Below, piece after piece: positions 1-64,000 of a stretch of DNA of 64,000 nt; the first letter of the stretch is position 1, and the number at the start of each line of letters is the position of its first letter. The translations under genes were made by a program, and so were the position numbers. Source of the stretch: Vreelandella titanicae BH1 (GTDB lineage Bacteria > Pseudomonadota > Gammaproteobacteria > Pseudomonadales > Halomonadaceae); the NCBI RefSeq assembly GCF_000336575.1, contig NZ_AOPO01000003.1, positions 248,001 to 312,000 of the forward strand, in the 5' to 3' direction. The notes under the pieces are model-generated. The model worked only from the letters and a program-made list of their open reading frames with translations, was not told where the DNA came from and did no database searches.

Positions 1-971
1 ATCAGCGTCATTTCAAGACCCAGCGGCGCCAGAATCTCGTCGCTGATCGCCTCGACTTCCGGCAGTACGGCATACTTGGTCTGGACGACATTCGATCCCG
101 TTTCTCGGCGCACCGCCAGGATCAGTGAAGGTAGGCCGTTATAGAATGCCTGGGTACGCATTTCATGATGACTGAGTCGGATATTGGCCAGTTCGGAGAG
201 CCGCATCAAGGCGCCCTGGCGCTCGGCAATGATCAACTCGCCCATATCGGCGGGCTCGTGGAAGCGGCCGATCGTGCGTGCCATCACACTGCGCTTTCCA
301 CTGTCCAGGTCGCCCGCTGAACTGTCGACGTTACGGGTCTGCAGTGCATTGCGCACATCGGTCATGTCGAGCCCGCGTTCGGCCAAACGGTACGGATCGA
401 TTTCTACGCGCACCTGCCGTGCTTCCGCGCCCCATATTTCCACGAGCGAAACACCATTGACACGCTCCAGACGGGGGCGCACCTCATCCTCCAGAAAGTT
501 ACGCATCATCGCCAGATCGAGGTTTTCCCCACTTTCCGCACGTGGCCCGATGCGGAAATACATGAAGGGTTCGTCCGAGGAAGAGACTGTCGTCAGGGCG
601 GGGGCATCGACATTTTCAGGGTAGCTGGATACTTGGCTAAGCGCGTTGTTGGTGCGTATCAGCGCTTCATTAATGTCGACGCCGAAGGGAAACTCCAGCT
701 CGATACTGGCTTGGCCGATGCTGGCGGTGGAAACCATTCGTTGGAGATTGGGCAAGGTGCGGAGGTATTGTTCCTGCTCGATAAGGATCTCTTGCTCCAC
801 GTCACGGGGAGACGCCCCAGGCCAGCTTGTCTCCACGCTGATGGTGCGTACTTCCAGGTCGGGGATCATCTGAACCGGTACACGCAGTGCAGCAGTGATC
901 CCCAGTAAGCAAAGGATCAGAACCGCGACGGCAATCAGGGTGCTGTGGTGAATAACGCGTCCGAAATCCAT
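1..971 (-). CDS. RND efflux permease, N-terminal part (cut by window edge)
   Basis: Inner-membrane subunit of a resistance-nodulation-division pump, which exports substrates with proton exchange. The minus-strand reading opens at the ATG at 971 with MDFGRVIHHSTL, then one hydrophobic helix, then the porter-domain segment VQMIPDLEVRTISVETSWPGASP, typical of HAE1/MexF-like permeases (split here: VQMIPDLEVRTI, then SVETSWPGASP). It stays open to base 1, so about 323 of the usual 1000-1050 residues are visible. The ATG lies three bases after the stop of the adaptor gene, so the two are cotranscribed and probably translationally coupled. The substrate cannot be told. Family is sure; the rest of the gene is outside the window. 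Confidence 0.9.
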   Translation of the reverse strand, partial: MDFGRVIHHSTLIAVAVLILCLLGITAALRVPVQMIPDLEVRTISVETSWPGASPRDVEQEILIEQEQYLRTLPNLQRMVSTASIGQASIELEFPFGVDINEALIRTNNALSQVSSYPENVDAPALTTVSSSDEPFMYFRIGPRAESGENLDLAMMRNFLEDEVRPRLERVNGVSLVEIWGAEARQVRVEIDPYRLAERGLDMTDVRNALQTRNVDSSAGDLDSGKRSVMARTIGRFHEPADMGELIIAERQGALMRLSELANIRLSHHEMRTQAFYNGLPSLILAVRRETGSNVVQTKYAVLPEVEAISDEILAPLGLEMTL

Positions 972-974
972 GTG

Positions 975-2078
975 TTAACGCTCCACCACTTCCACGGGCT
1001 GACCGTCGGTCAGGGCCTCGTTGCCTCGGGTGACGACCTGATCGCCCTGGCGCAGGGTGTCACCCGCGACGGCGACCTGACCGCCCTGTTCATACAGAAT
1101 TTGCACCTGGCGCCGGCGGGCGATGCGTTCATTGTCTGTGTTATCGACGATGTAGACGCTGTGACTGCCATCCGGTTGGCGCAGCAACGCATCGCGACTG
1201 ATGGCCAACGTATCGGTTGCTTGCGAAGTTAAAGAAATTTCTGCCCGGGCAGAGGTGCCAGGAAGTAACCGGCTCTGCGGATCGTTTACCAGAAGGCGAA
1301 GTAGAAAGGTTCTTGCATCAGGATCGGTGACGGGAACCCGTGCAATGATCTGCGCTGGCAATGGGGTGTCATCCAGCGTATCGGCAAATACTTGCGCTTG
1401 TGCCTGCTCATCTAGCTGCCCAAATCGCTCTTGGGGCACTTGCACATCCAGACGTATACGATCAATCGTGACTAACGATAACACCGGCGTTCCCCGTTGC
1501 ACCCATTCGCCAACTTCGGTGAGTTTTTCGGCGACGACGCCTGGGAAGGGGGCTGGCAAACTGTGCCGTTCAACCAGTTCTTCCTGCTCTCGTGTGGCTG
1601 CTTGAGCGGAGGCTGCCGATGCCCGTGCTAGATTTAGCGCGGCAACACGCGATGCGACCTCTGTTGCGGGGATGGCCTGACGTTCAGCGAGCCGCTGTGC
1701 CTCATTTACCAAGCGTTCAGCCTCTCGCACCGAGGCGTTTGCCTCTTCCTCCTGAGCGCGAGCACGCGTGAGCGCCTGTTGTGCAAGGGCCGGGTCGAGT
1801 TCGAGGAGTAGCTGTCCGGTCTCAACATGATCACCCGCTTCAACATGCAGGCGTGCCACGAGTCCGTCCGCGCGAGGGGAGAGGCGTGTCTGGCGCTCAG
1901 CGGTTAGGGTACCCGTAAGTGACAACTGCTCGCCTAACGTCGCCAGTTCTGCTGGTGCCGCTGAGACAGGTACGGCAGCACGTTCATTGTCACTTATATT
2001 ATCGTCAGCAGGGGTGCCACAGGCGGTCAGCAGAAAACAGGCGAATCCAGAAAGCCAGAATTTGATGGTCATAGTCAT
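975..2078 (-). CDS. RND efflux periplasmic adaptor (membrane fusion lipoprotein)
   Basis: Periplasmic adaptor that joins an RND permease to an outer-membrane channel. The 367-residue protein starts with a lipoprotein signal ending in the lipobox LTAC, then a biotinyl-lipoyl-like segment (VARLHVEAGDHVETGQLL), an alpha-helical coiled-coil hairpin rich in Ala, Glu and Arg (about residues 105-165), then the second lipoyl half (PAPFPGVVAEKLTEVGEWV) and beta-barrel region. Length is normal for the AcrA/MexE family. It is the first gene of the adaptor-permease pair, with the permease 3 bp downstream. No outer-membrane channel gene is visible, so a shared TolC-like channel is likely. Confidence 0.93.
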   Translation of the reverse strand: MTMTIKFWLSGFACFLLTACGTPADDNISDNERAAVPVSAAPAELATLGEQLSLTGTLTAERQTRLSPRADGLVARLHVEAGDHVETGQLLLELDPALAQQALTRARAQEEEANASVREAERLVNEAQRLAERQAIPATEVASRVAALNLARASAASAQAATREQEELVERHSLPAPFPGVVAEKLTEVGEWVQRGTPVLSLVTIDRIRLDVQVPQERFGQLDEQAQAQVFADTLDDTPLPAQIIARVPVTDPDARTFLLRLLVNDPQSRLLPGTSARAEISLTSQATDTLAISRDALLRQPDGSHSVYIVDNTDNERIARRRQVQILYEQGGQVAVAGDTLRQGDQVVTRGNEALTDGQPVEVVER

Positions 2079-2163
2079 CCTCTCCGGCCATCCTCTGCTA
2101 GGAGAAAAGCCATCAGTGGGTTTCGATTACTGTGAATGGAGTAGTGCAGATGACACTCCGTCA

Positions 2164-2778
2164 TCACACGCCGATGCGCTCACCGCTAGCGGCAGGACGA
2201 GGCTTACGTCGGACGATGCGGTAGACGGTGGCGGGAGGGACATTTACGAGTATGCGACCAATACGCGTTGCCTTAAGCCCAAGGCGGTCGAGCAGCGCTC
2301 GGGGTATAGGGCAGCTCGGGCCATAAGTGAACTGATAAAAAGATCCTTCGGGCCGCATTTTGGCAAAAGCGCCGTCCAGAATGGCGATCATCTTACGTGG
2401 AGACATTGACAGCATGGGCAACCCACTGACGACAGCACCAGCATGCGCCCCGTCGAAAAACTTAACTTCGTGTAGCCTTGAAGCATCAATACAAAACGTG
2501 TGAGCATGCCCGAAGCGATGCTGTAGCTTGGTAACGAATGCCGCGTCATTCTCGATTAATGCTATGTTTTTCTGGTCGATACCACGCTCAATGAGTGCGT
2601 GTGTAAAGACACCCGTCCCCGGCCCAAGCTCGATGATCAGACCCGTATCCGTAGATATTTCCGAGGTGATAAGGTTGGCCAGCGCTCGACCGGAAGGCAT
2701 GAGCGCACCAATACTCAGTGGGTTAAAGAGCCAAGCCTTGAAGAATAAAAGTGTGTCGGACAGGTTTCTAAGTTCCAT
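2164..2778 (-). CDS. Phospholipid N-methyltransferase-like SAM methyltransferase
   Basis: Class I SAM-dependent methyltransferase of 204 residues. The SAM-binding motif IELGPGTGVFT is at about residue 48, followed by an acidic residue in LIEND, and the upstream FKAWLFNPLSIGALMPSG stretch is the usual N-terminal signature of PmtA-type phosphatidylethanolamine N-methyltransferases. These enzymes convert phosphatidylethanolamine to its methylated forms at the inner face of the membrane. The alternative is a relative of the KsgA methyltransferases, but the N-terminus argues for PmtA. It stands alone, 85 bp before the adaptor gene on the same strand. Family is firm; the lipid substrate is inferred. 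Confidence 0.78.
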   Translation of the reverse strand: MELRNLSDTLLFFKAWLFNPLSIGALMPSGRALANLITSEISTDTGLIIELGPGTGVFTHALIERGIDQKNIALIENDAAFVTKLQHRFGHAHTFCIDASRLHEVKFFDGAHAGAVVSGLPMLSMSPRKMIAILDGAFAKMRPEGSFYQFTYGPSCPIPRALLDRLGLKATRIGRILVNVPPATVYRIVRRKPRPAASGERIGV

Positions 2779-3354
2779 AGCTTTTCTAAACTCTTCAAAA
2801 GAATCGAAGGTGGCAGCATCTGCGAAGACTATCGATTGTTACCAAGACCCTGCCTACTATTAATACTTCGCTGATCTCTATATGTGATTATCTCTGCTTA
2901 CCGAGACGGGCTATCAAAACTTTTCGCTGGGAATGAAAAAGTAAGCCATGGTTGTGCCCACAATGTGTCAAGAATTGGTTATTTTGTAGCAAGGTGCATC
3001 AAGATAGATAAAGCGCGATAAATGTTGCTGAAGCCACGCAGCTACTTATCCACCTCCACCGGAGGAGAGTTCTATTGCGAATGGTCGAGGCCAAACTCAA
3101 CGAATGCTAAGCAGTGGTTTCAGGCGAATGCTGATTGGCGATCGGGGGGGAGTTTTTGAAGCGGCACATTGAAAGAAAAGAGACTGTCTTTGACTTACCG
3201 AGTGAGTGTCTACCGGCTTGCGAGTGACACGGTGCTGTTACCTGTCTCTTCCCGCAAGTATATTCGAGGGGCTGCTTTTCTCAGATTCTACGGCCAAGTC
3301 GTTATTAATGATTAATTCGTCATTTGATATTCAGCACAGCAATTAAGAAGTGGA
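2779..3354 (-). other. 576-bp gap with no recognisable gene
   Basis: No reading frame with a family signature is seen on either strand. The stretch is AT-rich compared with its neighbours. It contains a small hairpin-like CCTCC-acc-GGAGG near 3050-3066 with no T-run. It may hold the promoter of the methyltransferase gene at its left end, but I cannot place a convincing -35/-10 pair. Confidence 0.4.
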
Positions 3355-3735
3355 TTAGGCCAACAAAAATATAACTAAAAGAGTCCCTACGCCTGCCACT
3401 CCTATTGTATTGGTGAAATCTAGTATCTCATCCTCAATATCACTCAGTAGCCAAGCTGTAGTGCTTTTTGATTTTACTTTGGAAAAGATTAAGGCTGTAG
3501 TGCTAGCTTCAACGCTAAAGACGGCAATGACGCTTTCAATTGATCCTGCATTAAGAAGCATCATGGGTAAAGCTAAAAAAGCAGTTAAAGTTATTGTAAT
3601 ACGTAAAGCAAAGCACTGTGAATGGCTTAATGTTCCAGGGGATTCCGGGAACCAAGCATTTGAGAATGACGTTTTCTCTTCCATGCATAGCGTTACAAGA
3701 AAACACTTGGATAGTGAAAATATAGATATAACCAT
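3355..3735 (-). CDS. Hypothetical small membrane protein
   Basis: I do not recognise this 126-residue protein. It has two to three hydrophobic stretches: a segment around ITITLTAFLALPMMLLNAG, one around SVIAVFSVEASTTALIF, and a C-terminal IGVAGVGTLLVIFLLA. The ATG at 3735 is chosen because AGGTG sits seven bases upstream; a longer frame up to 3891 would run into the hydrolase gene. Base composition is clearly lower in GC than the flanking genes, which suggests foreign origin or relaxed selection. An overlapping plus-strand frame exists but its C-terminus is the antisense of the hydrolase. That it is a real gene is uncertain. Confidence 0.4.
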   Translation of the reverse strand: MVISIFSLSKCFLVTLCMEEKTSFSNAWFPESPGTLSHSQCFALRITITLTAFLALPMMLLNAGSIESVIAVFSVEASTTALIFSKVKSKSTTAWLLSDIEDEILDFTNTIGVAGVGTLLVIFLLA

Positions 3736-3791
3736 CTTATTGCACCTATTCTCCATGAGTCCCGAAAAGCTCAGTCGGGGAGGGACGTCGA

Positions 3792-4943
3792 TTAGTCTCC
3801 TGTTACCTCGCGAATACCATCGAGGAGGTCGTAAAAATAGGGATTCCAGGTCAGGCGAGCGTGGTATTTTTCCGCGTCGCTCTGTCCCCATGCGCCGAAC
3901 CAGAGGGCGTTGGTGTCATCGGGTGGCGCGAGACCGTCCTGGCCGTTTTCCAGCATAAGATAGCTACCCGCTTGGCCGTAATAAGTATTCTCGGGCGCAA
4001 ACAGCACATTCATGTGGGAGAAGGTGCTAATGCGCTGATCGGGTAGGTGACTGATAAAAGCGGTGACGCGGGAATCGTCAAGGTGTTGTGGTGGATCGCC
4101 GTACCAGATGAAGCGCGATTGTTGGTTGGGAAAGCGGTTTTGAAAGGCAATGAGCGTCGCGTTGGGGTCAAGGACACTATCATGTTGACTCATCGTCATC
4201 AGGACAGGTTTATTAAAGTGTGAGGTTTTGAGATTTTTTTGCACGGTACTGACCGAGTGATAATAGAGCGAGGCCCCTCGCGCAGGAAATGATTGGTAAG
4301 TGACGATATTGTCTTCATCATCGATATCGAGCCAGTCCCATAAATAGGAAATGGTCGGGGCGAGAAATAGATAGTGGGTATCGGGGTAAAATCCAGGAGA
4401 AAACAGCAGCAGGCCATCGACATTGTCGTCTGTGAACGCATGAGAGGTGACTAGATTACCTCCGGTTGAGAAACCGCCAAGCCAAAGTTCATCGACCTCG
4501 GCTGCAAGCAGTTTGGCGTGATGGGCAATGATGTTTTCCCAATCATCATTATCAGGCAGTATCAGATCGGCTGGACGTGTACCGTGGCCGGGCAGGAGGA
4601 TGGAGCGAACCAGCCAGCCGTCATTCGCCATAGCGTTGGCGATATCGATGAAATACCACGGGCTTGTGCCCAGTCCATGCACTAACAGGATACCGCGTTT
4701 TGCCGGTTTATCAGGGCGGATTTCAAACGGCGTATTGAGCTCTATTTCAAGGTCGCGGTTCTCACTGATGAAAGCGCGATTATCAGCAATCCATGCACGT
4801 GTTTCGCGCACATATTGATCGAAACTCTCCTGATCATAGCGAGGCAGGTTTTCTGAGGGTTGAAAACCCGGCGAATCCGGTGGCACGGCGCAGGAAGCCA
4901 GCAAGAAAAGTGTGAAAAGTAGAACGTTCAGGCGGCTAATCAT
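3792..4943 (-). CDS. Alpha/beta-hydrolase lipoprotein
   Basis: Predicted envelope-anchored serine hydrolase of 383 residues. The start carries a lipoprotein signal with lipobox LASC. Then come the oxyanion-loop sequence LLVHGLGTSPW, the nucleophile elbow GGFSTGGN, and a late acidic residue in MSQHDSVLDP followed by a His in PPQHLDDS, giving a Ser-Asp-His triad. The fold resembles carboxylesterases and lysophospholipases. No operon partner is visible: the next gene on the same strand starts 57 bp further and looks unrelated. Substrate is unknown. A weak CCCGA/TCGGG stem lies just past the stop without a T-run. Confidence 0.8.
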   Translation of the reverse strand: MISRLNVLLFTLFLLASCAVPPDSPGFQPSENLPRYDQESFDQYVRETRAWIADNRAFISENRDLEIELNTPFEIRPDKPAKRGILLVHGLGTSPWYFIDIANAMANDGWLVRSILLPGHGTRPADLILPDNDDWENIIAHHAKLLAAEVDELWLGGFSTGGNLVTSHAFTDDNVDGLLLFSPGFYPDTHYLFLAPTISYLWDWLDIDDEDNIVTYQSFPARGASLYYHSVSTVQKNLKTSHFNKPVLMTMSQHDSVLDPNATLIAFQNRFPNQQSRFIWYGDPPQHLDDSRVTAFISHLPDQRISTFSHMNVLFAPENTYYGQAGSYLMLENGQDGLAPPDDTNALWFGAWGQSDAEKYHARLTWNPYFYDLLDGIREVTGD

Positions 4944-5073
4944 GAAACCCTCTCTGTAGGTGCTTGCCTCTAACAGAGAGCCACAAATGTGCTCCCCCTT
5001 ATTTAGAATGATCGGGCAACCGGGCGGTGCGGTGTTTAACGAGCAGCGTTATTATTTCGACTATTGCGGTCAT

Positions 5074-5499
5074 TTAGCTGTTTAAAGCAAACCCCGGCAG
5101 CACTGCCTCGGCCTCGATAGCGATTAACCATTCTGGTTCGGCAAGGCCGTACACAATCAACCAAGTAGCAGCCGGCGGGGCGGTGGGGAAACGATGCTTC
5201 AGCGCCTCCATTACCACTTGCTGGTCGTAGCGAGCGGATTCGGCTAAGTAGATTCTCAACATCACCACCCGCAAGAGATCGCCGCCGAGGCTTGATAGCA
5301 ATCGTTCGATATTGTTCAGCGCTGCTTCGGTCTGCTCGGGAAGTTCAGGGCCCGCTAAATGGCCTTCGGCATCGACCCCTACCTGGCTGGACATCAGCAC
5401 CCGGGAGCCTCCCTGAACTAATACGGCTTGGCTGTGACCTTCGATCAAGGTATCGGGCAGGTTGGGCGGATTTAGGGGCTTGCGTCTTAAAATTTGCAT
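5074..5499 (-). CDS. RidA family protein (Rid/YjgF/UK114)
   Basis: Small cytosolic protein of 141 residues in the RidA superfamily, whose best-known members hydrolyse reactive enamine/imine intermediates. Family marks are the SSQVGVDAEGHLAG strand, the central LSSLGGDLLRVVMLRIYL segment, and the C-terminal IEAEAVLPG, where the second Glu is conserved. The Arg typical of true RidA imine deaminases is not obvious in the WLIVYGLAEPEWLIAIE strand, so it may be one of the Rid groups of unknown role. The start at 5499 is favoured over a GTG at 5505 because GAGG lies five bases before it. A second RidA-like gene is at 37545-37937. Confidence 0.8.
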   Translation of the reverse strand: MQILRRKPLNPPNLPDTLIEGHSQAVLVQGGSRVLMSSQVGVDAEGHLAGPELPEQTEAALNNIERLLSSLGGDLLRVVMLRIYLAESARYDQQVVMEALKHRFPTAPPAATWLIVYGLAEPEWLIAIEAEAVLPGFALNS

Positions 5500-5548
5500 G
5501 ACCACCTCGTTGATAAGTGATGTAGGGCGCTGTTTGCAGGGATTAACC

Positions 5549-6913
5549 CTAGGCTTCTTTGCGTAGCGTCATGATCAACCCGGGATGGGCGTTGTGAGCC
5601 GAAAGCACCCAGCCGTGTGCCATGGCGATTTCCTGGCAGATGGCCAGCCCCAAACCAGCACCATGGTCGCGTCGATGTGCACCTCGCCAGAAACGAGAGA
5701 ACAGCAGAGACAGCTGTTCAGGCTCGACGCCAGACCCTCGGTCACGCACGGTTATCGTATTGCTCTGGATTTCCATGCTGACGAGAGTCTGCGCGGGGGC
5801 ATGCTGGATGGCGTTCTCCAGCAAGTTCTTGAGCAGAGTGAAGCATGCCCCGTGATCAGCCTTCCATGTCACCCCTTGATCCGCGGCAAGCACCGTTAAA
5901 TGCACGTCGGCGGACTCCGCCATGCGTTGCAAGTAGATGGAAGCTTCGTGGGCGATGTCGTGCATTCGAACAACGCTAAACTGGTAGTTGTGCGCCTCGC
6001 TCGCTTCGGCCAGAAGTAGCAGTTGTTGCACCTGGCGGGTCATGTACTCGACATCGCTCAATAGCGCCTTGCGGTCATTTCGCCCTTCCTCGAGCAACTC
6101 AACCTGCCCGCGGATCAGCGCCAGGGGCGTTTTTAACTCGTGGGCCGCGTGGCCGAGAAACTCCTGCTGCAGGCGATAACCCCGCTCAAGGCGTTCCAGA
6201 GCGTGATTGAAGCTATGTACCAGCGGGGCAATTTCCACAGGCACGGCGTCCGTATCGAGACGGGCGTCTATAGAGCGCGGCGAGATAGCCGCCGCCGATT
6301 TGGAAACATCGCGCAGCGGCTTGAGGGTTAAGCGCAAGGTAATGTAGGCGCATAGACCGAAGGCAACGAACATGACAAAGCCAAACACCAGTACGCCCGC
6401 TGCCACCAGTGGAAAGGCGACGAGATAGAGGACATCAACGAATCTTGAACTGGCGACGAACTGCAGATACCACGTTCTTTCACCATGCTCAAAGGGCTCC
6501 GTGGCACCGTAGAAAGTTCTGTCGTCATACTCAAAGGAAAAGGTGCCCCGCGCCAAACGCAGAACCTCGCCGTCGGCTGGCCAGAAAGCTTCTCTGGCAC
6601 TCGAGGCCACCGCCACGTTCCCGGCATCATCCAGAATACGGTACGCCGTTTCGGGTTGTGGGCCTTCGTATAGCCAAGCGCGGTCGTCCATGCTGGCGTC
6701 GAAACCAACGGGCCGGCCACGGCTGTCGAACTCGACATTGTCCACCAGCCCATCGGCCGCGTCGGCCATATCCATACGAGGCAGTAGATCGCTCTGAAGC
6801 ACCACTGCTGCGGCAATTACCAGCAGTGTGATACTCAGCACCATACCTGCCAAATAGGCCAGCAGCACCTTCAGCCTCAGGCTATTGAGCGTCATCCGCT
6901 TGACGAAGCGCAT
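5549..6913 (-). CDS. Two-component sensor histidine kinase
   Basis: Inner-membrane sensor kinase of 454 residues. A first membrane helix is at about residues 14-38 and a second at about 161-190, enclosing a periplasmic sensor of about 120 residues. HAMP follows, then the dimerisation and phosphoacceptor box GHAAHELKTPLAL with His258, the N-box LLKNLLENAIQHA, and G-boxes DRGSGV and GAGLGLAI. The organisation resembles QseC/PmrB kinases. It overlaps the end of the response regulator gene by about 30 bp, so the two are coupled. It probably responds to a periplasmic stress and acts on the adjacent regulator; the signal is unknown. Confidence 0.92.
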   Translation of the reverse strand: MRFVKRMTLNSLRLKVLLAYLAGMVLSITLLVIAAAVVLQSDLLPRMDMADAADGLVDNVEFDSRGRPVGFDASMDDRAWLYEGPQPETAYRILDDAGNVAVASSAREAFWPADGEVLRLARGTFSFEYDDRTFYGATEPFEHGERTWYLQFVASSRFVDVLYLVAFPLVAAGVLVFGFVMFVAFGLCAYITLRLTLKPLRDVSKSAAAISPRSIDARLDTDAVPVEIAPLVHSFNHALERLERGYRLQQEFLGHAAHELKTPLALIRGQVELLEEGRNDRKALLSDVEYMTRQVQQLLLLAEASEAHNYQFSVVRMHDIAHEASIYLQRMAESADVHLTVLAADQGVTWKADHGACFTLLKNLLENAIQHAPAQTLVSMEIQSNTITVRDRGSGVEPEQLSLLFSRFWRGAHRRDHGAGLGLAICQEIAMAHGWVLSAHNAHPGLIMTLRKEA

Positions 6914-7568
6914 ATCCCATCCCTCTCACGTTGGCGATCCGCTGGCGCGAACCGATGGCAAGCAGCTTGCGGCGTAAACGGTGCAGGGCGACATCCAAGG
7001 CGTTCGGTGTCACCGCCTCGCTTAGCCCCCAGGCCGCTGCTTCCAGCGCGCTGCGGCGAACTACCTCATCGTGCTTATATAACAGCAACTGCATGATGTG
7101 CAGCTCCGCCGGGGCGAGGGTAATGCTCTTGTCGCCGCTAAACAGAACGCCGCTTTCCGTATGCAGCCTCAGGTCGCCGTGAATGGGGTCGATTGAATGG
7201 AATTCCGCAGGGCGGCGTAGCAAGGCACGGACACGTGCCACCATCTCATCCATGGCAAACGGCTTGGGGAGGTAGTCGTCGGCACCGGCTTCGAGGCCTT
7301 CTAGCCTGTCATGCAGCGCATCGCGAGCCGTTAACACCAGGCAGGGCACGCTAAGGCCCGCGTTGCGCAACTTCTTGAGCAATAGCAGCCCATCGCCATC
7401 CGGCAAGCCACGATCGAGTACCAGTGCCTGGTAGGGCATCTGCTGAACGGCAGCCCAAGCCGAATCGATGCGGTCGACCACATCAACGCCGATACCGGCG
7501 TCCACCAGCCCTTTGCACATCAAGTGGGCTAGCCGGTCATGATCCTCGATCAGTAGTATGCGGCTCAT
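6882..7568 (-). CDS. OmpR-family response regulator
   Basis: Transcription factor of 228 residues: a receiver domain with acidic pair Glu8-Asp9, phosphoacceptor Asp52 in VLDRGLPDGDG and the conserved Lys in YLPKPF, then a winged-helix DNA-binding domain (TLAPAELHIMQLLL to the C-terminal VRGMGYAL). Its ATG overlaps the mipA stop by one base and its end overlaps the kinase start, so mipA, regulator and kinase form one translationally coupled operon. OmpR-type regulators bind tandem or inverted half-sites; the repeat pair at 8457-8503 upstream of mipA is a candidate target and would also serve the divergent RND operon. Confidence 0.93.
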   Translation of the reverse strand: MSRILLIEDHDRLAHLMCKGLVDAGIGVDVVDRIDSAWAAVQQMPYQALVLDRGLPDGDGLLLLKKLRNAGLSVPCLVLTARDALHDRLEGLEAGADDYLPKPFAMDEMVARVRALLRRPAEFHSIDPIHGDLRLHTESGVLFSGDKSITLAPAELHIMQLLLYKHDEVVRRSALEAAAWGLSEAVTPNALDVALHRLRRKLLAIGSRQRIANVRGMGYALRQADDAQ

Positions 7569-8383
7569 CAGAATGTATAAAGATAGCCAACTAACACGGC
7601 GTTTTGGGTCGAACGATCCACCAGTGGGCTATCTTTGATTTCGTTCGCCAGGCTCGTGACCTCAACACCTAACAGCACAGAGTGATGCTGGTCAAACTGG
7701 TACACGCCGCGCACCCCCGCCTCGATATTGGTAGCCGACTCTCCCTTATAGGCGGGGCGATCGAAGCGAACCTCATTATCGCGAACGCCGAAGTAGTAAT
7801 CGACGTTCTTGTCGTCCTGCCAGGACGCCCCCACGTGTGGGGTTACCATTATATGTTCGCCGAATTCCCACGTTCTCTCCAGGCCAAGATCGAAGCGATG
7901 TCCGTCGCTGTTGCCGGAGACGTCGGTGAGCCATTCGGCACTAACATCAACGAAGTCGGTCTCCCATTCCATTTTGGCCCCCGCCCAAAATCCGCCCTTG
8001 CGCTCACGCATGCCGTTGAGAATCGGGGCATCGCCTGGCTCGTAGCCGCTCTCATCGTACTGGGCGACGATGCCGAAATTGAGCTGTTGTGAGTCGTTGA
8101 TGACAAGACTCGGCAGTTTAAATTCGATTTCCGGTCCGAAGACACTAATGTACCGGTTTTCGATCAGGAACAAGGGAAATGGGGTGTTTTCCCTGTCGAT
8201 ACCGGCATAGGGATCCTGTTCGCTTATTGCGCCTACGCCCAATCCCCAAGTGGTTTCGTCTGAGTCCTCTTCGTCGGCGAACGCCAACGGAGAGACAATA
8301 ACAAGACCACCGATACATGCGGCTGTCGCCAATCTTATAGTGATGAGGCGGCCGTTCAGTAATAGCGACTGATGATAACTCAT
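7568..8383 (-). CDS. MipA/OmpV family outer-membrane protein
   Basis: Outer-membrane beta-barrel of 271 residues with an N-terminal signal peptide (helix LATAACIGGLVIVSPLAFA, cleavage after AFA). The mature start WGLGVGAISEQDPYAGID, the motif ENRYISVFGPEIEFKLP and the final aromatic residue (LYTF) fit the MipA/OmpV family. Members act as scaffolds for peptidoglycan enzymes or as small porin-like barrels, and are often encoded with a PhoP- or QseB-like two-component system, as here. It is the first gene of the operon with the response regulator and kinase, and is probably one of their targets. Confidence 0.87.
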   Translation of the reverse strand: MSYHQSLLLNGRLITIRLATAACIGGLVIVSPLAFADEEDSDETTWGLGVGAISEQDPYAGIDRENTPFPLFLIENRYISVFGPEIEFKLPSLVINDSQQLNFGIVAQYDESGYEPGDAPILNGMRERKGGFWAGAKMEWETDFVDVSAEWLTDVSGNSDGHRFDLGLERTWEFGEHIMVTPHVGASWQDDKNVDYYFGVRDNEVRFDRPAYKGESATNIEAGVRGVYQFDQHHSVLLGVEVTSLANEIKDSPLVDRSTQNAVLVGYLYTF

Positions 8384-8456
8384 GGTGGCACTCCTAGCAT
8401 GGTTTGAAAGTGAGAGTGGTATGAAAGTGCCATCATCAGGAGCGCTATCTTACGCG

Positions 8457-8503
8457 TTTCTTACTGGTGCCGGATTTATTTAAAACGTGACGTCAGTAAG
8501 AAA
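8457..8503. promoter_or_regulatory. Inverted repeat in the mipA / RND divergent promoter region
   Basis: Two perfectly complementary 10-bp arms, TTTCTTACTG at 8457-8466 and CAGTAAGAAA at 8494-8503, lie 27 bp apart in the region between mipA and the RND adaptor. The AT-rich spacer includes TTTATTTAAAA, a possible -10 area. The spacing, close to 3.5 helical turns centre to centre, fits two regulator dimers better than one hairpin. The nearby OmpR-type regulator is the likeliest binder; that is inference. Confidence 0.5.
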
Positions 8504-8596
8504 TGAGAAAGGAAGGCAGGCCGATAGTGGTTCAACTGAAATTCTTGGATTTTCTTTTTCATCAATAAATTGAACCCTTTGAAGCAGGCCTGGATT

Positions 8597-9751
8597 ATGC
8601 CATTTCCAAAACGAAAAAGTTGTTTCGGCATTATGCTTGTCGTGATTGCTAGCGCTGCCGCGCTGGCATGTATGCAGGCGGTGTCGTCGGAAAGTGATGC
8701 CGTCGCCGAACCGACGGCGCAGCCCTCACTATCAGTCAACGTGACGACATTAGAACCTCAGACGCTTCCAACGACGATTGCGGCCAATGGTGATATTGCT
8801 GCGTGGCAGGAGATCATTATCGGTACCGAAATCGGTGGCCTGCGGCTGGTCGACGTCAAGGCAGACGTGGGTGATGAGGTCACGGAAGGGCAGGTGCTGG
8901 CCGTTTATAACGACACGACCGTGCGCGCGGAGCTGGCTAGAAGCCGCGCCGCCGTGGCGGAAGCCGAAGCAACGCTTGCGGAGGCAACGGCTAACGCCCA
9001 ACGTGCCCGGGGTTTGAAAACCACCGGGTCGCTTTCAGAACAGCAGATTCAGCAATACGAAACCGCCGAGCTCACCGCCAGGGCGAGGCTCAACGTTGCG
9101 CAGGCGCAACAAGACGCCCAAGCATTACGCTTGGATCAGACGCAGGTTGTCGCCCCGGACGACGGTTTGATTACCTCGCGCACGGCCACGCTTGGCGCCG
9201 TTACCAGTGCCGATCAGGAGCTGTTCCGATTGACGCGCCACGGTCGGCTGGAGTGGCGGGCCGAGGTCGCCGCGTCCGATCTGAATAAGCTGCGACCCGG
9301 CCAGACTGCCAGGATAAGCCTGCCTGGCGGCTACGACCTCGAAGGGCGCTTGCGCACCATCGCGCCGCTAGTGGACACCGCTACACGCAATGGTCTGGTT
9401 TATGTCGACCTACCGTTAAGCGACGTTGCCCGGGCGGGAATGTTTGCACGGGGTGAATTTGAACTGGGCAGCCGCCAAGTGATGACGCTTCCCCGTGCCG
9501 CGGTGCAACTACGCGACGGCTTTGGCTATGTACATCGCGTCAGCGGTGAAGGCCAGATAACGGAGCAGAAAGTTGCCTTGGGCCAGCACACGGAGGATCG
9601 AATCGAAATTCGCGCCGGGCTTGAACCCGATGCCCGAGTGGTCGCCTCGGGCGGTGCTTTTCTTGGCAACGGTGACCAGGTGCGGGTGATTGAGGGAGAG
9701 CCAGTTCATTCACCCCAAGCGAACGATACCGACGCCGAGGAGGGGGTATGA
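8597..9751 (+). CDS. RND efflux periplasmic adaptor
   Basis: Membrane fusion protein of about 384 residues. The N-terminus has a basic stretch, a hydrophobic helix and ALAC, a plausible lipobox. Lipoyl halves are seen around GLRLVDVKADVGDEVTEGQ and VVAPDDGLITSRTATLGAV, with a coiled-coil hairpin (Ala/Glu/Gln-rich) between them. The frame could start at a TTG at 8570, but the ATG at 8597 leaves a standard signal. Its stop overlaps the start of the permease gene (ATGA), so adaptor and permease are coupled. No outer-membrane channel follows. It is divergent from the mipA two-component operon. Confidence 0.9.
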   Translation: MPFPKRKSCFGIMLVVIASAAALACMQAVSSESDAVAEPTAQPSLSVNVTTLEPQTLPTTIAANGDIAAWQEIIIGTEIGGLRLVDVKADVGDEVTEGQVLAVYNDTTVRAELARSRAAVAEAEATLAEATANAQRARGLKTTGSLSEQQIQQYETAELTARARLNVAQAQQDAQALRLDQTQVVAPDDGLITSRTATLGAVTSADQELFRLTRHGRLEWRAEVAASDLNKLRPGQTARISLPGGYDLEGRLRTIAPLVDTATRNGLVYVDLPLSDVARAGMFARGEFELGSRQVMTLPRAAVQLRDGFGYVHRVSGEGQITEQKVALGQHTEDRIEIRAGLEPDARVVASGGAFLGNGDQVRVIEGEPVHSPQANDTDAEEGV

Positions 9752-12700
9752 CGCTCAATACCTCATCCTGGGCGATTCGCAATCCTATTCCGGTTGTTCT
9801 GCTCTTCATCCTATTGACCTTCTGGGGGCTCATCTCCTTCCGAGGCTTGTTTATTCAGGACTTGCCGGATGTGCAGCTGCCCCTCGTGGAGGTCTCCGCC
9901 TCGTTGCCGGGGGCGGCCCCCGCCTTAATGGAGAACGAGGTTGCCCGCAAGATCGAGGACTCCATCGCTACCGTCTCCGGCGTCAAAAACATCAATACAA
10001 CGCTGACGGATGGCAATGCCGACATTGCTATCGAATTCAGGCTGGAAAAGTCCTTGCAAGAGGCTCTTGAGGATGTGCGCGACGCTGTTGCTCGCATCCG
10101 CTCGGATCTACCCGCCGACCTGCGTGATCCAGTGATTCGCAAGGGTGAGTTTTTCAGTGAGCCGATTGTACGCTACGCGGTGACCTCCTCTGATCTAGAC
10201 GATGAGGCACTCTCCTGGTTTGTCGATGACAAAATGACCAAGGCCGTCTTGTCGGTGCCAGGCGTTGGTTCGGTTCGGCGTATCGGCGGGGTCGATCGCG
10301 AAGTCCGCGTAGCATTGGATGCGGATCGTCTGCTGGCGATGAACACGACAGCGCTGGATATATCACGCCAGCTGCGTCAGGCGCAGTTGGAGGCGCCCGG
10401 CGGCCGTGTGGATGTCGGCGGGGCCGAACAGGCAGTGCGCATCATCGCCAACGCTGAATCCGCAGCCGAGCTGGCGAAGATGGAGCTGGCACTCAGCGAT
10501 GGCCGCCGTATTCGCCTTGATGAGGTGGCGACGGTTACCGATACCGTGGCCGAGCGGCGCTCGATGGCATTGCTTGATGGCGCGCCCGTCGTCGGCGTCG
10601 AGATGACCCGTGCCGAGGGGTACGGCGAGGTGGATGTGGCCGAGGGCGTGCAGTCTGCACTCGCTGAGTTGCAGGCGCAATATCCTCATATAGAGGTCGA
10701 AGAAGCCTTTAATTTCGTCGGGCCGGTGCTGGAGAACTACCAGGGCTCCATGCACATGTTATTCGAGGGCATGGCGCTGGCGGTGCTGGTGGTATTCTGC
10801 TTCCTGCGCAATTGGCGGGCCACACTGATTGCGGCGGTTACGCTTCCGCTGTCGATCATCCCCACCTTCGCTTTCATGCACCTGATGGGCTTCTCGCTCA
10901 ATGTGGTGACGTTGCTGGCGCTCTCGCTGGTGATCGGGGTGTTGGTGGACGATGCCATTGTCGAGATTGAGAATATCGAACGGCATCTGCTAATGGGCAA
11001 GCCCCCGCGCCAGGCCGCCATGGATGCGGCGGCAGAAATCGGCTTGGCTGTGGTCGCCACCACCTTTACGTTGATTGCCGTTTTTCTGCCCACAGCATTT
11101 ATGAGCGGCACCGTCGGGAAATTCTTCGTTCAGTTCGGTTGGACGGCCTCTGTGGCAGTACTGTTCTCGCTGTTGGTGGCGCGCCTTCTCACGCCCATGC
11201 TGGCTGCGTATCTGTTGCGCAAACCCCATCTGCATCATCGCGACCCAGCGTGGATTAGCTACTATCTGGTTGTCGCCCGTTGGTGCCTGCGCCACCGCAA
11301 GACAACCCTCCTCGCGGCGGCGGCCTGCTTTGCAGGCGGTATCTGGCTGGCTTCGACCCTGCCGGGTACCTTCATACCCCCCGATGATGGTTCCCAGACG
11401 CAGGCGACGCTCACCTTGCCGCCCGGTAGCACCTTTTCTGAAGCGGAGGCGCTTGCCGAGCAGGCACGCTCACGACTGGAGACGCAACAGCATGTAGTCA
11501 GCGTCTTCGCGGCCGTCGGTGAGGACTCCGGCAGCAGTGACTCTGATGTGATCTCGGTGGAACTGACCGTTGGTTTGGCGGATCGCGCAACCCGCGCGGG
11601 CGTTACGCAGCAAGACATAGAGCAGCAGTTACGCGTTGCACTCGCCACACTTCCCGGCGTGCGAACTCGCGTAGGCGACGAGGGGGATGGCTATGAGTTG
11701 GTGCTCGCCGGTGAGGATAGCCGGGTGCTTGAACTGCATGCCCGCCAAGTCGAGCGGGAGATGCGCGCCATTCCCGGCATCGGTGCGGTGAGTTCGACGG
11801 CCAGCCTGGTCAGGCCTGAACTCATTGTACGCCCTGATTTTGCCCGCGCCGCCGACCTTGGGGTCTCGGCTCAGGCCATCGCCGATACGCTGCGCATCGC
11901 GACAGTGGGCGATAACGCCGAGGACCTTCCTAAGTTGAACTTCAGCTCGCGTCAGGTGCCGGTGATGGTTCGACTGGCGGATGCCGCTCGGGAGGATATG
12001 GCGACCCTTAAACGGCTACCAGTGCCTGGTGTGAACGGACCAGTGCCGATGGAAAGCGTGGCTAACTTTGAGTGGAGCAGCGGTCCTTCGGAAATCACCC
12101 GGCATGATCGTCTGCGCAACGTCAATTTCGAGGTGAGCCTACAAGGGCAGCCTTTGGGAGAAATCGAACAGGCCGTGCAGGCACTGCCCAGTTTACGTCA
12201 GTTGCCACGCGGCGTGTTTCAGACACCAGAAGGCGATGCAGAGGAAATGGCGGAGCTTGCCGCAAGCTTCGGGATTGCCATGCTGACCGGCGTGCTGTGT
12301 ATCTATATGTTGCTGGTGCTGCTGCTCAAGGATTTCATGCAGCCGGTCACTATTCTGGTGGCGCTGGTGCTCTCCGTACCTGGGGCTTTCCTGGCGCTGT
12401 TCCTCACGCAGACGCCCGTGTCGCTGCCCGCCATGATCGGATTGATCATGCTGATGGGCATCGCCACCAAGAACTCAATCCTGTTGGTGGACTACATCAT
12501 CATCGCCCGTCGGGTGCATGGGTTGGAACGTGTGGACGCCATTGTTGATGCCTGCAAAAAACGTGTCCGGCCCATCGTGATGACCACCATTGCCATGGGG
12601 GCGGGCATGATGCCGATCGCCCTAGGATGGGCTGGCGATCCCAGCTTCCGGGCCCCCATGGCCTTCGTGGTCATTGGCGGACTGCTCACTTCAACGCTTC

Positions 12701-12807
12701 TGAGCTTGCTGGTTATCCCGGTGGTGTACAGCTACGTGGATGACATCGGCAATATCCTGGGGCGGTTCAAGCTGCCCCCAAACCACGCAACGCAAACATC
12801 GGAGTAG
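9748..12807 (+). CDS. RND efflux permease
   Basis: Complete proton-driven RND permease of 1019 residues in the inner membrane. The first helix is followed by a porter domain with the HAE1-type sequence LPDVQLPLVEVSASLPGAAP. The central membrane block holds the proton-relay motif around GVLVDDAIVEIENIERHL (two adjacent Asp), and the second half has MGIATKNSILLVDY and ACKKRVRPIVMTTIAMGAGM. Length and order are normal for the family. It lies between its adaptor (4-bp overlap) and the amidohydrolase 8 bp downstream, so the three are one operon. Substrate unknown; the downstream enzyme suggests an aromatic acid or similar organic compound. Confidence 0.94.
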   Translation: MTLNTSSWAIRNPIPVVLLFILLTFWGLISFRGLFIQDLPDVQLPLVEVSASLPGAAPALMENEVARKIEDSIATVSGVKNINTTLTDGNADIAIEFRLEKSLQEALEDVRDAVARIRSDLPADLRDPVIRKGEFFSEPIVRYAVTSSDLDDEALSWFVDDKMTKAVLSVPGVGSVRRIGGVDREVRVALDADRLLAMNTTALDISRQLRQAQLEAPGGRVDVGGAEQAVRIIANAESAAELAKMELALSDGRRIRLDEVATVTDTVAERRSMALLDGAPVVGVEMTRAEGYGEVDVAEGVQSALAELQAQYPHIEVEEAFNFVGPVLENYQGSMHMLFEGMALAVLVVFCFLRNWRATLIAAVTLPLSIIPTFAFMHLMGFSLNVVTLLALSLVIGVLVDDAIVEIENIERHLLMGKPPRQAAMDAAAEIGLAVVATTFTLIAVFLPTAFMSGTVGKFFVQFGWTASVAVLFSLLVARLLTPMLAAYLLRKPHLHHRDPAWISYYLVVARWCLRHRKTTLLAAAACFAGGIWLASTLPGTFIPPDDGSQTQATLTLPPGSTFSEAEALAEQARSRLETQQHVVSVFAAVGEDSGSSDSDVISVELTVGLADRATRAGVTQQDIEQQLRVALATLPGVRTRVGDEGDGYELVLAGEDSRVLELHARQVEREMRAIPGIGAVSSTASLVRPELIVRPDFARAADLGVSAQAIADTLRIATVGDNAEDLPKLNFSSRQVPVMVRLADAAREDMATLKRLPVPGVNGPVPMESVANFEWSSGPSEITRHDRLRNVNFEVSLQGQPLGEIEQAVQALPSLRQLPRGVFQTPEGDAEEMAELAASFGIAMLTGVLCIYMLLVLLLKDFMQPVTILVALVLSVPGAFLALFLTQTPVSLPAMIGLIMLMGIATKNSILLVDYIIIARRVHGLERVDAIVDACKKRVRPIVMTTIAMGAGMMPIALGWAGDPSFRAPMAFVVIGGLLTSTLLSLLVIPVVYSYVDDIGNILGRFKLPPNHATQTSE

Positions 12808-12815
12808 AAATTGTC

Positions 12816-13958
12816 ATGAAACAGATCGAAAAAACCCTAGAGAGCCTGACAATGGGACGCCGTAGTTTTCTAACTGGCGCGGCTGCACTTGGTGTTGGTG
12901 CCGGGTTGTCCGCGCCTGCCATTATCTCCAGTGCTGTCGCGACAGAGAAATCGGTCATCGCGTTGCGAGACCAGGATCTGCCCTTTATCGCCACGGAAGA
13001 GACCTATACCACCGAGGAACTGATCGCGCTGAACGCGATTAACGATCAACACGTAGAGTACCTCAGGGAAACAGGTCTTGCCGAACTCGGCCCTGGCCGC
13101 ATCGGCGCAATGGATAAGGCGGGGATCAATGTTCAAATCCTCTCCGCACATACGCCGGGCGTGCAGAATGTCCCCGGTCAGGAAGGCATCGATTTTGCCT
13201 ATCGTCTCAACAAGATGATTGCCGATGGCCCGATGGCCACCCATCCGGGGCGGTACCAGGCCTATGCAACCTTGCCTCTGCAGAACCCGGAAGCATCAGC
13301 GGACGAACTGGAACGCGCCGTTCGGGAAGATGGCTTTCTGGGGGCCATGACCAATGGATTCATTGGCAACAAATTCCTCGACCACCCGGATTTCGAGCCC
13401 ATTCTGGCGCGCGCCGAGGCACTTGATGTGCCGATATACCTGCATCCAGGCTTCCCCCCGGAAGACGTGTTCAATATTTATTACAACACCATGCGGCCAG
13501 GGTATGACCAATTGTTCCAGAACTACATTTTCAGCGGTTCAGGATATGGATGGCACCAGGAGGTGCTGACTCAATGTCTTCGACTGATCATCACTGGGGT
13601 GTTCGATAAATTTCCTAAACTGCAGATGATTATCGGCCATATGGGAGAGGGCCTTCCGTTCTACTACGAGCGTATCGTGGGAGATATGAGCGAGTCGACC
13701 GAAGACTCGCTGAACAAGCCTATCGGGCAATACTTCAGTGACAATTTCTGGTACACAACCAGCGCATTCTTCCAGGACGAATTGCTTCATCTTTTGCTGA
13801 GGTACATCAGTGTGGATCGAGTGATGTTTGGAACGGATTACCCGTTTGCAGACATGAAGCAAGGAACCGACTGGTTTCGGGCGGTGGATCTGCCCCGTGA
13901 AGCCAAGGAAAAAATTGCGTTCCGAAATGCAGAAAAGCTGTTCGGAATAAAGGTCTGA
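12816..13958 (+). CDS. Exported amidohydrolase/decarboxylase-like TIM-barrel protein
   Basis: Protein of 380 residues with a Tat-type signal (MGRRSFLTGAAALGVG) and an amidohydrolase_2 fold. Metal-site candidates are His in IYLHPGFPP, His in IIGHMGEGLPF and Asp in MFGTDYPF, the pattern of gamma-resorcylate and 2,3-dihydroxybenzoate decarboxylases. The usual N-terminal EExH is here EETY, so the first histidine is absent, as in the EEA variants of that group. Placement behind an RND pump and export to the periplasm are unusual, since relatives are mostly cytosolic. A role in changing an aromatic compound in the periplasm before efflux is inference. The Shine-Dalgarno is weak, so coupling to the permease is likely. 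Confidence 0.8.
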   Translation: MKQIEKTLESLTMGRRSFLTGAAALGVGAGLSAPAIISSAVATEKSVIALRDQDLPFIATEETYTTEELIALNAINDQHVEYLRETGLAELGPGRIGAMDKAGINVQILSAHTPGVQNVPGQEGIDFAYRLNKMIADGPMATHPGRYQAYATLPLQNPEASADELERAVREDGFLGAMTNGFIGNKFLDHPDFEPILARAEALDVPIYLHPGFPPEDVFNIYYNTMRPGYDQLFQNYIFSGSGYGWHQEVLTQCLRLIITGVFDKFPKLQMIIGHMGEGLPFYYERIVGDMSESTEDSLNKPIGQYFSDNFWYTTSAFFQDELLHLLLRYISVDRVMFGTDYPFADMKQGTDWFRAVDLPREAKEKIAFRNAEKLFGIKV

Positions 13959-14024
13959 CGCATCCGCCCGGGATCGAATGATGCCGATTGGTTTTGGTGT
14001 CAGCGGGGCCATAACCGGAGATCA

Positions 14025-14055
14025 CTTTGGCTGTATCTCAAGGGTACAGCCAAAG
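14025..14055. terminator. Perfect 11-bp hairpin downstream of the amidohydrolase gene
   Basis: Arms CTTTGGCTGTA (14025-14035) and TACAGCCAAAG (14045-14055) are perfectly complementary around a 9-base loop, 66 bp after the amidohydrolase stop. There is no T-run, so it would be a factor-dependent terminator, an mRNA-stabilising hairpin or an operator. The chimeric pseudogene begins just beyond it. Confidence 0.45.
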
Positions 14056-14113
14056 GATGCCAAGCGAGGCCCCTTGCCTCCCTCATCGTGGCCAACCACT
14101 CATCGGAGGTCTC

Positions 14114-14390
14114 ATGTCCCCCCAATCCAGATTCCACGGTCGTCAATCGGCGATCCAGGAGGGCGCTGCCATCCAACGCTGATGACGCAACGGCCATGCT
14201 CGTCGGCGTAGTCAAGCGATACGGCTCTGGCGAGTCCGCCATCGTCGCGCTCGACGACGTCACCATCGCGTTCCCGGTAAGCGGCGTTGGCGAACCGGGC
14301 ATTTCCCCGCTCGCGCCTGAGCTGGCCAACGCGCTGTTCGCCTCCACACAGCAGAGGATCCGTAGTCTGCCGTTCTCCGATCATGTCTAG
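14114..14390 (+). pseudogene. Chimeric remnant: ABC-ATPase start joined to molybdenum-oxidase end
   Basis: Two unrelated gene ends are joined. The left part has GGAGG at 14105-14109 and ATG at 14114. After a shift of frame it encodes [18 protein letters not shown], the opening strand of MacB/LolD-type ABC transporter ATPases, and it stops before any Walker A motif. From about 14277 it encodes [18 protein letters not shown] and continues to SDHV and a TAG at 14388. This matches the C-terminus of the molybdopterin oxidase at 26598-28766 (GGVGEPGIPPLAPALANA ... SDHV), including the GEPG glutamate of the active site. The identity is not high enough for a recent copy. No function is expected. Confidence 0.6.
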
Positions 14391-14656
14391 GCCAATACAG
14401 ACCTGTCGAGGCCCATCATTGAGCAGCGGCGGCGAGGCATAAAGGCATCAGGAATGACATCGGTGGATGGAAGCATGTGGTGTCCTCGTCGCATAGGACG
14501 AGACTGCCCGGTAATGCGTCTTTCAGAAGCCTTAGCGGAGGATCGGAACGATCGAGAAGTATTGCGTAAGTTTTCAGTAAGCCAGCGGCAGCGACAGTCA
14601 ACACTCTTTCCACTCAACGTCGACTGAATGGCCTCTGGTCTTTCGAGGATTCGTGC
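14391..14656. other. 266-bp spacer before the yejM-like gene
   Basis: No gene recognised. It contains a short CTCGTC/GACGAG stem near 14488-14505 and, at its right end, GAGG eight bases before the ATG at 14657. A minus-strand frame here (14416-14613) has no family signature. Confidence 0.35.
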
Positions 14657-16505
14657 ATGATCTATCGACTCCTGTACCGGTGGCGCTGGCTTGGCGCCTG
14701 GACCCTGGCCAACCTGCTGCTTGCCTGGGTGATCTCGCTGCGCTATGTCGGCTATATTCAGCCCGAAGGGGCCGAGCAGTGGAGCTACCTGCTGATGGTT
14801 TTCCTCGGCCATCTCTCGCTGCTGGTATGGCTGGGAGCTTTGCCGATGTTCCTGCTGGCCACGCTTTTACGCGGCACCGGGCTATGGCTGATAACCACCC
14901 TGTGGGCGAGTGGCCTGCAGCTGCTACTGCTGCTTGATACCTTCGTCTACGCTCAGTATCGCTTTCACCTGAGCGGCTTTATTCTCGACCTGCTGCTCAA
15001 CGCCGGGGGCGACGTGTTCAGCTTCTCATGGGTCGCCTGGGCACTGGCCGTCGGTGGCGTGCTGGGTATGTTGGCGGTGCAAGGTGGCCTCGGGCTGCTA
15101 TTCAAGCGACGTCAACCTTCACGGCCTGTGGGCGCAATGCTGGTAGTGAGCTTGTTGGCTCTGCTGGGGGTGCACGGTTGGCATGCCTGGGCGGATGCCC
15201 ACTACGACCGCGACATCACCAGCATGACGCGTCATGTGCCGGTCTTCTATCCGGCCACTGCCAAGCGCTTCTTCGTCGAAAAGGGGTGGGTCGACCCCCA
15301 GGCGGTGCGCGATCGGGTGGATCTCGAGGCGACGAAGGGCGGGGCGCAGGGCGCAGGGCCTGATCTACCCTTCCGCGCCGCTGAGCTGCTCGCCGTCGGT
15401 GTCTCCCGACAACCTGCTGCTGGTGCTGGTGGATACCCTGCGCCACGACGTGCTCACTCCTGAAGTGATGCCGAATCTTTACCGGTACGCCAATCAACCC
15501 GGTTGGTTCAGGGCGCGTGAGCATATCAGCGGTGGCAACTCCACCAAGGCCGGCGTCTTCAGCCTCTTCTATGGCCTGCCAGTCACCTACTGGGATGCAT
15601 TTACTGCCAGCCAGACGCCCCCGGTACTGATGGAGCGATTAGAGGCTGCCGATTACCGATTTCAGGTTCTCTCTTCGGCAACGCTGGTGAGCCCTGCCTT
15701 TGACCGTAACGTTTTTGCCGGCCTCAAGGATATCTCGCTGGAGCCAGCACAGGGCGAGCCCTGGGAGCGCGACCAGCAGATCACCGATGACTGGCTAGCC
15801 TGGATGGACAAAGAAGAGGCAAGGTCAGATGAGCGGCCGTTCTTTGGTTTCCTGTTCTATGACGCCGTGCACGGCTACAGCCATCCGCCAGACTTCCCGC
15901 GGTTCATGCCCTATTGGGAGCATATCAACCACATGAGCTTGGGGCCTGACTTCGATCCCGAACCTTACTGGAACCGCTATCGTACGGCAGCGCGCTATGT
16001 GGACCAGCAATTGGGACGTGTACTCGATGACCTGGAGCGCCGTGGGCGGCTTGAGGATACTGCGATAGTGATTACTGCCGACCACGGTGAGTCCTTCAAC
16101 GAACATGGCAAGAACTACTGGGGACATGGCAGCAACTACACGCCGGAGCAGATCCAGGTTCCGCTGGTGATGCATTTGCCGGGGCGATCCGGTGGTGCGC
16201 TGGAGCGGCGAACGCACCACGCCGATATCGCACCGACCCTGCTCGAGGAACTGCTCGATTGTGAATCAGCTCCTCAACATTACACCCTGGGGCAAAGCCT
16301 GTTGGACGTCGCCCCCCATCGCGACTGGATGCTTTCAGGCAGCTACATGGGTTATGGCATCCTGATGCCCGACTATCAGGTGGCGGTGCACCCCACGCGG
16401 GCCTTCGAAGTCTATGACTACCGCATGAACGAACTCGACGATATCAAGCTCGAGTCCCAGGTGTCGAACGAGGTACTTAGGGCGCTGTCGAAATTCTATC
16501 GCTAA
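14657..16505 (+). pseudogene. YejM/PbgA-like DUF3413-sulfatase membrane protein, frameshifted
   Basis: Encodes an inner-membrane protein of the YejM/PbgA type, known in enterobacteria to sense lipopolysaccharide and control LpxC turnover. The first frame (14657 to about 15350) gives a DUF3413 domain with five hydrophobic segments (MIYRLLYRWRWLG to the RFFVEKGWVDPQ linker). The second frame (to 16505) gives the sulfatase-like periplasmic domain with NLLLVLVDTLRHDVL, GGNSTKAGVFSLFYGLP and VITADHGESFNEHG. A duplicated 7-mer at 15343-15356 causes the shift; with one copy the frames join as GGAQGLIYP and yield about 613 residues, close to the usual length. As written the gene is broken; slippage-based reversion or sequence error is possible. 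Confidence 0.8.
15343..15356 (+). repeat. 7-bp tandem duplication causing the yejM frameshift
   Basis: GGCGCAG occurs twice in direct succession (15343-15349, 15350-15356). Seven bases shift the frame by one, exactly the offset between the two halves of the gene. Deleting either copy restores one open frame. Confidence 0.85.
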
Positions 16506-16829
16506 GACACCAAGGATGGTGCATTGCCGGCTTTAGCGTACGGAGTGAATCGGCCATGGCCTCAATGCCTATAACCATCTGTTGAGCAGGCCAATGGGTA
16601 GCCCGACAAGGTGCAGGTCTTCGACCCCGAACCCCGGTGTGGCGTTGAAGGCTTGGCGGTTTCAATGGCCAGGAACAACAAGTGTAGTGGCATAGTGAAT
16701 TGGCTGCGCCGTTGTGTGAAGCGAGGCACATACACAATTGGCACCTAATTTTGCCCAGGATTTGACCTTGACTTCAGCTCTATCGTTGCTCGCTACACAA
16801 CGATAGAGCTGCATGAGCTAAAGCCCGTT
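16506..16829. other. 324-bp gap between convergent genes
   Basis: No gene recognised on either strand. The only structure seen is the long hairpin at 16776-16810 near its right end. Confidence 0.4.
16776..16810. terminator. 13-bp perfect hairpin between convergent genes
   Basis: AGCTCTATCGTTG (16776-16788) and CAACGATAGAGCT (16798-16810) pair perfectly around a 9-base loop. It lies between the ends of the yejM-like gene and the DUF1857 gene, so a bidirectional terminator is the simplest reading. There is no T-run on either side. Confidence 0.5.
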
Positions 16830-17303
16830 TCAGAGCTTGCCGTCGGCAATCAATTCCCGGGTGCGTCTGAGCGTGGACAGCAAGGCGGCCTTGTAGCCGT
16901 TGTCGCTGTCGAACTGGATTTGTTCGGCTTGTTCCTCAGGGCCGCCCGGTGCTTTGTCGCGCAGGCCAAGATAGCAGTAGAAGCGAAGCTGGAGCGCTCC
17001 GGCCTCATCCTCAAAGAGTTCGTTGACGATGGCGCCCTCACGGGGACCTGTGGCCTGGAAGAAGGTGACCTTGCTTTCTGGCTCCAGGGTGATGATCTCG
17101 CGCAGATCGGTGCCGGCGATGGTGGCTTCGCGCACGAAGTGCGTTGTGCTTTCCTCCATGACGTCGCAGCGGGTGCACAGGCCTTTGGGTAGGAACAGGC
17201 GGGCGTCGCGGGCCTTGAGCACCAGGCCCTGCCAGGCCTGTGCTCGGGTCAGAGTGGTTTCCCCTGCCGGATTCACCGGGACAGTAGCGGTCGAGTAGAT
17301 CAT
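16830..17303 (-). CDS. DUF1857 (AtaL-like) SRPBCC-fold protein
   Basis: Cytosolic protein of 157 residues with the DUF1857 pattern: N-terminal YSTATVPVNPAGETTLTRAQAWQGL, then FLPKGLCTRCDVMEES and a final NGYKAALLSTLRRTRELIADGKL helix. The family has the START/Bet v1 (SRPBCC) fold with a ligand cavity and no assigned reaction; fungal AtaL-like relatives accompany secondary-metabolite genes. The start at 17303 is the first methionine. It lies 37 bp after the NmrA-like gene on the same strand and probably shares its promoter, under the divergent LysR gene. Confidence 0.75.
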   Translation of the reverse strand: MIYSTATVPVNPAGETTLTRAQAWQGLVLKARDARLFLPKGLCTRCDVMEESTTHFVREATIAGTDLREIITLEPESKVTFFQATGPREGAIVNELFEDEAGALQLRFYCYLGLRDKAPGGPEEQAEQIQFDSDNGYKAALLSTLRRTRELIADGKL

Positions 17304-17340
17304 GGTGAGTTTCCTTATGTTGATTGGGAGTGCGCTGCCG

Positions 17341-18210
17341 TCAGACTGAGGCCGCGACCTGGGTGGCGAATTCGCGATAAGAATGAAGGGGGCGACCCAG
17401 AAGGGCAGTCAGCCGGTCAACGTCACCGGTACCGGGGAGCATCCCCTCGGTGATGAAACGCTCGCTCATCAGGCGCATGTCGTAAGCCATCCAACTCGGC
17501 ATGTGCTGCAATAGGTTCTGCTCGAACGCGACGGTATCCTCACCCGGGTAGGCGATGGGGCGACCAAGTACATCGGTCCAAATAGCGGCAATGTCCTGGC
17601 CGGTTAGCGTGTTGGGGCCAACGAGATTGATACGCTCGATCGGTAGCGGTACGACTGACTGCTCGCGGCGCAGGAGCTCGAGGGCGGCGACTTCTCCGAT
17701 GTCGCGCGTGTCGACCATCGCCAGGCCCTTGCTGCCGATCGGCATTGGGTAGATGCCGTATCCGGTGACTACCTCCTTGATGGTCAGGTCGTTCTCGATG
17801 AAGTAAGCGGGCCGCAGGATGGTGGCGTTAAAGCCCATCTGCTTGATCATGCGCTCCACTCCATACTTGCCGGCAAAGTGCGGCACATTGACGTACAGGT
17901 CGCTGTGGATTACCGAGAGGTAGACAATTCGCTCGATGCCGGCCTCACGGGCGAGGTTAAGCGCGAGCAGGGCCTGGGTGTACTCGTCGGCTACCACGGC
18001 GTTGAGCAGAAAGAGCGTCGAAACGCCATGGTAGGCGTTGCGCAACGAGTCGACGTCGAGCAGGCCGCCCTGGATGACACTGACGCTGGCCGGAAAGTCT
18101 GACTTCGAAGGATCGCGGACGAGCACGCGGACATCGGCATCGCGCTTGACGAGTTGTTCGACAACGTGGCGGCCGACAGTGCCGGTTGCGCCGGTAACGA
18201 GAATGGTCAT
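17341..18210 (-). CDS. NmrA-like NAD(P)-binding oxidoreductase/regulator
   Basis: Atypical SDR of 289 residues in the NmrA/YtfG group. The dinucleotide motif VTGATGTVGRHVVEQL is at the very N-terminus, followed by VRVLVRDPSK, which suggests NADP preference. No catalytic YxxxK is obvious at the usual place, so it may be a redox sensor or a quinone reductase. The start at 18210 follows AGGAAA by five bases; longer frames to 18345 lack a ribosome site. It is divergent from a LysR gene 124 bp away, which probably controls it, and is followed by the DUF1857 gene. Confidence 0.85.
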   Translation of the reverse strand: MTILVTGATGTVGRHVVEQLVKRDADVRVLVRDPSKSDFPASVSVIQGGLLDVDSLRNAYHGVSTLFLLNAVVADEYTQALLALNLAREAGIERIVYLSVIHSDLYVNVPHFAGKYGVERMIKQMGFNATILRPAYFIENDLTIKEVVTGYGIYPMPIGSKGLAMVDTRDIGEVAALELLRREQSVVPLPIERINLVGPNTLTGQDIAAIWTDVLGRPIAYPGEDTVAFEQNLLQHMPSWMAYDMRLMSERFITEGMLPGTGDVDRLTALLGRPLHSYREFATQVAASV

Positions 18211-18334
18211 GGTAATTTCCTGGGTTGGGGGTATTTGTTGCAACCAGAGTTGCGTACGGATTGAACAATAGGTCGTTTCATTATCAAAACAAAGAGCATA
18301 AAATACAGACACTATGTTCCGTATATGAGACACA

Positions 18335-19216
18335 ATGGATTTCAATGCTTTGCAGGATTTTCAACTGGTCGCCGTTCACGGCGGTTTTGGAAGAGCAAGC
18401 CGGGCCAGTGGCAGGTCCAAGGCAACCCTGTCGCGCCGGGTGGCTGATCTGGAAGAAAGCCTAGGCATTCGGCTCTTCGAACGAAGTGACCGCAGCCTCG
18501 AGCTGAACGAAGCCGGCCAACTGCTGCTCGCACGCATTGAGGGACCCATGCGTGAGGTGGCCGAAGCGGTAGCGGCGGCCCGAGATGGCCTTGATACCCC
18601 GAGAGGCCGGCTGCGCGTAGCGGCACCGTTGCTGTTTTCGCAGGTGGCGCTTGGGCGGCTGGCCGCCGCCTTCCAGGCGATCCATCCCGACGTGCAGATA
18701 GAAGCGGTGGCCGAAGACCGGCTCGCCGATCTCGTCGAAGAGCATTTCGATGTCGCCATCCGCATCAATCCGCACAAAGACAGCATGCTGGTGGGCAGGT
18801 GTTTTGCCCGAGACAGACTTGTCTTGGCGGCGGCTCCCTCGGTTCAGATACCAAAGCAGAGCAGGGATGAGCCGCCCCGCATTCCGGCGATCGTCATGCC
18901 GACGTATCGAGAAGGTGAGGTCTGGTCCGTCCGGGATGGCCAACTGTCCGTCGAACCACAGCCTGTTTTACGGCTGTCCTCGCTCCTGACGGTTCGAGAT
19001 GCCGCTGTAGCGGGTGCAGGAGCGGCCATGCTGCCGCAATCCATCATCGGAGGCCTGCTGGAAAGAGGCGAGCTGGTGTCGTGGGGCGCCGCCGGCAACG
19101 AAGTCGAGCTTTGGGTTCTGCATACCTCCCGACGCTTACAGAGCCCCAAAGTCCGGGCCTTTGTGGAGTTCATCTGCAACTATTACCCCAATGGATCATT
19201 TGTAGTTCAGGAATAA
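18335..19216 (+). CDS. LysR-family transcriptional regulator
   Basis: Regulator of 293 residues. The N-terminal helix-turn-helix (residues about 3-62: LQDFQLVAVHGGFGRAS ... TLSRRVADLEESLGIRLFER) is followed by a periplasmic-binding-like effector domain beginning GRLRVAAPLLFSQ. The standard layout is complete. It is divergent from the NmrA-like gene and likely regulates it together with DUF1857. The stop at 19214-19216 is followed at once by a fragment of an RND permease, showing that its downstream border is a recombination join. Confidence 0.92.
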   Translation: MDFNALQDFQLVAVHGGFGRASRASGRSKATLSRRVADLEESLGIRLFERSDRSLELNEAGQLLLARIEGPMREVAEAVAAARDGLDTPRGRLRVAAPLLFSQVALGRLAAAFQAIHPDVQIEAVAEDRLADLVEEHFDVAIRINPHKDSMLVGRCFARDRLVLAAAPSVQIPKQSRDEPPRIPAIVMPTYREGEVWSVRDGQLSVEPQPVLRLSSLLTVRDAAVAGAGAAMLPQSIIGGLLERGELVSWGAAGNEVELWVLHTSRRLQSPKVRAFVEFICNYYPNGSFVVQE

Positions 19217-19326
19217 TCTCTGGGCGCGGAAAGATCACGGCCTGAATCGCTGGGGCGCGATCATCAATGCCTGTCGCCAGCGCCTCCGTCCGATCATGAT
19301 GACCACCCTCGCCATGGGGGGCGACA
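19217..19326 (+). pseudogene. RND permease internal fragment
   Basis: In one frame this reads ARKDHGLNRWGAIINAC followed by RQRLRPIMMTTLAMGA. This is the conserved segment near the last membrane block of HAE1-type RND permeases; the intact permease in this window has VDAIVDACKKRVRPIVMTTIAMGAG. About 36 residues are kept, with no start or stop. It begins right after the LysR stop codon. Confidence 0.6.
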
Positions 19327-19334
19327 AACAGCGA

Positions 19335-19450
19335 ATGGGTGAGATACAGATGCTCACTTCGAAAGTGTCGCCTTCTCTGGCCTGCCAACGCATCTCATAC
19401 GGTAATGCAGTGCTGGTCAGGTAGAAGTCCCCCGCCTGCACCTGCGCCAT
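19335..19450 (-). pseudogene. AraC-family regulator N-terminal fragment
   Basis: On the minus strand, from about 19450, this reads MAQVQAGDFYLTSTALPYE then MRWQAREGDTFEVS. This resembles the beta-sandwich (cupin-like) arm of AraC-type regulators (pattern GDFYLTD..PYEMRW). It stops without a DNA-binding domain and lies head-on against the RND fragment. It does not match either intact AraC protein of this window closely. Confidence 0.45.
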
Positions 19451-19454
19451 CGAA

Positions 19455-19590
19455 GGGCGCGCCCATTGGCCGCGCGGCACAACCGGAAGAGATCGCTGAA
19501 GTGGTCGCTTTCCTGGCGTCGGAGCGCGCGAGCTTCATGGTCGGCACTGTCGTCATGGCCGACGGAGGCATGACCGTTACTGCTGGCTGA
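19455..19590 (+). pseudogene. SDR oxidoreductase C-terminal fragment
   Basis: Encodes APIGRAAQPEEIAEVVAFL, ASERASFMVGTVVMADGG and MTVTAG, then TGA at 19588-19590. This is the standard C-terminus of FabG-type short-chain dehydrogenases (GR.A.PEEIA..V.FLAS ... G..V.ADGG). The cofactor site, catalytic Ser and YxxxK are missing. It is the third gene piece packed in under 400 bp after the LysR gene. Confidence 0.7.
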
Positions 19591-19692
19591 GCGGAGACTT
19601 TGCGATGCAGTCCGTATTATCAGCCTTTTCAGCAACACGCTGGCACTGAATACCCATGGTTATGAGCGAATGGTGGCATCGCTTAAGCATGT

Positions 19693-20598
19693 TCAGACAC
19701 TAAATACCTCAATAACCCGGTCACGGAACCAGCGCTGTGCAGGGTGAGTATCGTTGCGTCGATGCCAGGATAGCGTGAAAGGAACCGGGTCGAGTTCGAT
19801 CGGCGGGCTTCCCACGTAGAGACGTTCCGCTTGACCTGAAGCTTCCACCACCCCTTCGAGAATCGTCGCGATCATATCCGACGAGGCGACAAGAGCCGGA
19901 GCGGCGTAGAGCTGCGGAAGGGTCAAAGCGAGTTGCCGCTTCAGCCCCTGCTTTGCCAAGGCTGTATCCACAACGCCGAAACGGTCGTTCTCTGGAGATA
20001 CGAGAAGATGCGTCAGGGACAGGAATGTTTCGAGGTTCAGACCCTGACGAATGGCCGGGTGATCTTTACGCAGGATGCAGACAAAGCGCTCTTCAAACAG
20101 GGGAGCGCTAAGAATGCGGCCAGTTGATGTGGGCGGGACGCCGATAGTCATTTCCACTTCCCCGGCATCAAGCATTGAGATGGCATCATCCCGACTGGTG
20201 AAATTCCGTACAGCTAGCGTTATGCCCGGAGCTGCCTCGCGCAGCTTCGCCACCAGCCGCGGCAAAAACCTGAACGCCGGGTGGTCGGACAGGCCGATAG
20301 AAAGAGCGACGGTGGATGAAGAAGGATCGAACTCTTGTGTGAAATCCAGCGTGCGCTGGATTTCCGCCAGCGCATGGCTAATCGGTTCGGCCAATTCGAG
20401 TGCCCGTGGGGTCGGCTGTAGACCGTTGGTTCCGCGTACGAACAACTCATCCCGGAGCAGAACACGAAGCCTTGAGAGCGCAGCGCTCATTGCGGGCTGG
20501 GTGCGTCCGATCCGTATTCCTGCTCGCGTGACGCTTCGCTCCACCATTAAGGCATCGAAAGCGACGAGCAGGTTAAGATCTATGCCGTGTAGATTCAT
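19693..20598 (-). CDS. LysR-family transcriptional regulator (NodD/SyrM-like)
   Basis: Regulator of 301 residues starting MNLHGIDLNLLVAFDALM, the typical opening of the NodD/SyrM/LeuO-like branch, with the helix-turn-helix at about residues 18-65 (RSVTRAGIRIGRTQPAMSAALSRLR). The effector domain includes LPRLVAKLREAAPGI and ends SWHRRNDTHPAQRWFRDRV, also common to this branch. The ATG at 20598 is preferred over upstream starts because it gives the conserved N-terminus. It is divergent from the NTF2-like/MDR pair and likely controls it. Confidence 0.92.
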   Translation of the reverse strand: MNLHGIDLNLLVAFDALMVERSVTRAGIRIGRTQPAMSAALSRLRVLLRDELFVRGTNGLQPTPRALELAEPISHALAEIQRTLDFTQEFDPSSSTVALSIGLSDHPAFRFLPRLVAKLREAAPGITLAVRNFTSRDDAISMLDAGEVEMTIGVPPTSTGRILSAPLFEERFVCILRKDHPAIRQGLNLETFLSLTHLLVSPENDRFGVVDTALAKQGLKRQLALTLPQLYAAPALVASSDMIATILEGVVEASGQAERLYVGSPPIELDPVPFTLSWHRRNDTHPAQRWFRDRVIEVFSV

Positions 20599-20664
20599 GA
20601 GATGGATGTTAATGCATATCAAAAATCGATTTCAAGTATGTTCTTTGCAGCCCTAAGCTATGAA

Positions 20665-20694
20665 AACCCTCACAACGAGAACCCTCACAGCGAG
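20665..20694 (+). repeat. 15-bp tandem repeat before the NTF2-like gene
   Basis: Two direct copies of AACCCTCACARCGAG (20665-20679, 20680-20694) differ at one base. They sit immediately upstream of the start codon at 20701, in the leader between the divergent genes, where they could affect translation or regulator binding. Confidence 0.6.
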
Positions 20695-20700
20695 CCCCCC

Positions 20701-21171
20701 ATGATTGATTCAACCACTCAGCACAAGGCCGAAGTAGCGAGCCTACCCGCTGAAGAACTCAAGGCTATCGAAACATTCTATTGCGCCTTTGAAGGAAAGC
20801 CGGAACTGCTCGACGATGCTGTCGCGGCCGATTGGCAGGATATACCACTCGCTCCTGGACAAATAGCAGGTCGAGACGGAATGAAACCGCTCATTGCCGA
20901 CTTCAGAGCTGCGTTTCCCGATGCGAAGGTTACTATCCACGAGATCATCAGCGCTCCTGGCCGGGCCGCCGTGCGAGCCGTGATCTCAGGCACACATGAA
21001 GGCGAGTGGTTTGGCATTGCACCGACCGGCAAGACCTGCCAGCTCGCGATTCACGAATTCCACCATATCGCTAACGGCAGGTTGACCCATACCTGGCACC
21101 TTGAAGACTGGTTTGGATGGCTCAATCAGGTCGGCGCCTGGCCTGCGATTCAGCAGGAGAACACACGATGA
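20701..21171 (+). CDS. SnoaL/NTF2-like ester cyclase-type protein
   Basis: Small cytosolic protein of 156 residues with the SnoaL-like pattern: an N-terminal helix (EELKAIETFYCAFEGKPELL), then DIPLAPGQIAGRDGMKPLIADFRAAFPD, VTIHEIISAPGRAAVRAVISGTHEGEWFGIAPTG as consecutive beta strands, and HTWHLEDWFGWLNQVG at the end. The fold makes a small hydrophobic pocket; members are polyketide cyclases, isomerases or unassigned proteins. The start ATG overlaps no gene and follows a tandem repeat; no strong ribosome site is seen. Its stop overlaps the start of the MDR gene (ATGA), so the two are coupled. Confidence 0.8.
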   Translation: MIDSTTQHKAEVASLPAEELKAIETFYCAFEGKPELLDDAVAADWQDIPLAPGQIAGRDGMKPLIADFRAAFPDAKVTIHEIISAPGRAAVRAVISGTHEGEWFGIAPTGKTCQLAIHEFHHIANGRLTHTWHLEDWFGWLNQVGAWPAIQQENTR

Positions 21172-22091
21172 AAGTCATCCGTATCACCGGCTATGAGGCC
21201 GAGCCGCACCTTGATGACGTCTCCAAGCCAGTGCCGGCTAGCGGTCAGGTATTGGTTCGAGTCCGGGCCGCTAGTCTCAACCCGCTCGACGTCAAGCTGC
21301 AACGTGGCTACATGGAACAGTTCTTTCCCCTGACCTTTCCCTACACGCTAGGCACCGATCTCGCCGGTGTCATCGAGCAACTGGGGGCGGATGTCGAAGG
21401 GTGGACTCTCGGCGACCAGGTGGTCGCCAGAACCGACCCGACCGCCGGAGGTGCTTTTGCAGAATACGCCTTGGTGCCGAAGGAGTTCCTTGCGAAGGCA
21501 CCTAGTACTCTACCGTTCAATGAAGCAGCTGGCATTCCGACAGCTGCCGGAACGGCCTGGCAAGCCTTGTTCGAGTCCTTCGAGCTTACTGAGGGACAGA
21601 AAGTATTGATCCATGCCGGCACGGGTGGCGTCGGCAGCTTTGCCATTCAGCTCGCTCATCGTGTCGCGGCAAAGGTCATCGCAACGGCCTCGGGCAGCGG
21701 TCTAGATATCGTCCGCCTGCTCGGTGCTGACATGTGCATCGATTACCGCCGCGAGGACTTCACCCGGAAGCTATCCGACATCGACGTCGTCCTCGATACG
21801 ATGGGCGGCGAAATCCAGCGACGCTCTTTCGACGTGCTGCGGGCGGGTGGACATCTACTATCTACCGTCATGCCACCTGATGACACTTTGGCAGCCGCTC
21901 ATAACGTCACTGCCGGTTTCGTATTCCATGCTTCCGACGGCCAGCGCTTGGCGAGAGTATCGAAAGCTATCGATCAGTACGGTCTACGGATCCTTGTGGA
22001 TCGAACAGTGCCGTTTACAGAATTCATTCCAGCATTCCAACATCAGGCCTCGGGGCATGCACGGGGCAAAATCATCATCACATTCGATTGA
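21168..22091 (+). CDS. Zinc-independent MDR alcohol dehydrogenase / quinone oxidoreductase
   Basis: NADPH-dependent medium-chain reductase of 307 residues. The N-terminal GroES-like domain has SLNPLDVKLQRGYM and TLGTDLAGVIEQLG; the Rossmann domain has the nucleotide motif HAGTGGVGSFAIQLAH. No structural or catalytic zinc cysteines are present, so it belongs to the quinone oxidoreductase/enoyl reductase group. The start is set by the ATGA overlap with the NTF2-like gene. Likely substrates are quinones or alpha,beta-unsaturated carbonyls, in keeping with the reductases around it. Probably under the LysR gene at 19693-20598. Confidence 0.88.
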   Translation: MKVIRITGYEAEPHLDDVSKPVPASGQVLVRVRAASLNPLDVKLQRGYMEQFFPLTFPYTLGTDLAGVIEQLGADVEGWTLGDQVVARTDPTAGGAFAEYALVPKEFLAKAPSTLPFNEAAGIPTAAGTAWQALFESFELTEGQKVLIHAGTGGVGSFAIQLAHRVAAKVIATASGSGLDIVRLLGADMCIDYRREDFTRKLSDIDVVLDTMGGEIQRRSFDVLRAGGHLLSTVMPPDDTLAAAHNVTAGFVFHASDGQRLARVSKAIDQYGLRILVDRTVPFTEFIPAFQHQASGHARGKIIITFD

Positions 22092-22119
22092 GCTTGACCG
22101 CAGCCGCCAGCCCCAGCTT

Positions 22120-22311
22120 CGAGATTCCGGCATTATTGACGAGAGCGTCAAGATGAGAGCATTCCGCGTGAACCGCATCAGCGAGTCTATGCACGTTGCC
22201 AAGAGAGGCGAAGTCAGCCTCGAAGAACCGGGCGGTTCCTCCGGCCTGTTCGACGGCATGGACAACGGCCGCTCCGCGTAACGTATCACGTCCGTGCACA
22301 TGGATGGCCCC
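22120..22311 (-). pseudogene. SDR oxidoreductase N-terminal fragment
   Basis: On the minus strand about 64 residues are kept: IHVHGRDTLRGAAVVHAVEQ, then AGGTARFFEADFASLGNVHR, then LDALVNNAGIS. This is the second half of the SDR cofactor-binding region, ending in the hallmark NNAG. The TGxxxGxG motif before it and the catalytic region after it are gone. It fills the gap between two convergent genes. It could come from the same ancestral gene as the C-terminal piece at 19455-19590, but the orientation is opposite. Confidence 0.65.
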
Positions 22312-22354
22312 CTTACCTCGGGGGCGCTTGCGGTATTGCCCGTGTTGCTTCCAC

Positions 22355-23227
22355 TCAAGCTTCGCTGGCAATGCGATTGAGATTGTTGACCGATTCTTCC
22401 GGCAAAACCAACTGTGCGGCAGCCAAATTTTCCTCTAGATGTACCTTGGATGATGTTCCAGGAATTAACAGGATGTTTGGGGATCTCTGTAACAGCCAGG
22501 CAAGAGCAACCTGCAACGGCGATGCCTGTAACGTTTCTGCCTCTTGTTGCAGAATTGTAGACTGCAGCGGTGTAAAGCCTCCTAAGGGGAAGAAAGGGAC
22601 ATAGGCAATTCCATCCTGTGCAAGCTGCTCGATGAGAGCATCGTCATGTCTGTGGGCAAGGTTGTAATGGTTCTGCACACAGACGATAGGCGCAATGGCG
22701 CGGGCCTCTTCGATTTGCTTTTCGGTGACATTGCTGACACCCAAATGGCGAATAAGCCCTTCTTGCTGTAGTTCTGCAAGTACTGAAAAGGGTTCAGAGA
22801 TGGAACCTTCAGCCGGACCGTGCGCAGAAAACATTGCCCGCAAGTTCACCACCTCTATCTGCTCCAAGCCTAGATTAATCAGATTGTCGTGGACTGCCTG
22901 GGTAAGCTCAGCCTTAGAGAAGGCCGGAAGCCAGTCACCTTTGTCGTCACGCCTGGCGCCGATTTTTGTGACAAGCGTTAACTCCTTGGGATAGGGATGC
23001 AAGGCCTCCCGAATGATTCGGTTGGTGATGTGGGGGCCATAGAAGTCGGACGTATCAATATGATCCACACCGTATTCCACGGCTGCTCTAAGTAGGGTAA
23101 TGGCGCTCTCTTTGTCCTTCGGCGGGCCAAATACGCCGGGGCCGGCCAGTTGCATTGCGCCATATCCCATGCGCTTGATCTGCCGATCACCTAATTTAAA
23201 GGTGCCTACCTGTTCGATGTCGTTCAT
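22355..23227 (-). CDS. Aldo/keto reductase (AKR, oxidoreductase YdbC-like)
   Basis: NADPH-dependent reductase of 290 residues with the TIM-barrel AKR layout: RMGYGAMQLAGPGVFGPPKD, the catalytic Asp-Tyr region VDHIDTSDFYGPHITNR, Lys in LVTKIGARR, and the cofactor strand LLIPGTSSKVHLEENLAAA near the C-terminus. Where most AKRs have an H in the fourth catalytic position, this one reads NLRAMFSAHG. The start at 23227 is the first Met with family sequence after it. It overlaps the end of the upstream AKR by about 30 bp, so the two are coupled. The substrate is unknown, perhaps aldehydes. Confidence 0.88.
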   Translation of the reverse strand: MNDIEQVGTFKLGDRQIKRMGYGAMQLAGPGVFGPPKDKESAITLLRAAVEYGVDHIDTSDFYGPHITNRIIREALHPYPKELTLVTKIGARRDDKGDWLPAFSKAELTQAVHDNLINLGLEQIEVVNLRAMFSAHGPAEGSISEPFSVLAELQQEGLIRHLGVSNVTEKQIEEARAIAPIVCVQNHYNLAHRHDDALIEQLAQDGIAYVPFFPLGGFTPLQSTILQQEAETLQASPLQVALAWLLQRSPNILLIPGTSSKVHLEENLAAAQLVLPEESVNNLNRIASEA

Positions 23228-24254
23228 GAAAGTCTCCTGTTTTGGTTTTCCGCCGCAGGGATGTCTGGGCGATCGCCGGCGGGACATAGGCCGCTCCTTC
23301 CAGCGGCGCCACATCAACGCCCGGTGGGACTATTTCGTCGATCCGGTCGAGGATTTCATCGCTTAACTGCACCTCCGCGCCGGCGAGCAGATCGTCGAGT
23401 TGCTTGGGCGTGCGGGGGCCGATGAGGGCGGATGTAATCGCCGGATGCGTCACGACGAAGGCCAGTGCCATGTGGGTCAACGACAGGCCCGCATTTTCGG
23501 CCAGCGGGATGAGCTGCTCGACAGCGTCGAGGCTGGCTTCGTCGGACATCGCCTTGGGGAAATATTTCGTGCGCAGCGAGTCCGGTTGCTCTCCACCCTT
23601 GCGGTATTTGCCTGTGAGCATACCCTTAGCCAGCGGGCTCCAAGCCATCGCTCCCATGCCATAACGCTGGCAGATGGGCAGCACCTCCCGCTCGATCGAA
23701 CGGTTGAGAATAGAATAGGGCGGCTGCTCAGTGCGGAAACGGGCCAGCCCGCGTCGCTCGGCGACCCATTGCGCCTCCACGATGGCGGAAGCAGGAACGG
23801 TCGAGGCACCGATGGCTCGCACCTTGCCCTCGCGCATCAGGTCGGTGAGAACCGACAGCGTTTCCTCGATGTCGGTATCCGGCGCCAGCCGATGAATCTG
23901 ATAAAGGTCGATATGGTCGGTCTGCAGGCGGCGCAGCGAGTCTTCGACCGCGCGGGTCAGCCAACGCCGCGAGCCACCCCGGCGGTTGGGGTCGTCCCCC
24001 ATCGGGAGAGACGCCTTGGTGGCAAGGACGACATCGTCTCGCCGCCCCTTCAGTGCCTTGCCGACGATTTCCTCGGACTCGCCCTGGTGATAAGCATCGG
24101 CGGTGTCGATAAAATTGATGCCGAAATCGAGTGCCTTGTGGATCATGCCGACGCATTCATCGTGATCGGCATTGGCGATTCCCCCGAACATCATCGTGCC
24201 CAGGCAGTAGGGGCTGACCTGGATGCCGGTACGGCCAAGTTGACGATATTGCAT
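23196..24254 (-). CDS. Aldo/keto reductase
   Basis: AKR of about 352 residues: MQYRQLGRTGIQVSPYCLGTMMFG start, catalytic Asp/Tyr in INFIDTADAYHQGESEEIVG, Lys in VLATKASLPMG, His in LYQIHRLAPDTD, and the cofactor tail SALIGPRTPKQLDDLLAGAEVQL. The family core ends near PPGVDVAPLEG; after it about 30 residues read through into the start region of the next gene, which suggests that the original stop was lost. The ATG at 24254 fits the family start. It is divergent from the AraC gene at 24422, its likely regulator. Confidence 0.9.
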   Translation of the reverse strand: MQYRQLGRTGIQVSPYCLGTMMFGGIANADHDECVGMIHKALDFGINFIDTADAYHQGESEEIVGKALKGRRDDVVLATKASLPMGDDPNRRGGSRRWLTRAVEDSLRRLQTDHIDLYQIHRLAPDTDIEETLSVLTDLMREGKVRAIGASTVPASAIVEAQWVAERRGLARFRTEQPPYSILNRSIEREVLPICQRYGMGAMAWSPLAKGMLTGKYRKGGEQPDSLRTKYFPKAMSDEASLDAVEQLIPLAENAGLSLTHMALAFVVTHPAITSALIGPRTPKQLDDLLAGAEVQLSDEILDRIDEIVPPGVDVAPLEGAAYVPPAIAQTSLRRKTKTGDFHERHRTGRHL

Positions 24255-24421
24255 GGTGTTCTCCTCGTATGATGGCAACGGCGCAGGTGAATCATGTTCA
24301 CAACAGTCGCGGGAGAGATCCCCGCTGCAGAGCGCCTCTGGCATCTGCCATGAATCGAGTATGGCAAGCCGAAACAGGATGAACTACAATAAATCGTCCG
24401 TATTTAGTTTGCAGGTGTCCT

Positions 24422-25381
24422 GTGTTGCTCGATCCGCTTGCCCAGGTAGTCACGCTCCTTCAACCCGCTACCCCGTTTTCGAAACGGGGTAGCGGCGCCG
24501 GTCGTTGGAGAGTTCTCCGCACAGAGGTCGGGCGCCCTTTCTATTGCGCCATTCTTGAGGGAGCATGCCGTCTCAAAGCCGACGGGCACGACGAGATCGT
24601 CCTCGAAGAGGGGGATTTCGTGCTCCTCCCTTCCGCGTATAACTTCTCAATGTCGAGCCACTCGCCCACGACCCCCGAAGACATCGTTCATACCTCCATC
24701 GTGTTACCCGATGGCGAACACAGGGTCGGCACCCCAGACGGCTCTCCCGATGTCCGCTTTCTGGTGGGTTACTGTGTCTTTCGATCCCCGGATGCGGCTC
24801 TGCTCTCGTCGCTGCTCCCCAAGCTTGTACACGTTCGGGGAGTGGATCGGCTGGCCACTCTCATGCAACTCGTCGGCGATGAAGCGCGTGCGCAGCGACC
24901 GGCGCGGGATGTGGTTCTGGAACGCCTGCTGGAAGTCCTGCTCATCGAGGCCCTTCGCTCTGACGGTACGACGGACACCTCGCCCGGGCTACTGCGCGGT
25001 CTTACCGACGAGCGGATTGCGATCGCAATCCGTCGGATACATGAGAGTCCCGAGCGCCCCTGGACGGTTGCACAGCTTGCAAACGAAGCGACACTCTCCC
25101 GCTCCGCGTTTTACGAGCGGTTTGGTCGCGCGGTGGGCATCGCGCCAATGGAGTACCTGCTCGCCTGGCGTATGGCCTTGGCCAAGGATTTGCTGCGCAG
25201 AGAAAAAGCCAGTATCGCTGACGTCGCCGAACGGGTTGGCTACAGCTCCGCCAGCACCTTTAGCGTCGCCTTCACCCGCCATGTCGGGCTGCCGCCTGCG
25301 CGCTATGCCCGGGGGGCTTCGTTTGACAGGGTGCTACAGGCCGAAGCCGATAGCTCACCGGAGACCGGATCCATTGCTTGA
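24422..25381 (+). CDS. AraC-family regulator with cupin_6 sensor
   Basis: Regulator of 319 residues, starting with GTG. The N-terminal cupin_6-type arm (DPLAQVVTLLQP ... GAGRWRVLRTEVGRPFYCAIL ... EGDFVLLPSAYNF) is followed by a linker (RDVVLERLLEVLLIEALR) and a C-terminal double helix-turn-helix (WTVAQLANEATLSRSAFYERF ... SIADVAERVGYSSASTFSVAFTRHVG). It resembles regulators paired with aldo/keto reductases and SDRs, and it is divergent from the two AKR genes. The coding start contains a 31-bp palindrome. The protein C-terminus is slightly longer than usual. Confidence 0.9.
   Translation: MLLDPLAQVVTLLQPATPFSKRGSGAGRWRVLRTEVGRPFYCAILEGACRLKADGHDEIVLEEGDFVLLPSAYNFSMSSHSPTTPEDIVHTSIVLPDGEHRVGTPDGSPDVRFLVGYCVFRSPDAALLSSLLPKLVHVRGVDRLATLMQLVGDEARAQRPARDVVLERLLEVLLIEALRSDGTTDTSPGLLRGLTDERIAIAIRRIHESPERPWTVAQLANEATLSRSAFYERFGRAVGIAPMEYLLAWRMALAKDLLRREKASIADVAERVGYSSASTFSVAFTRHVGLPPARYARGASFDRVLQAEADSSPETGSIA
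24465..24495. repeat. 31-bp near-perfect palindrome inside the araC coding start
   Basis: Arms CCGCTACCCCGTTT (24465-24478) and AAACGGGGTAGCGG (24482-24495) pair perfectly with the 3-base loop TCG. It lies 44 bases into the reading frame, encoding the PATPFSKRGSG stretch. In mRNA it would be a very stable hairpin near the ribosome site; as DNA it could be an autoregulatory operator. Confidence 0.7.
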
Positions 25382-25430
25382 GCCTAAACTCAGGCAAGCA
25401 ATCGCGGGGGCGGCGGCTGAGCTTTCACCT

Positions 25431-25499
25431 TTAGGCTCCCAATCCACCATCGACTCGAGTTGCTTCGACTAAATGATCCAATTCAGCTTGTGCTAGCGA
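25431..25499 (-). pseudogene. Possible SDR C-terminal tail
   Basis: The minus strand reads LAQAELDHLVEATRVDGGLGA then TAA (complement at 25431-25433). The VDGGLGA ending is what many SDR oxidoreductases have (DGG a few residues before the stop). The upstream residues do not match the family clearly, so this is a weak call. It occupies the gap between the convergent araC and xdhC-like genes. Confidence 0.3.
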
Positions 25500-25552
25500 A
25501 GATGGCAGGTGGCAGATGGGATCCCCCTCCAACGGACATGACCGCGGAGCGC

Positions 25553-26566
25553 TCAGGCGTTAGTGCATGACGAAGATTGAAAAAGGTGTGTGTCTGGAAC
25601 GTTCGGCATATCGGCGAGCAGCGCAAGCGCGGTCGAGCTGAAGGGATGTCGTACCTTGCGTTGATAGGCTTCTACGATCTCGGCGAGTACGGACACGGCA
25701 AGCGATGAAGCGTCGCGCATGGAAGGTATCAATCCGACGGGCCCGCGGATGCGGTGAGTCTCTTTCTCAGTAAAACCGATTGACTGAAGCCTCTCACAGC
25801 GCCGCGCATGGGTAGCTTTGCTGCCAATGGCGCCAATATAGAAGGCGGGGCCTATGAGCGCTTGGGCGAGGAGCGTTTCCTCCCAGTCCACGTCATGGAA
25901 GGCGAGCAGAAACGCCGTCCATGGATCATCGTCCAGCTTGGGAAGCGCCGAAGGAACCGTCAGCGTCGTAACGCGCTCGATTCCTAACCGTTGGGCATCC
26001 TGGGCTTCGGCAGCATCGCGGAGTTGCAGCTCGGTGTGGATGCCGCTTGCCGTCGCCAGCCGGGCAAGCGCCAGACTATCGGCGCCGCGCCCGGCGATGC
26101 GCAGGCGGAGCTTGGGTATGTACTGAAAAGACAGAGCGCCTGGAGTGGGCAGATGCCCCAATCCGAGCGAGCCAGAGTCAGAAAGTGTGATCGTTACCGG
26201 CTGGCGCGTGGCGAGCTGATCATGGCAGGCACGCAAAACACTGAACTGGGCGTTGGGCAGTACGCAAACATCAATGGCACCACCGCAGGGTAGCGGCAAA
26301 TCGATGAACGGTGAGCCCTTGCCGTACCTCAGGCGCTTGACCCGCCCCGTGCTAAGCGCTTGCCGCGCATGATGGGCCACATCCGCGTCGATGCACCCGC
26401 CTGAAATGTAGCCGCAACGGTCACCCGTGGCGGACACGGCCATCATGGCGCCTGGCATGCGCACGGCGCCACCTTCCGTCGCGGTCACGATAACGAGAGC
26501 TGTCTTGCTTTCTCTGCGCCAATCGAGCCACTGTCCAAGGACATCCTGTGCGTGTTCCAGGTACAT
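25553..26566 (-). CDS. XdhC/CoxI-family molybdenum cofactor protein
   Basis: Cytosolic maturation factor of about 337 residues that sulfurates and inserts the molybdenum cofactor into xanthine-oxidase-type enzymes. The N-terminal XdhC_CoxI part has TALVIVTATEGGAVRMPGAMMAV and GYISGGCIDADVAHHA; the C-terminal Rossmann-like part has FYIGAIGSKATHARRCERLQSIGF and IRGPVGLIPSMRDASSLAVSVLAEIV. The ATG at 26566 is preferred because GAGG is five bases upstream. It is 31 bp after the oxidase large-subunit gene, so the three genes (small subunit, large subunit, xdhC) form one operon and this protein most likely serves that enzyme. Confidence 0.9.
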   Translation of the reverse strand: MYLEHAQDVLGQWLDWRRESKTALVIVTATEGGAVRMPGAMMAVSATGDRCGYISGGCIDADVAHHARQALSTGRVKRLRYGKGSPFIDLPLPCGGAIDVCVLPNAQFSVLRACHDQLATRQPVTITLSDSGSLGLGHLPTPGALSFQYIPKLRLRIAGRGADSLALARLATASGIHTELQLRDAAEAQDAQRLGIERVTTLTVPSALPKLDDDPWTAFLLAFHDVDWEETLLAQALIGPAFYIGAIGSKATHARRCERLQSIGFTEKETHRIRGPVGLIPSMRDASSLAVSVLAEIVEAYQRKVRHPFSSTALALLADMPNVPDTHLFQSSSCTNA

Positions 26567-26597
26567 GGTAGGCCTCATCAATCTGTGGTCGGCTGCG

Positions 26598-28766
26598 CTA
26601 ACCCTGAACATGATCGGAAAGCGGCAGGTGGCGGATTCGTTGCTGCGTAGCGGCAAATAGCGCGTTGGCCAGCGCCGGGGCGAGCGGGGGAATGCCCGGC
26701 TCACCCACGCCGCCTAGCGGCGAGCCGATATCGACGATGCTCACCGTCACGGCTGGTGCCTCCCCGATGCGGAGCAACGGATAGTCGTGAAAGTTCGACT
26801 GCTCGGCGTGGCCGTCACGGATCGTCACCTTCTGCCTCATGGCTGCTCCGAGCGCATCGATGACGGCGCCCTGTAGTTGCGCTTCCACCTGGCCCGGATT
26901 GATCGCGCGTCCGCAGTCGATAGCGGCATGGACACGTTCCACCTGAATACCTTCATCGTCAGCCCTAGCCTCGACTACCTGGGCAACATAGGAGCCGTAG
27001 CTTTCTACCACGGCCAAGCCGCGCGAGATTCCCTCTGCCGCAGGCTCGTGCCAATGCGACATCTCGGCGACCCGGTCAAGGACGGCGAGCATCCTCGCCT
27101 GATCGGTGCAGTGGCTTCTGCGAAACTCCAGCGGATCGCGGCCCGCTGCTGCAGCGCATTCGTCCATGAAGCTTTCAAAGAAGAAGCCGTTGAAGGAGTG
27201 GGCGATCGAACGCCAGGGGCAAAGCGGGATTGGCAGGTCGACCACGGCATGATCCACGACAAAATTGGGGATGACGTAGCGCATGTCCGACAGGCCGCCG
27301 AGCGAGAAGGGATCGAAGTTGGCGAGATTGCCCGTCGACTGCGCCCGCTGCTCCGGATCAATGCCGTATTCGCGGCCCATTTGCGGCCCGGAGACGCGAA
27401 TGCGCATGCCGGTGATCTGGCCGGCCTCGTTCAGAACCGCCCGGAAGCGACACATCATCGTCTGGCGATACTGGCCCTGCTGAACATCATCCTCGCGCGC
27501 CCATAGCACCTTGACCGGCCGACCATCGACGGCGCGGCTGGCAAGCGCTGCCTGAAGGGCGATCTCGCCGTGGGTCTTGCGCCCGAAGCCACCACCCAAA
27601 TAGGTGGTATTGATGAAAAACTGGTCAGCCGGTATCTGCATCGCATTCTCGAGCGTCATGCGCACGATGTCCTGGCCCTGCGTGCCGATCCATAGTTCTG
27701 TTCGTTCCTCGGTGGACTCGGCCGTGCAGTTGATCGGCTCCATGCTGGCATGAGTCAGAAACGGCACCGAGTATTCGGCCTCGACGACCTGACCGTCGTC
27801 CCACAGGGTTGCCTCGGCCTCGCCCCGCAGCGTGGTGATAGGGACATCGGTTCGATCCAGTCCCTGGCGAAGCATTTCATCTATCTCATCGGTGGAAAGC
27901 GTATCCGCCGGTGTTTGTGTGAAGGTGATATCCAGGGCGTCGGCTGTTTGTTTGGCCTGCCACCAGGAGTCGGCAACCACCACTACGCCGCGCGGCACGC
28001 GAACCACGGCGACAACGCCCGGCATCCCGGAGACGCTGTTCTCATCGAATGACTCGACGTCGGCGGAAAAGACCGGGGCGAGTCGGGCGGCGCCATATAG
28101 GATGCCTTCGCGCTCGACGTCTATCCCGTATACGGCTTTGCCTGTCACCTTTGCCGGGGTATCGAGACGCGCTACCTTGCGCCCGGTCAGCGTGCGTTCG
28201 CTATCGGGTCGGAGGGTTGGATCCTCAGGCATCGGCAGCGCCATGGCGTCTTCCACCAGGTCACCGAAGGGAATCCTTCGGCCGCTGTCGGCGTGGACAA
28301 TGCAGCCGTTCTCGGCGTGCAAGGCTGCCGCTGCTACGTCTAGACGCTCGGCCGCCGCCTGGGTCAGCATTTGCCGTGCCTGGGCGGCCGCGCGGCGCAG
28401 CGGGTCGTGCCAGAAACGGATGCCGAACGAACCCACAGAACGCATCTGGCCGATGAATGGAATTCTGTAGTCGTCGGAGAGCTTATTCGGCATGCCGACA
28501 GTAATACTCGACCAATCGGCGCCCAGCTCCTCGGCGAGAATCTGGGCCTGGCCTGTGTGGGTGCCCTGGCCCATTTCGCTCGTGGGTAGCAGGAAGGTCA
28601 CTTGGCCGCTCGTGCCGATGCGGATATAAGCGTGCGAAAGGAGGGGATCCTCTTCCTCTTGTGCCCAGGCCGTGGGTAGACGAAGGGGAATGATGAGCGC
28701 GGCGCCTGCCACTAAGGTGCCGCCTAGAAAGGCGCGACGGCTAAAGGATAAATGATGTGTTTTCAT
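26598..28766 (-). CDS. Molybdopterin aldehyde oxidase/dehydrogenase large subunit (IorB-like)
   Basis: Catalytic subunit of a xanthine-oxidase-family enzyme, 722 residues, with a Tat signal (SRRAFLGGTLVAGAALI, cleavage near AWAQ), hence periplasmic. Family marks: GTHTGQAQILAEELGADW, the LTGRKVARLDTPAKVTGKAVYGID domain, TYLGGGFGRK, and the C-terminal VGEPGIPPLAPALANALFA holding the active-site Glu. The single long chain matches isoquinoline 1-oxidoreductase or membrane-bound aldehyde dehydrogenases. Substrates may be N-heterocycles or aldehydes. It follows the 2Fe-2S subunit by 45 bp. A decayed copy of this C-terminus is at 14277-14390. Confidence 0.92.
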   Translation of the reverse strand: MKTHHLSFSRRAFLGGTLVAGAALIIPLRLPTAWAQEEEDPLLSHAYIRIGTSGQVTFLLPTSEMGQGTHTGQAQILAEELGADWSSITVGMPNKLSDDYRIPFIGQMRSVGSFGIRFWHDPLRRAAAQARQMLTQAAAERLDVAAAALHAENGCIVHADSGRRIPFGDLVEDAMALPMPEDPTLRPDSERTLTGRKVARLDTPAKVTGKAVYGIDVEREGILYGAARLAPVFSADVESFDENSVSGMPGVVAVVRVPRGVVVVADSWWQAKQTADALDITFTQTPADTLSTDEIDEMLRQGLDRTDVPITTLRGEAEATLWDDGQVVEAEYSVPFLTHASMEPINCTAESTEERTELWIGTQGQDIVRMTLENAMQIPADQFFINTTYLGGGFGRKTHGEIALQAALASRAVDGRPVKVLWAREDDVQQGQYRQTMMCRFRAVLNEAGQITGMRIRVSGPQMGREYGIDPEQRAQSTGNLANFDPFSLGGLSDMRYVIPNFVVDHAVVDLPIPLCPWRSIAHSFNGFFFESFMDECAAAAGRDPLEFRRSHCTDQARMLAVLDRVAEMSHWHEPAAEGISRGLAVVESYGSYVAQVVEARADDEGIQVERVHAAIDCGRAINPGQVEAQLQGAVIDALGAAMRQKVTIRDGHAEQSNFHDYPLLRIGEAPAVTVSIVDIGSPLGGVGEPGIPPLAPALANALFAATQQRIRHLPLSDHVQG

Positions 28767-28811
28767 TGTTGACCTGTCCTTTCCATAAGACTTGAGGTGA
28801 TACGGTGCCGG

Positions 28812-29261
28812 TTAGCTTTCGGCGACACGGTGTATGGCCGCCCGGATGCGCACATAGGTGCCGCAGCGGCAAAGATTGCCGCTCATTGCGTCATCGATCT
28901 GCGCATCGGTAGGGTGCGGATTGCGCGCCAGAAGCGCAGCGGCGCTCATGATCTGACCCGACTGGCAGTAGCCGCATTGCGGGACGTCCAGTTCCACCCA
29001 GGCCTGCTGGACGGGGTGCGAGCCATCTTCGGACAACCCTTCGATCGTGGTGATGGATCTGCCTTCGGCGCCAGATAACGGGAAAACACAGGCACGCACC
29101 GGCTCACCATCCACATGCAGCATGCACGCACCGCATTGTGCGACGCCGCAGCCGAACTTGGTGCCGGTGAGTTTCAGTTGCTCCCGGATCACCCAGAGAA
29201 GCGGTGTACCCGGCTCGGCGGTAACGTCTACCGCACGTCCGTTGATCGTAAATGCTGTCAT
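28812..29261 (-). CDS. 2Fe-2S small subunit of molybdenum hydroxylase (IorA-like)
   Basis: Electron-transfer subunit of 149 residues. The plant-ferredoxin-type first cluster has [15 protein letters not shown] and the following Cys in VRACVFP; the second cluster has [10 protein letters not shown] and [14 protein letters not shown]. These eight cysteines are the standard set. No signal peptide is seen, so it is presumably exported with the Tat-bearing large subunit. It is the first gene of the operon with the large subunit and xdhC. A cytochrome partner, common in three-subunit forms, is not present. Confidence 0.93.
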
Positions 29262-29350
29262 GGGTGTTTCTCCTTGGCCTCATTCCGGGTCGTAACATGG
29301 CAGGGTTGTTGGCTCTTCTCGATTGCCTTAGAGGCAGCAGTTGGCTTCGG

Positions 29351-29525
29351 CCAAGGCTGCGTTATCTTTTTTAACAACTTGATGGAGACAATACTTGCCA
29401 GCACCTGCGCAAACCTTGCCTTTTCCTGCAGGGGGCGAGGAAGGCCTTCGACATCATGCTAAGTTCAACCTGAATGCGGCAGGGAAACAGGTAGATTCGC
29501 TCTATTTGGTCGATTCTGAAGTCAC
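29351..29525 (+). repeat. Diverged intergenic repeat, copy A
   Basis: Shares an aligned pattern with 37268-37440: GGCTGCG, a TTTTTTAACAA tract, then CTTGCC..CCTGCGCAAA.CTTGCC, CCTGCAGGGG, CCTTC and CATC.TGCTAA. Roughly two thirds of the bases agree by eye, and translated frames also align (LPAPAQTLPFPAG against LPTLAQNLPDPAG). It is either a mobile intergenic element or two relics of one gene. Both copies lie in the same orientation. Confidence 0.5.
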
Positions 29526-29537
29526 AAGTGGAGCTGA

Positions 29538-29876
29538 AAGGATTCGTCCGCCCAGCTCGCCTCCTTTGGGAGACACTTTGCTACAATTTGGTATCAGTAC
29601 GGCACACTTAAGCGACAAATTGATCGTATTGATTATGCTCTGCATCACGTCTCACCCGGAGCGCTCTCGACACTCTATGCTGCCTATGCCGCAACTAATC
29701 CAGAAGCGCACGGTGGGGTTCCTAGGATTCCGTCAATGATTAAAGTGAAGTCGGGGTTGGCGAAGGCGACGCGACTCTATGATGAACTGGCTAAGAAGGC
29801 TGGCCAGATATCGGCTGACGAGAGTTTCAGGTTCACGGCGCGGAGGTTAGGGCAATGCACGAGGCCACACATGTAG
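29538..29876 (+). pseudogene. Open frame without a start codon, likely a decayed gene end
   Basis: A frame of 112 codons runs from just after a TGA at 29535 to TAG at 29874, with no usable start near its beginning. It encodes FATIWYQYGTLKRQIDRID, then SPGALSTLYAAYAATNPEA and LAKATRLYDELAKKAGQIS. This looks like real protein with Lys/Arg-rich helices, but I do not recognise the family. Its end overlaps the start of the response regulator gene in another frame. Probably the C-terminal remains of a lost gene. Confidence 0.4.
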
Positions 29877-30574
29877 TCGTCGTTGACGATCATAATGATA
29901 TACGGGATCTGGTGCGGGAGTATCTCGAGCATCAAGGTTACAAGGTCAGCGTAGCGGAAGGGGGGGCAACCCTACGACGAATCCTCGCGCGACAGACGGT
30001 CGACCTGATCATTCTCGATGTCATGATGCCCGGTGAGGACGGTATCTCGCTATGCCGGGAGGTTCGGGCATCCGGAGATGTTCCTATCATATTTCTGACT
30101 GCGATGGACGAAGATACAGATCGTATCGTCGGTCTCGAGCTTGGCGCGGACGATTACCTGGTTAAGCCATTCAATCCGCGTGAGCTTCTTGCTCGAATTA
30201 GAGCCGTCCTCCGTCGTGCTACCAGCTCTACGCCGGTGGGTACAATTCTCAATCGTAGGATAGTGCGCATCGGACATTGGAAGCTCGATTTAGGGCGCCA
30301 GGAAATCTTCGGTGATGATGGTGTTGGCATTCCTCTCAGTACAGCGGAATTTCGTCTTCTCAAGGTTTTCATTGAGCGGCCTGGGTTAATACTCAGCCGA
30401 GAGCAGCTTCTTGATCTGACGGTTGGGAGGACAGCCGACATCTTTGACCGCAGCATTGATAACCAGGTTAGCCGTCTGCGGAAGAAGATTGAGGAGAATG
30501 CCAAGAATCCGTCGATCATCAAAACCCATTGGGGCGGTGGCTACAGCCTGTGTACTGAGGTCGTGTTCGAATGA
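29855..30574 (+). CDS. OmpR-family response regulator
   Basis: Regulator of 239 residues: receiver domain with Asp11-Asp12, phosphoacceptor Asp55 (LIILDVMMPGEDG), Thr82 and Lys104 (DDYLVKPFNPRELLARI), then an OmpR-type winged helix (PLSTAEFRLLKVFIERPG ... RSIDNQVSRLRKKIEENAKNPSIIKTHWGGGYSL). It resembles OmpR and regulators of membrane stress. Its stop overlaps the kinase start (ATGA), so the pair is coupled. Targets are unknown; the genes downstream (DoxX, AraC) are candidates only by position. Confidence 0.93.
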   Translation: MHEATHVVVVDDHNDIRDLVREYLEHQGYKVSVAEGGATLRRILARQTVDLIILDVMMPGEDGISLCREVRASGDVPIIFLTAMDEDTDRIVGLELGADDYLVKPFNPRELLARIRAVLRRATSSTPVGTILNRRIVRIGHWKLDLGRQEIFGDDGVGIPLSTAEFRLLKVFIERPGLILSREQLLDLTVGRTADIFDRSIDNQVSRLRKKIEENAKNPSIIKTHWGGGYSLCTEVVFE

Positions 30575-32079
30575 TTCGTCTTTGGCGTAAAAGCTTGGCT
30601 ATACAAATCATCGGGCTGACGCTAGCGGCGTTAATCGTCTCCCAGGCGCTTACCTTCCTGATTTCCATGGATGAGTACACCAAAAAGTTCGATGCAGGGG
30701 TAAAAGCTGAATTTATCAGCCGAGCGTCATCAGTGACCCGCTTGGTGGAATCGCTATCGCCGCCATTGAGAGAGCAGGCTCTGCGTGCAAGTGAAGGCAG
30801 TTATTTAAGATACTGGTTGACCGACAGCGACCCTGCGGATCCTAATGCCTGGAGATTAGCGGCCCTTTCCCAGCTTTCCCGGCCTTTGGATAGCGCCGTC
30901 GATCCAAATGGAACATTAGGATGGGCTGGGTCTCCCCATCCGAAATTACCGAACGTCGACGAAGTGGCCACTGCAAACGCCGATGACCCATGGTGGACGC
31001 CAACGCCCTATTTGTGGATGCTGTCGCAGCCAACCAAGGTGCTCCAGTTTTCAGGCAGTCTTGGGTATGGGTACAAGGCGCAACTGGGTGACGGGCGTTG
31101 GTTGAATGCGGCCTTTTATCAGCACGATAAAGGTAGTTTGTGGACATCCAAGCCTCTGATTTCGCTTGGGCTTACTGCTATCATGCTCGCTTTGATCAGC
31201 ATTTTTATAGCAAGCCGTATCGCCCAACCACTACGAAATCTGTCCACAGCCGCTGAAGCTTTAGGGCGAGGGCAAAACCTGCCGCCATTGTTGGAAGAGG
31301 GGCCAGAAGAGATCAGGCGCACAGCTCAATCCTTCAATAAGATGCAAAGCCGTCTACATCGTTTCGTAGAGGATCGGACGAAGATGCTTGCAGCGATTGG
31401 CCATGATTTACGGACGCCGCTGACCTCGCTTCGGTTAAGAGCCGAATTCGTTAACGACGAAGATATCCAGCGTAAGATGATAGCGACAATTGACGAGCTG
31501 CAGTCGATGACGGAAGCCGCGATTTCGTTCGCACGTGGAGAGTCGATTAAAGAGGAAACGCGCACCATTGATCTGGAAGCGCTTGTGGGGAGTATTTGTG
31601 ACGACCACGCTGATCTGGGACATCCGGTCACCCATGTCGAGAGCGTTAAGATGAAGTACCGTTGTCGACCAGATAGCCTTCGCCGCGCGTTAAGAAACCT
31701 GGTCGAGAACGCGGTGCGTTATGGGGGTGAGGCAAAAGTGTCTCTTCGGGAGACTCCTTCCACGGTTGATATCGTCGTTGAAGACCGTGGGCCAGGGATT
31801 CCGGACGACATGAAAGAGAAGGTTTTCGCGCCTTTTGTCCGGCTTGAAACGTCGCGAAACAGACAGACCGGAGGCATCGGTCTCGGCCTCTCGATAGTGC
31901 GTGCAGTCGCACGGCAGCACGGGGGAGATATCTCGTTTTTCAATGGCGAAGCCGGTATGCAAGCCATCATTTCGCTTCCCAGAGAAGGCAGTGTAGACGC
32001 AGCGCCAGTGCGAAAAGAGCGTATCTGGCGACTCAAAAAAACTTCACGCTCCGTGCAAAGTGCTCACTCACCGAAATAG
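30571..32079 (+). CDS. Two-component sensor histidine kinase (EnvZ-like)
   Basis: Sensor kinase of 502 residues. A first membrane helix (LAIQIIGLTLAALIVSQAL) and a second at about residues 192-214 (LGLTAIMLALISIFIAS) bound a periplasmic domain of about 165 residues. HAMP (RIAQPLRNLSTAAEALGRG) follows, then the H-box IGHDLRTPLTSL with His278, N-box LRRALRNLVENAVRYG, and G-boxes DRGPGIP and GGIGLGLSIV. The C-terminus has a basic tail. EnvZ-like in layout but with a longer periplasmic sensor. Works with the regulator just upstream. Confidence 0.92.
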   Translation: MIRLWRKSLAIQIIGLTLAALIVSQALTFLISMDEYTKKFDAGVKAEFISRASSVTRLVESLSPPLREQALRASEGSYLRYWLTDSDPADPNAWRLAALSQLSRPLDSAVDPNGTLGWAGSPHPKLPNVDEVATANADDPWWTPTPYLWMLSQPTKVLQFSGSLGYGYKAQLGDGRWLNAAFYQHDKGSLWTSKPLISLGLTAIMLALISIFIASRIAQPLRNLSTAAEALGRGQNLPPLLEEGPEEIRRTAQSFNKMQSRLHRFVEDRTKMLAAIGHDLRTPLTSLRLRAEFVNDEDIQRKMIATIDELQSMTEAAISFARGESIKEETRTIDLEALVGSICDDHADLGHPVTHVESVKMKYRCRPDSLRRALRNLVENAVRYGGEAKVSLRETPSTVDIVVEDRGPGIPDDMKEKVFAPFVRLETSRNRQTGGIGLGLSIVRAVARQHGGDISFFNGEAGMQAIISLPREGSVDAAPVRKERIWRLKKTSRSVQSAHSPK

Positions 32080-32294
32080 CCTGTTTCTTGCCCTGACACT
32101 CCAGTAACCATGCCCAATATGGCAAGGCAAACTCATCACATTGTTTATTATGATTTAGCGTTAGTGGCACAGTTCGCTACAAAATAACCAAAACTACGGC
32201 ATATCGTGGACACAACCATCACCTACCATCCTCGTTGTCGCCGTAGAGCTTAGTTAGCTCGGCACCGTAATCTCTAGCATAGAGCGAGGACAAT

Positions 32295-32702
32295 ATGCCG
32301 ACACTACCAATGCACCGCTTGAGCAAATTGGCTCCGTACTTTCTCAGCGTTCTGCGAATCTTTGCCGCTGGGTCTTTCCTGACACATGGGACGATGAAGC
32401 TTTTCAACTGGCCCGCCCCTTTCGAGTATCCCCTTAACCCCATGCTTTATACCGCTGGCATCCTGGAAGTAGTGGGCGGGTTGTTGCTAATAATAGGTCT
32501 GTTCTCGCGACCAACGGCTTTCTTACTTTCTGGTTTAATGGCATTTGCCTACTTTATCGCGCACAGCTCGAACAGTTTTTTTCCTGTTCTCAACCACGGT
32601 GAAGCGGCCATGCTTTATTGCTTCATCTTTCTCTATATTAGTGCCGCAGGCCCTGGCGTGTGGAGCTTTGATGTTTCGCGTGCGCAAAGCCGGGTGGGGT
32701 GA
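32295..32702 (+). CDS. DoxX family membrane protein
   Basis: Small inner-membrane protein of 135 residues with four hydrophobic segments. The first ends FAAGSFLTHGTMKLFNWP, the second is MLYTAGILEVVGGLLLIIGLF, typical DoxX positions for the conserved HG and E-GG. The ATG at 32295 has GAGG five bases upstream. Members are linked to thiosulfate oxidation or to redox stress, but most are unassigned. The 215 bp before it contain no gene. It is followed by an AraC gene 73 bp away. Confidence 0.82.
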   Translation: MPTLPMHRLSKLAPYFLSVLRIFAAGSFLTHGTMKLFNWPAPFEYPLNPMLYTAGILEVVGGLLLIIGLFSRPTAFLLSGLMAFAYFIAHSSNSFFPVLNHGEAAMLYCFIFLYISAAGPGVWSFDVSRAQSRVG

Positions 32703-32775
32703 GACCGTTGTTTGAAACCATCCCCTCATGCCATCCCTTTATGATAAGTTCCAGCTGAAATGCGGGAGGAAACCT

Positions 32776-33699
32776 ATGAACTCGCTCAAACAGGCTGTCC
32801 GGGCTTATACCAGCCGCTACGCCGACAACCGTGGTATGGCGCTAACCCCGATTCCGGGGTTACGTATGATGTGCCTCAAGGCGCCATCCGGCGACCTGCA
32901 TTCGGTTTACAGGCCGCTGATATGCCTGGTTCTGCAGGGTGCGAAGCGCTTAATAGTGGGAAATGAGGAACGGGTTTTTTCTAGCGGGCAGTCCGTCCTC
33001 GTTAGTGCTGACATGCCGGTCATCGGACGGGTCGTGCAAGCAAGCCCGAGCGAGCCCTATCTGGCGATCGCTGTCGAACTGGAGGTGGCGCTCTTGCGCG
33101 AACTCACCGCCCATATCGATACCCCCCGCCCGCAGCGCACTTCAGGGATGCCTACGCTATTCGCCGTCGACACCGAAGCCGCACTGCTCGATTGCGCATC
33201 ACGGCTGATGCACCTGTTGGATCGCCCAGAAGCAGCGCCGCTCTTGAGCCCAGGAATCATGCGGGAGCTGCACTACTGGCTCCTTTCAGGGCCTCACAGC
33301 AATGCTTTGCGGGCGCTGGCAGACCCTGACAGCCATGCAAGCCGTCTTGCCGCCGCCATTACGGTACTCAGAGCTGAGTATCAGTCGCGTGTGCCCGTTG
33401 AGCGACTTGCGGCAGAAGCGGGAATGAGTAGCACCTCGTTTCATAAGCACTTTAAGCACATGACGTCGCTCACGCCGGGGCAGTACCAGAAGCGACTTCG
33501 CCTGATTGAAGCGCGCCGTTTGATGCTCAATGAAGGATTCTCTGCGAGCAGCGCTGCTTTTGAGGTGGGCTACGAGAGCGTGCCCCAGTTTACCCGCGAA
33601 TATGGGCGGCTGTTTCAGAAGCCGCCGAAACAGGACGCTCTGCGAGCTCGAAGATCTATTGAACATAGAGTATCGCCGTTAACGGTTACCACAGCGTGA
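32776..33699 (+). CDS. AraC-family regulator (AraC_N type)
   Basis: Regulator of 307 residues. The N-terminal AraC_N sensor carries the family pattern (RPLICLVLQGAKRLIVGNE, SVLVSADMPVIGRV), and the C-terminal DNA-binding domain has VPVERLAAEAGMSSTSFHKHFKHMTSLTPGQYQKRLRL then SSAAFEVGYESVPQFTREYGRLFQ. The ATG at 32776 follows GGAGG by six bases; an upstream TTG/ATG frame has no ribosome site. It is like YqhC-type regulators of aldehyde reductases. Its target is uncertain; DoxX upstream on the same strand is the neighbour. Confidence 0.9.
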   Translation: MNSLKQAVRAYTSRYADNRGMALTPIPGLRMMCLKAPSGDLHSVYRPLICLVLQGAKRLIVGNEERVFSSGQSVLVSADMPVIGRVVQASPSEPYLAIAVELEVALLRELTAHIDTPRPQRTSGMPTLFAVDTEAALLDCASRLMHLLDRPEAAPLLSPGIMRELHYWLLSGPHSNALRALADPDSHASRLAAAITVLRAEYQSRVPVERLAAEAGMSSTSFHKHFKHMTSLTPGQYQKRLRLIEARRLMLNEGFSASSAAFEVGYESVPQFTREYGRLFQKPPKQDALRARRSIEHRVSPLTVTTA

Positions 33700-33809
33700 C
33701 CTTTGCGTCCCATTGAATGCGTAAGCGTGTTGGCCAGTATGCCTTTTGCTAAACTTTGACGCGTCGCAAACAGAAAAACTGAATTCACTCTAACTAGCTA
33801 TGGACGGTT

Positions 33810-34436
33810 ATGATGATCTCTTCGAGAACGATCTCTCTTGCTTCCCTGCGTGTCATGTTGTCCGCCATTCTCCTGGTGGCGCTGGTGCTCGGTGTTGGAT
33901 ATCAGGCCCGTGCCGCCGAGCCTTCCAATGACGTCAGACAGACGGTGGATCAGCTGCTCCGGTTGGTTGATGAGCGGCTTGCTATTGCACCCGATGTTGC
34001 AAAGGCTAAATGGAACTCTGGTGATCCTATTGATGCTCCCGCACGAGAAGCGCAAATTCTAGAGAGGGTCGTGGCTGAAGCCACGCGGGCGGGTATCAAT
34101 GAGGCCTTTGCCCAGACGTTTTTCAAACACCAGTTTGAGGCAAGCAAGGTTATCCAGCACCGGCTCCATGAACAATGGAGGCAAACGGAGCAGCCTCCCT
34201 TTGCATCCCCGCCAGACCTTGCCGAAGATATTCGCCCCCAACTTGACCAATTGACACCACAACTGATGGCTTCACTTCGCGACTTTCAGGTTGTTGCTGA
34301 AAGCGAAGGAGTTAGACAATATCTTGAAAATAATGCCGAAGCCTTGGTGAATGACGGCGTAGGAGGTGCCGCTCGGCAAGAGGCATTACGCCCACTTTAC
34401 GAAGCCACCGACACTGCCAATGTGGAGGTGCAATAA
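33810..34436 (+). CDS. Secreted chorismate mutase, AroQ gamma class
   Basis: Converts chorismate to prephenate, here predicted outside the cytoplasm. The 208-residue protein has a signal peptide (hydrophobic stretch LSAILLVALVLGVGYQARA, cleavage after ARAAE). The mature part shows VDQLLRLVDERLAIAPDVAKAKW, the helix 1 of AroQ with its Arg and Lys, and FFKHQFEASKVIQHRLHEQW, holding the active-site Lys/Glu-Gln region. The long C-terminal helices are usual for the gamma subclass. The physiological role of periplasmic chorismate mutases is unresolved. It is not in an operon. Confidence 0.88.
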   Translation: MMISSRTISLASLRVMLSAILLVALVLGVGYQARAAEPSNDVRQTVDQLLRLVDERLAIAPDVAKAKWNSGDPIDAPAREAQILERVVAEATRAGINEAFAQTFFKHQFEASKVIQHRLHEQWRQTEQPPFASPPDLAEDIRPQLDQLTPQLMASLRDFQVVAESEGVRQYLENNAEALVNDGVGGAARQEALRPLYEATDTANVEVQ

Positions 34437-34437
34437 G

Positions 34438-34539
34438 CTCAGCGTTGGCAAGAAAGGGGCGTGTATCTACTCGGATAACTGTCATGCGCCTCCCAGCCTG
34501 CGGACTTTTATCGACCTGCTGCGAGAGTTGCGAGCTTAG
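34438..34539 (+). pseudogene. LysR regulator C-terminal fragment
   Basis: The frame reads GACIYSDNCHAPPSLRTFI then DLLRELRA and TAG at 34537-34539. The pattern YS.N.H.PPSLR.FIDLL is the usual last strand and helix of LysR effector domains. Only about 33 residues remain, directly after the chorismate mutase stop. None of the intact LysR genes in the window ends in the same way. Confidence 0.5.
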
Positions 34540-34684
34540 TCTCTATTAGGCCAATCCACACTGAATAAGCGCAGCGAACGTTTTGGCTGCTTCAACGTAT
34601 TGTGTCAGGAGCGTTAACGCTGCCTCGTTATTGTCGGTGTATGGTCAGTAACCCCGCTATTAGGCGACTTACCTCTTGTGCTGA

Positions 34685-35833
34685 CTAGGTGGCTTTTGGG
34701 GCGGGTTTGGGTATGGCGCTGCCGGCCCTTGCCAGCCCCGCGGTAAAGGCAATGCATGCGAAGACCAGCACAGCGTAGTCGGGGGGCAGCCGATCCATCA
34801 AAAAGCCAAAGAGTGGGGCGCCAGCCGTTTGGCCGATCGCGATGGTCAGGAAGCCAATCATCAGACCTGTGGCGGGCCGGTCGGGCAATGCCGTGACGCC
34901 CCATACCAGATAGACACCTGTCACCATGATGTAAGCAGCACCGAACAGCATGCCACCGACGATTGCCAGTAGGGGAGTGGTGGCGCTGGTACCAACCAAA
35001 AGAATGCCTGCTGCCAATGCCCCCAGAAAAAGCCAATGCACCCGGTCGATCCCGAAGCGCGCCACTAACGTGCCTGCGCCTGCGCCCACAATACCGGCGG
35101 CGCCAATAGCAATCCAAAGCAGCCCTGCGCCGGTATTGCCCCAGCCAAGCTGCAACGCGACGAGTTTGCCGCCGAAATACCAAATAGCGGTGCTGGACGC
35201 GCCCATCAGAAAAGCAGCCGCGATCAAGCGCATAACAACGTTGTTAAAGGGCGGTAAGCCGCCCGAGGTCTGGGTCGCTTTGGTGCGGGTGGGTACGCTG
35301 ATTGCGGCGACTACCGCCATCACAAAAGCGGCCACGGCAAAACACGCGAACGCCAACCGCCATTGACCGCCCATCAGTAACGCGACTGGCCCTGAAAGCA
35401 CCACACCGGCACTCGTTCCGGCATTAATGATCGTGTTGGTGGCACTCTGCCGTTTAGGGCGGACGGCGGCGGCCACCGCTGCCGCCATGGGCGGAGAGGC
35501 TAACCCCGTACTTGAGCCTGCCAGCATGACCGCGCAGGCGAGTAATAGTGGGGAGGGAGCCATGGCGATGCCCGCCATGCCGACGGTCGCGACCAGTGCC
35601 GCGCCAATGGCGACGGCGCGAGCACCGATCCGCTCGGTCAGATACGCCGATAAAATGATGGCGACACAGTAGCCCAGAAATGATCCACCCGATATGAAAC
35701 CACTCAAGGTGGGCGTGAGAGCAAGGTCAGTGTCGATCTGGGGCAGGAAGAGTCCGAAGGCGAAGCGCGCAAAGCCATAGCACACCGCAATCAGGCCAAA
35801 CCCCGTCGCACTGAGGTACACGCTCGGGCTCAT
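34685..35833 (-). CDS. MFS transporter (YbfB/YjiJ-like)
   Basis: Inner-membrane permease of 382 residues with 12 predicted helices. The N-terminal half has FARFAFGLFLPQIDTDLALTPTLSGFISGG and the loop AYLTERIGARA, equal to the MFS motif A region; the second half has GAGTLVARFGIDRVHW. The sequence resembles YbfB/YjiJ-type or CynX-like exporters. Its start overlaps the end of the tetR gene by 4 bp, so the two are cotranscribed, and the repressor probably controls both. Substrate unknown. Confidence 0.85.
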   Translation of the reverse strand: MSPSVYLSATGFGLIAVCYGFARFAFGLFLPQIDTDLALTPTLSGFISGGSFLGYCVAIILSAYLTERIGARAVAIGAALVATVGMAGIAMAPSPLLLACAVMLAGSSTGLASPPMAAAVAAAVRPKRQSATNTIINAGTSAGVVLSGPVALLMGGQWRLAFACFAVAAFVMAVVAAISVPTRTKATQTSGGLPPFNNVVMRLIAAAFLMGASSTAIWYFGGKLVALQLGWGNTGAGLLWIAIGAAGIVGAGAGTLVARFGIDRVHWLFLGALAAGILLVGTSATTPLLAIVGGMLFGAAYIMVTGVYLVWGVTALPDRPATGLMIGFLTIAIGQTAGAPLFGFLMDRLPPDYAVLVFACIAFTAGLARAGSAIPKPAPKAT

Positions 35834-36357
35834 GATCGTGCCTGCTTGAGCAGTGCTAATGCGGCTTTGTGTGCCGAGACTACCGCCCCCGGGCCACGGT
35901 AAATCGCGGCCGCGGTGGCGCCTTCGTACAGGATAAGGATCTGCTCGGCGAGTTCCGGCATCTCCTGTTCATCGTTTTCTATCGCGACAATATCCTGGAT
36001 CTTGTCATAAAGCCTTGCCTTGTGAGCCAGCACGGCCTCAGTGATTGCCGGTATGTCACCGCCGGTTTCGCCGTAAGCACGCAAAAAGAGGCATCCTCTT
36101 GCGCTCTCGCTCCTTATCCATTCTTCCAGCGCGTCGAAGAGTGCATCAACGCTGCCCACTTCGATGTGTGGCTGGAACCGTCGATGGCGCTCTTTGAGCA
36201 CCTCCGTTATCAGCGCCGTTTTGCTACCCGCATGCTTGTAGAGCGTTCGGCTCGACATGCCAGCCGCCTTGGTTAGCTTGTCCATCCCGGTGGCGGTAAA
36301 GCCGTGCCGGTCGAAAAGCTGCTCTGCTGCTGAAATAAGCTTTGTTTTGGTATCCAT
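35830..36357 (-). CDS. TetR-family repressor
   Basis: Repressor of 175 residues. The DNA-binding part, LISAAEQLFDRHGFTATGMDKLTKAAGMSSRTLYKHAGSK, is the standard TetR helix-turn-helix at residues 8-48 (the conserved Tyr-Lys-His included). The rest is helical ligand domain ending in LALLKQ. It is the first gene of the operon with the MFS transporter. The TTTTACA region just upstream (36361-36400) is AT-rich and holds the likely promoter and operator: GTAAAACGATCATTTTAC contains GTAAAA and TTTTAC arms. Confidence 0.9.
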   Translation of the reverse strand: MDTKTKLISAAEQLFDRHGFTATGMDKLTKAAGMSSRTLYKHAGSKTALITEVLKERHRRFQPHIEVGSVDALFDALEEWIRSESARGCLFLRAYGETGGDIPAITEAVLAHKARLYDKIQDIVAIENDEQEMPELAEQILILYEGATAAAIYRGPGAVVSAHKAALALLKQARS

Positions 36358-36366
36358 GCGAGCAGT

Positions 36367-36384
36367 GTAAAACGATCATTTTAC
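36367..36384. promoter_or_regulatory. Inverted repeat upstream of tetR
   Basis: GTAAAA and TTTTAC arms flank six bases directly before the tetR start. Position and symmetry fit a TetR autoregulatory operator. No experimental proof; the arms are short. Confidence 0.45.
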
Positions 36385-36424
36385 ATCGTCAATTTTTACC
36401 TACTCGTGATGAAATACGAAGAAT

Positions 36425-37168
36425 TCACATCTTGTTGAGCATCTCCACCGCTTCATCGAAGTGGCCGTCGCGCTCCGCCCAGCGCAGGAAGTTGACGTTT
36501 TCCACGAGAATTTCCTTGGGTGTGGGTTTTTCGTGGAACAGCGTCATGACTTCGTCGATAAAGTCATCGAGCGGCATATAGCCTTTGCGGGTCGACTGGC
36601 CGGGTGTCAGTTCCGTCTGCACGGCGGGAGGTGCCAGTTCGATAAGCTCGACCTTGCCCTTGAGCTGTTCGCGGAGCGAAATCGTATAGGAGTGAATGGC
36701 CGCCTTGGTGGCGTTGTAGGTGGGCGTGCCGCTTAACGGCACAAACGCCAACCCGGACGATACGTTCACGATCGTCGCGTCTGGCTGGCTTGTCAGGTGG
36801 TCGGTCAGTGCGTTGGTCAGCCGGATAGGCCCAAGCAGATTGGTGACGACCGTTTGTTCGGCATCAATGAGGTCATGGGTACTGGTCAAGTCCTCGCGGC
36901 GCATGATACCCGCATTGTTGATCAGCATGTTAAGGCGGGGGTGCTCGGCGATGACACGCTCAGCAAAGGCCACAATTGCTCGCGGATCCTCTACATCGAC
37001 GACCATCGCGTGCATATTTTGGTGACCGGCAATGGTTTCCTCCAGCGTTTCCATGCGTCGTCCAGCGACGATGACGGTGTTGCCCAGCGCGTTAAAGCGT
37101 AGAGCAAGCTCACGGCCAATGCCGGAGCCACCGCCGGTGATGAGAATGGTGTTTCCTGATGTTTTCAC
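36425..37168 (-). CDS. SDR oxidoreductase (DltE/YdfG-like)
   Basis: Short-chain dehydrogenase of 247 residues. Cofactor motif ITGGGSGIGRELALRF and VIVAGRRMETLEE indicate NADP(H) binding; NNAGIMRRED follows; the catalytic Ser is in VNVSSGLAF and the catalytic pair in TYNATKAAIHSY (YxxxK). The C-terminus has the DltE-like LAPPAVQTELTPGQS and FIDEVMTLFHEKPTPKEILV. Relatives are named DltE although the role in D-alanylation is not supported outside Gram-positives. Stands alone between the tetR gene and a RidA gene. Confidence 0.9.
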   Translation of the reverse strand: MKTSGNTILITGGGSGIGRELALRFNALGNTVIVAGRRMETLEETIAGHQNMHAMVVDVEDPRAIVAFAERVIAEHPRLNMLINNAGIMRREDLTSTHDLIDAEQTVVTNLLGPIRLTNALTDHLTSQPDATIVNVSSGLAFVPLSGTPTYNATKAAIHSYTISLREQLKGKVELIELAPPAVQTELTPGQSTRKGYMPLDDFIDEVMTLFHEKPTPKEILVENVNFLRWAERDGHFDEAVEMLNKM

Positions 37169-37267
37169 TGTTATACACTCCGCCTATCATTAGGATTCAA
37201 TGTCATCAATATGGACATCGATAGTCGCGCAGCTCGAACCGCTTCGTTGGTGAGGCCCCTGAACGGC

Positions 37268-37440
37268 TGCGCTGACCTTTACTTTTTAACAATTCCACGG
37301 CGGCAGGGCTTGCCAACCCTTGCGCAAAACTTGCCTGATCCTGCAGGGGCGGGTGAATACCTTCAGCATCTTGCTAACGTTGAGTTGAAAGGCGGGAGAA
37401 AATCAGACGAATACACTCAAATAGGCCACCCGGACGTATG
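37268..37440 (+). repeat. Diverged intergenic repeat, copy B
   Basis: Counterpart of 29351-29525 in the same orientation: GGCTGCG, TTTTTAACAA, CTTGCC..CCTTGCGCAAAACTTGCC, CCTGCAGGGG, CCTTC, CATCTTGCTAACG. It fills most of the 376-bp gap between the SDR and RidA genes. Nothing else is recognised in that gap. Confidence 0.5.
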
Positions 37441-37544
37441 CCAAGCGCAGCTAAACAGGCTGCGCTGTCAGAAAACTATCGAGGCAGCCAGTAACCATGC
37501 AGCGATGTCCCTGCGAATAGGCGCTTGTGCCACATGGCACTTGA

Positions 37545-37937
37545 TTACTCGGGTAGTCTGGCAATGACCTTGATTTCAAAATCGAAACCTGCCAGCCATG
37601 TCACGCCGACCGCTGTCCAGTTAGGGTAGGGCTTTTCCGGGAATGCGCGTGCCTTGGCTTCCATGATGGTGGTGAATTGGGCTTCGGGATCAGTATGGAA
37701 GGTCGTCACGTCGACGATATCTTCGAAGCTTGCGCCCGCTGCTTCCAAGACACTCTTCAGATTGTCGAAAGCGAGCTGTACCTGGGCAGCGAAGTCCGGC
37801 TCGGGCGAGCCGTCTTCACGGCTGCCGACCTGGCCCGACACGAACAGGAGGTCGCCAGAGCGAATGGCAGCGGAGTAGGCGTTCTGTTCATAAAGCGCCT
37901 GACGGCCTGGGGGGAAAACAACGTCACGTTGAGTCAT
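37545..37937 (-). CDS. RidA family protein
   Basis: Protein of 130 residues in the Rid superfamily. Marks are SGDLLFVSGQVGSREDG near the N-terminus, LAFDNLKSVLEAAGASFEDIVDVTTFHTDPEAQF in the centre and PNWTAVGVTWLAGFDFEIKVIARLP at the end. As in the copy at 5074, the RidA-specific Arg is not obvious, so the reaction is uncertain. The start at 37937 follows GGAG by six bases. Divergent from a LysR gene, which likely controls it through the inverted repeat at 38035-38057. Confidence 0.85.
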   Translation of the reverse strand: MTQRDVVFPPGRQALYEQNAYSAAIRSGDLLFVSGQVGSREDGSPEPDFAAQVQLAFDNLKSVLEAAGASFEDIVDVTTFHTDPEAQFTTIMEAKARAFPEKPYPNWTAVGVTWLAGFDFEIKVIARLPE

Positions 37938-38034
37938 GTGAATCTCCATCAATAGGTCGAAGCCGACCCCTTATCTACGATGGCGTCACTTTAAGCCGTC
38001 AGTAGAGGTGGATAAACGGCGAATTCTGTTCAAC

Positions 38035-38057
38035 ATTGTTTGTATATTTCAAACAAT
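38035..38057. promoter_or_regulatory. 8-bp inverted repeat upstream of the LysR gene
   Basis: ATTGTTTG (38035-38042) and CAAACAAT (38050-38057) are perfect complements with a 7-base AT-only spacer, ending 20 bp before the LysR start at 38078. The T-N-A type symmetry and location in the divergent region suit a LysR autoregulatory box. Confidence 0.55.
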
Positions 38058-38077
38058 CAAAGGTGTTTGGCACCCTC

Positions 38078-39004
38078 ATGGATCGTTTTAACGCAATGCA
38101 GGCTTTTGCTCGGGTCGTGGAGACGGGCAGCTTTACCAAGGCAGCTGAAACACTTCACATGAGCAAAACCAGCGTGACGCAACTCGTGCAACAATTAGAG
38201 GCACGGCTACGGGTAAAGCTGCTCAACCGCACCACGCGCAAGGTGAACGTAACGGCTGACGGCGCCGCCTATTACGAGCGCGTTATAAAGCTATTAGCCG
38301 ATATGGATGATGCTGAAACCAGCTTGTCCAACGCCTCGGTGTCGCCTCGCGGCCGACTAAGGGTGGACGTGCCCAGCCCTTTCGCGCGCATGATCTTGAT
38401 ACCAGCTTTGCCTGCTTTCCACGCTCAATACCCCGATATTCAAATTGATATGGGGGCGAGTGACCGCATGGTGGATCTGATCGGTGAAAGCGTGGACTGT
38501 GTGGTGCGCGGCGGAGAACTCACGGATTTATCGTTAGTGGCGCGTCGCGTAGGCGACCTGAAGATCGGTATTTACGCCGCGCCGAGCTATCTGGAAAGCG
38601 CTGGTTTGCCTTTGCACCCGCAAGAACTCTCAGCTCCCCCTCACTACATTGTAGGGTTCCGATGGGCCCGTGCCGGGGCGTCTTCTCCCTACGCCATGTA
38701 CCGCAACGGAGAGCGCGTTACCGTACAAGGGCGCTATGTGATTTCGGTCGATGACGGTAATGCCGGTCTTGCGGCAGGCATAGCGGGGCTCGGCGTAGTG
38801 TGGCTTCCTGACTACATGGTCAGTGAGCACGTATCTCGCGGGGAGCTGGTTCGCCTATTTGATGGCTGGCATCTCGACCCAATGCCGATGTACGTCGCTT
38901 TTCCACCGAATCGGCACGTAAGCGCCAAGCTGCGCGTGTTTATCGATTGGGTTGTGGAGTTGATGGCTCAGCATGCGCCCATGGTTGATCGACGGGGGCA
39001 GTAG
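38078..39004 (+). CDS. LysR-family transcriptional regulator
   Basis: Regulator of 308 residues, of the AaeR/DmlR-like branch. The helix-turn-helix is at about residues 4-62 (MQAFARVVETGSFTKAAETLHMSKTSVTQLVQQLEARLRVKLLNRTTR) and the effector domain starts GRLRVDVPSPFARM. The start at 38078 (MDRFNAMQAF) is the family start; the frame extends upstream without support. It lies between the RidA gene and the FUSC operon, which ends 57 bp after it on the other strand. Likely target: the divergent RidA gene. Confidence 0.92.
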   Translation: MDRFNAMQAFARVVETGSFTKAAETLHMSKTSVTQLVQQLEARLRVKLLNRTTRKVNVTADGAAYYERVIKLLADMDDAETSLSNASVSPRGRLRVDVPSPFARMILIPALPAFHAQYPDIQIDMGASDRMVDLIGESVDCVVRGGELTDLSLVARRVGDLKIGIYAAPSYLESAGLPLHPQELSAPPHYIVGFRWARAGASSPYAMYRNGERVTVQGRYVISVDDGNAGLAAGIAGLGVVWLPDYMVSEHVSRGELVRLFDGWHLDPMPMYVAFPPNRHVSAKLRVFIDWVVELMAQHAPMVDRRGQ

Positions 39005-39060
39005 CGATACAAGTAGCTAGTTCACTAGCGCTTTACTCTGGTAATTCCATGAACGGACAC

Positions 39061-41136
39061 TTATTTTTTTAGCACGGGAGCGTTCGGGGCTTTATGCATA
39101 GACTTAATCTGTGGCCGCTCCGCCATGATGCGCCCCAGACGCTCTAGAGCCAGTTCGAGCCGCTCAACCAAGCCTTCCAACAGTACACGGCGGTCAGCGG
39201 GCACGTCACCGTAAGCCTCTATTGCCTCTTCCAACTGCTGGCCTGCTTCGCGAATTCCTTGTGGCTGGCGCCCGTTGGCGCTCTCTTCAAACCCGCCAGC
39301 TAGCGTGCCTAGTAGGTGGCGATGCGCCTCGCGAACTCGCGGGTGCGGTGCATCATCAAGCCGATCACGCAGGCGCAGCGTAGCGGTGCCAACATCCAAC
39401 CCGGTCAAACCAAGAATAAACAGGTGGCGTTGGTCTTCGGGTAGCATGTCGTCATGCTGCGCCAGTTGCAGAAGCCGATCCGCCATGTGGCCGCTGAAGC
39501 GGGTTTCGGCGTCGCGAATCGAGCGCTGGCTTAGCTCATGGATATCGGTGGAAATCGCATTGATTAAACGTCGCCGCCGAAGTCGGGTGCCCAGCCCCGG
39601 CAGTAGACGAAAGCCCATTACCACGCAGCTTAGCCCAATCACTACGGCCACCACCCGGTTGGCAAAACTGTCGAACGAGAAATCCATGCCGTTGCCGGGC
39701 ATGGTTAGCAGAATATTGAAGATAGTGAAGGCTAGGCAGTAGCCCATGGTGGCTAGGTTAGTGGCACCTAATAGTCCTAAGAACAGCGGTGTACCAAACA
39801 GCATTGCTAGCATCGGAAAACCGTTGGCCTGGGAGAGCAATACATGGCCGAACAGAAAAGCGCTAGGAATCGCCGCCAGCATACCTTTATAAAACATCAT
39901 GGTGATGGCGAGGGGATTGTCACGGCTGGCGAAAAAGGCGGAAAACAGTGTGCCCAGCATCATCGCGATCATGGCGCTCTGCCAGGCGGTGACGATCCAG
40001 AAAGTCGCCAGTAGCGAAAATACTAGCCCTGAGCGAATGGCGTTAATACCGGCGGCGAGGTGATCGCGGTGCCAGGCCAGTGGCGATGAGCGCAGTTTAT
40101 GGCTCTCCGGCGAGGCAATCGCCTCCCGGGCATCGAGCATGATCATGGCGTGGCCGATCGATTCACGTAGCCCCAACCGCAGACGTCGATCGAGGGGAGC
40201 TAAGCTGGCCTCTTCCTCGCTTTCATGAACCCGGTGGCGTAGCGACTGGAGAGCTTTTCTGGCCTCAATGACCCCTTTGACGTGTTCAGCATCGCGAAAG
40301 CCTTTTGCGACCTCGCCCGCGAGTTCGATACTTTGCGGAGCGAGTCGGTCAGCGTGGTCGTGCATCAGTTGGTGCAGCGCCTGCAGGTTGGCGAAAAAGC
40401 GCAGCGTGCGGCGGGTTAGTACATGGGCTGCCCGAACTCGGCCGGGGCCTACCGGGCCTTCAAAGCGGGCGGCCTGGCTATCGGTTTCCAGCAGGGTTAA
40501 CGGCACGAGGCTGCTGCGCAGGGCTTTCTGCATCGCCGGGATATCGTCGCTGGCTTCCAAACGCAGGGCGGCATGCTCGAAGGCTTCGTTGATCACGCTG
40601 TCGGCCTGGGTGGCAAGGTGGGCGCCCACATGGGACGGCCAGAGCAGCGAGCTGACCAGCATGGCGCAGATGGCGCCCAGCCCCAGTTCGGTAAGGCGCG
40701 CCACGGCGATATCGAAGATCCCGGCGGGCGTGCTACCGCTGGAGATGACCACGATCAGCATGGCCGTTACGGAGGCCATCAGACAGCCGTAGGTGTAGTT
40801 ATTACGCCACAGCGAGCCCACGTAAGTGCATAGCATAATCCAAGCGGTAAGCACGATAAGCGCAGGTACGCGGGCCTGGGCGAATAGGGCCATGATCGTG
40901 ATGCCCGCCACGGCGCCAATCAAGGTGCCGCCAAGCTGGCAGATGCCTTTCTCAACCACCATGCCACTCATAGGGCGAATCTGCAGAAATGCCGCCGAGA
41001 TCAGCGCCCAGTAGGGGCGCTCCAAGTCGAACATAAGCGCGATATAGAGCGCGAGCATCATCGCCAGGGTGGTCTTGATCGCAAACTTGACCGCCGTAGC
41101 GTTGGGTGTCAGGTAGGTGCTAACAAACGGCGACAT
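39061..41136 (-). CDS. FUSC-family (AaeB/YccS-like) efflux protein
   Basis: Inner-membrane protein of 691 residues with two blocks of about five to six helices, each followed by a helical cytosolic domain: the classical FUSC layout (AVKFAIKTTLAMMLALYIALMFDLERPYWALISAAFLQIRP at the start; the second block from LVFSLLATFWIVTAWQSA). AaeB in E. coli exports aromatic carboxylic acids. Here it is the last gene of an operon with an HlyD-type adaptor (3 bp upstream) and a DUF1656 protein, the same order as aaeXAB. Substrate is inferred from this. Confidence 0.88.
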   Translation of the reverse strand: MSPFVSTYLTPNATAVKFAIKTTLAMMLALYIALMFDLERPYWALISAAFLQIRPMSGMVVEKGICQLGGTLIGAVAGITIMALFAQARVPALIVLTAWIMLCTYVGSLWRNNYTYGCLMASVTAMLIVVISSGSTPAGIFDIAVARLTELGLGAICAMLVSSLLWPSHVGAHLATQADSVINEAFEHAALRLEASDDIPAMQKALRSSLVPLTLLETDSQAARFEGPVGPGRVRAAHVLTRRTLRFFANLQALHQLMHDHADRLAPQSIELAGEVAKGFRDAEHVKGVIEARKALQSLRHRVHESEEEASLAPLDRRLRLGLRESIGHAMIMLDAREAIASPESHKLRSSPLAWHRDHLAAGINAIRSGLVFSLLATFWIVTAWQSAMIAMMLGTLFSAFFASRDNPLAITMMFYKGMLAAIPSAFLFGHVLLSQANGFPMLAMLFGTPLFLGLLGATNLATMGYCLAFTIFNILLTMPGNGMDFSFDSFANRVVAVVIGLSCVVMGFRLLPGLGTRLRRRRLINAISTDIHELSQRSIRDAETRFSGHMADRLLQLAQHDDMLPEDQRHLFILGLTGLDVGTATLRLRDRLDDAPHPRVREAHRHLLGTLAGGFEESANGRQPQGIREAGQQLEEAIEAYGDVPADRRVLLEGLVERLELALERLGRIMAERPQIKSMHKAPNAPVLKK

Positions 41137-41139
41137 GGC

Positions 41140-42024
41140 TTACTCAGGCTGCACGGCAGCGTTTTTAGCAGGGCGGACACGCACGGTTGCGGTCATGCCG
41201 ACGCTCAGCAGGGTGTCATCAGGAACGTCTTCTAGTGCAATGCGCACCGGAATACGCTGAGCCAGGCGCACCCAGCTAAAGGTGGGCTCCACTTGCGGTA
41301 GCAACTGCTGGTTAAGGGTTGTGTTGCTATCGGCAATGCCTCGGCCAATACCCACCACTCGGCCCTCCAGATGGGTGTCGCCGTTCATCAGAATCACATC
41401 CACCGGATCGCCCATGTCGATCGACGTCATTTTGGTCTCTTCGAAATAACCCACGACATAGAAGGAATTATCTGCGATTAGCGCCATTACCGGCGTGCCG
41501 CGATTAGCGTAAGTGCCAGCGGTAAGGTGGACATTGAGGATATGGCCGCTTACCGGCGCGGTTATTTGGGTGCGCGCTAAATCAAGCTGGGCACTGGCCA
41601 GCTCCGCCTGAGCCTGCTGTAAATCGGCGGCGGCAATGCGCGAGTTGATCTGGGCAATCTGCTGGTTTTCTGCGCTAATCGCACGATTGTTGCTCAACTG
41701 GTTACGTCGACTCTCCTCGGCGCGGCTTAGCTCCAGGGTTGCTTGGCGATGGTCAACCGTGGCCTGGGCGCTGTCCACCGCCGCTTGGTAACGCGTGTTA
41801 TCGATCTCAAACAGCGTATCGCCTTGGGCAACATGGTCGGTGTCCACGACTTCAAGTGTGCGTACCCAGCCAGAGACATCGGGGGCAATCGTCACCACTT
41901 CCGCATGAACCCGAGCGTCACGAGTCCAGGGGGTATAGAGGTAGTAGTGCCATAGCCATGCACCGGCGGCAACGGCAATGGCGACAATAACGAGGGTGAG
42001 CAAAATACGGAGCGAAGGGCGCAT
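41140..42024 (-). CDS. HlyD/EmrA-like membrane fusion protein (AaeA-like)
   Basis: Periplasmic adaptor of 294 residues for the FUSC exporter. One N-terminal membrane helix (LLTLVIVAIAVAAGAWLW), then WTRDARVHAEVVTIAPDVSGWV as first lipoyl half, an Ala/Gln-rich coiled coil (SAQATVDHRQATLELSRAEESRR to LQQAQAELASAQLDLAR), then ITAPVSGHILNVHLTAGTYANRG. The start is set at 42024, the first Met with family sequence; the frame above it is antisense-like. Gene order DUF1656-adaptor-FUSC matches aaeXAB. Confidence 0.9.
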   Translation of the reverse strand: MRPSLRILLTLVIVAIAVAAGAWLWHYYLYTPWTRDARVHAEVVTIAPDVSGWVRTLEVVDTDHVAQGDTLFEIDNTRYQAAVDSAQATVDHRQATLELSRAEESRRNQLSNNRAISAENQQIAQINSRIAAADLQQAQAELASAQLDLARTQITAPVSGHILNVHLTAGTYANRGTPVMALIADNSFYVVGYFEETKMTSIDMGDPVDVILMNGDTHLEGRVVGIGRGIADSNTTLNQQLLPQVEPTFSWVRLAQRIPVRIALEDVPDDTLLSVGMTATVRVRPAKNAAVQPE

Positions 42025-42047
42025 CGGCGATTCTCTCAAGGGCTGTC

Positions 42048-42266
42048 TTAAGGGCTTTGAAGCAAAACAGTAAAAATGAACGTGGTGGCAGCGGTGAGGA
42101 TGACAAATAATGAAATGTCGAACCACGCCTCGTACCAGAGCGCGTACTCGCCGACCACCCAGTGCAGTAGTGAACGAATGGTCAGCGTAGCCACAAAGCC
42201 GATCAGCGCGTAGATCAACAGAGGGCTTAAGTAGATGCCACCGACAGCGATTTCGTGAAGACCCAT
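42048..42266 (-). CDS. DUF1656 small membrane protein (AaeX-like)
   Basis: Protein of 72 residues with two membrane helices (YLSPLLIYALIGFVATLTI and ISLFVILTAATTFIFTVLLQ). It starts MGLHEIAVGGIYLSP, the DUF1656 pattern. AAGGAT lies just before the ATG. Such proteins precede FUSC-type exporters and probably help assemble them; no reaction is known. First gene of the aae-like operon, divergent from the Rrf2 gene. Confidence 0.88.
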   Translation of the reverse strand: MGLHEIAVGGIYLSPLLIYALIGFVATLTIRSLLHWVVGEYALWYEAWFDISLFVILTAATTFIFTVLLQSP

Positions 42267-42531
42267 AACATCCTTAAGTGGCCTGGAAGTAACGACAATG
42301 GGAGGCGCTAAATGGGGCTAATGACGTGCCAGACATTTATCCCCTGCCAGTGAAAGTGATTCAGCACCAGTATAGAGAGCGAGAGCATAGTTTGCCTTAT
42401 AACGGCGAACGAGGTGTAGGTTCGTGTGCGGTGGCCCTGGTTGGGTTCATTCCCAGCCCCGCTCGCGGGTGTGCTAAAGTGCAGCTTCGTTGTTTTCCTT
42501 TGTTTATCCTCTGAATAGTTGACTGTTGCCC

Positions 42532-42981
42532 GTGAGAACAGATAGCCGCCTCTCTCGTATGCTGCATGTGCTGCTGCACATCGCGCGGGAATCCCAACCG
42601 ATTACTTCAGAGCAGATTGGCGCCATGCTGGGCACCAATGCTGCCGTGGTGCGGCGCACTATGGCGGGCCTTCGTAAGGCGGGCTATGTAAAGTCTGAAA
42701 AGGGGCACAACGGCGGCTGGCGCATCGCCTGTGATTTGCACAGCGTAACGCTGCTGGATATACACAACGCCGTAGGCGGACCGCGCATTTTCGCCATCGG
42801 CACCGACCGTGATAACCCGGACTGCGCGGTAGAGCAGGTGGTTAATGCGGCGCTTTTTGATGCCATGCGCGAAGCAGAAGCGCTACTGATCGACCGCTTG
42901 GGAGCGGTCACGCTGGCGGAACTAGCCACTCAGTTTGACGATATTGCGACGCGCAAAGGCTACCAGCTGCCGACGCCTTAA
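42532..42981 (+). CDS. Rrf2-family transcriptional regulator
   Basis: Regulator of 149 residues with the Rrf2 winged helix: RLSRMLHVLLHIARESQPITSEQIGAMLGTNAAVVRRTMAGLRKAGYVKSEKGHNGGWRIA. The cluster-binding cysteine triad of IscR is absent; a single Cys is seen in NPDCAVEQ, so it is a YwnA-like member that may sense redox through one thiol. The GTG at 42532 is chosen; a TTG at 42526 is possible and no strong ribosome site decides. It precedes the flavoprotein gene by 147 bp; the operator at 43052-43072 lies between. Confidence 0.85.
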   Translation: MRTDSRLSRMLHVLLHIARESQPITSEQIGAMLGTNAAVVRRTMAGLRKAGYVKSEKGHNGGWRIACDLHSVTLLDIHNAVGGPRIFAIGTDRDNPDCAVEQVVNAALFDAMREAEALLIDRLGAVTLAELATQFDDIATRKGYQLPTP

Positions 42982-43030
42982 TCTTCACCACCAACCCGAT
43001 TAGCGTTAATCGGCATTCTCAACATTGCCA

Positions 43031-43072
43031 TTGACCTCTGTACGCTTTTTAATGTATCAATAAAAGATACAT
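43031..43072 (+). promoter_or_regulatory. Promoter and Rrf2-type operator for the flavoprotein gene
   Basis: A TTGACC box (43031-43036) and TATCAA (43055-43060) with 18-bp spacing form a sigma70-like promoter. Overlapping the second box is the perfect inverted repeat ATGTATC (43052-43058) and GATACAT (43066-43072) with a 7-base AT-rich spacer. Rrf2 proteins such as YwnA-like members bind TATC/GATA-type palindromes; the adjacent Rrf2 gene is the likely repressor. Confidence 0.6.
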
Positions 43073-43128
43073 GAAATGAGTTTATTCACCATGGGCTTAA
43101 AAGACTGGGTGTACACGGAGGAAGGGCA

Positions 43129-44025
43129 ATGAGTTTTGATGCAGTGATTATCGGTGGCAGCTACGCAGGCATGGCGGCAGGGCTACAGCTAGCCCGAGCA
43201 AGGCGGAAAATATTACTGATAGATGCGGGACAACCCCGTAACCGTTTTGCTTCTCACTCCCATGGTTTTTTAACCCAGGATGGTGCACCACCCGCAGAGA
43301 TAGCAGCAGAGGCCCGTAGCCAACTGATGGAGTACCCAACGGTTGAGTGGCGCACGGGGCGGGTGGAGGCAGTAACGGGGACGGCTGATAATTTCTTGGT
43401 GGCGCTGGCCGATGGCAGCACCTATCAGGCACGGCGCATTATTCTGGCCGCGGGTGTTACCGATGAGCTTCCAGGCTTAACGGGGCTCGCCGAGCAGTGG
43501 GGAAAATGCGTTTTCCACTGCCCGTACTGCCACGGCTATGAGCTGGGCAAAGAGGGTATCGGTGTGCTGGCAACCTCAGAACTCGCGATGCACCATGGTT
43601 TGATGCTGCCCGACTGGGGCGCAACCACGCTGTTTGTTAACGATGCCTTTGAACCCACTGCTGAGCAACTGGCTCAGCTTAAGGCGCGCGGTACTCATAT
43701 CGAATATGGCGCAGCGGCACGGCTAGTCTCCCAAACAGAGGTTGGCGTTGAGCTGGTCATGCAGGATGGTCGGGTGTTTCCATTGGTGGGCTTATTTGTC
43801 GCGCCGCGCATTCACCTTAGCCCGTTAGCAGCTCAATTGGGATGCGAGCTAGAGGAGTCTCCCATGGGCTGCATTGTTAAAACCGATGCAATGCAGGCCA
43901 CTTCAATCCCCGGTGTTTTCGCCTGCGGTGATGTAGCCCGCGCCGCAGGGTCGGTCACCTTTGCCGTGGCTGATGGCGCCATGGCCGGGCTTTCTACACA
44001 CCGGTCGCTGATGTTTGGGTGTTAA
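43129..44025 (+). CDS. Thioredoxin-reductase-like FAD/NAD(P) oxidoreductase
   Basis: Flavoprotein of 298 residues. FAD-binding motif AVIIGGSYAGMAAGLQLARA, the redox-active CPYCHGYE (CxxC) and the C-terminal FAD motif GVFACGDVAR are present. The NADPH motif in the middle is weak (GVLATSELAMHH lacks GxGxxG/A), which differs from true TrxB, as in many paralogues paired with Rrf2 regulators. Ribosome site GGAGGAAGGGC is strong. It may reduce a dedicated thiol partner or act as a disulfide oxidoreductase in the stress response controlled by the Rrf2 gene upstream. Confidence 0.9.
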   Translation: MSFDAVIIGGSYAGMAAGLQLARARRKILLIDAGQPRNRFASHSHGFLTQDGAPPAEIAAEARSQLMEYPTVEWRTGRVEAVTGTADNFLVALADGSTYQARRIILAAGVTDELPGLTGLAEQWGKCVFHCPYCHGYELGKEGIGVLATSELAMHHGLMLPDWGATTLFVNDAFEPTAEQLAQLKARGTHIEYGAAARLVSQTEVGVELVMQDGRVFPLVGLFVAPRIHLSPLAAQLGCELEESPMGCIVKTDAMQATSIPGVFACGDVARAAGSVTFAVADGAMAGLSTHRSLMFGC

Positions 44026-44050
44026 GCAAAAGACTGATCTATGTAGAGCC

Positions 44051-44079
44051 GCCAAGGGGCATGAAGAGTGCCACTTGGC
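44051..44079. terminator. Bidirectional terminator-like hairpin
   Basis: GCCAAGGGGCA (44051-44061) and TGCCACTTGGC (44069-44079) pair with one mismatch around a 7-base loop. It lies in the 68-bp gap between the convergent flavoprotein and MFS genes. No T-run is present. Confidence 0.5.
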
Positions 44080-44093
44080 GTGCACTAACTGAT

Positions 44094-45260
44094 CTAGCGC
44101 TTCATGCGCATGACGATGATTAGCTGTGTTGCTGCACCTGCAGCGGCAATAACCCCCGCGCCAATGGCTAATGTCGAAACGGGAAGGTGGAAAGCCAGCA
44201 AAACGCCCCCGAACGCCGCGCCTATCGCACTGCCTAAATAGAGCGCTGATTCATTGAGTGCGACCGCCAGGTTACCGTCGCCGTGGGCTTGGCGTGCACG
44301 AACGAGTTCATTGTTTTGTGGCACTTGAAGCGCCCAGCCCACAGCACCCCAAAGCGCAATTGGAAGTAACGTCAGCAGTGGGTGAACCGACGCCGTGAAA
44401 GGTAGAGCAATGAGCGCCAAAAAGAGCAGCAACATAATCGCCAGGGTAATCACAGGGCCGATAAACCTGTCCACCAGAGGCCCAATCAGAAAACTGCCCA
44501 CGACGCCGCCAATCCCCCACACCCATAAATAGCCGGTAATTGACTGAACAGCACCTGACTCGGTGGCCGCCATAAACGGGGCAATAAAGGTATACATCCC
44601 CAAACTGGCCACAGCGCCCAATAAGGAAACCGCCAGAATGGCCATGGCATGAGGGCTTCGCAAAATAGCGAGCTTGCGAACAAGTGAAAGCGTTGGTGCG
44701 GATGGAAGAGCAGGTAGTTTTACCTGTAGCCCCGCGTAGGCGATTAACCCAAGTGCTGAAATAAGCCACATCGCTGACTCCCAACCTAAACGCTCTGCTA
44801 GCAACAGGCTGATAGGCACCCCCAGTACCGTGCCGCTCGCCATACCGCCCATAATGATGGCAATCGCTTTACCGCGGTGGGCCTCAGCCGTTATGGCGGC
44901 TGAGGCGGCAATGCCCATGGCAAGGTAAACCCCTGCGCCAACGCCAGCGACCGCCCGCCATATCGAGAGTGATATAAAACTGTTGGCTAGTGCGCTGGCG
45001 ATATTTGCCACAATAAAAACGGCTAACGCTAGTAGTAAACCCAGGCGTTGGTGCTTGCCAGGTAGTAGCGCAACGACGACAGGCGAGCCTAAGCCATAGG
45101 CTAAGGTGAATGCCGTGACTAACTGAGCAGCCGTGGCCGCAGAGACACTAAAGGCGTCTTCGATGAGGGGAATTAGCCCCGCAGTCACATAAGAGGCCAT
45201 CCCAAGTGCAAACGCACCCAGTGCCACGAGATATACCGATAGACGAGATTGGTCAGCCAT
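44094..45260 (-). CDS. MFS transporter (AraJ/DHA1-like)
   Basis: Inner-membrane drug/metabolite exporter of 388 residues with 12 predicted helices: MFS start MADQSRLSVYLVALGAFALGMASYVTAGLIPLIEDAF (one signature of DHA1/AraJ proteins is MA.Y...GLLP.IA), then VALLPGKHQRLG as motif A, and RAVAGVGAGVYLAMGIAASAAITAEAHRGKA as motif B/C. The ATG at 45260 has GGAG six bases upstream. Divergent from an XRE-type regulator 143 bp away, which may control it. Substrate unknown. Confidence 0.88.
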   Translation of the reverse strand: MADQSRLSVYLVALGAFALGMASYVTAGLIPLIEDAFSVSAATAAQLVTAFTLAYGLGSPVVVALLPGKHQRLGLLLALAVFIVANIASALANSFISLSIWRAVAGVGAGVYLAMGIAASAAITAEAHRGKAIAIIMGGMASGTVLGVPISLLLAERLGWESAMWLISALGLIAYAGLQVKLPALPSAPTLSLVRKLAILRSPHAMAILAVSLLGAVASLGMYTFIAPFMAATESGAVQSITGYLWVWGIGGVVGSFLIGPLVDRFIGPVITLAIMLLLFLALIALPFTASVHPLLTLLPIALWGAVGWALQVPQNNELVRARQAHGDGNLAVALNESALYLGSAIGAAFGGVLLAFHLPVSTLAIGAGVIAAAGAATQLIIVMRMKR

Positions 45261-45403
45261 AACGCACTCCAGGCATAAGCATTAGAAAAGAATCCGCCAG
45301 CGCTGTTTTGCCAGCGAAGGGCTATTCTGGAGAGGCTTTAAAGGGGGTACAATTTAACTATTTATGCTATTACTAAAAGTGATAAGTTATTCAAGGTAAT
45401 AAA

Positions 45404-46258
45404 ATGACCGCTCCACGGACGCTGACTCGAACGCGGGAAGACCTAGCTGAGTTTCTACGCATGCACCGAGAGAAAATCGCACCAGAAGAGGTGGGGCTTC
45501 CTCGTGGCCGCCGAAGGCGTACGCCGGGGTTAAGGCGTGAAGAAGTCGCCGCTTTAGCAGGCGTGGGGCTGACTTGGTATACTTGGTTGGAGCAGGGTCG
45601 CGATATCAGCGTATCGGCCACTTTTCTGGACAATCTATCCAAAGCGCTCAAGCTGGATGCGGCTGAGCGCCGGCATCTATTCTTGCTTACCCATCAGCGC
45701 TTACCCTCTGAGCTAGGCAAAACCTGGTGCAGCGTGCCGCCGCTGGTTCAAAGGTTGATGGACGACCTGCCTACGCGACCTGCGTATATCCTGAACTTGC
45801 GCTGGGATGTGCTGGCGTGGAACAGCGCGGCCAATAAGCTGTTCAACTTCTCTTGCCATGCACCAGAGCGCCGCAACATGCTGTGGTTGTTATTTACCGA
45901 CCCTGCCATGCGTCAGCGCTTGTCACCCTGGGAAACGCAGGTCAGCCAAATGCTATCCAGTTTTCGCCGCGACTTTGCCCGAGCGGCGCAAGACCCCACC
46001 ATTGATGAGCTTGTCGAAGAGTTAACCAAGGTCTCGCCTGAGTTTAAGCAGTTGTGGAAAACCCAGGAGGTCAACGCCCCTTGCCAGGGAGTACGTCATC
46101 TTCACCTTGAGGAGTTAGGCGAGGTAGCGTTCGAGCACACGACGTTAACCGTTGATGAAGAGCGCCACCTACGGTTGGTTTATTATGCCGTAAAGGAGGC
46201 GGATCCTCAGGTCGCTGCTTTTACCCGCTGGGTGAGTGACGACAAAGGCGCGAGGTAA
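45404..46258 (+). CDS. XRE-family regulator with MmyB-like ligand domain
   Basis: Regulator of 284 residues. The N-terminal helix-turn-helix (LAEFLRMHREKIAPEEVGLPRGRRRRTPGLRREEVAALAGVGLTWYTWLEQGRDISVS) is the pattern of MmyB-type proteins. The C-terminal PAS-like MmyB domain (RPAYILNLRWDVLAWNSAANKLF, then RNMLWLLFTDPAMRQRL) is predicted to bind a fatty-acid-like ligand in the family. It is divergent from the MFS gene and likely regulates it. Ends 9 bp before the end of the convergent LysR gene. Confidence 0.9.
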   Translation: MTAPRTLTRTREDLAEFLRMHREKIAPEEVGLPRGRRRRTPGLRREEVAALAGVGLTWYTWLEQGRDISVSATFLDNLSKALKLDAAERRHLFLLTHQRLPSELGKTWCSVPPLVQRLMDDLPTRPAYILNLRWDVLAWNSAANKLFNFSCHAPERRNMLWLLFTDPAMRQRLSPWETQVSQMLSSFRRDFARAAQDPTIDELVEELTKVSPEFKQLWKTQEVNAPCQGVRHLHLEELGEVAFEHTTLTVDEERHLRLVYYAVKEADPQVAAFTRWVSDDKGAR

Positions 46259-46267
46259 CGGTGGAAG

Positions 46268-47161
46268 TTAAGCGAACGTGGCCACAACGTCGTCTATGAA
46301 ATGACGTAGTTTCGGCGTCATGCGTTGATCTGCGGCGTAGAGCAGGTGCATTGGTCTTGATGGCCCAGCATAGTCTGGCAAGATGCGCACCAGCCGCCCA
46401 GTGGATAACGCCTCCGTCAATGCAGCTTCGTAGCCCAATGTAATGCCGAATCCTTCCAATGCTGCGCGAAGCAGCCCCTTCCAGTCGTTGATTTGTAGCC
46501 GCCCGTTCACGGAAGCGTCGAAATTGCAGTTGTCGCGACTGAAGCGCCACTGCCTGCCCAAGGTGCCGAACCAATAGGCGAACCCCAGACACTCATGCTC
46601 AACCAGATCCGCAGGCGTCTCCGGCTCTCCATGCTTCGCTAAGTAGGCAGGCGAGGCGCAGGCGATGAGCTGGTAGGGGGCAAGCGGACGTGCCACCAAT
46701 GTGGTGCTGTCGCTGATGGGCCCGAGGCGAATGACAGCTTCGTAACCTTCCTCGATAGGATCGACCAGACGATCCGACAAGGTGAGGTCGACCTCCACCT
46801 CTGGGTACTTACGAAGGTAGCGGGTGACAAGAGGCACCAGGCTTTGACTGCCAAATGTGACGGGCGCGTTGATTCTGAGGCGACCCCGTGGAACGGCCCG
46901 GGCCTGTTCCGTCAGCGCTTCGGCCGCCTCGACTTCTGCAAGGATAACCTGACATCGTTCGTGATAGAGATGTCCGATCTCGGTCAGGCTCTGTTTGCGC
47001 GTGGTGCGGTGCAAGAGCCGCGACCCAAGCAGCTGCTCCAGGGCCATGATGTGTTTGGAAACCATCTGCGTCGATAGGCCGAATTCTGCGGCGGTGGCTG
47101 TGAAAGAGCCAAGATCGGCAACCCTCACAAAAATAGCCATGCTCGTTAACCGATCCAGCAT
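46268..47161 (-). CDS. LysR-family transcriptional regulator
   Basis: Regulator of 297 residues with start MLDRLTSMAIFVRVADLGSFTATAAEFGLSTQMVSKHIMALEQLLGSRLLHRTTR, a typical helix-turn-helix of the DmlR/AaeR branch, and an effector domain from GRLRINAPVTFGSQ. The ATG at 47161 is chosen over a TTG at 47167. It is divergent from the F420-reductase-like gene, with 100 bp between, and probably controls it. Confidence 0.92.
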   Translation of the reverse strand: MLDRLTSMAIFVRVADLGSFTATAAEFGLSTQMVSKHIMALEQLLGSRLLHRTTRKQSLTEIGHLYHERCQVILAEVEAAEALTEQARAVPRGRLRINAPVTFGSQSLVPLVTRYLRKYPEVEVDLTLSDRLVDPIEEGYEAVIRLGPISDSTTLVARPLAPYQLIACASPAYLAKHGEPETPADLVEHECLGFAYWFGTLGRQWRFSRDNCNFDASVNGRLQINDWKGLLRAALEGFGITLGYEAALTEALSTGRLVRILPDYAGPSRPMHLLYAADQRMTPKLRHFIDDVVATFA

Positions 47162-47261
47162 TATCAACTCTCAGTGGATTATTAAGTCAATAAAGACCTG
47201 TTTATCACGTTTGAGTAACGCAATAAAGTACTGCTTATCTTAAAACGGTCGGGAGAAAGAC

Positions 47262-47921
47262 ATGCGGATTGGGGTTATTGGTGCGGGCTTTATCGGACAA
47301 GCCTTTGCACGCCAGGTGATTGCGGCAGGCCATGACGTCATGATCAGCAACTCGCGGGGGCCGCAGACACTCAGCAGCATTCCGCCGAAAATTGGAGCAC
47401 AGATTGGCAGCCTGCATGAAGCCATAGGCTTCGGCGAAATTATACTGATCGCCATTCCTTTTCATCAATATGCCACTCTTCCGGTTGAGCCACTGCGTGA
47501 CAAGATAGTGCTGGACGCCAATAACTACTATCCAGATCGAGATGGATCGATCCCCGAACTGGATGAGCGCTGGGCGACGACGAGTGGACTGCTGGCGCAG
47601 CATTTGACAGGCTCCCGTCTCGTGAAGGCATTCAACGCGATTCTGGCCTCCGATCTGGAGAAGGGTGGGCAGACGCTGCCTTCGGGAAACCGGCGCGCCC
47701 TACCGATAGCGGGAGATGACGATGCGGCTAAGGAGAGCGTCGCAAGGTTGGTGCGACAGTTCGGCTTCGACGTTGTCGATGCTGGGTCGCTGGCGGAAAG
47801 CTGGCGTTTTGAGCGCGCCAAACCAGCTTACTGTATACCGTTTGATCGGGAAGGGGTGCGTCAGGCGCTCGATGAGGCTCAACGCGACATTGATATGCCG
47901 GAAGGGTCATGGCGTCGGTGA
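47262..47921 (+). CDS. NAD(P)-binding protein, F420-reductase-like (NPFR fold)
   Basis: Protein of 219 residues with the Rossmann start MRIGVIGAGFIGQAFARQV, HDVMISNSRGP, and later LDANNYYPDRDG and RLVKAFNAILASDLEKGG, all usual in the NADPH-dependent F420 reductase (Fno) family. Proteobacteria mostly lack F420, so these members are likely NADPH oxidoreductases of unknown substrate. The ribosome site GGAGAAAGAC is good. It is divergent from LysR and likely its target. Confidence 0.85.
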   Translation: MRIGVIGAGFIGQAFARQVIAAGHDVMISNSRGPQTLSSIPPKIGAQIGSLHEAIGFGEIILIAIPFHQYATLPVEPLRDKIVLDANNYYPDRDGSIPELDERWATTSGLLAQHLTGSRLVKAFNAILASDLEKGGQTLPSGNRRALPIAGDDDAAKESVARLVRQFGFDVVDAGSLAESWRFERAKPAYCIPFDREGVRQALDEAQRDIDMPEGSWRR

Positions 47922-47975
47922 AAGACAAATAATGAGAAAATTGGCTGTGTATTGAAATCCAAAGACTGGAGGTGA

Positions 47976-48102
47976 AAGCAGGCGGCTGATCTGGCCCAGG
48001 ACACCTTCCTTTAGCAAACTTCATGAGCCGCGTAGCGTTCTGACCACCATTGCCCGCCGGGTGTGGGTGGACTATGGCAGGAGAGATGATTCTGAGGTTT
48101 AA
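47976..48102 (+). pseudogene. ECF sigma factor (FecI-like) remnant
   Basis: Two pieces in different frames: KQAADLAQDTFL (followed by TAG) and, about 20 bp later, HEPRSVLTTIARRVWVDYGRR then TAA at 48100-48102. In FecI-type sigma factors these belong to region 2 (AADLAQDTF.R) and its continuation (REPRALLTTIARRV..DHWR); here about ten residues between them are missing and region 4 is absent. It fills the gap between the F420-like gene and the barrel gene. Confidence 0.6.
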
Positions 48103-48121
48103 GAGGGAAGAATTGGCCTAC

Positions 48122-48865
48122 TCAAAAGCGCCAAGTAGCACCCAGCAAAGGACCGCTCATCGATATATCGATGCGTGTACCCGATTCGTCTCTATCCACT
48201 GCCAAATGGCGATAGCCTGCTGATAAGTGGAGCGCCTTACTGATTTGGTAATTAGCGGTAGCCACTACCTGCCAGGTGCTATCAGAACCAATTCCGAAGC
48301 CACCAATATCGGCATGCACTAATGTTGACCACTGGGGGCTCCAGGTGGAACGCAGTCGAGCGGCTAAAGTCGGGTCGATCCAACGTTCGGTCTCGCTTGC
48401 ACTAACTCCCAGCGCGGGCACATCTACTTCCGCCTCAATCCGCCAAGCGCGAGCGCCCGCCAGTAAATCTAAGTATTGGCTCGAAGTATTGACCACTTGA
48501 TAACCTGCTGCTGCAGTTAAAGAGCGTTGGCGCAGCTTGCCCTCTATAGCAACGCCAGGAAGCAGCGTGCTCTCGTGGCTAAGCGATGCCCAGGTAATGT
48601 CACCAAACAGCACTAGGCGGTCGCGGCGTGCGCTGCCAGCCATGAAAAAGGCACCATCAAGATCATCAAGTACATTGTTAAATGAGCGCGATGTACTAAT
48701 GGTAGGAGCAGTCGCCAGAGGGCGCACATCGCCAGCTAAACCCGTCATCCAGACATAAGGGGTAAGCTGGAAACGCCAAGCATCCTCTTGGGCATTGGCA
48801 TTCGTTGCAAAGCCTATCGCTAAGATGCTGAAGGCAGTGATAAACGGGCGTAATTTGGCTATCAC
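48122..48865 (-). CDS. Outer-membrane beta-barrel protein
   Basis: Protein of 247 residues with a signal peptide (ITAFSILAIGFATNANA, cleavage before QED) and alternating amphipathic strands: FQLTPYVWMTGLAGDV, DRLVLFGDITWASLSHES, SLTAAAGYQVV, LDLLAGARAWRIEAEV, LVHADIGGFG, LHLSAGYRHLAVD, and a final ISMSGPLLGATWRF ending in Phe, as required for outer-membrane insertion. It looks like an 8-10-strand barrel of no assigned role. It follows the exported amidohydrolase gene by 8 bp on the same strand. Confidence 0.8.
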   Translation of the reverse strand: MIAKLRPFITAFSILAIGFATNANAQEDAWRFQLTPYVWMTGLAGDVRPLATAPTISTSRSFNNVLDDLDGAFFMAGSARRDRLVLFGDITWASLSHESTLLPGVAIEGKLRQRSLTAAAGYQVVNTSSQYLDLLAGARAWRIEAEVDVPALGVSASETERWIDPTLAARLRSTWSPQWSTLVHADIGGFGIGSDSTWQVVATANYQISKALHLSAGYRHLAVDRDESGTRIDISMSGPLLGATWRF

Positions 48866-48873
48866 AGAAATCC

Positions 48874-50238
48874 TTATACATTGTCTTTATAGATGCGTCC
48901 GCCCTTCATGATCAGTCGCAGATTGCGTTCAGGGTCATGAAGGAAATCAAGATTCTTACTAGGGTCACCGTTTACTAAAAGTAGATCGGCCATCGCGCCC
49001 GGCTCTATTTTACCGAGCGTGCCAGGGTAGGGGTTGCGTGATCCTGATAGTGAAAGAAGCTCACCATTGCGGCCAGTCGCCATGGCCAACACGGTAAGTG
49101 GGTCATAAAAGCGAGTCAGCTTGACTAATTGACGCAGCTGGTTGGGGGTATTTTGCGGGGTAAATAAAATATCAGTGCCCCAGGCTGTCTTGATATCAAA
49201 ACGTTGGGCTAGCTCGTAGGCCTGCACGGTGCCTTCGGCTACTTGTTGTTGTGCTTCGCGGCGAGCGGCATCGGGATAAACATTTGCATCTTCATCTTGC
49301 AAGAAAGGCTGAAGGCTCCACCATGCGCCTTCCCCTGCCATCATCCTTACGGTTTCTTCATCGGCGAGCTGCCCGTGTTCGATGGATTTAGCGCCTGCCC
49401 TTAATGCACGCTGAATACCTCGGGAGGTATAAACATGCACCATGACATAGGTACCCCAGTCTTCTGCCGCATCCACCGCTGCGCGCAGCTCGCGCTCGCT
49501 GAATTGGGTGCTATCCAATGGGTCATAGGTAGACGCCACGCCGCCACCTGCCATCAATTTGATCTGTGAAGCTCCTAGCATGAGTTGTTCACGGGTACGT
49601 CGTAATACTTCTGCTTCCCCATCGGCAATGACGGCTACGCCTTGGCGTTCCTGTTCACTAAGCGGTGCGTTGTTGGCCCGTGGGATTTCGTAGCGCATTC
49701 GAAAATCACCATGGCCGGAGGTTTGGGAGATCATGGCTCCTGCTGGAAGTATGCGCGGTCCAGCCACAATTCCTTCATCAATAGCACGCTTCAGTGCAAA
49801 GGATGGCCCGCCCGCATCTCGCACTGAAGTAACGCCACGCATCAGCGTTCTCTCTGCTTCCTGAGCCGCCACTAGATGGATATAGCCTAGATCGGCGGTC
49901 ATGGCGTCTACTTGGCTAATAGCCGCCAGCGTCGTGTGCCAATGGGCATCAATCAAGCCTGGCATTAATACGCTACCACCACAGTCGATGATTTCTGCGC
50001 CTTCAGGTGCGGCATCACCAGGCAAAATAGCCTGGATACGCTGCTCTTCAATACGTACTGAAACGTTGTCGCGTAACGCCGCGCCGCTGCCGTCGAATAG
50101 CCTTAGATTGGTCAATAATAGTGGGCCATCAGCCCGTTTAGGTTGAGCGCTTATGGCGGTGGGTGCGCGCAGACCAGAGAAAAGTGCCATTACTGCAGCG
50201 GCTCCTCCCATGAATTGGCGGCGGGTAATATCTGCCAT
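48874..50238 (-). CDS. Exported metal-dependent amidohydrolase (imidazolonepropionase/prolidase-like)
   Basis: Protein of 454 residues with a Tat signal (TRRQFMGGAAAVMALFSG), so periplasmic. Metal-site marks are DAHWHT, the lysine in QIKLMAGGGVAS (candidate carboxylated Lys), HVYTSRGIQRAL, SIEHGQL and the Asp in WGTDILFT. This is the Sgx9260/Sgx9355-type amidohydrolase group that cleaves Xaa-Pro or N-acyl-amino acids. A longer frame reaches 50352 but lacks support. Cotranscribed with the small outer-membrane barrel 8 bp downstream; a role in processing an amide or dipeptide in the periplasm is inference. Confidence 0.85.
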   Translation of the reverse strand: MADITRRQFMGGAAAVMALFSGLRAPTAISAQPKRADGPLLLTNLRLFDGSGAALRDNVSVRIEEQRIQAILPGDAAPEGAEIIDCGGSVLMPGLIDAHWHTTLAAISQVDAMTADLGYIHLVAAQEAERTLMRGVTSVRDAGGPSFALKRAIDEGIVAGPRILPAGAMISQTSGHGDFRMRYEIPRANNAPLSEQERQGVAVIADGEAEVLRRTREQLMLGASQIKLMAGGGVASTYDPLDSTQFSERELRAAVDAAEDWGTYVMVHVYTSRGIQRALRAGAKSIEHGQLADEETVRMMAGEGAWWSLQPFLQDEDANVYPDAARREAQQQVAEGTVQAYELAQRFDIKTAWGTDILFTPQNTPNQLRQLVKLTRFYDPLTVLAMATGRNGELLSLSGSRNPYPGTLGKIEPGAMADLLLVNGDPSKNLDFLHDPERNLRLIMKGGRIYKDNV

Positions 50239-50452
50239 CACACGCTCATGAAAGCGTTGTAGTAACGGTGAACCGCAACAGCAAGCCCCGTGTGAGTGAT
50301 TTAGTGGCGACTGCAATAAAGAGTGGGCGGCGGCGGGAGGCATAGGCGGCACCTTATCTCAGTAGCGATGTGGTAAGTGACATCTGGAGCGACGTTGAAT
50401 AGCCTTGCATATAAGTAAATTAGAATGAGGGAGTGAATCGCGCAAGCTGTAA

Positions 50453-51367
50453 TCAGTGATTGGATAAGCTTCCATGCAGTTGCCCCTGTAACTGTTCTGC
50501 TAAAAACTCCATAAACAGTCGGGTACGCTGTGAAAGCGTGGTTTGGCGGTAGTACACGGCGTTCACAGCTTGGGTCTGCATTTCTGTGCAGTCGGGTAGT
50601 ACATCCACCAGTGTGCCGTTGTGACGGGGAGTGATGGTCATAAAGTCGGCAAGGCAAACGATGCCTTCTCCTGCCATGGCCAGTTCTATTAGCGTACTTC
50701 CGCTGGAGGCCGCCAGCGTTGGGGTAATATGTAAGGGCTGGCCATCGGCGCGGCGCAGTGGCCAGCGGTTGAGATGATCGAGCTGGCTGAAGCCTAGCAA
50801 GCTGTGATCTTGAAGGTCGTCGATGCTTTCCGGCGTACCGTGGCGTTCAAGGTAGGCGGGGCTGGCCAGAAGGCGCAGCGGGCTGTAGCCAAGGAGGCGG
50901 GCGTGCAGCGACGAATCTTCCAGTTTGCCAATGCGGATGGCCAAATCAACCCGCTGTTCCAACAGGTCGACAAAGCGGTCGTGGGTGTCGAGTTCCAGCG
51001 TAATACCAGGGTAGCGTGCGCGGAACTCGCCAATCACCGGCACAATCACGAACTGCATAAAGCTGGGAGCGGCGTTGATCCGTAACCTGCCTTGAGGCTG
51101 ATTGTGGCGATCCAGCATCGCCTCTTCGGCTTCTTCCACGGCTGCAAGAATACGGCGGCAATGGTTTAGGAATGTTTCTCCCTCCTCGGTCAGCTCTAGG
51201 CGACGCGTGGTTCTACGTAGCAGGGTAGCGCCGAGTTTTTGCTCCAGGCGGTTGAGCGCACGGCTAACCCCAGAAACGGTAATGCCAAGACGTTCGGCGG
51301 CACCGGTGATTGAGCCGCTATCGACGACCGTCACAAAGGCCTGCTGTTCTTCAAGGGTGCTTTTCAT
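50453..51367 (-). CDS. LysR-family transcriptional regulator
   Basis: Regulator of 304 residues starting MKSTLEEQQAFVTVVDSGSITGAAERLGITVSGVSRALNRLEQKLGATLLRRTTRRLELTEEG, a clear helix-turn-helix, with an effector domain from GRLRINAAPSFMQF. The ATG at 51367 is the family start; the frame upstream encodes AT-rich leader. Divergent from mdaB (173 bp), with a palindrome between, and so its likely regulator. Similar LysR-mdaB pairs are known in gammaproteobacteria. Confidence 0.92.
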   Translation of the reverse strand: MKSTLEEQQAFVTVVDSGSITGAAERLGITVSGVSRALNRLEQKLGATLLRRTTRRLELTEEGETFLNHCRRILAAVEEAEEAMLDRHNQPQGRLRINAAPSFMQFVIVPVIGEFRARYPGITLELDTHDRFVDLLEQRVDLAIRIGKLEDSSLHARLLGYSPLRLLASPAYLERHGTPESIDDLQDHSLLGFSQLDHLNRWPLRRADGQPLHITPTLAASSGSTLIELAMAGEGIVCLADFMTITPRHNGTLVDVLPDCTEMQTQAVNAVYYRQTTLSQRTRLFMEFLAEQLQGQLHGSLSNH

Positions 51368-51405
51368 AACATTACTGGTTGCCTTAATAGTAAATATCAG
51401 GACTA

Positions 51406-51420
51406 TTGATTTTAAATCAA
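51406..51420. promoter_or_regulatory. Palindrome between LysR and mdaB
   Basis: TTGATTT (51406-51412) and AAATCAA (51414-51420) are perfect arms around one T. It lies 40 bp before the LysR start and 120 bp before mdaB, a fair place for the LysR recognition site. Confidence 0.45.
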
Positions 51421-51540
51421 AAGTGTCTTGCTGAAACGTCGCTATTTTTCCGCATGCTTTGAATCCACAATACCGCTCATTAAACGCCATGCCAAAGTAT
51501 ATAGGTATGGGTATGCTAGCCATTATGGGAGGTTTTATTG

Positions 51541-52119
51541 ATGAAAGTTCTGTTGATTAACGGCGGCAAGGCATTTGCCCACTCTGGCGGTGAACTCAAT
51601 AATACGTTGCACGGTGTGGCGGTGAGTACGTCGCAGGAAATGGGCTATGAAGTGCGCGAGACGGTGATTGATCAGGGCTATGATCTTGATACTGAGGTGC
51701 AGAACTACCTGTGGGCGGACACGATTGTGTATCAGATGCCTGGCTGGTGGATGGGCGCGCCATGGATCGTCAAACGTTACATTGATGAGGTGTTTACAGA
51801 AGGCCACGGTTCGCTTTACGCCAGCGATGGCCGCAGCCGCCAAGATCCGACCAAGCAGTACGGCAGTGGTGGCCTGCTGCAGGGCCGTCGCTATATGCTA
51901 TCGCTGACATGGAACGCGCCTTTGGAAGCGTTCGATGAGCCTGACAACTTCTTCGAAGGGCGCGGTGTGGATGGTGTCTACTTCCCGTTCCATAAGTCTC
52001 AGGAATTTATCGGCTTAGAAGCGCTGCCAACCTTTATCGCCAACGATGTGATGAAGATGCCGGATGTCGATCGCGATAAAGCGGCTTATCGTAAGCATCT
52101 GCGCTGCGTACTTGGCTAG
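51541..52119 (+). CDS. mdaB: NAD(P)H-dependent quinone oxidoreductase, MdaB
   Basis: Flavodoxin-fold FAD enzyme of 192 residues that reduces quinones by two electrons, protecting against oxidative stress. Matches MdaB along its length: VLLINGGKAFAHSGGELNNTL, VIDQGYDLDTEVQNYLWADTIVYQMPGWWMGAPWIVKRYIDEVF, and LSLTWNAPLEAFDEPDNFFEGRGVDGVYFPFHKSQEF. The ATG at 51541 has GGGAGG seven bases upstream. Under the divergent LysR gene by position. Confidence 0.93.
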   Translation: MKVLLINGGKAFAHSGGELNNTLHGVAVSTSQEMGYEVRETVIDQGYDLDTEVQNYLWADTIVYQMPGWWMGAPWIVKRYIDEVFTEGHGSLYASDGRSRQDPTKQYGSGGLLQGRRYMLSLTWNAPLEAFDEPDNFFEGRGVDGVYFPFHKSQEFIGLEALPTFIANDVMKMPDVDRDKAAYRKHLRCVLG

Positions 52120-52148
52120 GTTTCGTCGGTTGATATCTCTTACAAGCC

Positions 52149-52769
52149 CTAAGTACGACTCAATCGATGGCGAAGTTTAGGCAGTGTACGGGCAACGGGG
52201 GACAGGCGAGTGGACATGATGAGCGCCGCAATGGCGGCATACATGGCCCACTCCTGCATATCCGCGCGCACCACCCAGAAGAAGTGCAGCAGTACCAGCC
52301 CCAAAATGGCGTAGGAAAATTTGTGCAGCGGTTTCCAGCGTTTGCCCAGGCGCTTCATTGCCCAGCGGTTGGAGGTGGCACCCAGCACAGCAAGGCCGAT
52401 CAGCGCGATCATGCCGACGATGATGTAGGGGCGTTTGACGATCTCGCTGCCAAGCAGTGCCCAGTTAAGCCCCAGAATAAACAGCGCGTAGCTGAGCATA
52501 TGCAGGGTGGCGTAGGCGAGCGTCCATAGGCCCAGTTGGCGCCGAATCAGTGCAAAGCCTTTCCAACGGGTGAGCTTGGTAAGTGGGGTAAGGCTGAGCG
52601 TGAGCAGCAGCATCCACAGTCCGCCGATGCCGATATTCAGCAGCAGGTAGCGTCCCGGTTCGGGGCCTGCGGCGTTATTTGCCACCTGCCAACTCCAAAA
52701 CAGCAGCGGTGCTAGCGCGGCCAGAAACACGCCCACGCGCCATGCTAACCATATACGTGGGCTGGCCAT
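52149..52769 (-). CDS. msrQ: MsrQ, heme-binding membrane subunit of methionine sulfoxide reductase
   Basis: Inner-membrane cytochrome b-type protein of 206 residues with about six helices, delivering quinol electrons to the periplasmic MsrP. Family marks are GRYLLLNIGIGGLWMLLLTLSLTPLTKLTRW and the heme-ligand histidines in YATLHMLSYALFILG and KPLHKFSYAILGLVLLHFFWV. Its ATG shares a base with the msrP stop (TAATG), so the pair is translationally coupled. Confidence 0.95.
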   Translation of the reverse strand: MASPRIWLAWRVGVFLAALAPLLFWSWQVANNAAGPEPGRYLLLNIGIGGLWMLLLTLSLTPLTKLTRWKGFALIRRQLGLWTLAYATLHMLSYALFILGLNWALLGSEIVKRPYIIVGMIALIGLAVLGATSNRWAMKRLGKRWKPLHKFSYAILGLVLLHFFWVVRADMQEWAMYAAIAALIMSTRLSPVARTLPKLRHRLSRT

Positions 52770-53785
52770 TAATAATTTTCCTTTAAATCCATACCCGCAT
52801 AGAGCTCGGCAACTTCGTCGGCGTAACCGTTAAACATCAGGGTATCAATGGTGTTGGGGTTGAACAGGCTGTTGGGCAGACGACGCTCGGTGGCTTGGCT
52901 CCAGCGGGGGTGGTCGACGTTGGGATTCACGTTGGCGTAAAAGCCGTACTCGTCGGCGGCGATCTTCTGCCAGGAATTCACCGGCTGTTCTTCCGTCAGC
53001 GATATCCGCACAATCGACTTGATGCTCTTGAAGCCGTATTTCCACGGCACGACCAGCCTCAGAGGGGCGCCGTTTTGATTGGGCAATTCCCGGCCGTACA
53101 TACCCATGGCCAGTATCGTCAGCGGGTGCATGGCTTCGTCCAGGCGTAGGCCTTCCACGTAGGGCCAATCAATGATCGAAAACGAGGAGCGCTGCCCGCG
53201 CATTTGCTCTGGATCCACCAGAGTTTCAAAACGTACGTATTTGGCTTTGCTGGTGGGGTCGGCGCGTTTGATGATATCGGCCAGCGGAATACCCAGCCAG
53301 GGAATGACCATCGACCATGCCTCAACGCAGCGCAGGCGGTAAATGCGCTCTTCAAACTGCGAGGGCTTGGCGAAGTCCTCCAGGGCAAAGCGCCCGCCGT
53401 TATTGACCTCGCCATCGACCACCACGCTCCAGGGCTGGGTTTCCAGGCTGCCCGCATGGCGGGCAGGGTCGCCCTTGTCGGTGCCGAATTCGAAAAAGTT
53501 GTTGTAGCCACTGGCGTCATCAAAGGGGGCAATTTTATCTTTGTCAGGATCGCTAGGGGTGACGGCTCGCCACTGGGTTTCGCTGATTTTCTCCTTTAAC
53601 CACGCTGGTGCATCGCCTTCGGGTACATCGGAGTAGTTGTCGTTAGCGCGGACGTGGCCGGATAGGGCGAGCCCTGCACCTAGGCCTGCGATACCGCCCA
53701 TAAAGCGCCGCCGGGAGAGGTAGATAGATTCCGGCGTGACATCGGATTCGTGTAAATCACTCGGTTTGGCAATCTTTATTAGCAT
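52769..53785 (-). CDS. msrP: MsrP, periplasmic molybdopterin methionine sulfoxide reductase
   Basis: Catalytic subunit of 338 residues that repairs oxidised methionines in envelope proteins. The Tat signal is SRRRFMGGIAGLGAGLALSG. The molybdenum-ligating Cys is in RLRCVEAWSMVIPW, and LRLVVPWKYGFKSIKSIVRI is the cofactor-domain signature. It forms an operon with msrQ. An inverted repeat lies upstream (53856-53875). In E. coli msrPQ answers to hypochlorite through a two-component system; no such genes are adjacent here. Confidence 0.96.
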   Translation of the reverse strand: MLIKIAKPSDLHESDVTPESIYLSRRRFMGGIAGLGAGLALSGHVRANDNYSDVPEGDAPAWLKEKISETQWRAVTPSDPDKDKIAPFDDASGYNNFFEFGTDKGDPARHAGSLETQPWSVVVDGEVNNGGRFALEDFAKPSQFEERIYRLRCVEAWSMVIPWLGIPLADIIKRADPTSKAKYVRFETLVDPEQMRGQRSSFSIIDWPYVEGLRLDEAMHPLTILAMGMYGRELPNQNGAPLRLVVPWKYGFKSIKSIVRISLTEEQPVNSWQKIAADEYGFYANVNPNVDHPRWSQATERRLPNSLFNPNTIDTLMFNGYADEVAELYAGMDLKENY

Positions 53786-53855
53786 TGGGTGTCTCCACTA
53801 AGGCCTTTGTGGGTAGCATACGAGGTGAGTGCAGCATTCGATATTAATGGGTGTA

Positions 53856-53875
53856 GTAAGTTCGCCAAAACTTAC
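53856..53875. promoter_or_regulatory. Inverted repeat between msrP and the glutamate-synthase-like gene
   Basis: GTAAGTT (53856-53862) and AACTTAC (53869-53875) form perfect 7-bp arms with a 6-base spacer in the divergent intergenic region, 70 bp upstream of msrP. Possible operator for either gene; no adjacent regulator is known to bind it. Confidence 0.4.
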
Positions 53876-53959
53876 ACAAAACCCTTACGATTTAAATTGA
53901 GCCTGTCGGGGTAGCTGGTCGCCCCTGTGGTGAACTGTTGATAAGGAGTTCGTGTTCAG

Positions 53960-55615
53960 ATGATCGAAGCCCGGGGATTGACCCGTATTCCTCTGCGTAA
54001 TGCCGTCTTTGTTGCCTGCCTGATTCTGCTGTTGGTTTCGCTGGTGGGGGTGGTGTTTTCTTTAGCATGGCTTTGGGGCGTGGCGATTTTTGGCATGCTC
54101 GCTGGGCTGGGGCTTTATGATCTACGCCAAACGCGGCGAACGGTGAGCCGTAACTATCCTGTTCTGGCCCATTTTCGCTATGTTCTAGAGTCTATTGGGC
54201 CGGAAATACGTCAGTATTTTATCCAGTCCGATCTTGACGAACGACCATTTTCCCGCGAGCAGCGCGCTGTGGTCTATCAGCGTTCTAAAAATGAGAGTGA
54301 TAAAAAGCCTTTTGGCTCCCTGCTGGATATGTATCAGCCGGGGCATGAGTGGATCAACCACTCGCTACTTCCCCGGGCTATCGAAAACAGTGACTTCAGG
54401 ATTCGGGTGGGCGGTAGCCGCTGCAGCCAACCCTACCTGGCGAGTGTTTTCAATATTTCGGCAATGAGTTTCGGTTCGCTTTCGGGCAACGCTATCGAGG
54501 CGCTGAATGCGGGCGCTGGTAAAGGCGGTTTCTATCACGATACTGGTGAAGGCTCTATTTCCGGCTATCACCGCAAGCATGGAGGTGATCTCGTCTGGGA
54601 AATAGGCTCTGGTTACTTTGGCTGCCGCAACGACGATGGCTCGTTTAATGCGGAGCGCTTTGCAGCTAACGCCAGTGTCGATCAGGTGAAAATGATCGAA
54701 ATCAAACTTTCCCAGGGCGCCAAACCGGGCCATGGCGGTATATTGCCAGCGGCTAAGGTAACTGCCGAAATTGCCGAAGCGCGAGAAGTCCCCATGGGCC
54801 AGGACGTGATTTCACCCGCTGCCCATTCAGCTTTCTCGACGCCGCTGGAACTGATGGCATTCATTGCCCGCCTGCGTTCGCTTTCTGGGGGTAAACCGAT
54901 CGGCTTCAAGCTGGCGATTGGCCACCCCTGGGAGTGGTTTTCGATCGTTAAGGCGATGCTAGAAACCGGCGAGCGGCCTGATTTTATAGTGGTGGACGGT
55001 GGCGAAGGAGGAACCGGTGCGGCACCGCTGGAGTTTATCAATCGTATAGGTGTGCCTTTAACAGAAGCCGTTACGCTAGTGCATAACACCCTGGTGGGGG
55101 CCGGGCTGCGCGAGGAGATTCGTATCGGCGCGGCGGGTAAGATTATGTCCGGTTTTCACATTGCCCGAACCATGGCACTAGGGGCTGATTGGTGCAATTC
55201 GGCCAGGGGCTTTATGTTTTCATTGGGGTGTATTCAGGCGCTTAACTGTCACTCCGACAAGTGCCCCAGCGGCGTAGCTACTCAAGACCCCAACCGCAGC
55301 CGCCATCTGGATATTGCCGATAAAACAGCGCGGGTCTACCACTTCCACCGCAATACCTTAAAAGCGCTGGCGGAAATGCTGGGGGCCGCAGGGCTTAGCC
55401 ACCCTAGCGAGCTGGGGCCCGAACACATTATCCGGCGTGTCTCGGAAAACGAGATTCAGTCCTACGATCAGATATTCACCTTCTTAAAACCCAATGAACT
55501 GCTCAATGCAAAGTGCGAGCACACGGTATTCAAGCACTATTGGGAAAATGCCCGAGCCGACTCCTTCCAGCCGCCTGCGCAGGTTGCTCGGTTGCGCTTT
55601 ACTAAGTTGGAGTGA
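53960..55615 (+). CDS. FMN-binding glutamate synthase family protein
   Basis: Protein of 551 residues related to the FMN/3Fe-4S core of glutamate synthase large subunits but without the amidotransferase and GltB C-terminal domains. Two membrane helices at the N-terminus (about residues 12-55), then SMSFGSLSGNAIEALNAGAGKGGFYHDTGEGS, KPGHGGILPAAKVT and FIVVDGGEGGTGAAPLEF, all hallmarks of the TIM-barrel FMN site; Cys cluster near LGCIQALNCHSDKCPSGVATQDP. Function is unknown; relatives are membrane-bound oxidoreductases. AAGGAG is 11 bases before the ATG. A DUF2157 gene follows 58 bp later. Confidence 0.9.
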   Translation: MIEARGLTRIPLRNAVFVACLILLLVSLVGVVFSLAWLWGVAIFGMLAGLGLYDLRQTRRTVSRNYPVLAHFRYVLESIGPEIRQYFIQSDLDERPFSREQRAVVYQRSKNESDKKPFGSLLDMYQPGHEWINHSLLPRAIENSDFRIRVGGSRCSQPYLASVFNISAMSFGSLSGNAIEALNAGAGKGGFYHDTGEGSISGYHRKHGGDLVWEIGSGYFGCRNDDGSFNAERFAANASVDQVKMIEIKLSQGAKPGHGGILPAAKVTAEIAEAREVPMGQDVISPAAHSAFSTPLELMAFIARLRSLSGGKPIGFKLAIGHPWEWFSIVKAMLETGERPDFIVVDGGEGGTGAAPLEFINRIGVPLTEAVTLVHNTLVGAGLREEIRIGAAGKIMSGFHIARTMALGADWCNSARGFMFSLGCIQALNCHSDKCPSGVATQDPNRSRHLDIADKTARVYHFHRNTLKALAEMLGAAGLSHPSELGPEHIIRRVSENEIQSYDQIFTFLKPNELLNAKCEHTVFKHYWENARADSFQPPAQVARLRFTKLE

Positions 55616-55673
55616 TCGTGGCGCTTAGCCTAGATTACTTTGTTTCCACTGCGCCGTTTAGAAGGGAGCCCCC

Positions 55674-56645
55674 ATGGCATCTACCCGCCGTGAACTGATA
55701 CCACTGATTGAGCAGGGCGTGATACCGCCTGAACAGGTGACGCGCGCAGTGCAAGCTTCTGGGCTGCACCCTTCGCCTCGCGCTTGGGCGCTGTTTATTG
55801 ATCGCTTACTGCTGTGGCTAGGCGGACTGGCGCTGGCCTTCGCGGTGCTGTTTTTCATCGCTTATAACTGGGCTGAGATGGGCCGTTGGCTGCGCTTTGA
55901 CGTGGTGCAGGCAGCGATGGTGCTGGCGGTAGGCATCGCCGTTTGGCACAAGGCCAGCCCGATGGTTCAACGTGTGGCGCTAACCTCGGCCACTTTATTG
56001 GTGGGCGTGCTGTTGGCGTTGTTCGGGCAGGTGTACCAAACCGGTGCCGACCCCTGGCAACTGTTTTTTACCTGGGCGCTGCTTGCTCTGCCCTGGGTCT
56101 GGGTGGCGCGCTTTGAGCTGCTCTGGGTGTTGTGGCTGGGGTTACTCAATTTGGTCGTCGGGCTCTATTTTCGTACCTGGGGCGGGCCGTTTGGCGTTTT
56201 GGTCAGTAGCGATGCCGCGCTTTGGGGGCTGTTTGGGCTCAATACCCTTGCCTTGGCGACATGGGAATGGGGGGCTCGTTGCCGGAACTGGTCACGGCAG
56301 TGGGCACTACGCTTGCTGGCGGTGGGTAGCGGGGTGCCTATGACGCTGTTAACGATGAGGTTGATAGTCGATGCAGGCCTCGTATGGTCGCCAATGCTGG
56401 CGATTTACTCACTCTGGCTGGCGGTGCTGTATGGCGTTTATCGCTATTGGCGGCCTGACCTGTTTATGATCGCAGGCGGCTGTGTCTCGGCGTTAACGGT
56501 GACCACACTGCTGCTTGCCAGGCTGTTGCTCTGGGAAGGCGATTGGCAGGAGGGAAGTCTGCTGCTGATCACCATCGCGGTACTGGCGATGGGCGCTGGG
56601 GCCGTGGTATGGCTAAAGCGGCTACATCGGGAGATTTCCCAGTGA
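55674..56645 (+). CDS. DUF2157 membrane protein
   Basis: Inner-membrane protein of 323 residues with a short soluble start (RRELIPLIEQGVIPPEQVTRAVQASGLHPSPRAWALF) followed by about ten helices, beginning FLLWLGGLALAFAVLFFIAYNWAEMGRWLRF (helix text split: LLWLGGLALAFAVLFFIAY, NWAEMG), the family mark of DUF2157. It is the first gene of a coupled set with a DUF4401 protein and a GDYXXLXY protein, an arrangement common in proteobacteria with no assigned role. The stop overlaps the GTG of the next gene. Confidence 0.88.
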   Translation: MASTRRELIPLIEQGVIPPEQVTRAVQASGLHPSPRAWALFIDRLLLWLGGLALAFAVLFFIAYNWAEMGRWLRFDVVQAAMVLAVGIAVWHKASPMVQRVALTSATLLVGVLLALFGQVYQTGADPWQLFFTWALLALPWVWVARFELLWVLWLGLLNLVVGLYFRTWGGPFGVLVSSDAALWGLFGLNTLALATWEWGARCRNWSRQWALRLLAVGSGVPMTLLTMRLIVDAGLVWSPMLAIYSLWLAVLYGVYRYWRPDLFMIAGGCVSALTVTTLLLARLLLWEGDWQEGSLLLITIAVLAMGAGAVVWLKRLHREISQ

Positions 56646-57712
56646 CGAACAACGTTAATGATTTAAGCGTTAGGCTGAGCCAAGCGGGTATTCCGTTAAA
56701 CGAGCCTACCTCCCCAGCGCAGTTGCAAACGCCTTGGTTTGTACGTGCGCTGCAGGCCTTTTCAGGCTGGTTAGCGGCGCTATTTCTGCTCGGCTTTATC
56801 GCTATGGGCGTGGTGTTCGTGGTGGAGAGCCCCGCCGCGTCGTTGGGCCTGGGGCTTGTGATGATCGGCGCGGCTTATGGGCTGTTTTGCAAAGCTCGCG
56901 GTGATGTGCTCGAGCACTTGGCACTTGCGGTTAGCTTAGCCGGGCAACTGCTAATAGCGTGGGCGCTGGTCGAGTTCTGGAATGTGTCCACTTATTTGTG
57001 GTGGTCGCTGCTGGCCTTACAGTGCGCACTGGCGCTGGTAATGCCAAGCCAGGTACATCGCACCTTTTCAGCCTTTACCGCCAGCTTGGCGCTCTATATG
57101 GCTTTGGCAGTGAACGCTATGGCGCCAGCAGCGGGTGGATTGGTGCTGTTGGCACTGGCGCTGCTCTGGCTGAATGAGTTTCGCTGTTCTGGCCGTATTC
57201 AAGATGTGCAAGCATGGGGCTACGGCCTGTTGATAGGCCTGCTGGTGATGCAGGGATTAGCGCATAGCGGCCACTCCTTTGCCTTCTGGTTTGACGCACA
57301 GAGCACTAACGCTTTTGCATGGTCAGCACCCTGGTTGAACGCCGTGTTCGTGGCACTCTCTCTGGCGTTGCTGCTCTATACCATCCCTCATTCCAAAACC
57401 CATTGGGGGTTGTATCTCAGTCCTTTAGCGCTGCTGTTGGTCTCATTTTATGCACCGAGTGTGGGCCAAGGTTTGGTCGTCGTACTGTTAGGGTTCGCGA
57501 TCGGGCATCGCCTAGTGCTGGGGCTTGGAGTGCTTTCTCTGCTGATGGGCATTGGCAGCTATTACTACTGGCTGGACGCAACACTGTTAACCAAGGCTCT
57601 AACGTTGCTGGTGTTGGGGGGAGGGCTGCTGGCGCTACGTTGGACGCTGCTCAAGTGGTTGAGCGTAGCGGAAAATAGTCCGTCGACCTCTGTGGAAGGA
57701 CATGGGAAATGA
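56642..57712 (+). CDS. DUF4401 membrane protein
   Basis: Inner-membrane protein of 356 residues with about ten helices. The DUF4401 pattern is seen in the N-terminal PWFVRALQAFSGWLAALFLLGFI and the C-terminal LLMGIGSYYYWLDATLLTKALTLLVLG. The start is the GTG at 56642, which overlaps the previous stop (GTGA); the longer frame upstream runs through the DUF2157 gene. Its own stop overlaps the next ATG. Predicted to work in one complex with its neighbours. Confidence 0.85.
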   Translation: MTNNVNDLSVRLSQAGIPLNEPTSPAQLQTPWFVRALQAFSGWLAALFLLGFIAMGVVFVVESPAASLGLGLVMIGAAYGLFCKARGDVLEHLALAVSLAGQLLIAWALVEFWNVSTYLWWSLLALQCALALVMPSQVHRTFSAFTASLALYMALAVNAMAPAAGGLVLLALALLWLNEFRCSGRIQDVQAWGYGLLIGLLVMQGLAHSGHSFAFWFDAQSTNAFAWSAPWLNAVFVALSLALLLYTIPHSKTHWGLYLSPLALLLVSFYAPSVGQGLVVVLLGFAIGHRLVLGLGVLSLLMGIGSYYYWLDATLLTKALTLLVLGGGLLALRWTLLKWLSVAENSPSTSVEGHGK

Positions 57713-58242
57713 TGCTGAAAGCCAAGCGAAATCGCTGGATCATAGTGTTAACCACCGTCGTTGTGTTGGTGGCGGTGAACTGGGCAATTTGGCAGAAAGA
57801 GCGTCACTTAGCCGAAGGTGAAATTGTTTACTTGGAACTGGCGCCCGTCGACCCGCGCTCATTGATGCAGGGCGACTATATGGCGCTAAACTTTGCGCTG
57901 GGTAACCAAATTCAAAGCGCGCTTCATCAGAGTGAGCGTGATGAAGACTCGCTGAAAACACGTAACGGCCATGTGGTGGTGCGTTTGGATGAACAGCGTA
58001 TTGCTCACTTCCAGCGTTTGGATGAAGGTACTTCTTTACGCGATGACGAACAACGCCTGCGCTACCGGCTACGCAATGGTCAGGTACGCTTTGCCACCGA
58101 TGCGTTTTTCTTTCAGGAGGGGCACGGTGAGCGCTATGAGCCAGCGCGTTATGGTCAGTTTAGGGTGAATACCAAGGGCGAGCCCTTGCTGGTGGCTTTA
58201 TACAATGCAGAATTAACTAAGTTAGGAGAAAGCGTTAAGTAA
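57709..58242 (+). CDS. GDYXXLXY-family membrane-anchored protein
   Basis: Protein of 177 residues with one N-terminal helix (WIIVLTTVVVLVAVNWAIW) and a soluble domain with the defining motif LMQGDYMALNF. The rest is beta-rich (VVRLDEQRIAHFQRLD, LRYRLRNGQVRFATDAFFFQEG). It usually follows DUF2157/DUF4401 proteins, as here, with an ATGA overlap. Role unknown; probably a periplasmic partner of the two membrane proteins. Confidence 0.88.
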   Translation: MMLKAKRNRWIIVLTTVVVLVAVNWAIWQKERHLAEGEIVYLELAPVDPRSLMQGDYMALNFALGNQIQSALHQSERDEDSLKTRNGHVVVRLDEQRIAHFQRLDEGTSLRDDEQRLRYRLRNGQVRFATDAFFFQEGHGERYEPARYGQFRVNTKGEPLLVALYNAELTKLGESVK

Positions 58243-58431
58243 AATTTACTTTATCTGGCGAGCTGTTCTCATCTCACTTTTCACTATTGCATTCTGTCTT
58301 GCTTCATTCAGTAAGGTAGGCTGTACTTTGTTCCTCCACTGACATGGATAGTCCAGTAATGACGCTGGACTGGCTCGATAGGGCCGGTCGGTGGGTAGTC
58401 AAACTGACCCACTTCAATGAATAAGGCATTT

Positions 58432-60159
58432 ATGAAAGCAAACAGCTCGTGGCTCGCATGGGGTTTGTTGGTGATGGCGCTGACCTTTTCCAACCTATGC
58501 GCGGCACAAACTCAAGGAGGAGAGAGCGAAAGTGAGCGGTGGTTTACCATCGATGCGTTAAATACGGGGCTTGGTGAACCTCCCGAAGAGGCAAACCGAG
58601 TAACACCGCGAGAATCGATCAGGAGTTTTCTGAAGCTAACGGATCAGGAGGAGTATGAGGCCGCTGCCCATATGCTCAACCTTTCCGAGTTCTCAGAGGA
58701 TGAACAACGCGAGCAGGGGAGTGAACTCGCCCGGCAACTGGCAGAGGTTTTTCAACGCGGCGATTGGTTGAGCGTTTCCGATCTGCCCGGTCGCGAAGAC
58801 GCGGTGATTGAAGATCCCGCAGGCCAAAACCCCCGCGTTGGCGAGACCCGTCGCAACGTTGAGGTCTCCTCTTTAAAAGCCGATGGCGAAACCTACGATA
58901 TCCGCTTGGGTCGATACCGCGTGGGTGACCAGGAGCCAGTCTGGCTAATCATGCCTATCAGTGTGTCTTATATTCCGGCGCTGTATGAACAGTACGGCCC
59001 CTCAGCTCTGGAAAGCTATATTCCCGAACGCTTCCAGACCTCGTTTGGCGTCCTGAGAATTTGGGAATGGATCGCGATTCCCTTGTTTGTGCTATTTATC
59101 GGGCTCGTAGGGTGGGGAGTTCACCGTCTGATCAGCTTGATGTCGAAATGGTTACCTTCAGGAGTGTCGAGCATTTTTGCCAGCCAAATCGGTATGCCTG
59201 GGGCGCTGATTGCGATGTCGCTGGTTACCCAGATGGTGCTGGATTATGTGGTGTCGTTTTCAGCGGTTGCCACGACGACCTTCCGAGTTTTACTCATCAG
59301 TATTTTGGCCTGGGGAGTCGGCACGGTTGCGTTGCGCTTAGTGGATACCATTATGCTGCGTTTAACGCGGCGTATTGTGGGGGAAATCGATGATACCAAG
59401 CCCAGAGACGAGCGCAGACTGCTAACGTCGCTCTACGCGTTGCGCCGGGTCATTATTCTGATCACCGTTACTGGCGTATCCATCTACATACTGGGTCAGG
59501 TTCAGCTTTTCGAAACTCTTGGCTTATCGATTCTGGCGTCTGCCAGTGTATTGGCCGTATTAGTGGGTGTGGCGGGCCAAACGGTACTTGGCAATATCCT
59601 CGCTTCATTTCAGTTATCGTTTGCTAAACCCATTCGCATTGGCGATTTGGTGATCTTTGAAGACGAGTGGTGCTATGTCGAAGGTATTTTTTATACCTTT
59701 ATCCGGTTGAGGTCATGGGATGAGCGGCGTTTGATTGTGCCCGTTACCTATTTTACTTCTAAGCCATTCGACAATTTGTCGGTAAAAAGTACCAAGATGT
59801 ACCGCTCATTGACGCTGACGCTTCACCTAAGCGCCGATATAGGACTATTAAGAGATAAATTCCTCGAATTCGCTAAAGAAGAAGACAGCGTTATCGAACA
59901 CCATAAGCTGCTCTGCTACGTAACGGCACAAACAGGAACGGCGCAAACCGTCACCTGCTACCTCATGACTTCAGACCCTTTGGCGGGTTGGACAGCGGAA
60001 ATGAATTTGCGCGAGAAGCTGTTGGCGTTTATCCGCGATAACCATCCAGAGTGGTGGCCACGTGAAATTGTGGTTATCAGTCACAACGATATCGCCCGCG
60101 GGGCGCAAGGCAAAAGCTCGGGGGAAATGGATAGTGTTGAGGTGAAACCATCTGAATAA
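58432..60159 (+). CDS. MscS-family mechanosensitive ion channel
   Basis: Membrane protein of about 575 residues. A signal-like start (SSWLAWGLLVMALTFSNLCAA) precedes a periplasmic domain of about 190 residues, then helices and the MscS core: ILASASVLAVLVGVAGQTVLGNILASFQLSFAKPIRIGDLVIFED, the pore-lining helix and beta domain of MscS. AAGG five bases before the ATG at 58432 favours this start over 58417. It may release solutes on hypo-osmotic shock, apt for a halophile. It is not coupled to neighbours. Confidence 0.92.
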   Translation: MKANSSWLAWGLLVMALTFSNLCAAQTQGGESESERWFTIDALNTGLGEPPEEANRVTPRESIRSFLKLTDQEEYEAAAHMLNLSEFSEDEQREQGSELARQLAEVFQRGDWLSVSDLPGREDAVIEDPAGQNPRVGETRRNVEVSSLKADGETYDIRLGRYRVGDQEPVWLIMPISVSYIPALYEQYGPSALESYIPERFQTSFGVLRIWEWIAIPLFVLFIGLVGWGVHRLISLMSKWLPSGVSSIFASQIGMPGALIAMSLVTQMVLDYVVSFSAVATTTFRVLLISILAWGVGTVALRLVDTIMLRLTRRIVGEIDDTKPRDERRLLTSLYALRRVIILITVTGVSIYILGQVQLFETLGLSILASASVLAVLVGVAGQTVLGNILASFQLSFAKPIRIGDLVIFEDEWCYVEGIFYTFIRLRSWDERRLIVPVTYFTSKPFDNLSVKSTKMYRSLTLTLHLSADIGLLRDKFLEFAKEEDSVIEHHKLLCYVTAQTGTAQTVTCYLMTSDPLAGWTAEMNLREKLLAFIRDNHPEWWPREIVVISHNDIARGAQGKSSGEMDSVEVKPSE

Positions 60160-60251
60160 AGGGGGATTGTGCAGCGGAAGATAACGCTTTTGCGTATTTT
60201 ATCCATAGAGTAGTCTTGTTATGACAAGGGTAAGTGGAAAAAGGAGTGACT

Positions 60252-60683
60252 ATGCACGCACTCGTTGAGCAAGCGACGGAACACTGGGTTTATCTTGCCC
60301 CTCTTCTTAGCGACCCACATTCCGAAGCTGAATACGATGCCCGGGTCGAGGCGCTTGATGAAATTCTTGATCTTGTCGGTGACGATGAGACACACCCACT
60401 TGTCGGTCTGGCGAATCGCTTGGGTGATATCATTGAGTCCTATGATGAAGCACATCGCCCGATGCCTGAGGTGTCTGGAAGTGAGGTACTTCGCTACCTT
60501 ATGCAAGAGCATGGGATAGCGCAGAGCGAGCTACCTGAAGTTGGCGCTCAATCAGTGGTGTCTGAAGTTCTCAGTGGGCGCCGTAAGCTGAACTGGCGCC
60601 AAATCTGCGAGCTTTCGGAACGGTTTGGCATCGCTACCGACTCGTTTAAAGAACCCAGGGAAAAACTACGCGTTTTGACCTGA
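60252..60683 (+). CDS. HigA-type antitoxin-like HTH protein (orphan)
   Basis: Protein of 143 residues. The C-terminal helix-turn-helix (GSEVLRYLMQEHGIAQSELPEVGAQSVVSEVLSGRRKLNWRQICELSERFGI) is the HigA/COG5499 pattern, and the N-terminal acidic part (EYDARVEALDEILDLVGDDETHPL) also fits it. The ATG at 60252 follows AAGGAG by five bases. HigA normally lies beside a HigB RNase toxin; none is found, since only about 90 bp separate it from the channel gene and the next gene is convergent. It may act as a free repressor. Confidence 0.82.
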   Translation: MHALVEQATEHWVYLAPLLSDPHSEAEYDARVEALDEILDLVGDDETHPLVGLANRLGDIIESYDEAHRPMPEVSGSEVLRYLMQEHGIAQSELPEVGAQSVVSEVLSGRRKLNWRQICELSERFGIATDSFKEPREKLRVLT

Positions 60684-60699
60684 TAAAGCCTTATGGCGC

Positions 60700-61476
60700 T
60701 TAGACTACCTCTAGCGGTATATCGACGCCGAACTGCTGCAACATACGTCGGAATGTCTCAACATCATAGGCCTCGCTTTCTGTCACCAGACCTTGAATTT
60801 GGCCTGTGCCCGGCGTGCCATCGCCTAATCCAGCGACAATCGATTCGGCGGGGTCGAGGAATCGGCAACTGGGTCTCGCCGCTTCGAAGAAGGAGCGAAG
60901 CCATGGTAAATGCGTGCTGGAAAGTGTCAGCGTGTCGATATCGGGGTGCTGCCGGAAGACGCTGTCGATAAAAGCAGTGACCGCTTTCTGCGTCGCTTTT
61001 GGGTCGAAGAGAAAGGAGCCATTCTCGACAAGCTCCACCATGGACGAAGCATTGATCAGGCTGACATTCTCCGGGTGGGGTGCATGGCGAGCTATGAACT
61101 GCTTGAGCGGCGAGCTTTCGATGAGTGAATGCACCCCCATGATGCCGATCTTGCCGCTCGCCGACATAGCGAGTGCTTCTTCGATGGGCGGGTAGACGCC
61201 GAACAATGGCACCAAGGTGCTTTGGCGAACGTCATCCAGCACCATGATAGACGGTGCGTTCGATGCGATGACGATGGCAGAGGGTGCATAGCCCTCAAGA
61301 AAACGCAGTGTGCGATGCATGACAGCGAGTAGCTCTTCACGCCCTTTGCTCCCATAAGGAAAGCTCGCCCGATCAGCGAAATAAACAATATCCTGTTTGG
61401 GAAGGCGCTTATGTATCTCGGCAACAATGGCATAGCTACCAATGCCAGCGTCGAAAACAGCGATTGGCTGGTGCAT
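60700..61476 (-). CDS. Glutamate-racemase-like protein lacking both catalytic cysteines
   Basis: MurI-family fold of 258 residues. Matching landmarks are VFDAGIGSYAI (racemases: FDSG.GG), YFADRASFPYGSKG (GD....PYG.K), VIASNAPS (ACNTAS) and LTLSSTHLPWL (LGCTHYP). In true racemases the two cysteines, in ACNT and GCTHYP, remove and add the proton; here they are Ser72 and Ser187, and the first-loop Ser is Ala10. It is thus unlikely to racemise glutamate and may have another activity or be a binding protein. The start at 61476 follows AAGGAT. Convergent with the higA gene; not in an operon. Confidence 0.8.
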   Translation of the reverse strand: MHQPIAVFDAGIGSYAIVAEIHKRLPKQDIVYFADRASFPYGSKGREELLAVMHRTLRFLEGYAPSAIVIASNAPSIMVLDDVRQSTLVPLFGVYPPIEEALAMSASGKIGIMGVHSLIESSPLKQFIARHAPHPENVSLINASSMVELVENGSFLFDPKATQKAVTAFIDSVFRQHPDIDTLTLSSTHLPWLRSFFEAARPSCRFLDPAESIVAGLGDGTPGTGQIQGLVTESEAYDVETFRRMLQQFGVDIPLEVV

Positions 61477-61662
61477 AGTAATATCCTTGGTATTGTCTAA
61501 AACCTAATAATCCATAAGATTCCATCGCTATGGAAGCAATATTTCCAGCTGCTATGCTAGTTAAACTTTATACGATGTTGGGGCACGGCATCGCATAAAT
61601 TCGAAATGAATGTATAGCATGGTGATGGCAGAGAAATTTATGGTGAATAAGTGGTTGTCTAA

Positions 61663-62418
61663 ATGTCGTTAAATATTGTGCAGCGTTTGCTACCCGGCTG
61701 GGGCGTTACTTATGGCCCACCGGGCCATGACTCTTTTCCAGCCGTCATGTTGTTGCATGGTTCTGAAGGCGCATGGGCGGGGTGGAGCCATCGTGATGCG
61801 ATGCTATTCGCCGCCCATGGCTTCTTGGCGTTCCCTTATGGCTACTCAAGCGGCGGTAATGCATGGAATGCGGGGCATATTATCGATTACCCACTGGATC
61901 GCAGCGTGGAGGCATTTAAAGCCCTACGAGAATTCCAGTTCGCTGATGAGCGGGTAGGGCTTTATGGTATTTCACGCGGCGCCGAGCATGCGTTATTGCT
62001 CGGCTCACTGATGGCAAGAGATAAGATCGAAGGTATGCCTGATGCCATTGCCGCGCATAGCCCGCCAGATGTTGTGTGCGGAGCCTTTGATGCACGTAAT
62101 TTTCGCGATGGAGGGGATCCAGGTTGGCAAGCCTGGGATGTCAGCAAGCGCGCCTGGACATGGCGTGACAGTCACGAAAGCTTGCTACCGACCACGCCGA
62201 TCGAAATCGAACGCTACCCTGGGCCGCTACTACTTTCCCATGGCACCAAAGACCGAATGTGGTCGGTGGAAATGACCAAACGCCTGGAACAACGCCTGCG
62301 CGAGCATGGTCGATCCCCGGAAGTGCACTACTACGAAGGTGAAGATCATATACCTAGTAGCTCAGGGCAGAATAAGCACTATGGGCTGCTGCTAGATTTC
62401 TTTTCAAAACACCTGTAA
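61663..62418 (+). CDS. Alpha/beta hydrolase (BAAT/dienelactone-hydrolase type)
   Basis: Cytosolic hydrolase of 251 residues. The oxyanion-side strand is AVMLLHGSEGAWAGW; nucleophile elbow YGISRGAEH (GxSxG), with Asp in HGTKDRMWSV and His in EGEDHIP. The layout resembles bile-acid-CoA thioesterase C-terminal domains and dienelactone hydrolases. Substrate unknown. The ribosome site is weak. Ends 1 bp before the convergent DUF952 gene. Confidence 0.85.
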   Translation: MSLNIVQRLLPGWGVTYGPPGHDSFPAVMLLHGSEGAWAGWSHRDAMLFAAHGFLAFPYGYSSGGNAWNAGHIIDYPLDRSVEAFKALREFQFADERVGLYGISRGAEHALLLGSLMARDKIEGMPDAIAAHSPPDVVCGAFDARNFRDGGDPGWQAWDVSKRAWTWRDSHESLLPTTPIEIERYPGPLLLSHGTKDRMWSVEMTKRLEQRLREHGRSPEVHYYEGEDHIPSSSGQNKHYGLLLDFFSKHL

Positions 62419-62419
62419 G

Positions 62420-62767
62420 TCACTGTTCCTCATTTTTCCATCCAAAAAGCCCATCTCGGTAGCTAAGAGGTATGGCGGTGATGATGGCTGCTTGGGGCAG
62501 GTTGTCGATATGCGCTCTCGGTTGCAGCCAGGGCTGCTCATCACTGGGTGGCAACCACTCAATACGGTCGTTAAATAGCGCATCATCAATCTCTAACACC
62601 AACGGTGCTTCTGCATAGACGAAGTATTTGTTGGCGATAAAAAGAACAGCTTCTTCAACATTCAAATGAACGCAGTCGAGCTTATGATCGTTTCCGCAGC
62701 GGGGTACATAGCCAAGTTGCTGAGTTTGATCCCAAATAGTTTTACTAACGACTCTGAATAAGCGCAT
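62420..62767 (-). CDS. DUF952-like small protein
   Basis: Protein of 115 residues with the DUF952 strand order: LFRVVSKTIWDQTQQLGYVPRCG, then LDCVHLNVEEAVLFIANKYF with the conserved HL, then LVLEIDDALFNDRIEWLPP and AAIITAIPLSYRDG. The fold is close to that of RNA 2-phosphotransferase and ADP-ribosyl-type domains, but the biochemical role is unassigned. It stands alone between convergent and divergent neighbours. Call is by pattern only. Confidence 0.6.
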   Translation of the reverse strand: MRLFRVVSKTIWDQTQQLGYVPRCGNDHKLDCVHLNVEEAVLFIANKYFVYAEAPLVLEIDDALFNDRIEWLPPSDEQPWLQPRAHIDNLPQAAIITAIPLSYRDGLFGWKNEEQ

Positions 62768-62999
62768 AAGAGCTCCAGTGGTTTTTTTCCGACTAAGGTA
62801 GCCTAAAACCTAAAGTTAACTTGAGGTCAAGTGGCGCTGAAGATGTAATATCAGGTATGAAGTCATGCTGCTGATTGAGCAATGGCTAAGCTAAGCGGCC
62901 TGCTGATTTTAGAACTGATTTATTAAGAAGAGCTCGATACTGCACAGCGCATATTGAGTTTGGGCTTTGCTGTACAGTATCTCACTCCAACACTAGCTT

Positions 63000-64000
63000 T
63001 TAATGCTTCAGTTCTTCCTCTATTAGTGCTTGGGCCAAACGTTTCGCCCCTGCAAAGTCCGCTTTTCCAGAGCCAAGGTGAGGGATGGTCTCTACCGTAA
63101 ACCAATGGCTGGGGATCATCATGGGTGGCGTACCGTTAGCGAGCATAGTGGCCTTGACGGTTTTGGCGTCTAACGCTGTTTCTGAAAGCAGCACAATGCG
63201 CTCGCCCTTGCGGCTATCGGGAATATTCACCGCCATCAGCGATGTGTCTGTATCCTCCAGAGCCGCTTTAACTGCCGCCTCAACGGCGCTGAGGCTGATC
63301 ATTTCGCCGCCGATCTTGGCGAATCGAGCGTATCGGTCAATCAGGGTTAAGAAGCCGTCTTCATCGATAAAGCCTTTATCCCCCGTTATGTACCAGCGGT
63401 GGCCATCGATCACATGGAGCGCCTTGGCTGTGCGGTTGGGGGCATTGAGATAGCCCTGCATTATTTGCGGGCCGCTAATCAATATCATACCGGCCTCACC
63501 GGTCGGCAGCTCTTCAAAGCTGTCAGGGTCGACGATTTTGAAGCTGGTGCCGGGTAACGGCATACCGACGGTGCCTGCTTTGCTGCCCCGCTGCACCTGT
63601 TGATAGTGAACGCCCATGGCGTCGGGCAGATTCACTGAGGCGACTGGGGCGATTTCCGTGGCACCGTAGCCTTCATAAATAGGCTTGTGGAATTTCAGCG
63701 CAAAGCTGCTACGCACGTTTTCGTCGAGCTTCTCGGCTCCGGCAACCACCACCCTCAAGCTCTCCAGCATTAACGGATGCACCTTTGAGCTGCGTATAAA
63801 CAGTCTTAAAAAGCTGGAGGTGCCGAACATGATAGTGGCTTTGTGCTTGGCAATAGCGCCCGCAATGCCGGGGGCATCGGTGGGGTCGGCGTGGCACACC
63901 AACGGCAGCCCTTCAATCAGCGGTAGCAGCTGGGTGACCGTAAGGCCAAAGGCGTGGAACAGCGGCAGTGAGCCCATTACAACGTCGTTGCTCTGGGTGT
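63000..64000 (-). CDS. AMP-forming acyl-CoA/acyl-ACP synthetase, C-terminal part (cut by window edge)
   Basis: The minus-strand frame is open at 64000 and ends with TAA at 63000. Visible: MGSLPLFHAFGLTVT, the linker GYGATEIAPVASVN (motif A5 with Glu), GTVGMPLPGTSFKIVD, WYITGDKGFIDEDGFLTLIDRYARFAKIGGEMIS (A7/A8), and PHLGSGKADFAGAKRL with the catalytic Lys. This matches the AMP-ligase domain of Aas-type acyl-ACP synthetases (acyltransferase plus AMP ligase) and the bacterial MFS-acyltransferase-AMP-ligase fusion. Its likely role is to activate fatty acids for lysophospholipid repair. The upstream domains lie outside the window. Confidence 0.85.
   Translation of the reverse strand, partial: TQSNDVVMGSLPLFHAFGLTVTQLLPLIEGLPLVCHADPTDAPGIAGAIAKHKATIMFGTSSFLRLFIRSSKVHPLMLESLRVVVAGAEKLDENVRSSFALKFHKPIYEGYGATEIAPVASVNLPDAMGVHYQQVQRGSKAGTVGMPLPGTSFKIVDPDSFEELPTGEAGMILISGPQIMQGYLNAPNRTAKALHVIDGHRWYITGDKGFIDEDGFLTLIDRYARFAKIGGEMISLSAVEAAVKAALEDTDTSLMAVNIPDSRKGERIVLLSETALDAKTVKATMLANGTPPMMIPSHWFTVETIPHLGSGKADFAGAKRLAQALIEEELKH

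Follow-up and report, generated by a model that had tools for sequence, protein, structure and literature searches.

Most probably, a recent slippage duplication has cut a dispensable YejM-like gene down to its membrane domain, a reading to which a probability of about 0.72 is given. The window (i.e. the whole 64,000-nucleotide stretch of DNA analysed here) reads GGCGCAGGGCGCAG at 15343-15356, so that the heptamer GGCGCAG stands in two tandem copies, enclosed in an 18-base tract of period 7 that amounts to 2.57 copies (table 1), and the frame that follows, open to 16505, is +1 relative to the upstream frame, ORF1. The first-pass annotation had pointed to an exact 7-bp tandem duplication at this place, had regarded the two frames as parts of a single gene set +1 apart, and had estimated a product of about 613 residues once the extra copy is removed. 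The duplication is confirmed both in the sequence and in the alignment; 18 of the 23 named homologous loci are a single open frame across both domains, the others showing frame-breaking indels (three loci) or being cut at contig ends (two loci), and the intact homologues are 613 residues long from the matching start, or 625 in three loci.

Table 1. Features of the gene and its surroundings (positions in the window).
Feature	Position	Strand	Remarks
Neighbouring genes for a membrane-fusion protein and an RND efflux pump, both intact	8570..12807	+	context only
Upstream similarity stretch moving with the gene	14483..14656	+	kept in several relatives that diverge farther out
ORF1, DUF3413 membrane domain	14657-15463	+	268 aa; PF11893, 5e-40
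Period-7 tract with 7-bp tandem duplication	15342..15359	.	linker between membrane and catalytic domains; doubled state in 0 of 23 named loci
Rest of the gene, out of frame, with the periplasmic sulfatase-fold domain (alkaline-phosphatase superfamily)	15351..16505	+	zero internal stops
First downstream-frame ATG past the ORF1 stop, four bases on	15468..15470	+	candidate restart only

A bare repeat of seven bases is not more than chance would give and proves nothing alone, two perfect 7-bp tandem pairs being observed in the window against 3.6 expected (the mean of a first-order Markov model, with a range of 1-9 across 50 simulations). The heptamer repeat is meaningful because it is private to this genome and lies inside a frame that homology shows to be otherwise conserved. 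Indeed, when the window was aligned at the DNA level with 21 of the 23 named loci, its sole indel inside the gene with respect to the reference locus, L035, was one 7-base insertion in the linker, the length of which is identical in 18 of 18 intact loci; the doubled heptamer was also absent from nine loci retrieved by genome search, a set that seems to overlap with the named loci in several genomes. The GCGCAGGGCCTG context, with two GGC seven bases apart, is common to four loci (L035, L036, L052 and L056), and the duplication would have arisen in the linker most simply by replication slippage at such short GGC repeats. The gene shows the hallmark of a pseudogene, a frame-disrupting change private to one lineage with intact homologues, and ORF1 may still keep a function; a private repeat inside a conserved frame should be a real lesion or else an error in the consensus sequence.

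The YejM/PbgA-like architecture proposed at the outset is borne out by a DUF3413 domain followed by a sulfatase-fold domain, which form one chain in the intact relatives and are spread over two frames in the window. ORF1 is made up of 232 native residues (codons 14657-15352) and 36 out-of-frame residues ending at the TGA at 15461-15463. YejM structures are its best matches (7.6e-17, residues 11-221), and E. coli LapC is 28% identical to the membrane part (1e-20). The pair D94/H104 conforms to the D-X9-H pair that PMC7018646, in the portion available, gives as a feature of DUF3413, and K203-R204 is kept and aligns with E. coli R215-R216, which passages of PMC6921655 describe as a lipid-binding pair and passages of PMC12444477 as LPS-binding arginines. 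The predicted outcome of the break is a 268-residue membrane protein, provided with DUF3413, D94/H104 and K203-R204, that would be made without the periplasmic catalytic domain.

The half that has gone out of frame is equally recognizable, with a match to the Sulfatase family PF00884 at 15366-16502 (1.3e-32), the YejM periplasmic-domain structure as best structural match (8e-35) and 27% identity with E. coli LapC (3e-40). The metal/active-site residues of YejM are listed in PMC7576196, within the part seen, as D268, T302, R451 and H468; in the downstream piece D23 aligns with D268 and T60 with T302, both present in the sequence and out of frame, H240 aligns with R451, and H254 aligns with H466, two residues off H468. 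With D23, T60, D239, H240 and H254, the lost part would carry a fuller metal-site set than the E. coli protein. The enzyme status of YejM is itself disputed, the relevant sections of PMC7576196 speaking for it and those of PMC7773988 reporting against. A structure prediction for the intact L035 protein from an 18-row alignment (mean pLDDT 54.2, pTM 0.51) was too poor to use.

Compared with LapC/YejM/PbgA of E. coli and Salmonella, the gene in the window has the same order of DUF3413 and sulfatase fold, and it keeps D94/H104 and the basic pair K203-R204. The proteins of the genus differ in having D-H (D239-H240 of the downstream piece) where E. coli has G450-R451, and in scoring 260-261 bits against the NCBIfam model NF038282 (LapC/YejM/PbgA), the cut-off of which is 825 bits: the intact L035 and L043 reach 259.7 and 261.0, respectively, the two pieces of the window 61.7 and 173.8, and E. 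coli 1038.7. A further difference is that the gene is accessory in the genus rather than core, as LapC/YejM/PbgA should be, since DUF3413 turned up in 12 of the genus's 82 genomes (10 of the 73 good ones). LapB, instead, was found in 79 of the 82 (E 1e-50), and the genome of the window encodes homologues of both LapB (33%) and LpxC (57%), two members of the route by which LapC/YejM/PbgA, through LapB/FtsH, adjusts the amount of LpxC. In the wider family sample, 82 of 250 genomes have DUF3413, 80 of them above cut-off.

Sequence comparison indicates that the YejM-like gene is accessory in the genus and that it has probably been passed between species, because its presence is patchy, its identities are discordant with those of LapB and its flanks differ. 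The identities to the YejM-like gene and to LapB are 94 and 71% in G036, 93 and 71% in G079, and 78 and 95% in G003, and G027, with a LapB at 98%, has no YejM-like gene at all. The flanking DNA varies among carriers, upstream similarity beginning at 14483-14522 in at least seven loci. On the side, a genome that appears to be Halomonas campaniensis SK03 (G062, L036) has an intact YejM-like gene and gave no match to LapB at E 0.001, which could be due to an assembly gap.

A broken yejM had first been seen as a puzzle, YejM being held essential or near-essential in enterobacteria, and a copy elsewhere, a non-essential role, reversible slippage or a read error had been put forward to account for it. 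The second of these suggestions is supported by the 70 of 82 genus genomes that show no DUF3413 gene. The appeal to essentiality is weakened, in that the intact proteins of the genus reach 260 of the 825 bits and the lost half is reported to be dispensable in Enterobacteria: passages of PMC6921655 and PMC7773988 describe the periplasmic half as dispensable for viability. For vc2041 of V. cholerae, the accessible part of PMC4222735 reports that in vitro only the DUF3413 part is required, the need for the sulfatase part being confined to the animal, and a review, in the section seen, describes FtsH control of LpxC as largely restricted to Enterobacteriaceae (PMC12444477). The essentiality puzzle thus dissolves, and the break looks like ordinary loss, not like a crippled essential gene, because most close relatives do without the gene. 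On this reading, the truncation has hit a YejM/PbgA-like gene of the inner membrane with two domains, an accessory gene that seems to be shared horizontally within the genus, and the cell would tolerate the loss because the gene is dispensable there.

As to age, the codon changes found only in the window are, in the downstream piece, 11 synonymous and one non-synonymous, with zero stops, and eight close relatives together have 84 synonymous and 26 non-synonymous singletons, a contrast that is not significant (Fisher p 0.30). Since the downstream codons are 11:1 synonymous and free of any stop, the break is, by this measure, recent or not real, and the codon data do not separate the two. A hint of a somewhat older loss may be seen in the mean pairwise dN/dS of the window's downstream piece, 0.151, the highest of nine (the others range over 0.109-0.139), and in three residues of its own at sites that do not vary among 15 others (0-5 in the eight relatives).

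That the break is not real, the true genome having one heptamer and an intact gene, is unlikely, although an error of assembly or consensus would find some room in a draft of 48 contigs, would also leave the downstream frame without decay, and has parallels in other assemblies, from which three loci (L051, L052 and L056) carry frame-breaking indels of the error type. An exact 7-base duplication is, however, not typical of short-read error. The genome G100 is collinear with the window at 94% over 5555-18232, and among the 16 ORFs fully aligned with it (17,512 bases; the other 34 of 50 hand-listed ORFs are uncovered) the net indel length fails to be a multiple of three in only two: the YejM-like gene, and ORF 3355-3891 on the minus strand, where the indel is near the start, in the overlap with a neighbour. 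The collinear genes of 11353-18232 are free of scattered single-base indels, and the remaining differences from G100 are in-frame, mutually cancelling, non-coding (as at 13988-14005), in the doubtful ORF 14088-14390, or at 18220-18221, a single indel inside an ORF as listed and ahead of its likely internal start. This pattern of indels speaks for a real lesion but is no proof of one.

If the lesion is real, it might still be reversible, slippage between one and two heptamers switching the catalytic domain on and off; such phase variation is quite improbable. The tandem tract and its 2.57 copies, the unbroken constraint on the downstream frame and a separate tandem repeat of 11 bases that L052 has in this linker, with 12 bases inserted in all, are in its favour, against which stand a copy number of only two, the restriction of doubling to the window genome among the loci compared, the equal linker length of the intact loci, further single-base indels within the gene in the L052 assembly, and a narrow literature search that gave no paper. 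Repeat number does not vary as in phase-variable genes, a single state being found in 23 of 23 named loci, which are from other species. Very improbable is a rescue in translation, by which the catalytic domain would be obtained through +1 slippage at CCC-T or a restart at ATG 15468. A CCC-T, which may be slip-prone, does occur in the ORF1 frame just past the tract (15368-15371), and the restart codon is present; intact relatives, however, need no such device, and a product from the restart would lack D23 (the counterpart of E. coli D268 in the alignment) as well as an export signal. A membrane/hydrophobic or export segment was sought in the downstream piece and none was found, so that the restart product would be expected to stay cytoplasmic. 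Scarcely credible, finally, is that an essential yejM has been broken and a second copy has taken over. Two copies do exist in a relative, Halomonas sp. SpR1 (G091), but the proposed copy elsewhere did not materialize in the window genome: no second DUF3413 place was found in its draft of 5.34 Mb and 48 contigs (completeness listed as 100), the C-terminal piece has one full match in the assembly, and most genus genomes live without the gene. The C-terminal piece also has weak similarity, 34-35% over about 100 residues, to two other frames of 563-564 aa, which were not counted as further copies of yejM.

The preferred reading, loss of the catalytic half from a dispensable gene, recalls the laboratory truncations of E. 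coli (LH530/yejM569) and Salmonella (pbgA delta191-586), which likewise keep the membrane domain and lose the globular domain, and with which, according to the excerpts of PMC7157816, PMC6921655 and PMC7773988 seen, cells are viable. Those alleles are products of the laboratory and stop at about residue 189-190, whereas the truncation in the window is natural, affects an accessory homologue, would leave a product that is native to residue 232 (about 233-244 in E. coli) and, unlike them, would add a foreign tail of 36 residues. If the membrane half works, the effect would be like that of the viable E. coli and Salmonella truncations and unlike that of a null.

Taken alone, what the window shows is just another accessory gene with a private frameshift. 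The case would mean more if the break were a natural separation-of-function allele, i.e. a working membrane-only protein, with the five-helix domain and the basic interfacial stretch, that has shed its catalytic domain and converges on the stand-alone DUF3413 proteins of a sister genus (g36). This is a tentative proposal, with the odds rather against it; if true, DUF3413 would be an independent module of LPS control and the sulfatase-fold part an optional add-on. The gene of the sister genus is the best reason to think that a membrane-only form can be useful, by an analogy that does not imply usefulness of the window's product. Like the latter, it has DUF3413 without the sulfatase domain and keeps the D-X9-H pair (D99/H109). 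It differs in being conserved in a fixed operon rather than a broken long form, and in being diverged and without the YPxTA(K/R)RF stretch.

This DUF3413-only gene of 244-274 aa was observed in eight genomes of g36 (L082-L089; about 2980-3720 of the locus on the match strand), eight out of ten for which the listing of g36 gives any DUF3413 match, unmatched genomes of g36 not all being listed. In all eight the end of the upstream frame lies three bases ahead of it, and the frame that follows overlaps its stop by four bases. By Pfam, the upstream neighbour is a Kdo/WaaP kinase in three of three loci tested and the downstream one a family-2 glycosyltransferase in two of two; a heptosyltransferase is on the opposite strand (three of three). 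In the three genomes examined in this way the gene is thus surrounded by LPS-core genes. In a sample of 390 genomes of the order, whole-length matches to the gene came from three g36 genomes only. Beside a Kdo kinase and a glycosyltransferase, it offers a natural setting in which to ask whether LPS synthesis is controlled by the membrane domain alone. The case of the window shows, furthermore, that outside the enterobacteria YejM-like genes can have a patchy distribution, with apparent transfer and loss, so that the label 'essential' should not be transferred along with the name. In one g36 genome (G149:C26:1003502-1004154), a long DUF3413 gene also looks broken into separate short frames, its stand-alone gene being intact.

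The closest named homologues carry the genus labels Halomonas, Billgrantia, Vreelandella and Onishia. The two YejM-like genes of SpR1 (L035 and L046) are 95 and 77% identical, respectively, to the window's downstream piece. Recurrent natural breakage was considered for L051 (four single-base insertions), L056 (six single-base indels) and L052 (three single-base indels and a 12-base insertion), and was set aside as assembly noise on account of error-type indels; the sources are a MAG and two genomes, apparently G098 and G073, with a listed completeness of 74 and 86% and a contamination of 6%. The tandem repeat of L052 (Halomonas sulfidaeris), GAGGCGACGGA twice in the linker near 3940-4000 of the locus, may be genuine. 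The pieces from Vreelandella andesensis (L055, L057, L026 and L068) were rejected as lesions, since they stop at an N scaffold gap or at contig ends. Scans for promoters and terminators found none upstream of the gene on its own strand. A 95%-identical stretch of the neighbouring pump is present in L035 and L056 on the other side of the gene and inverted, so that the neighbourhood has been rearranged.
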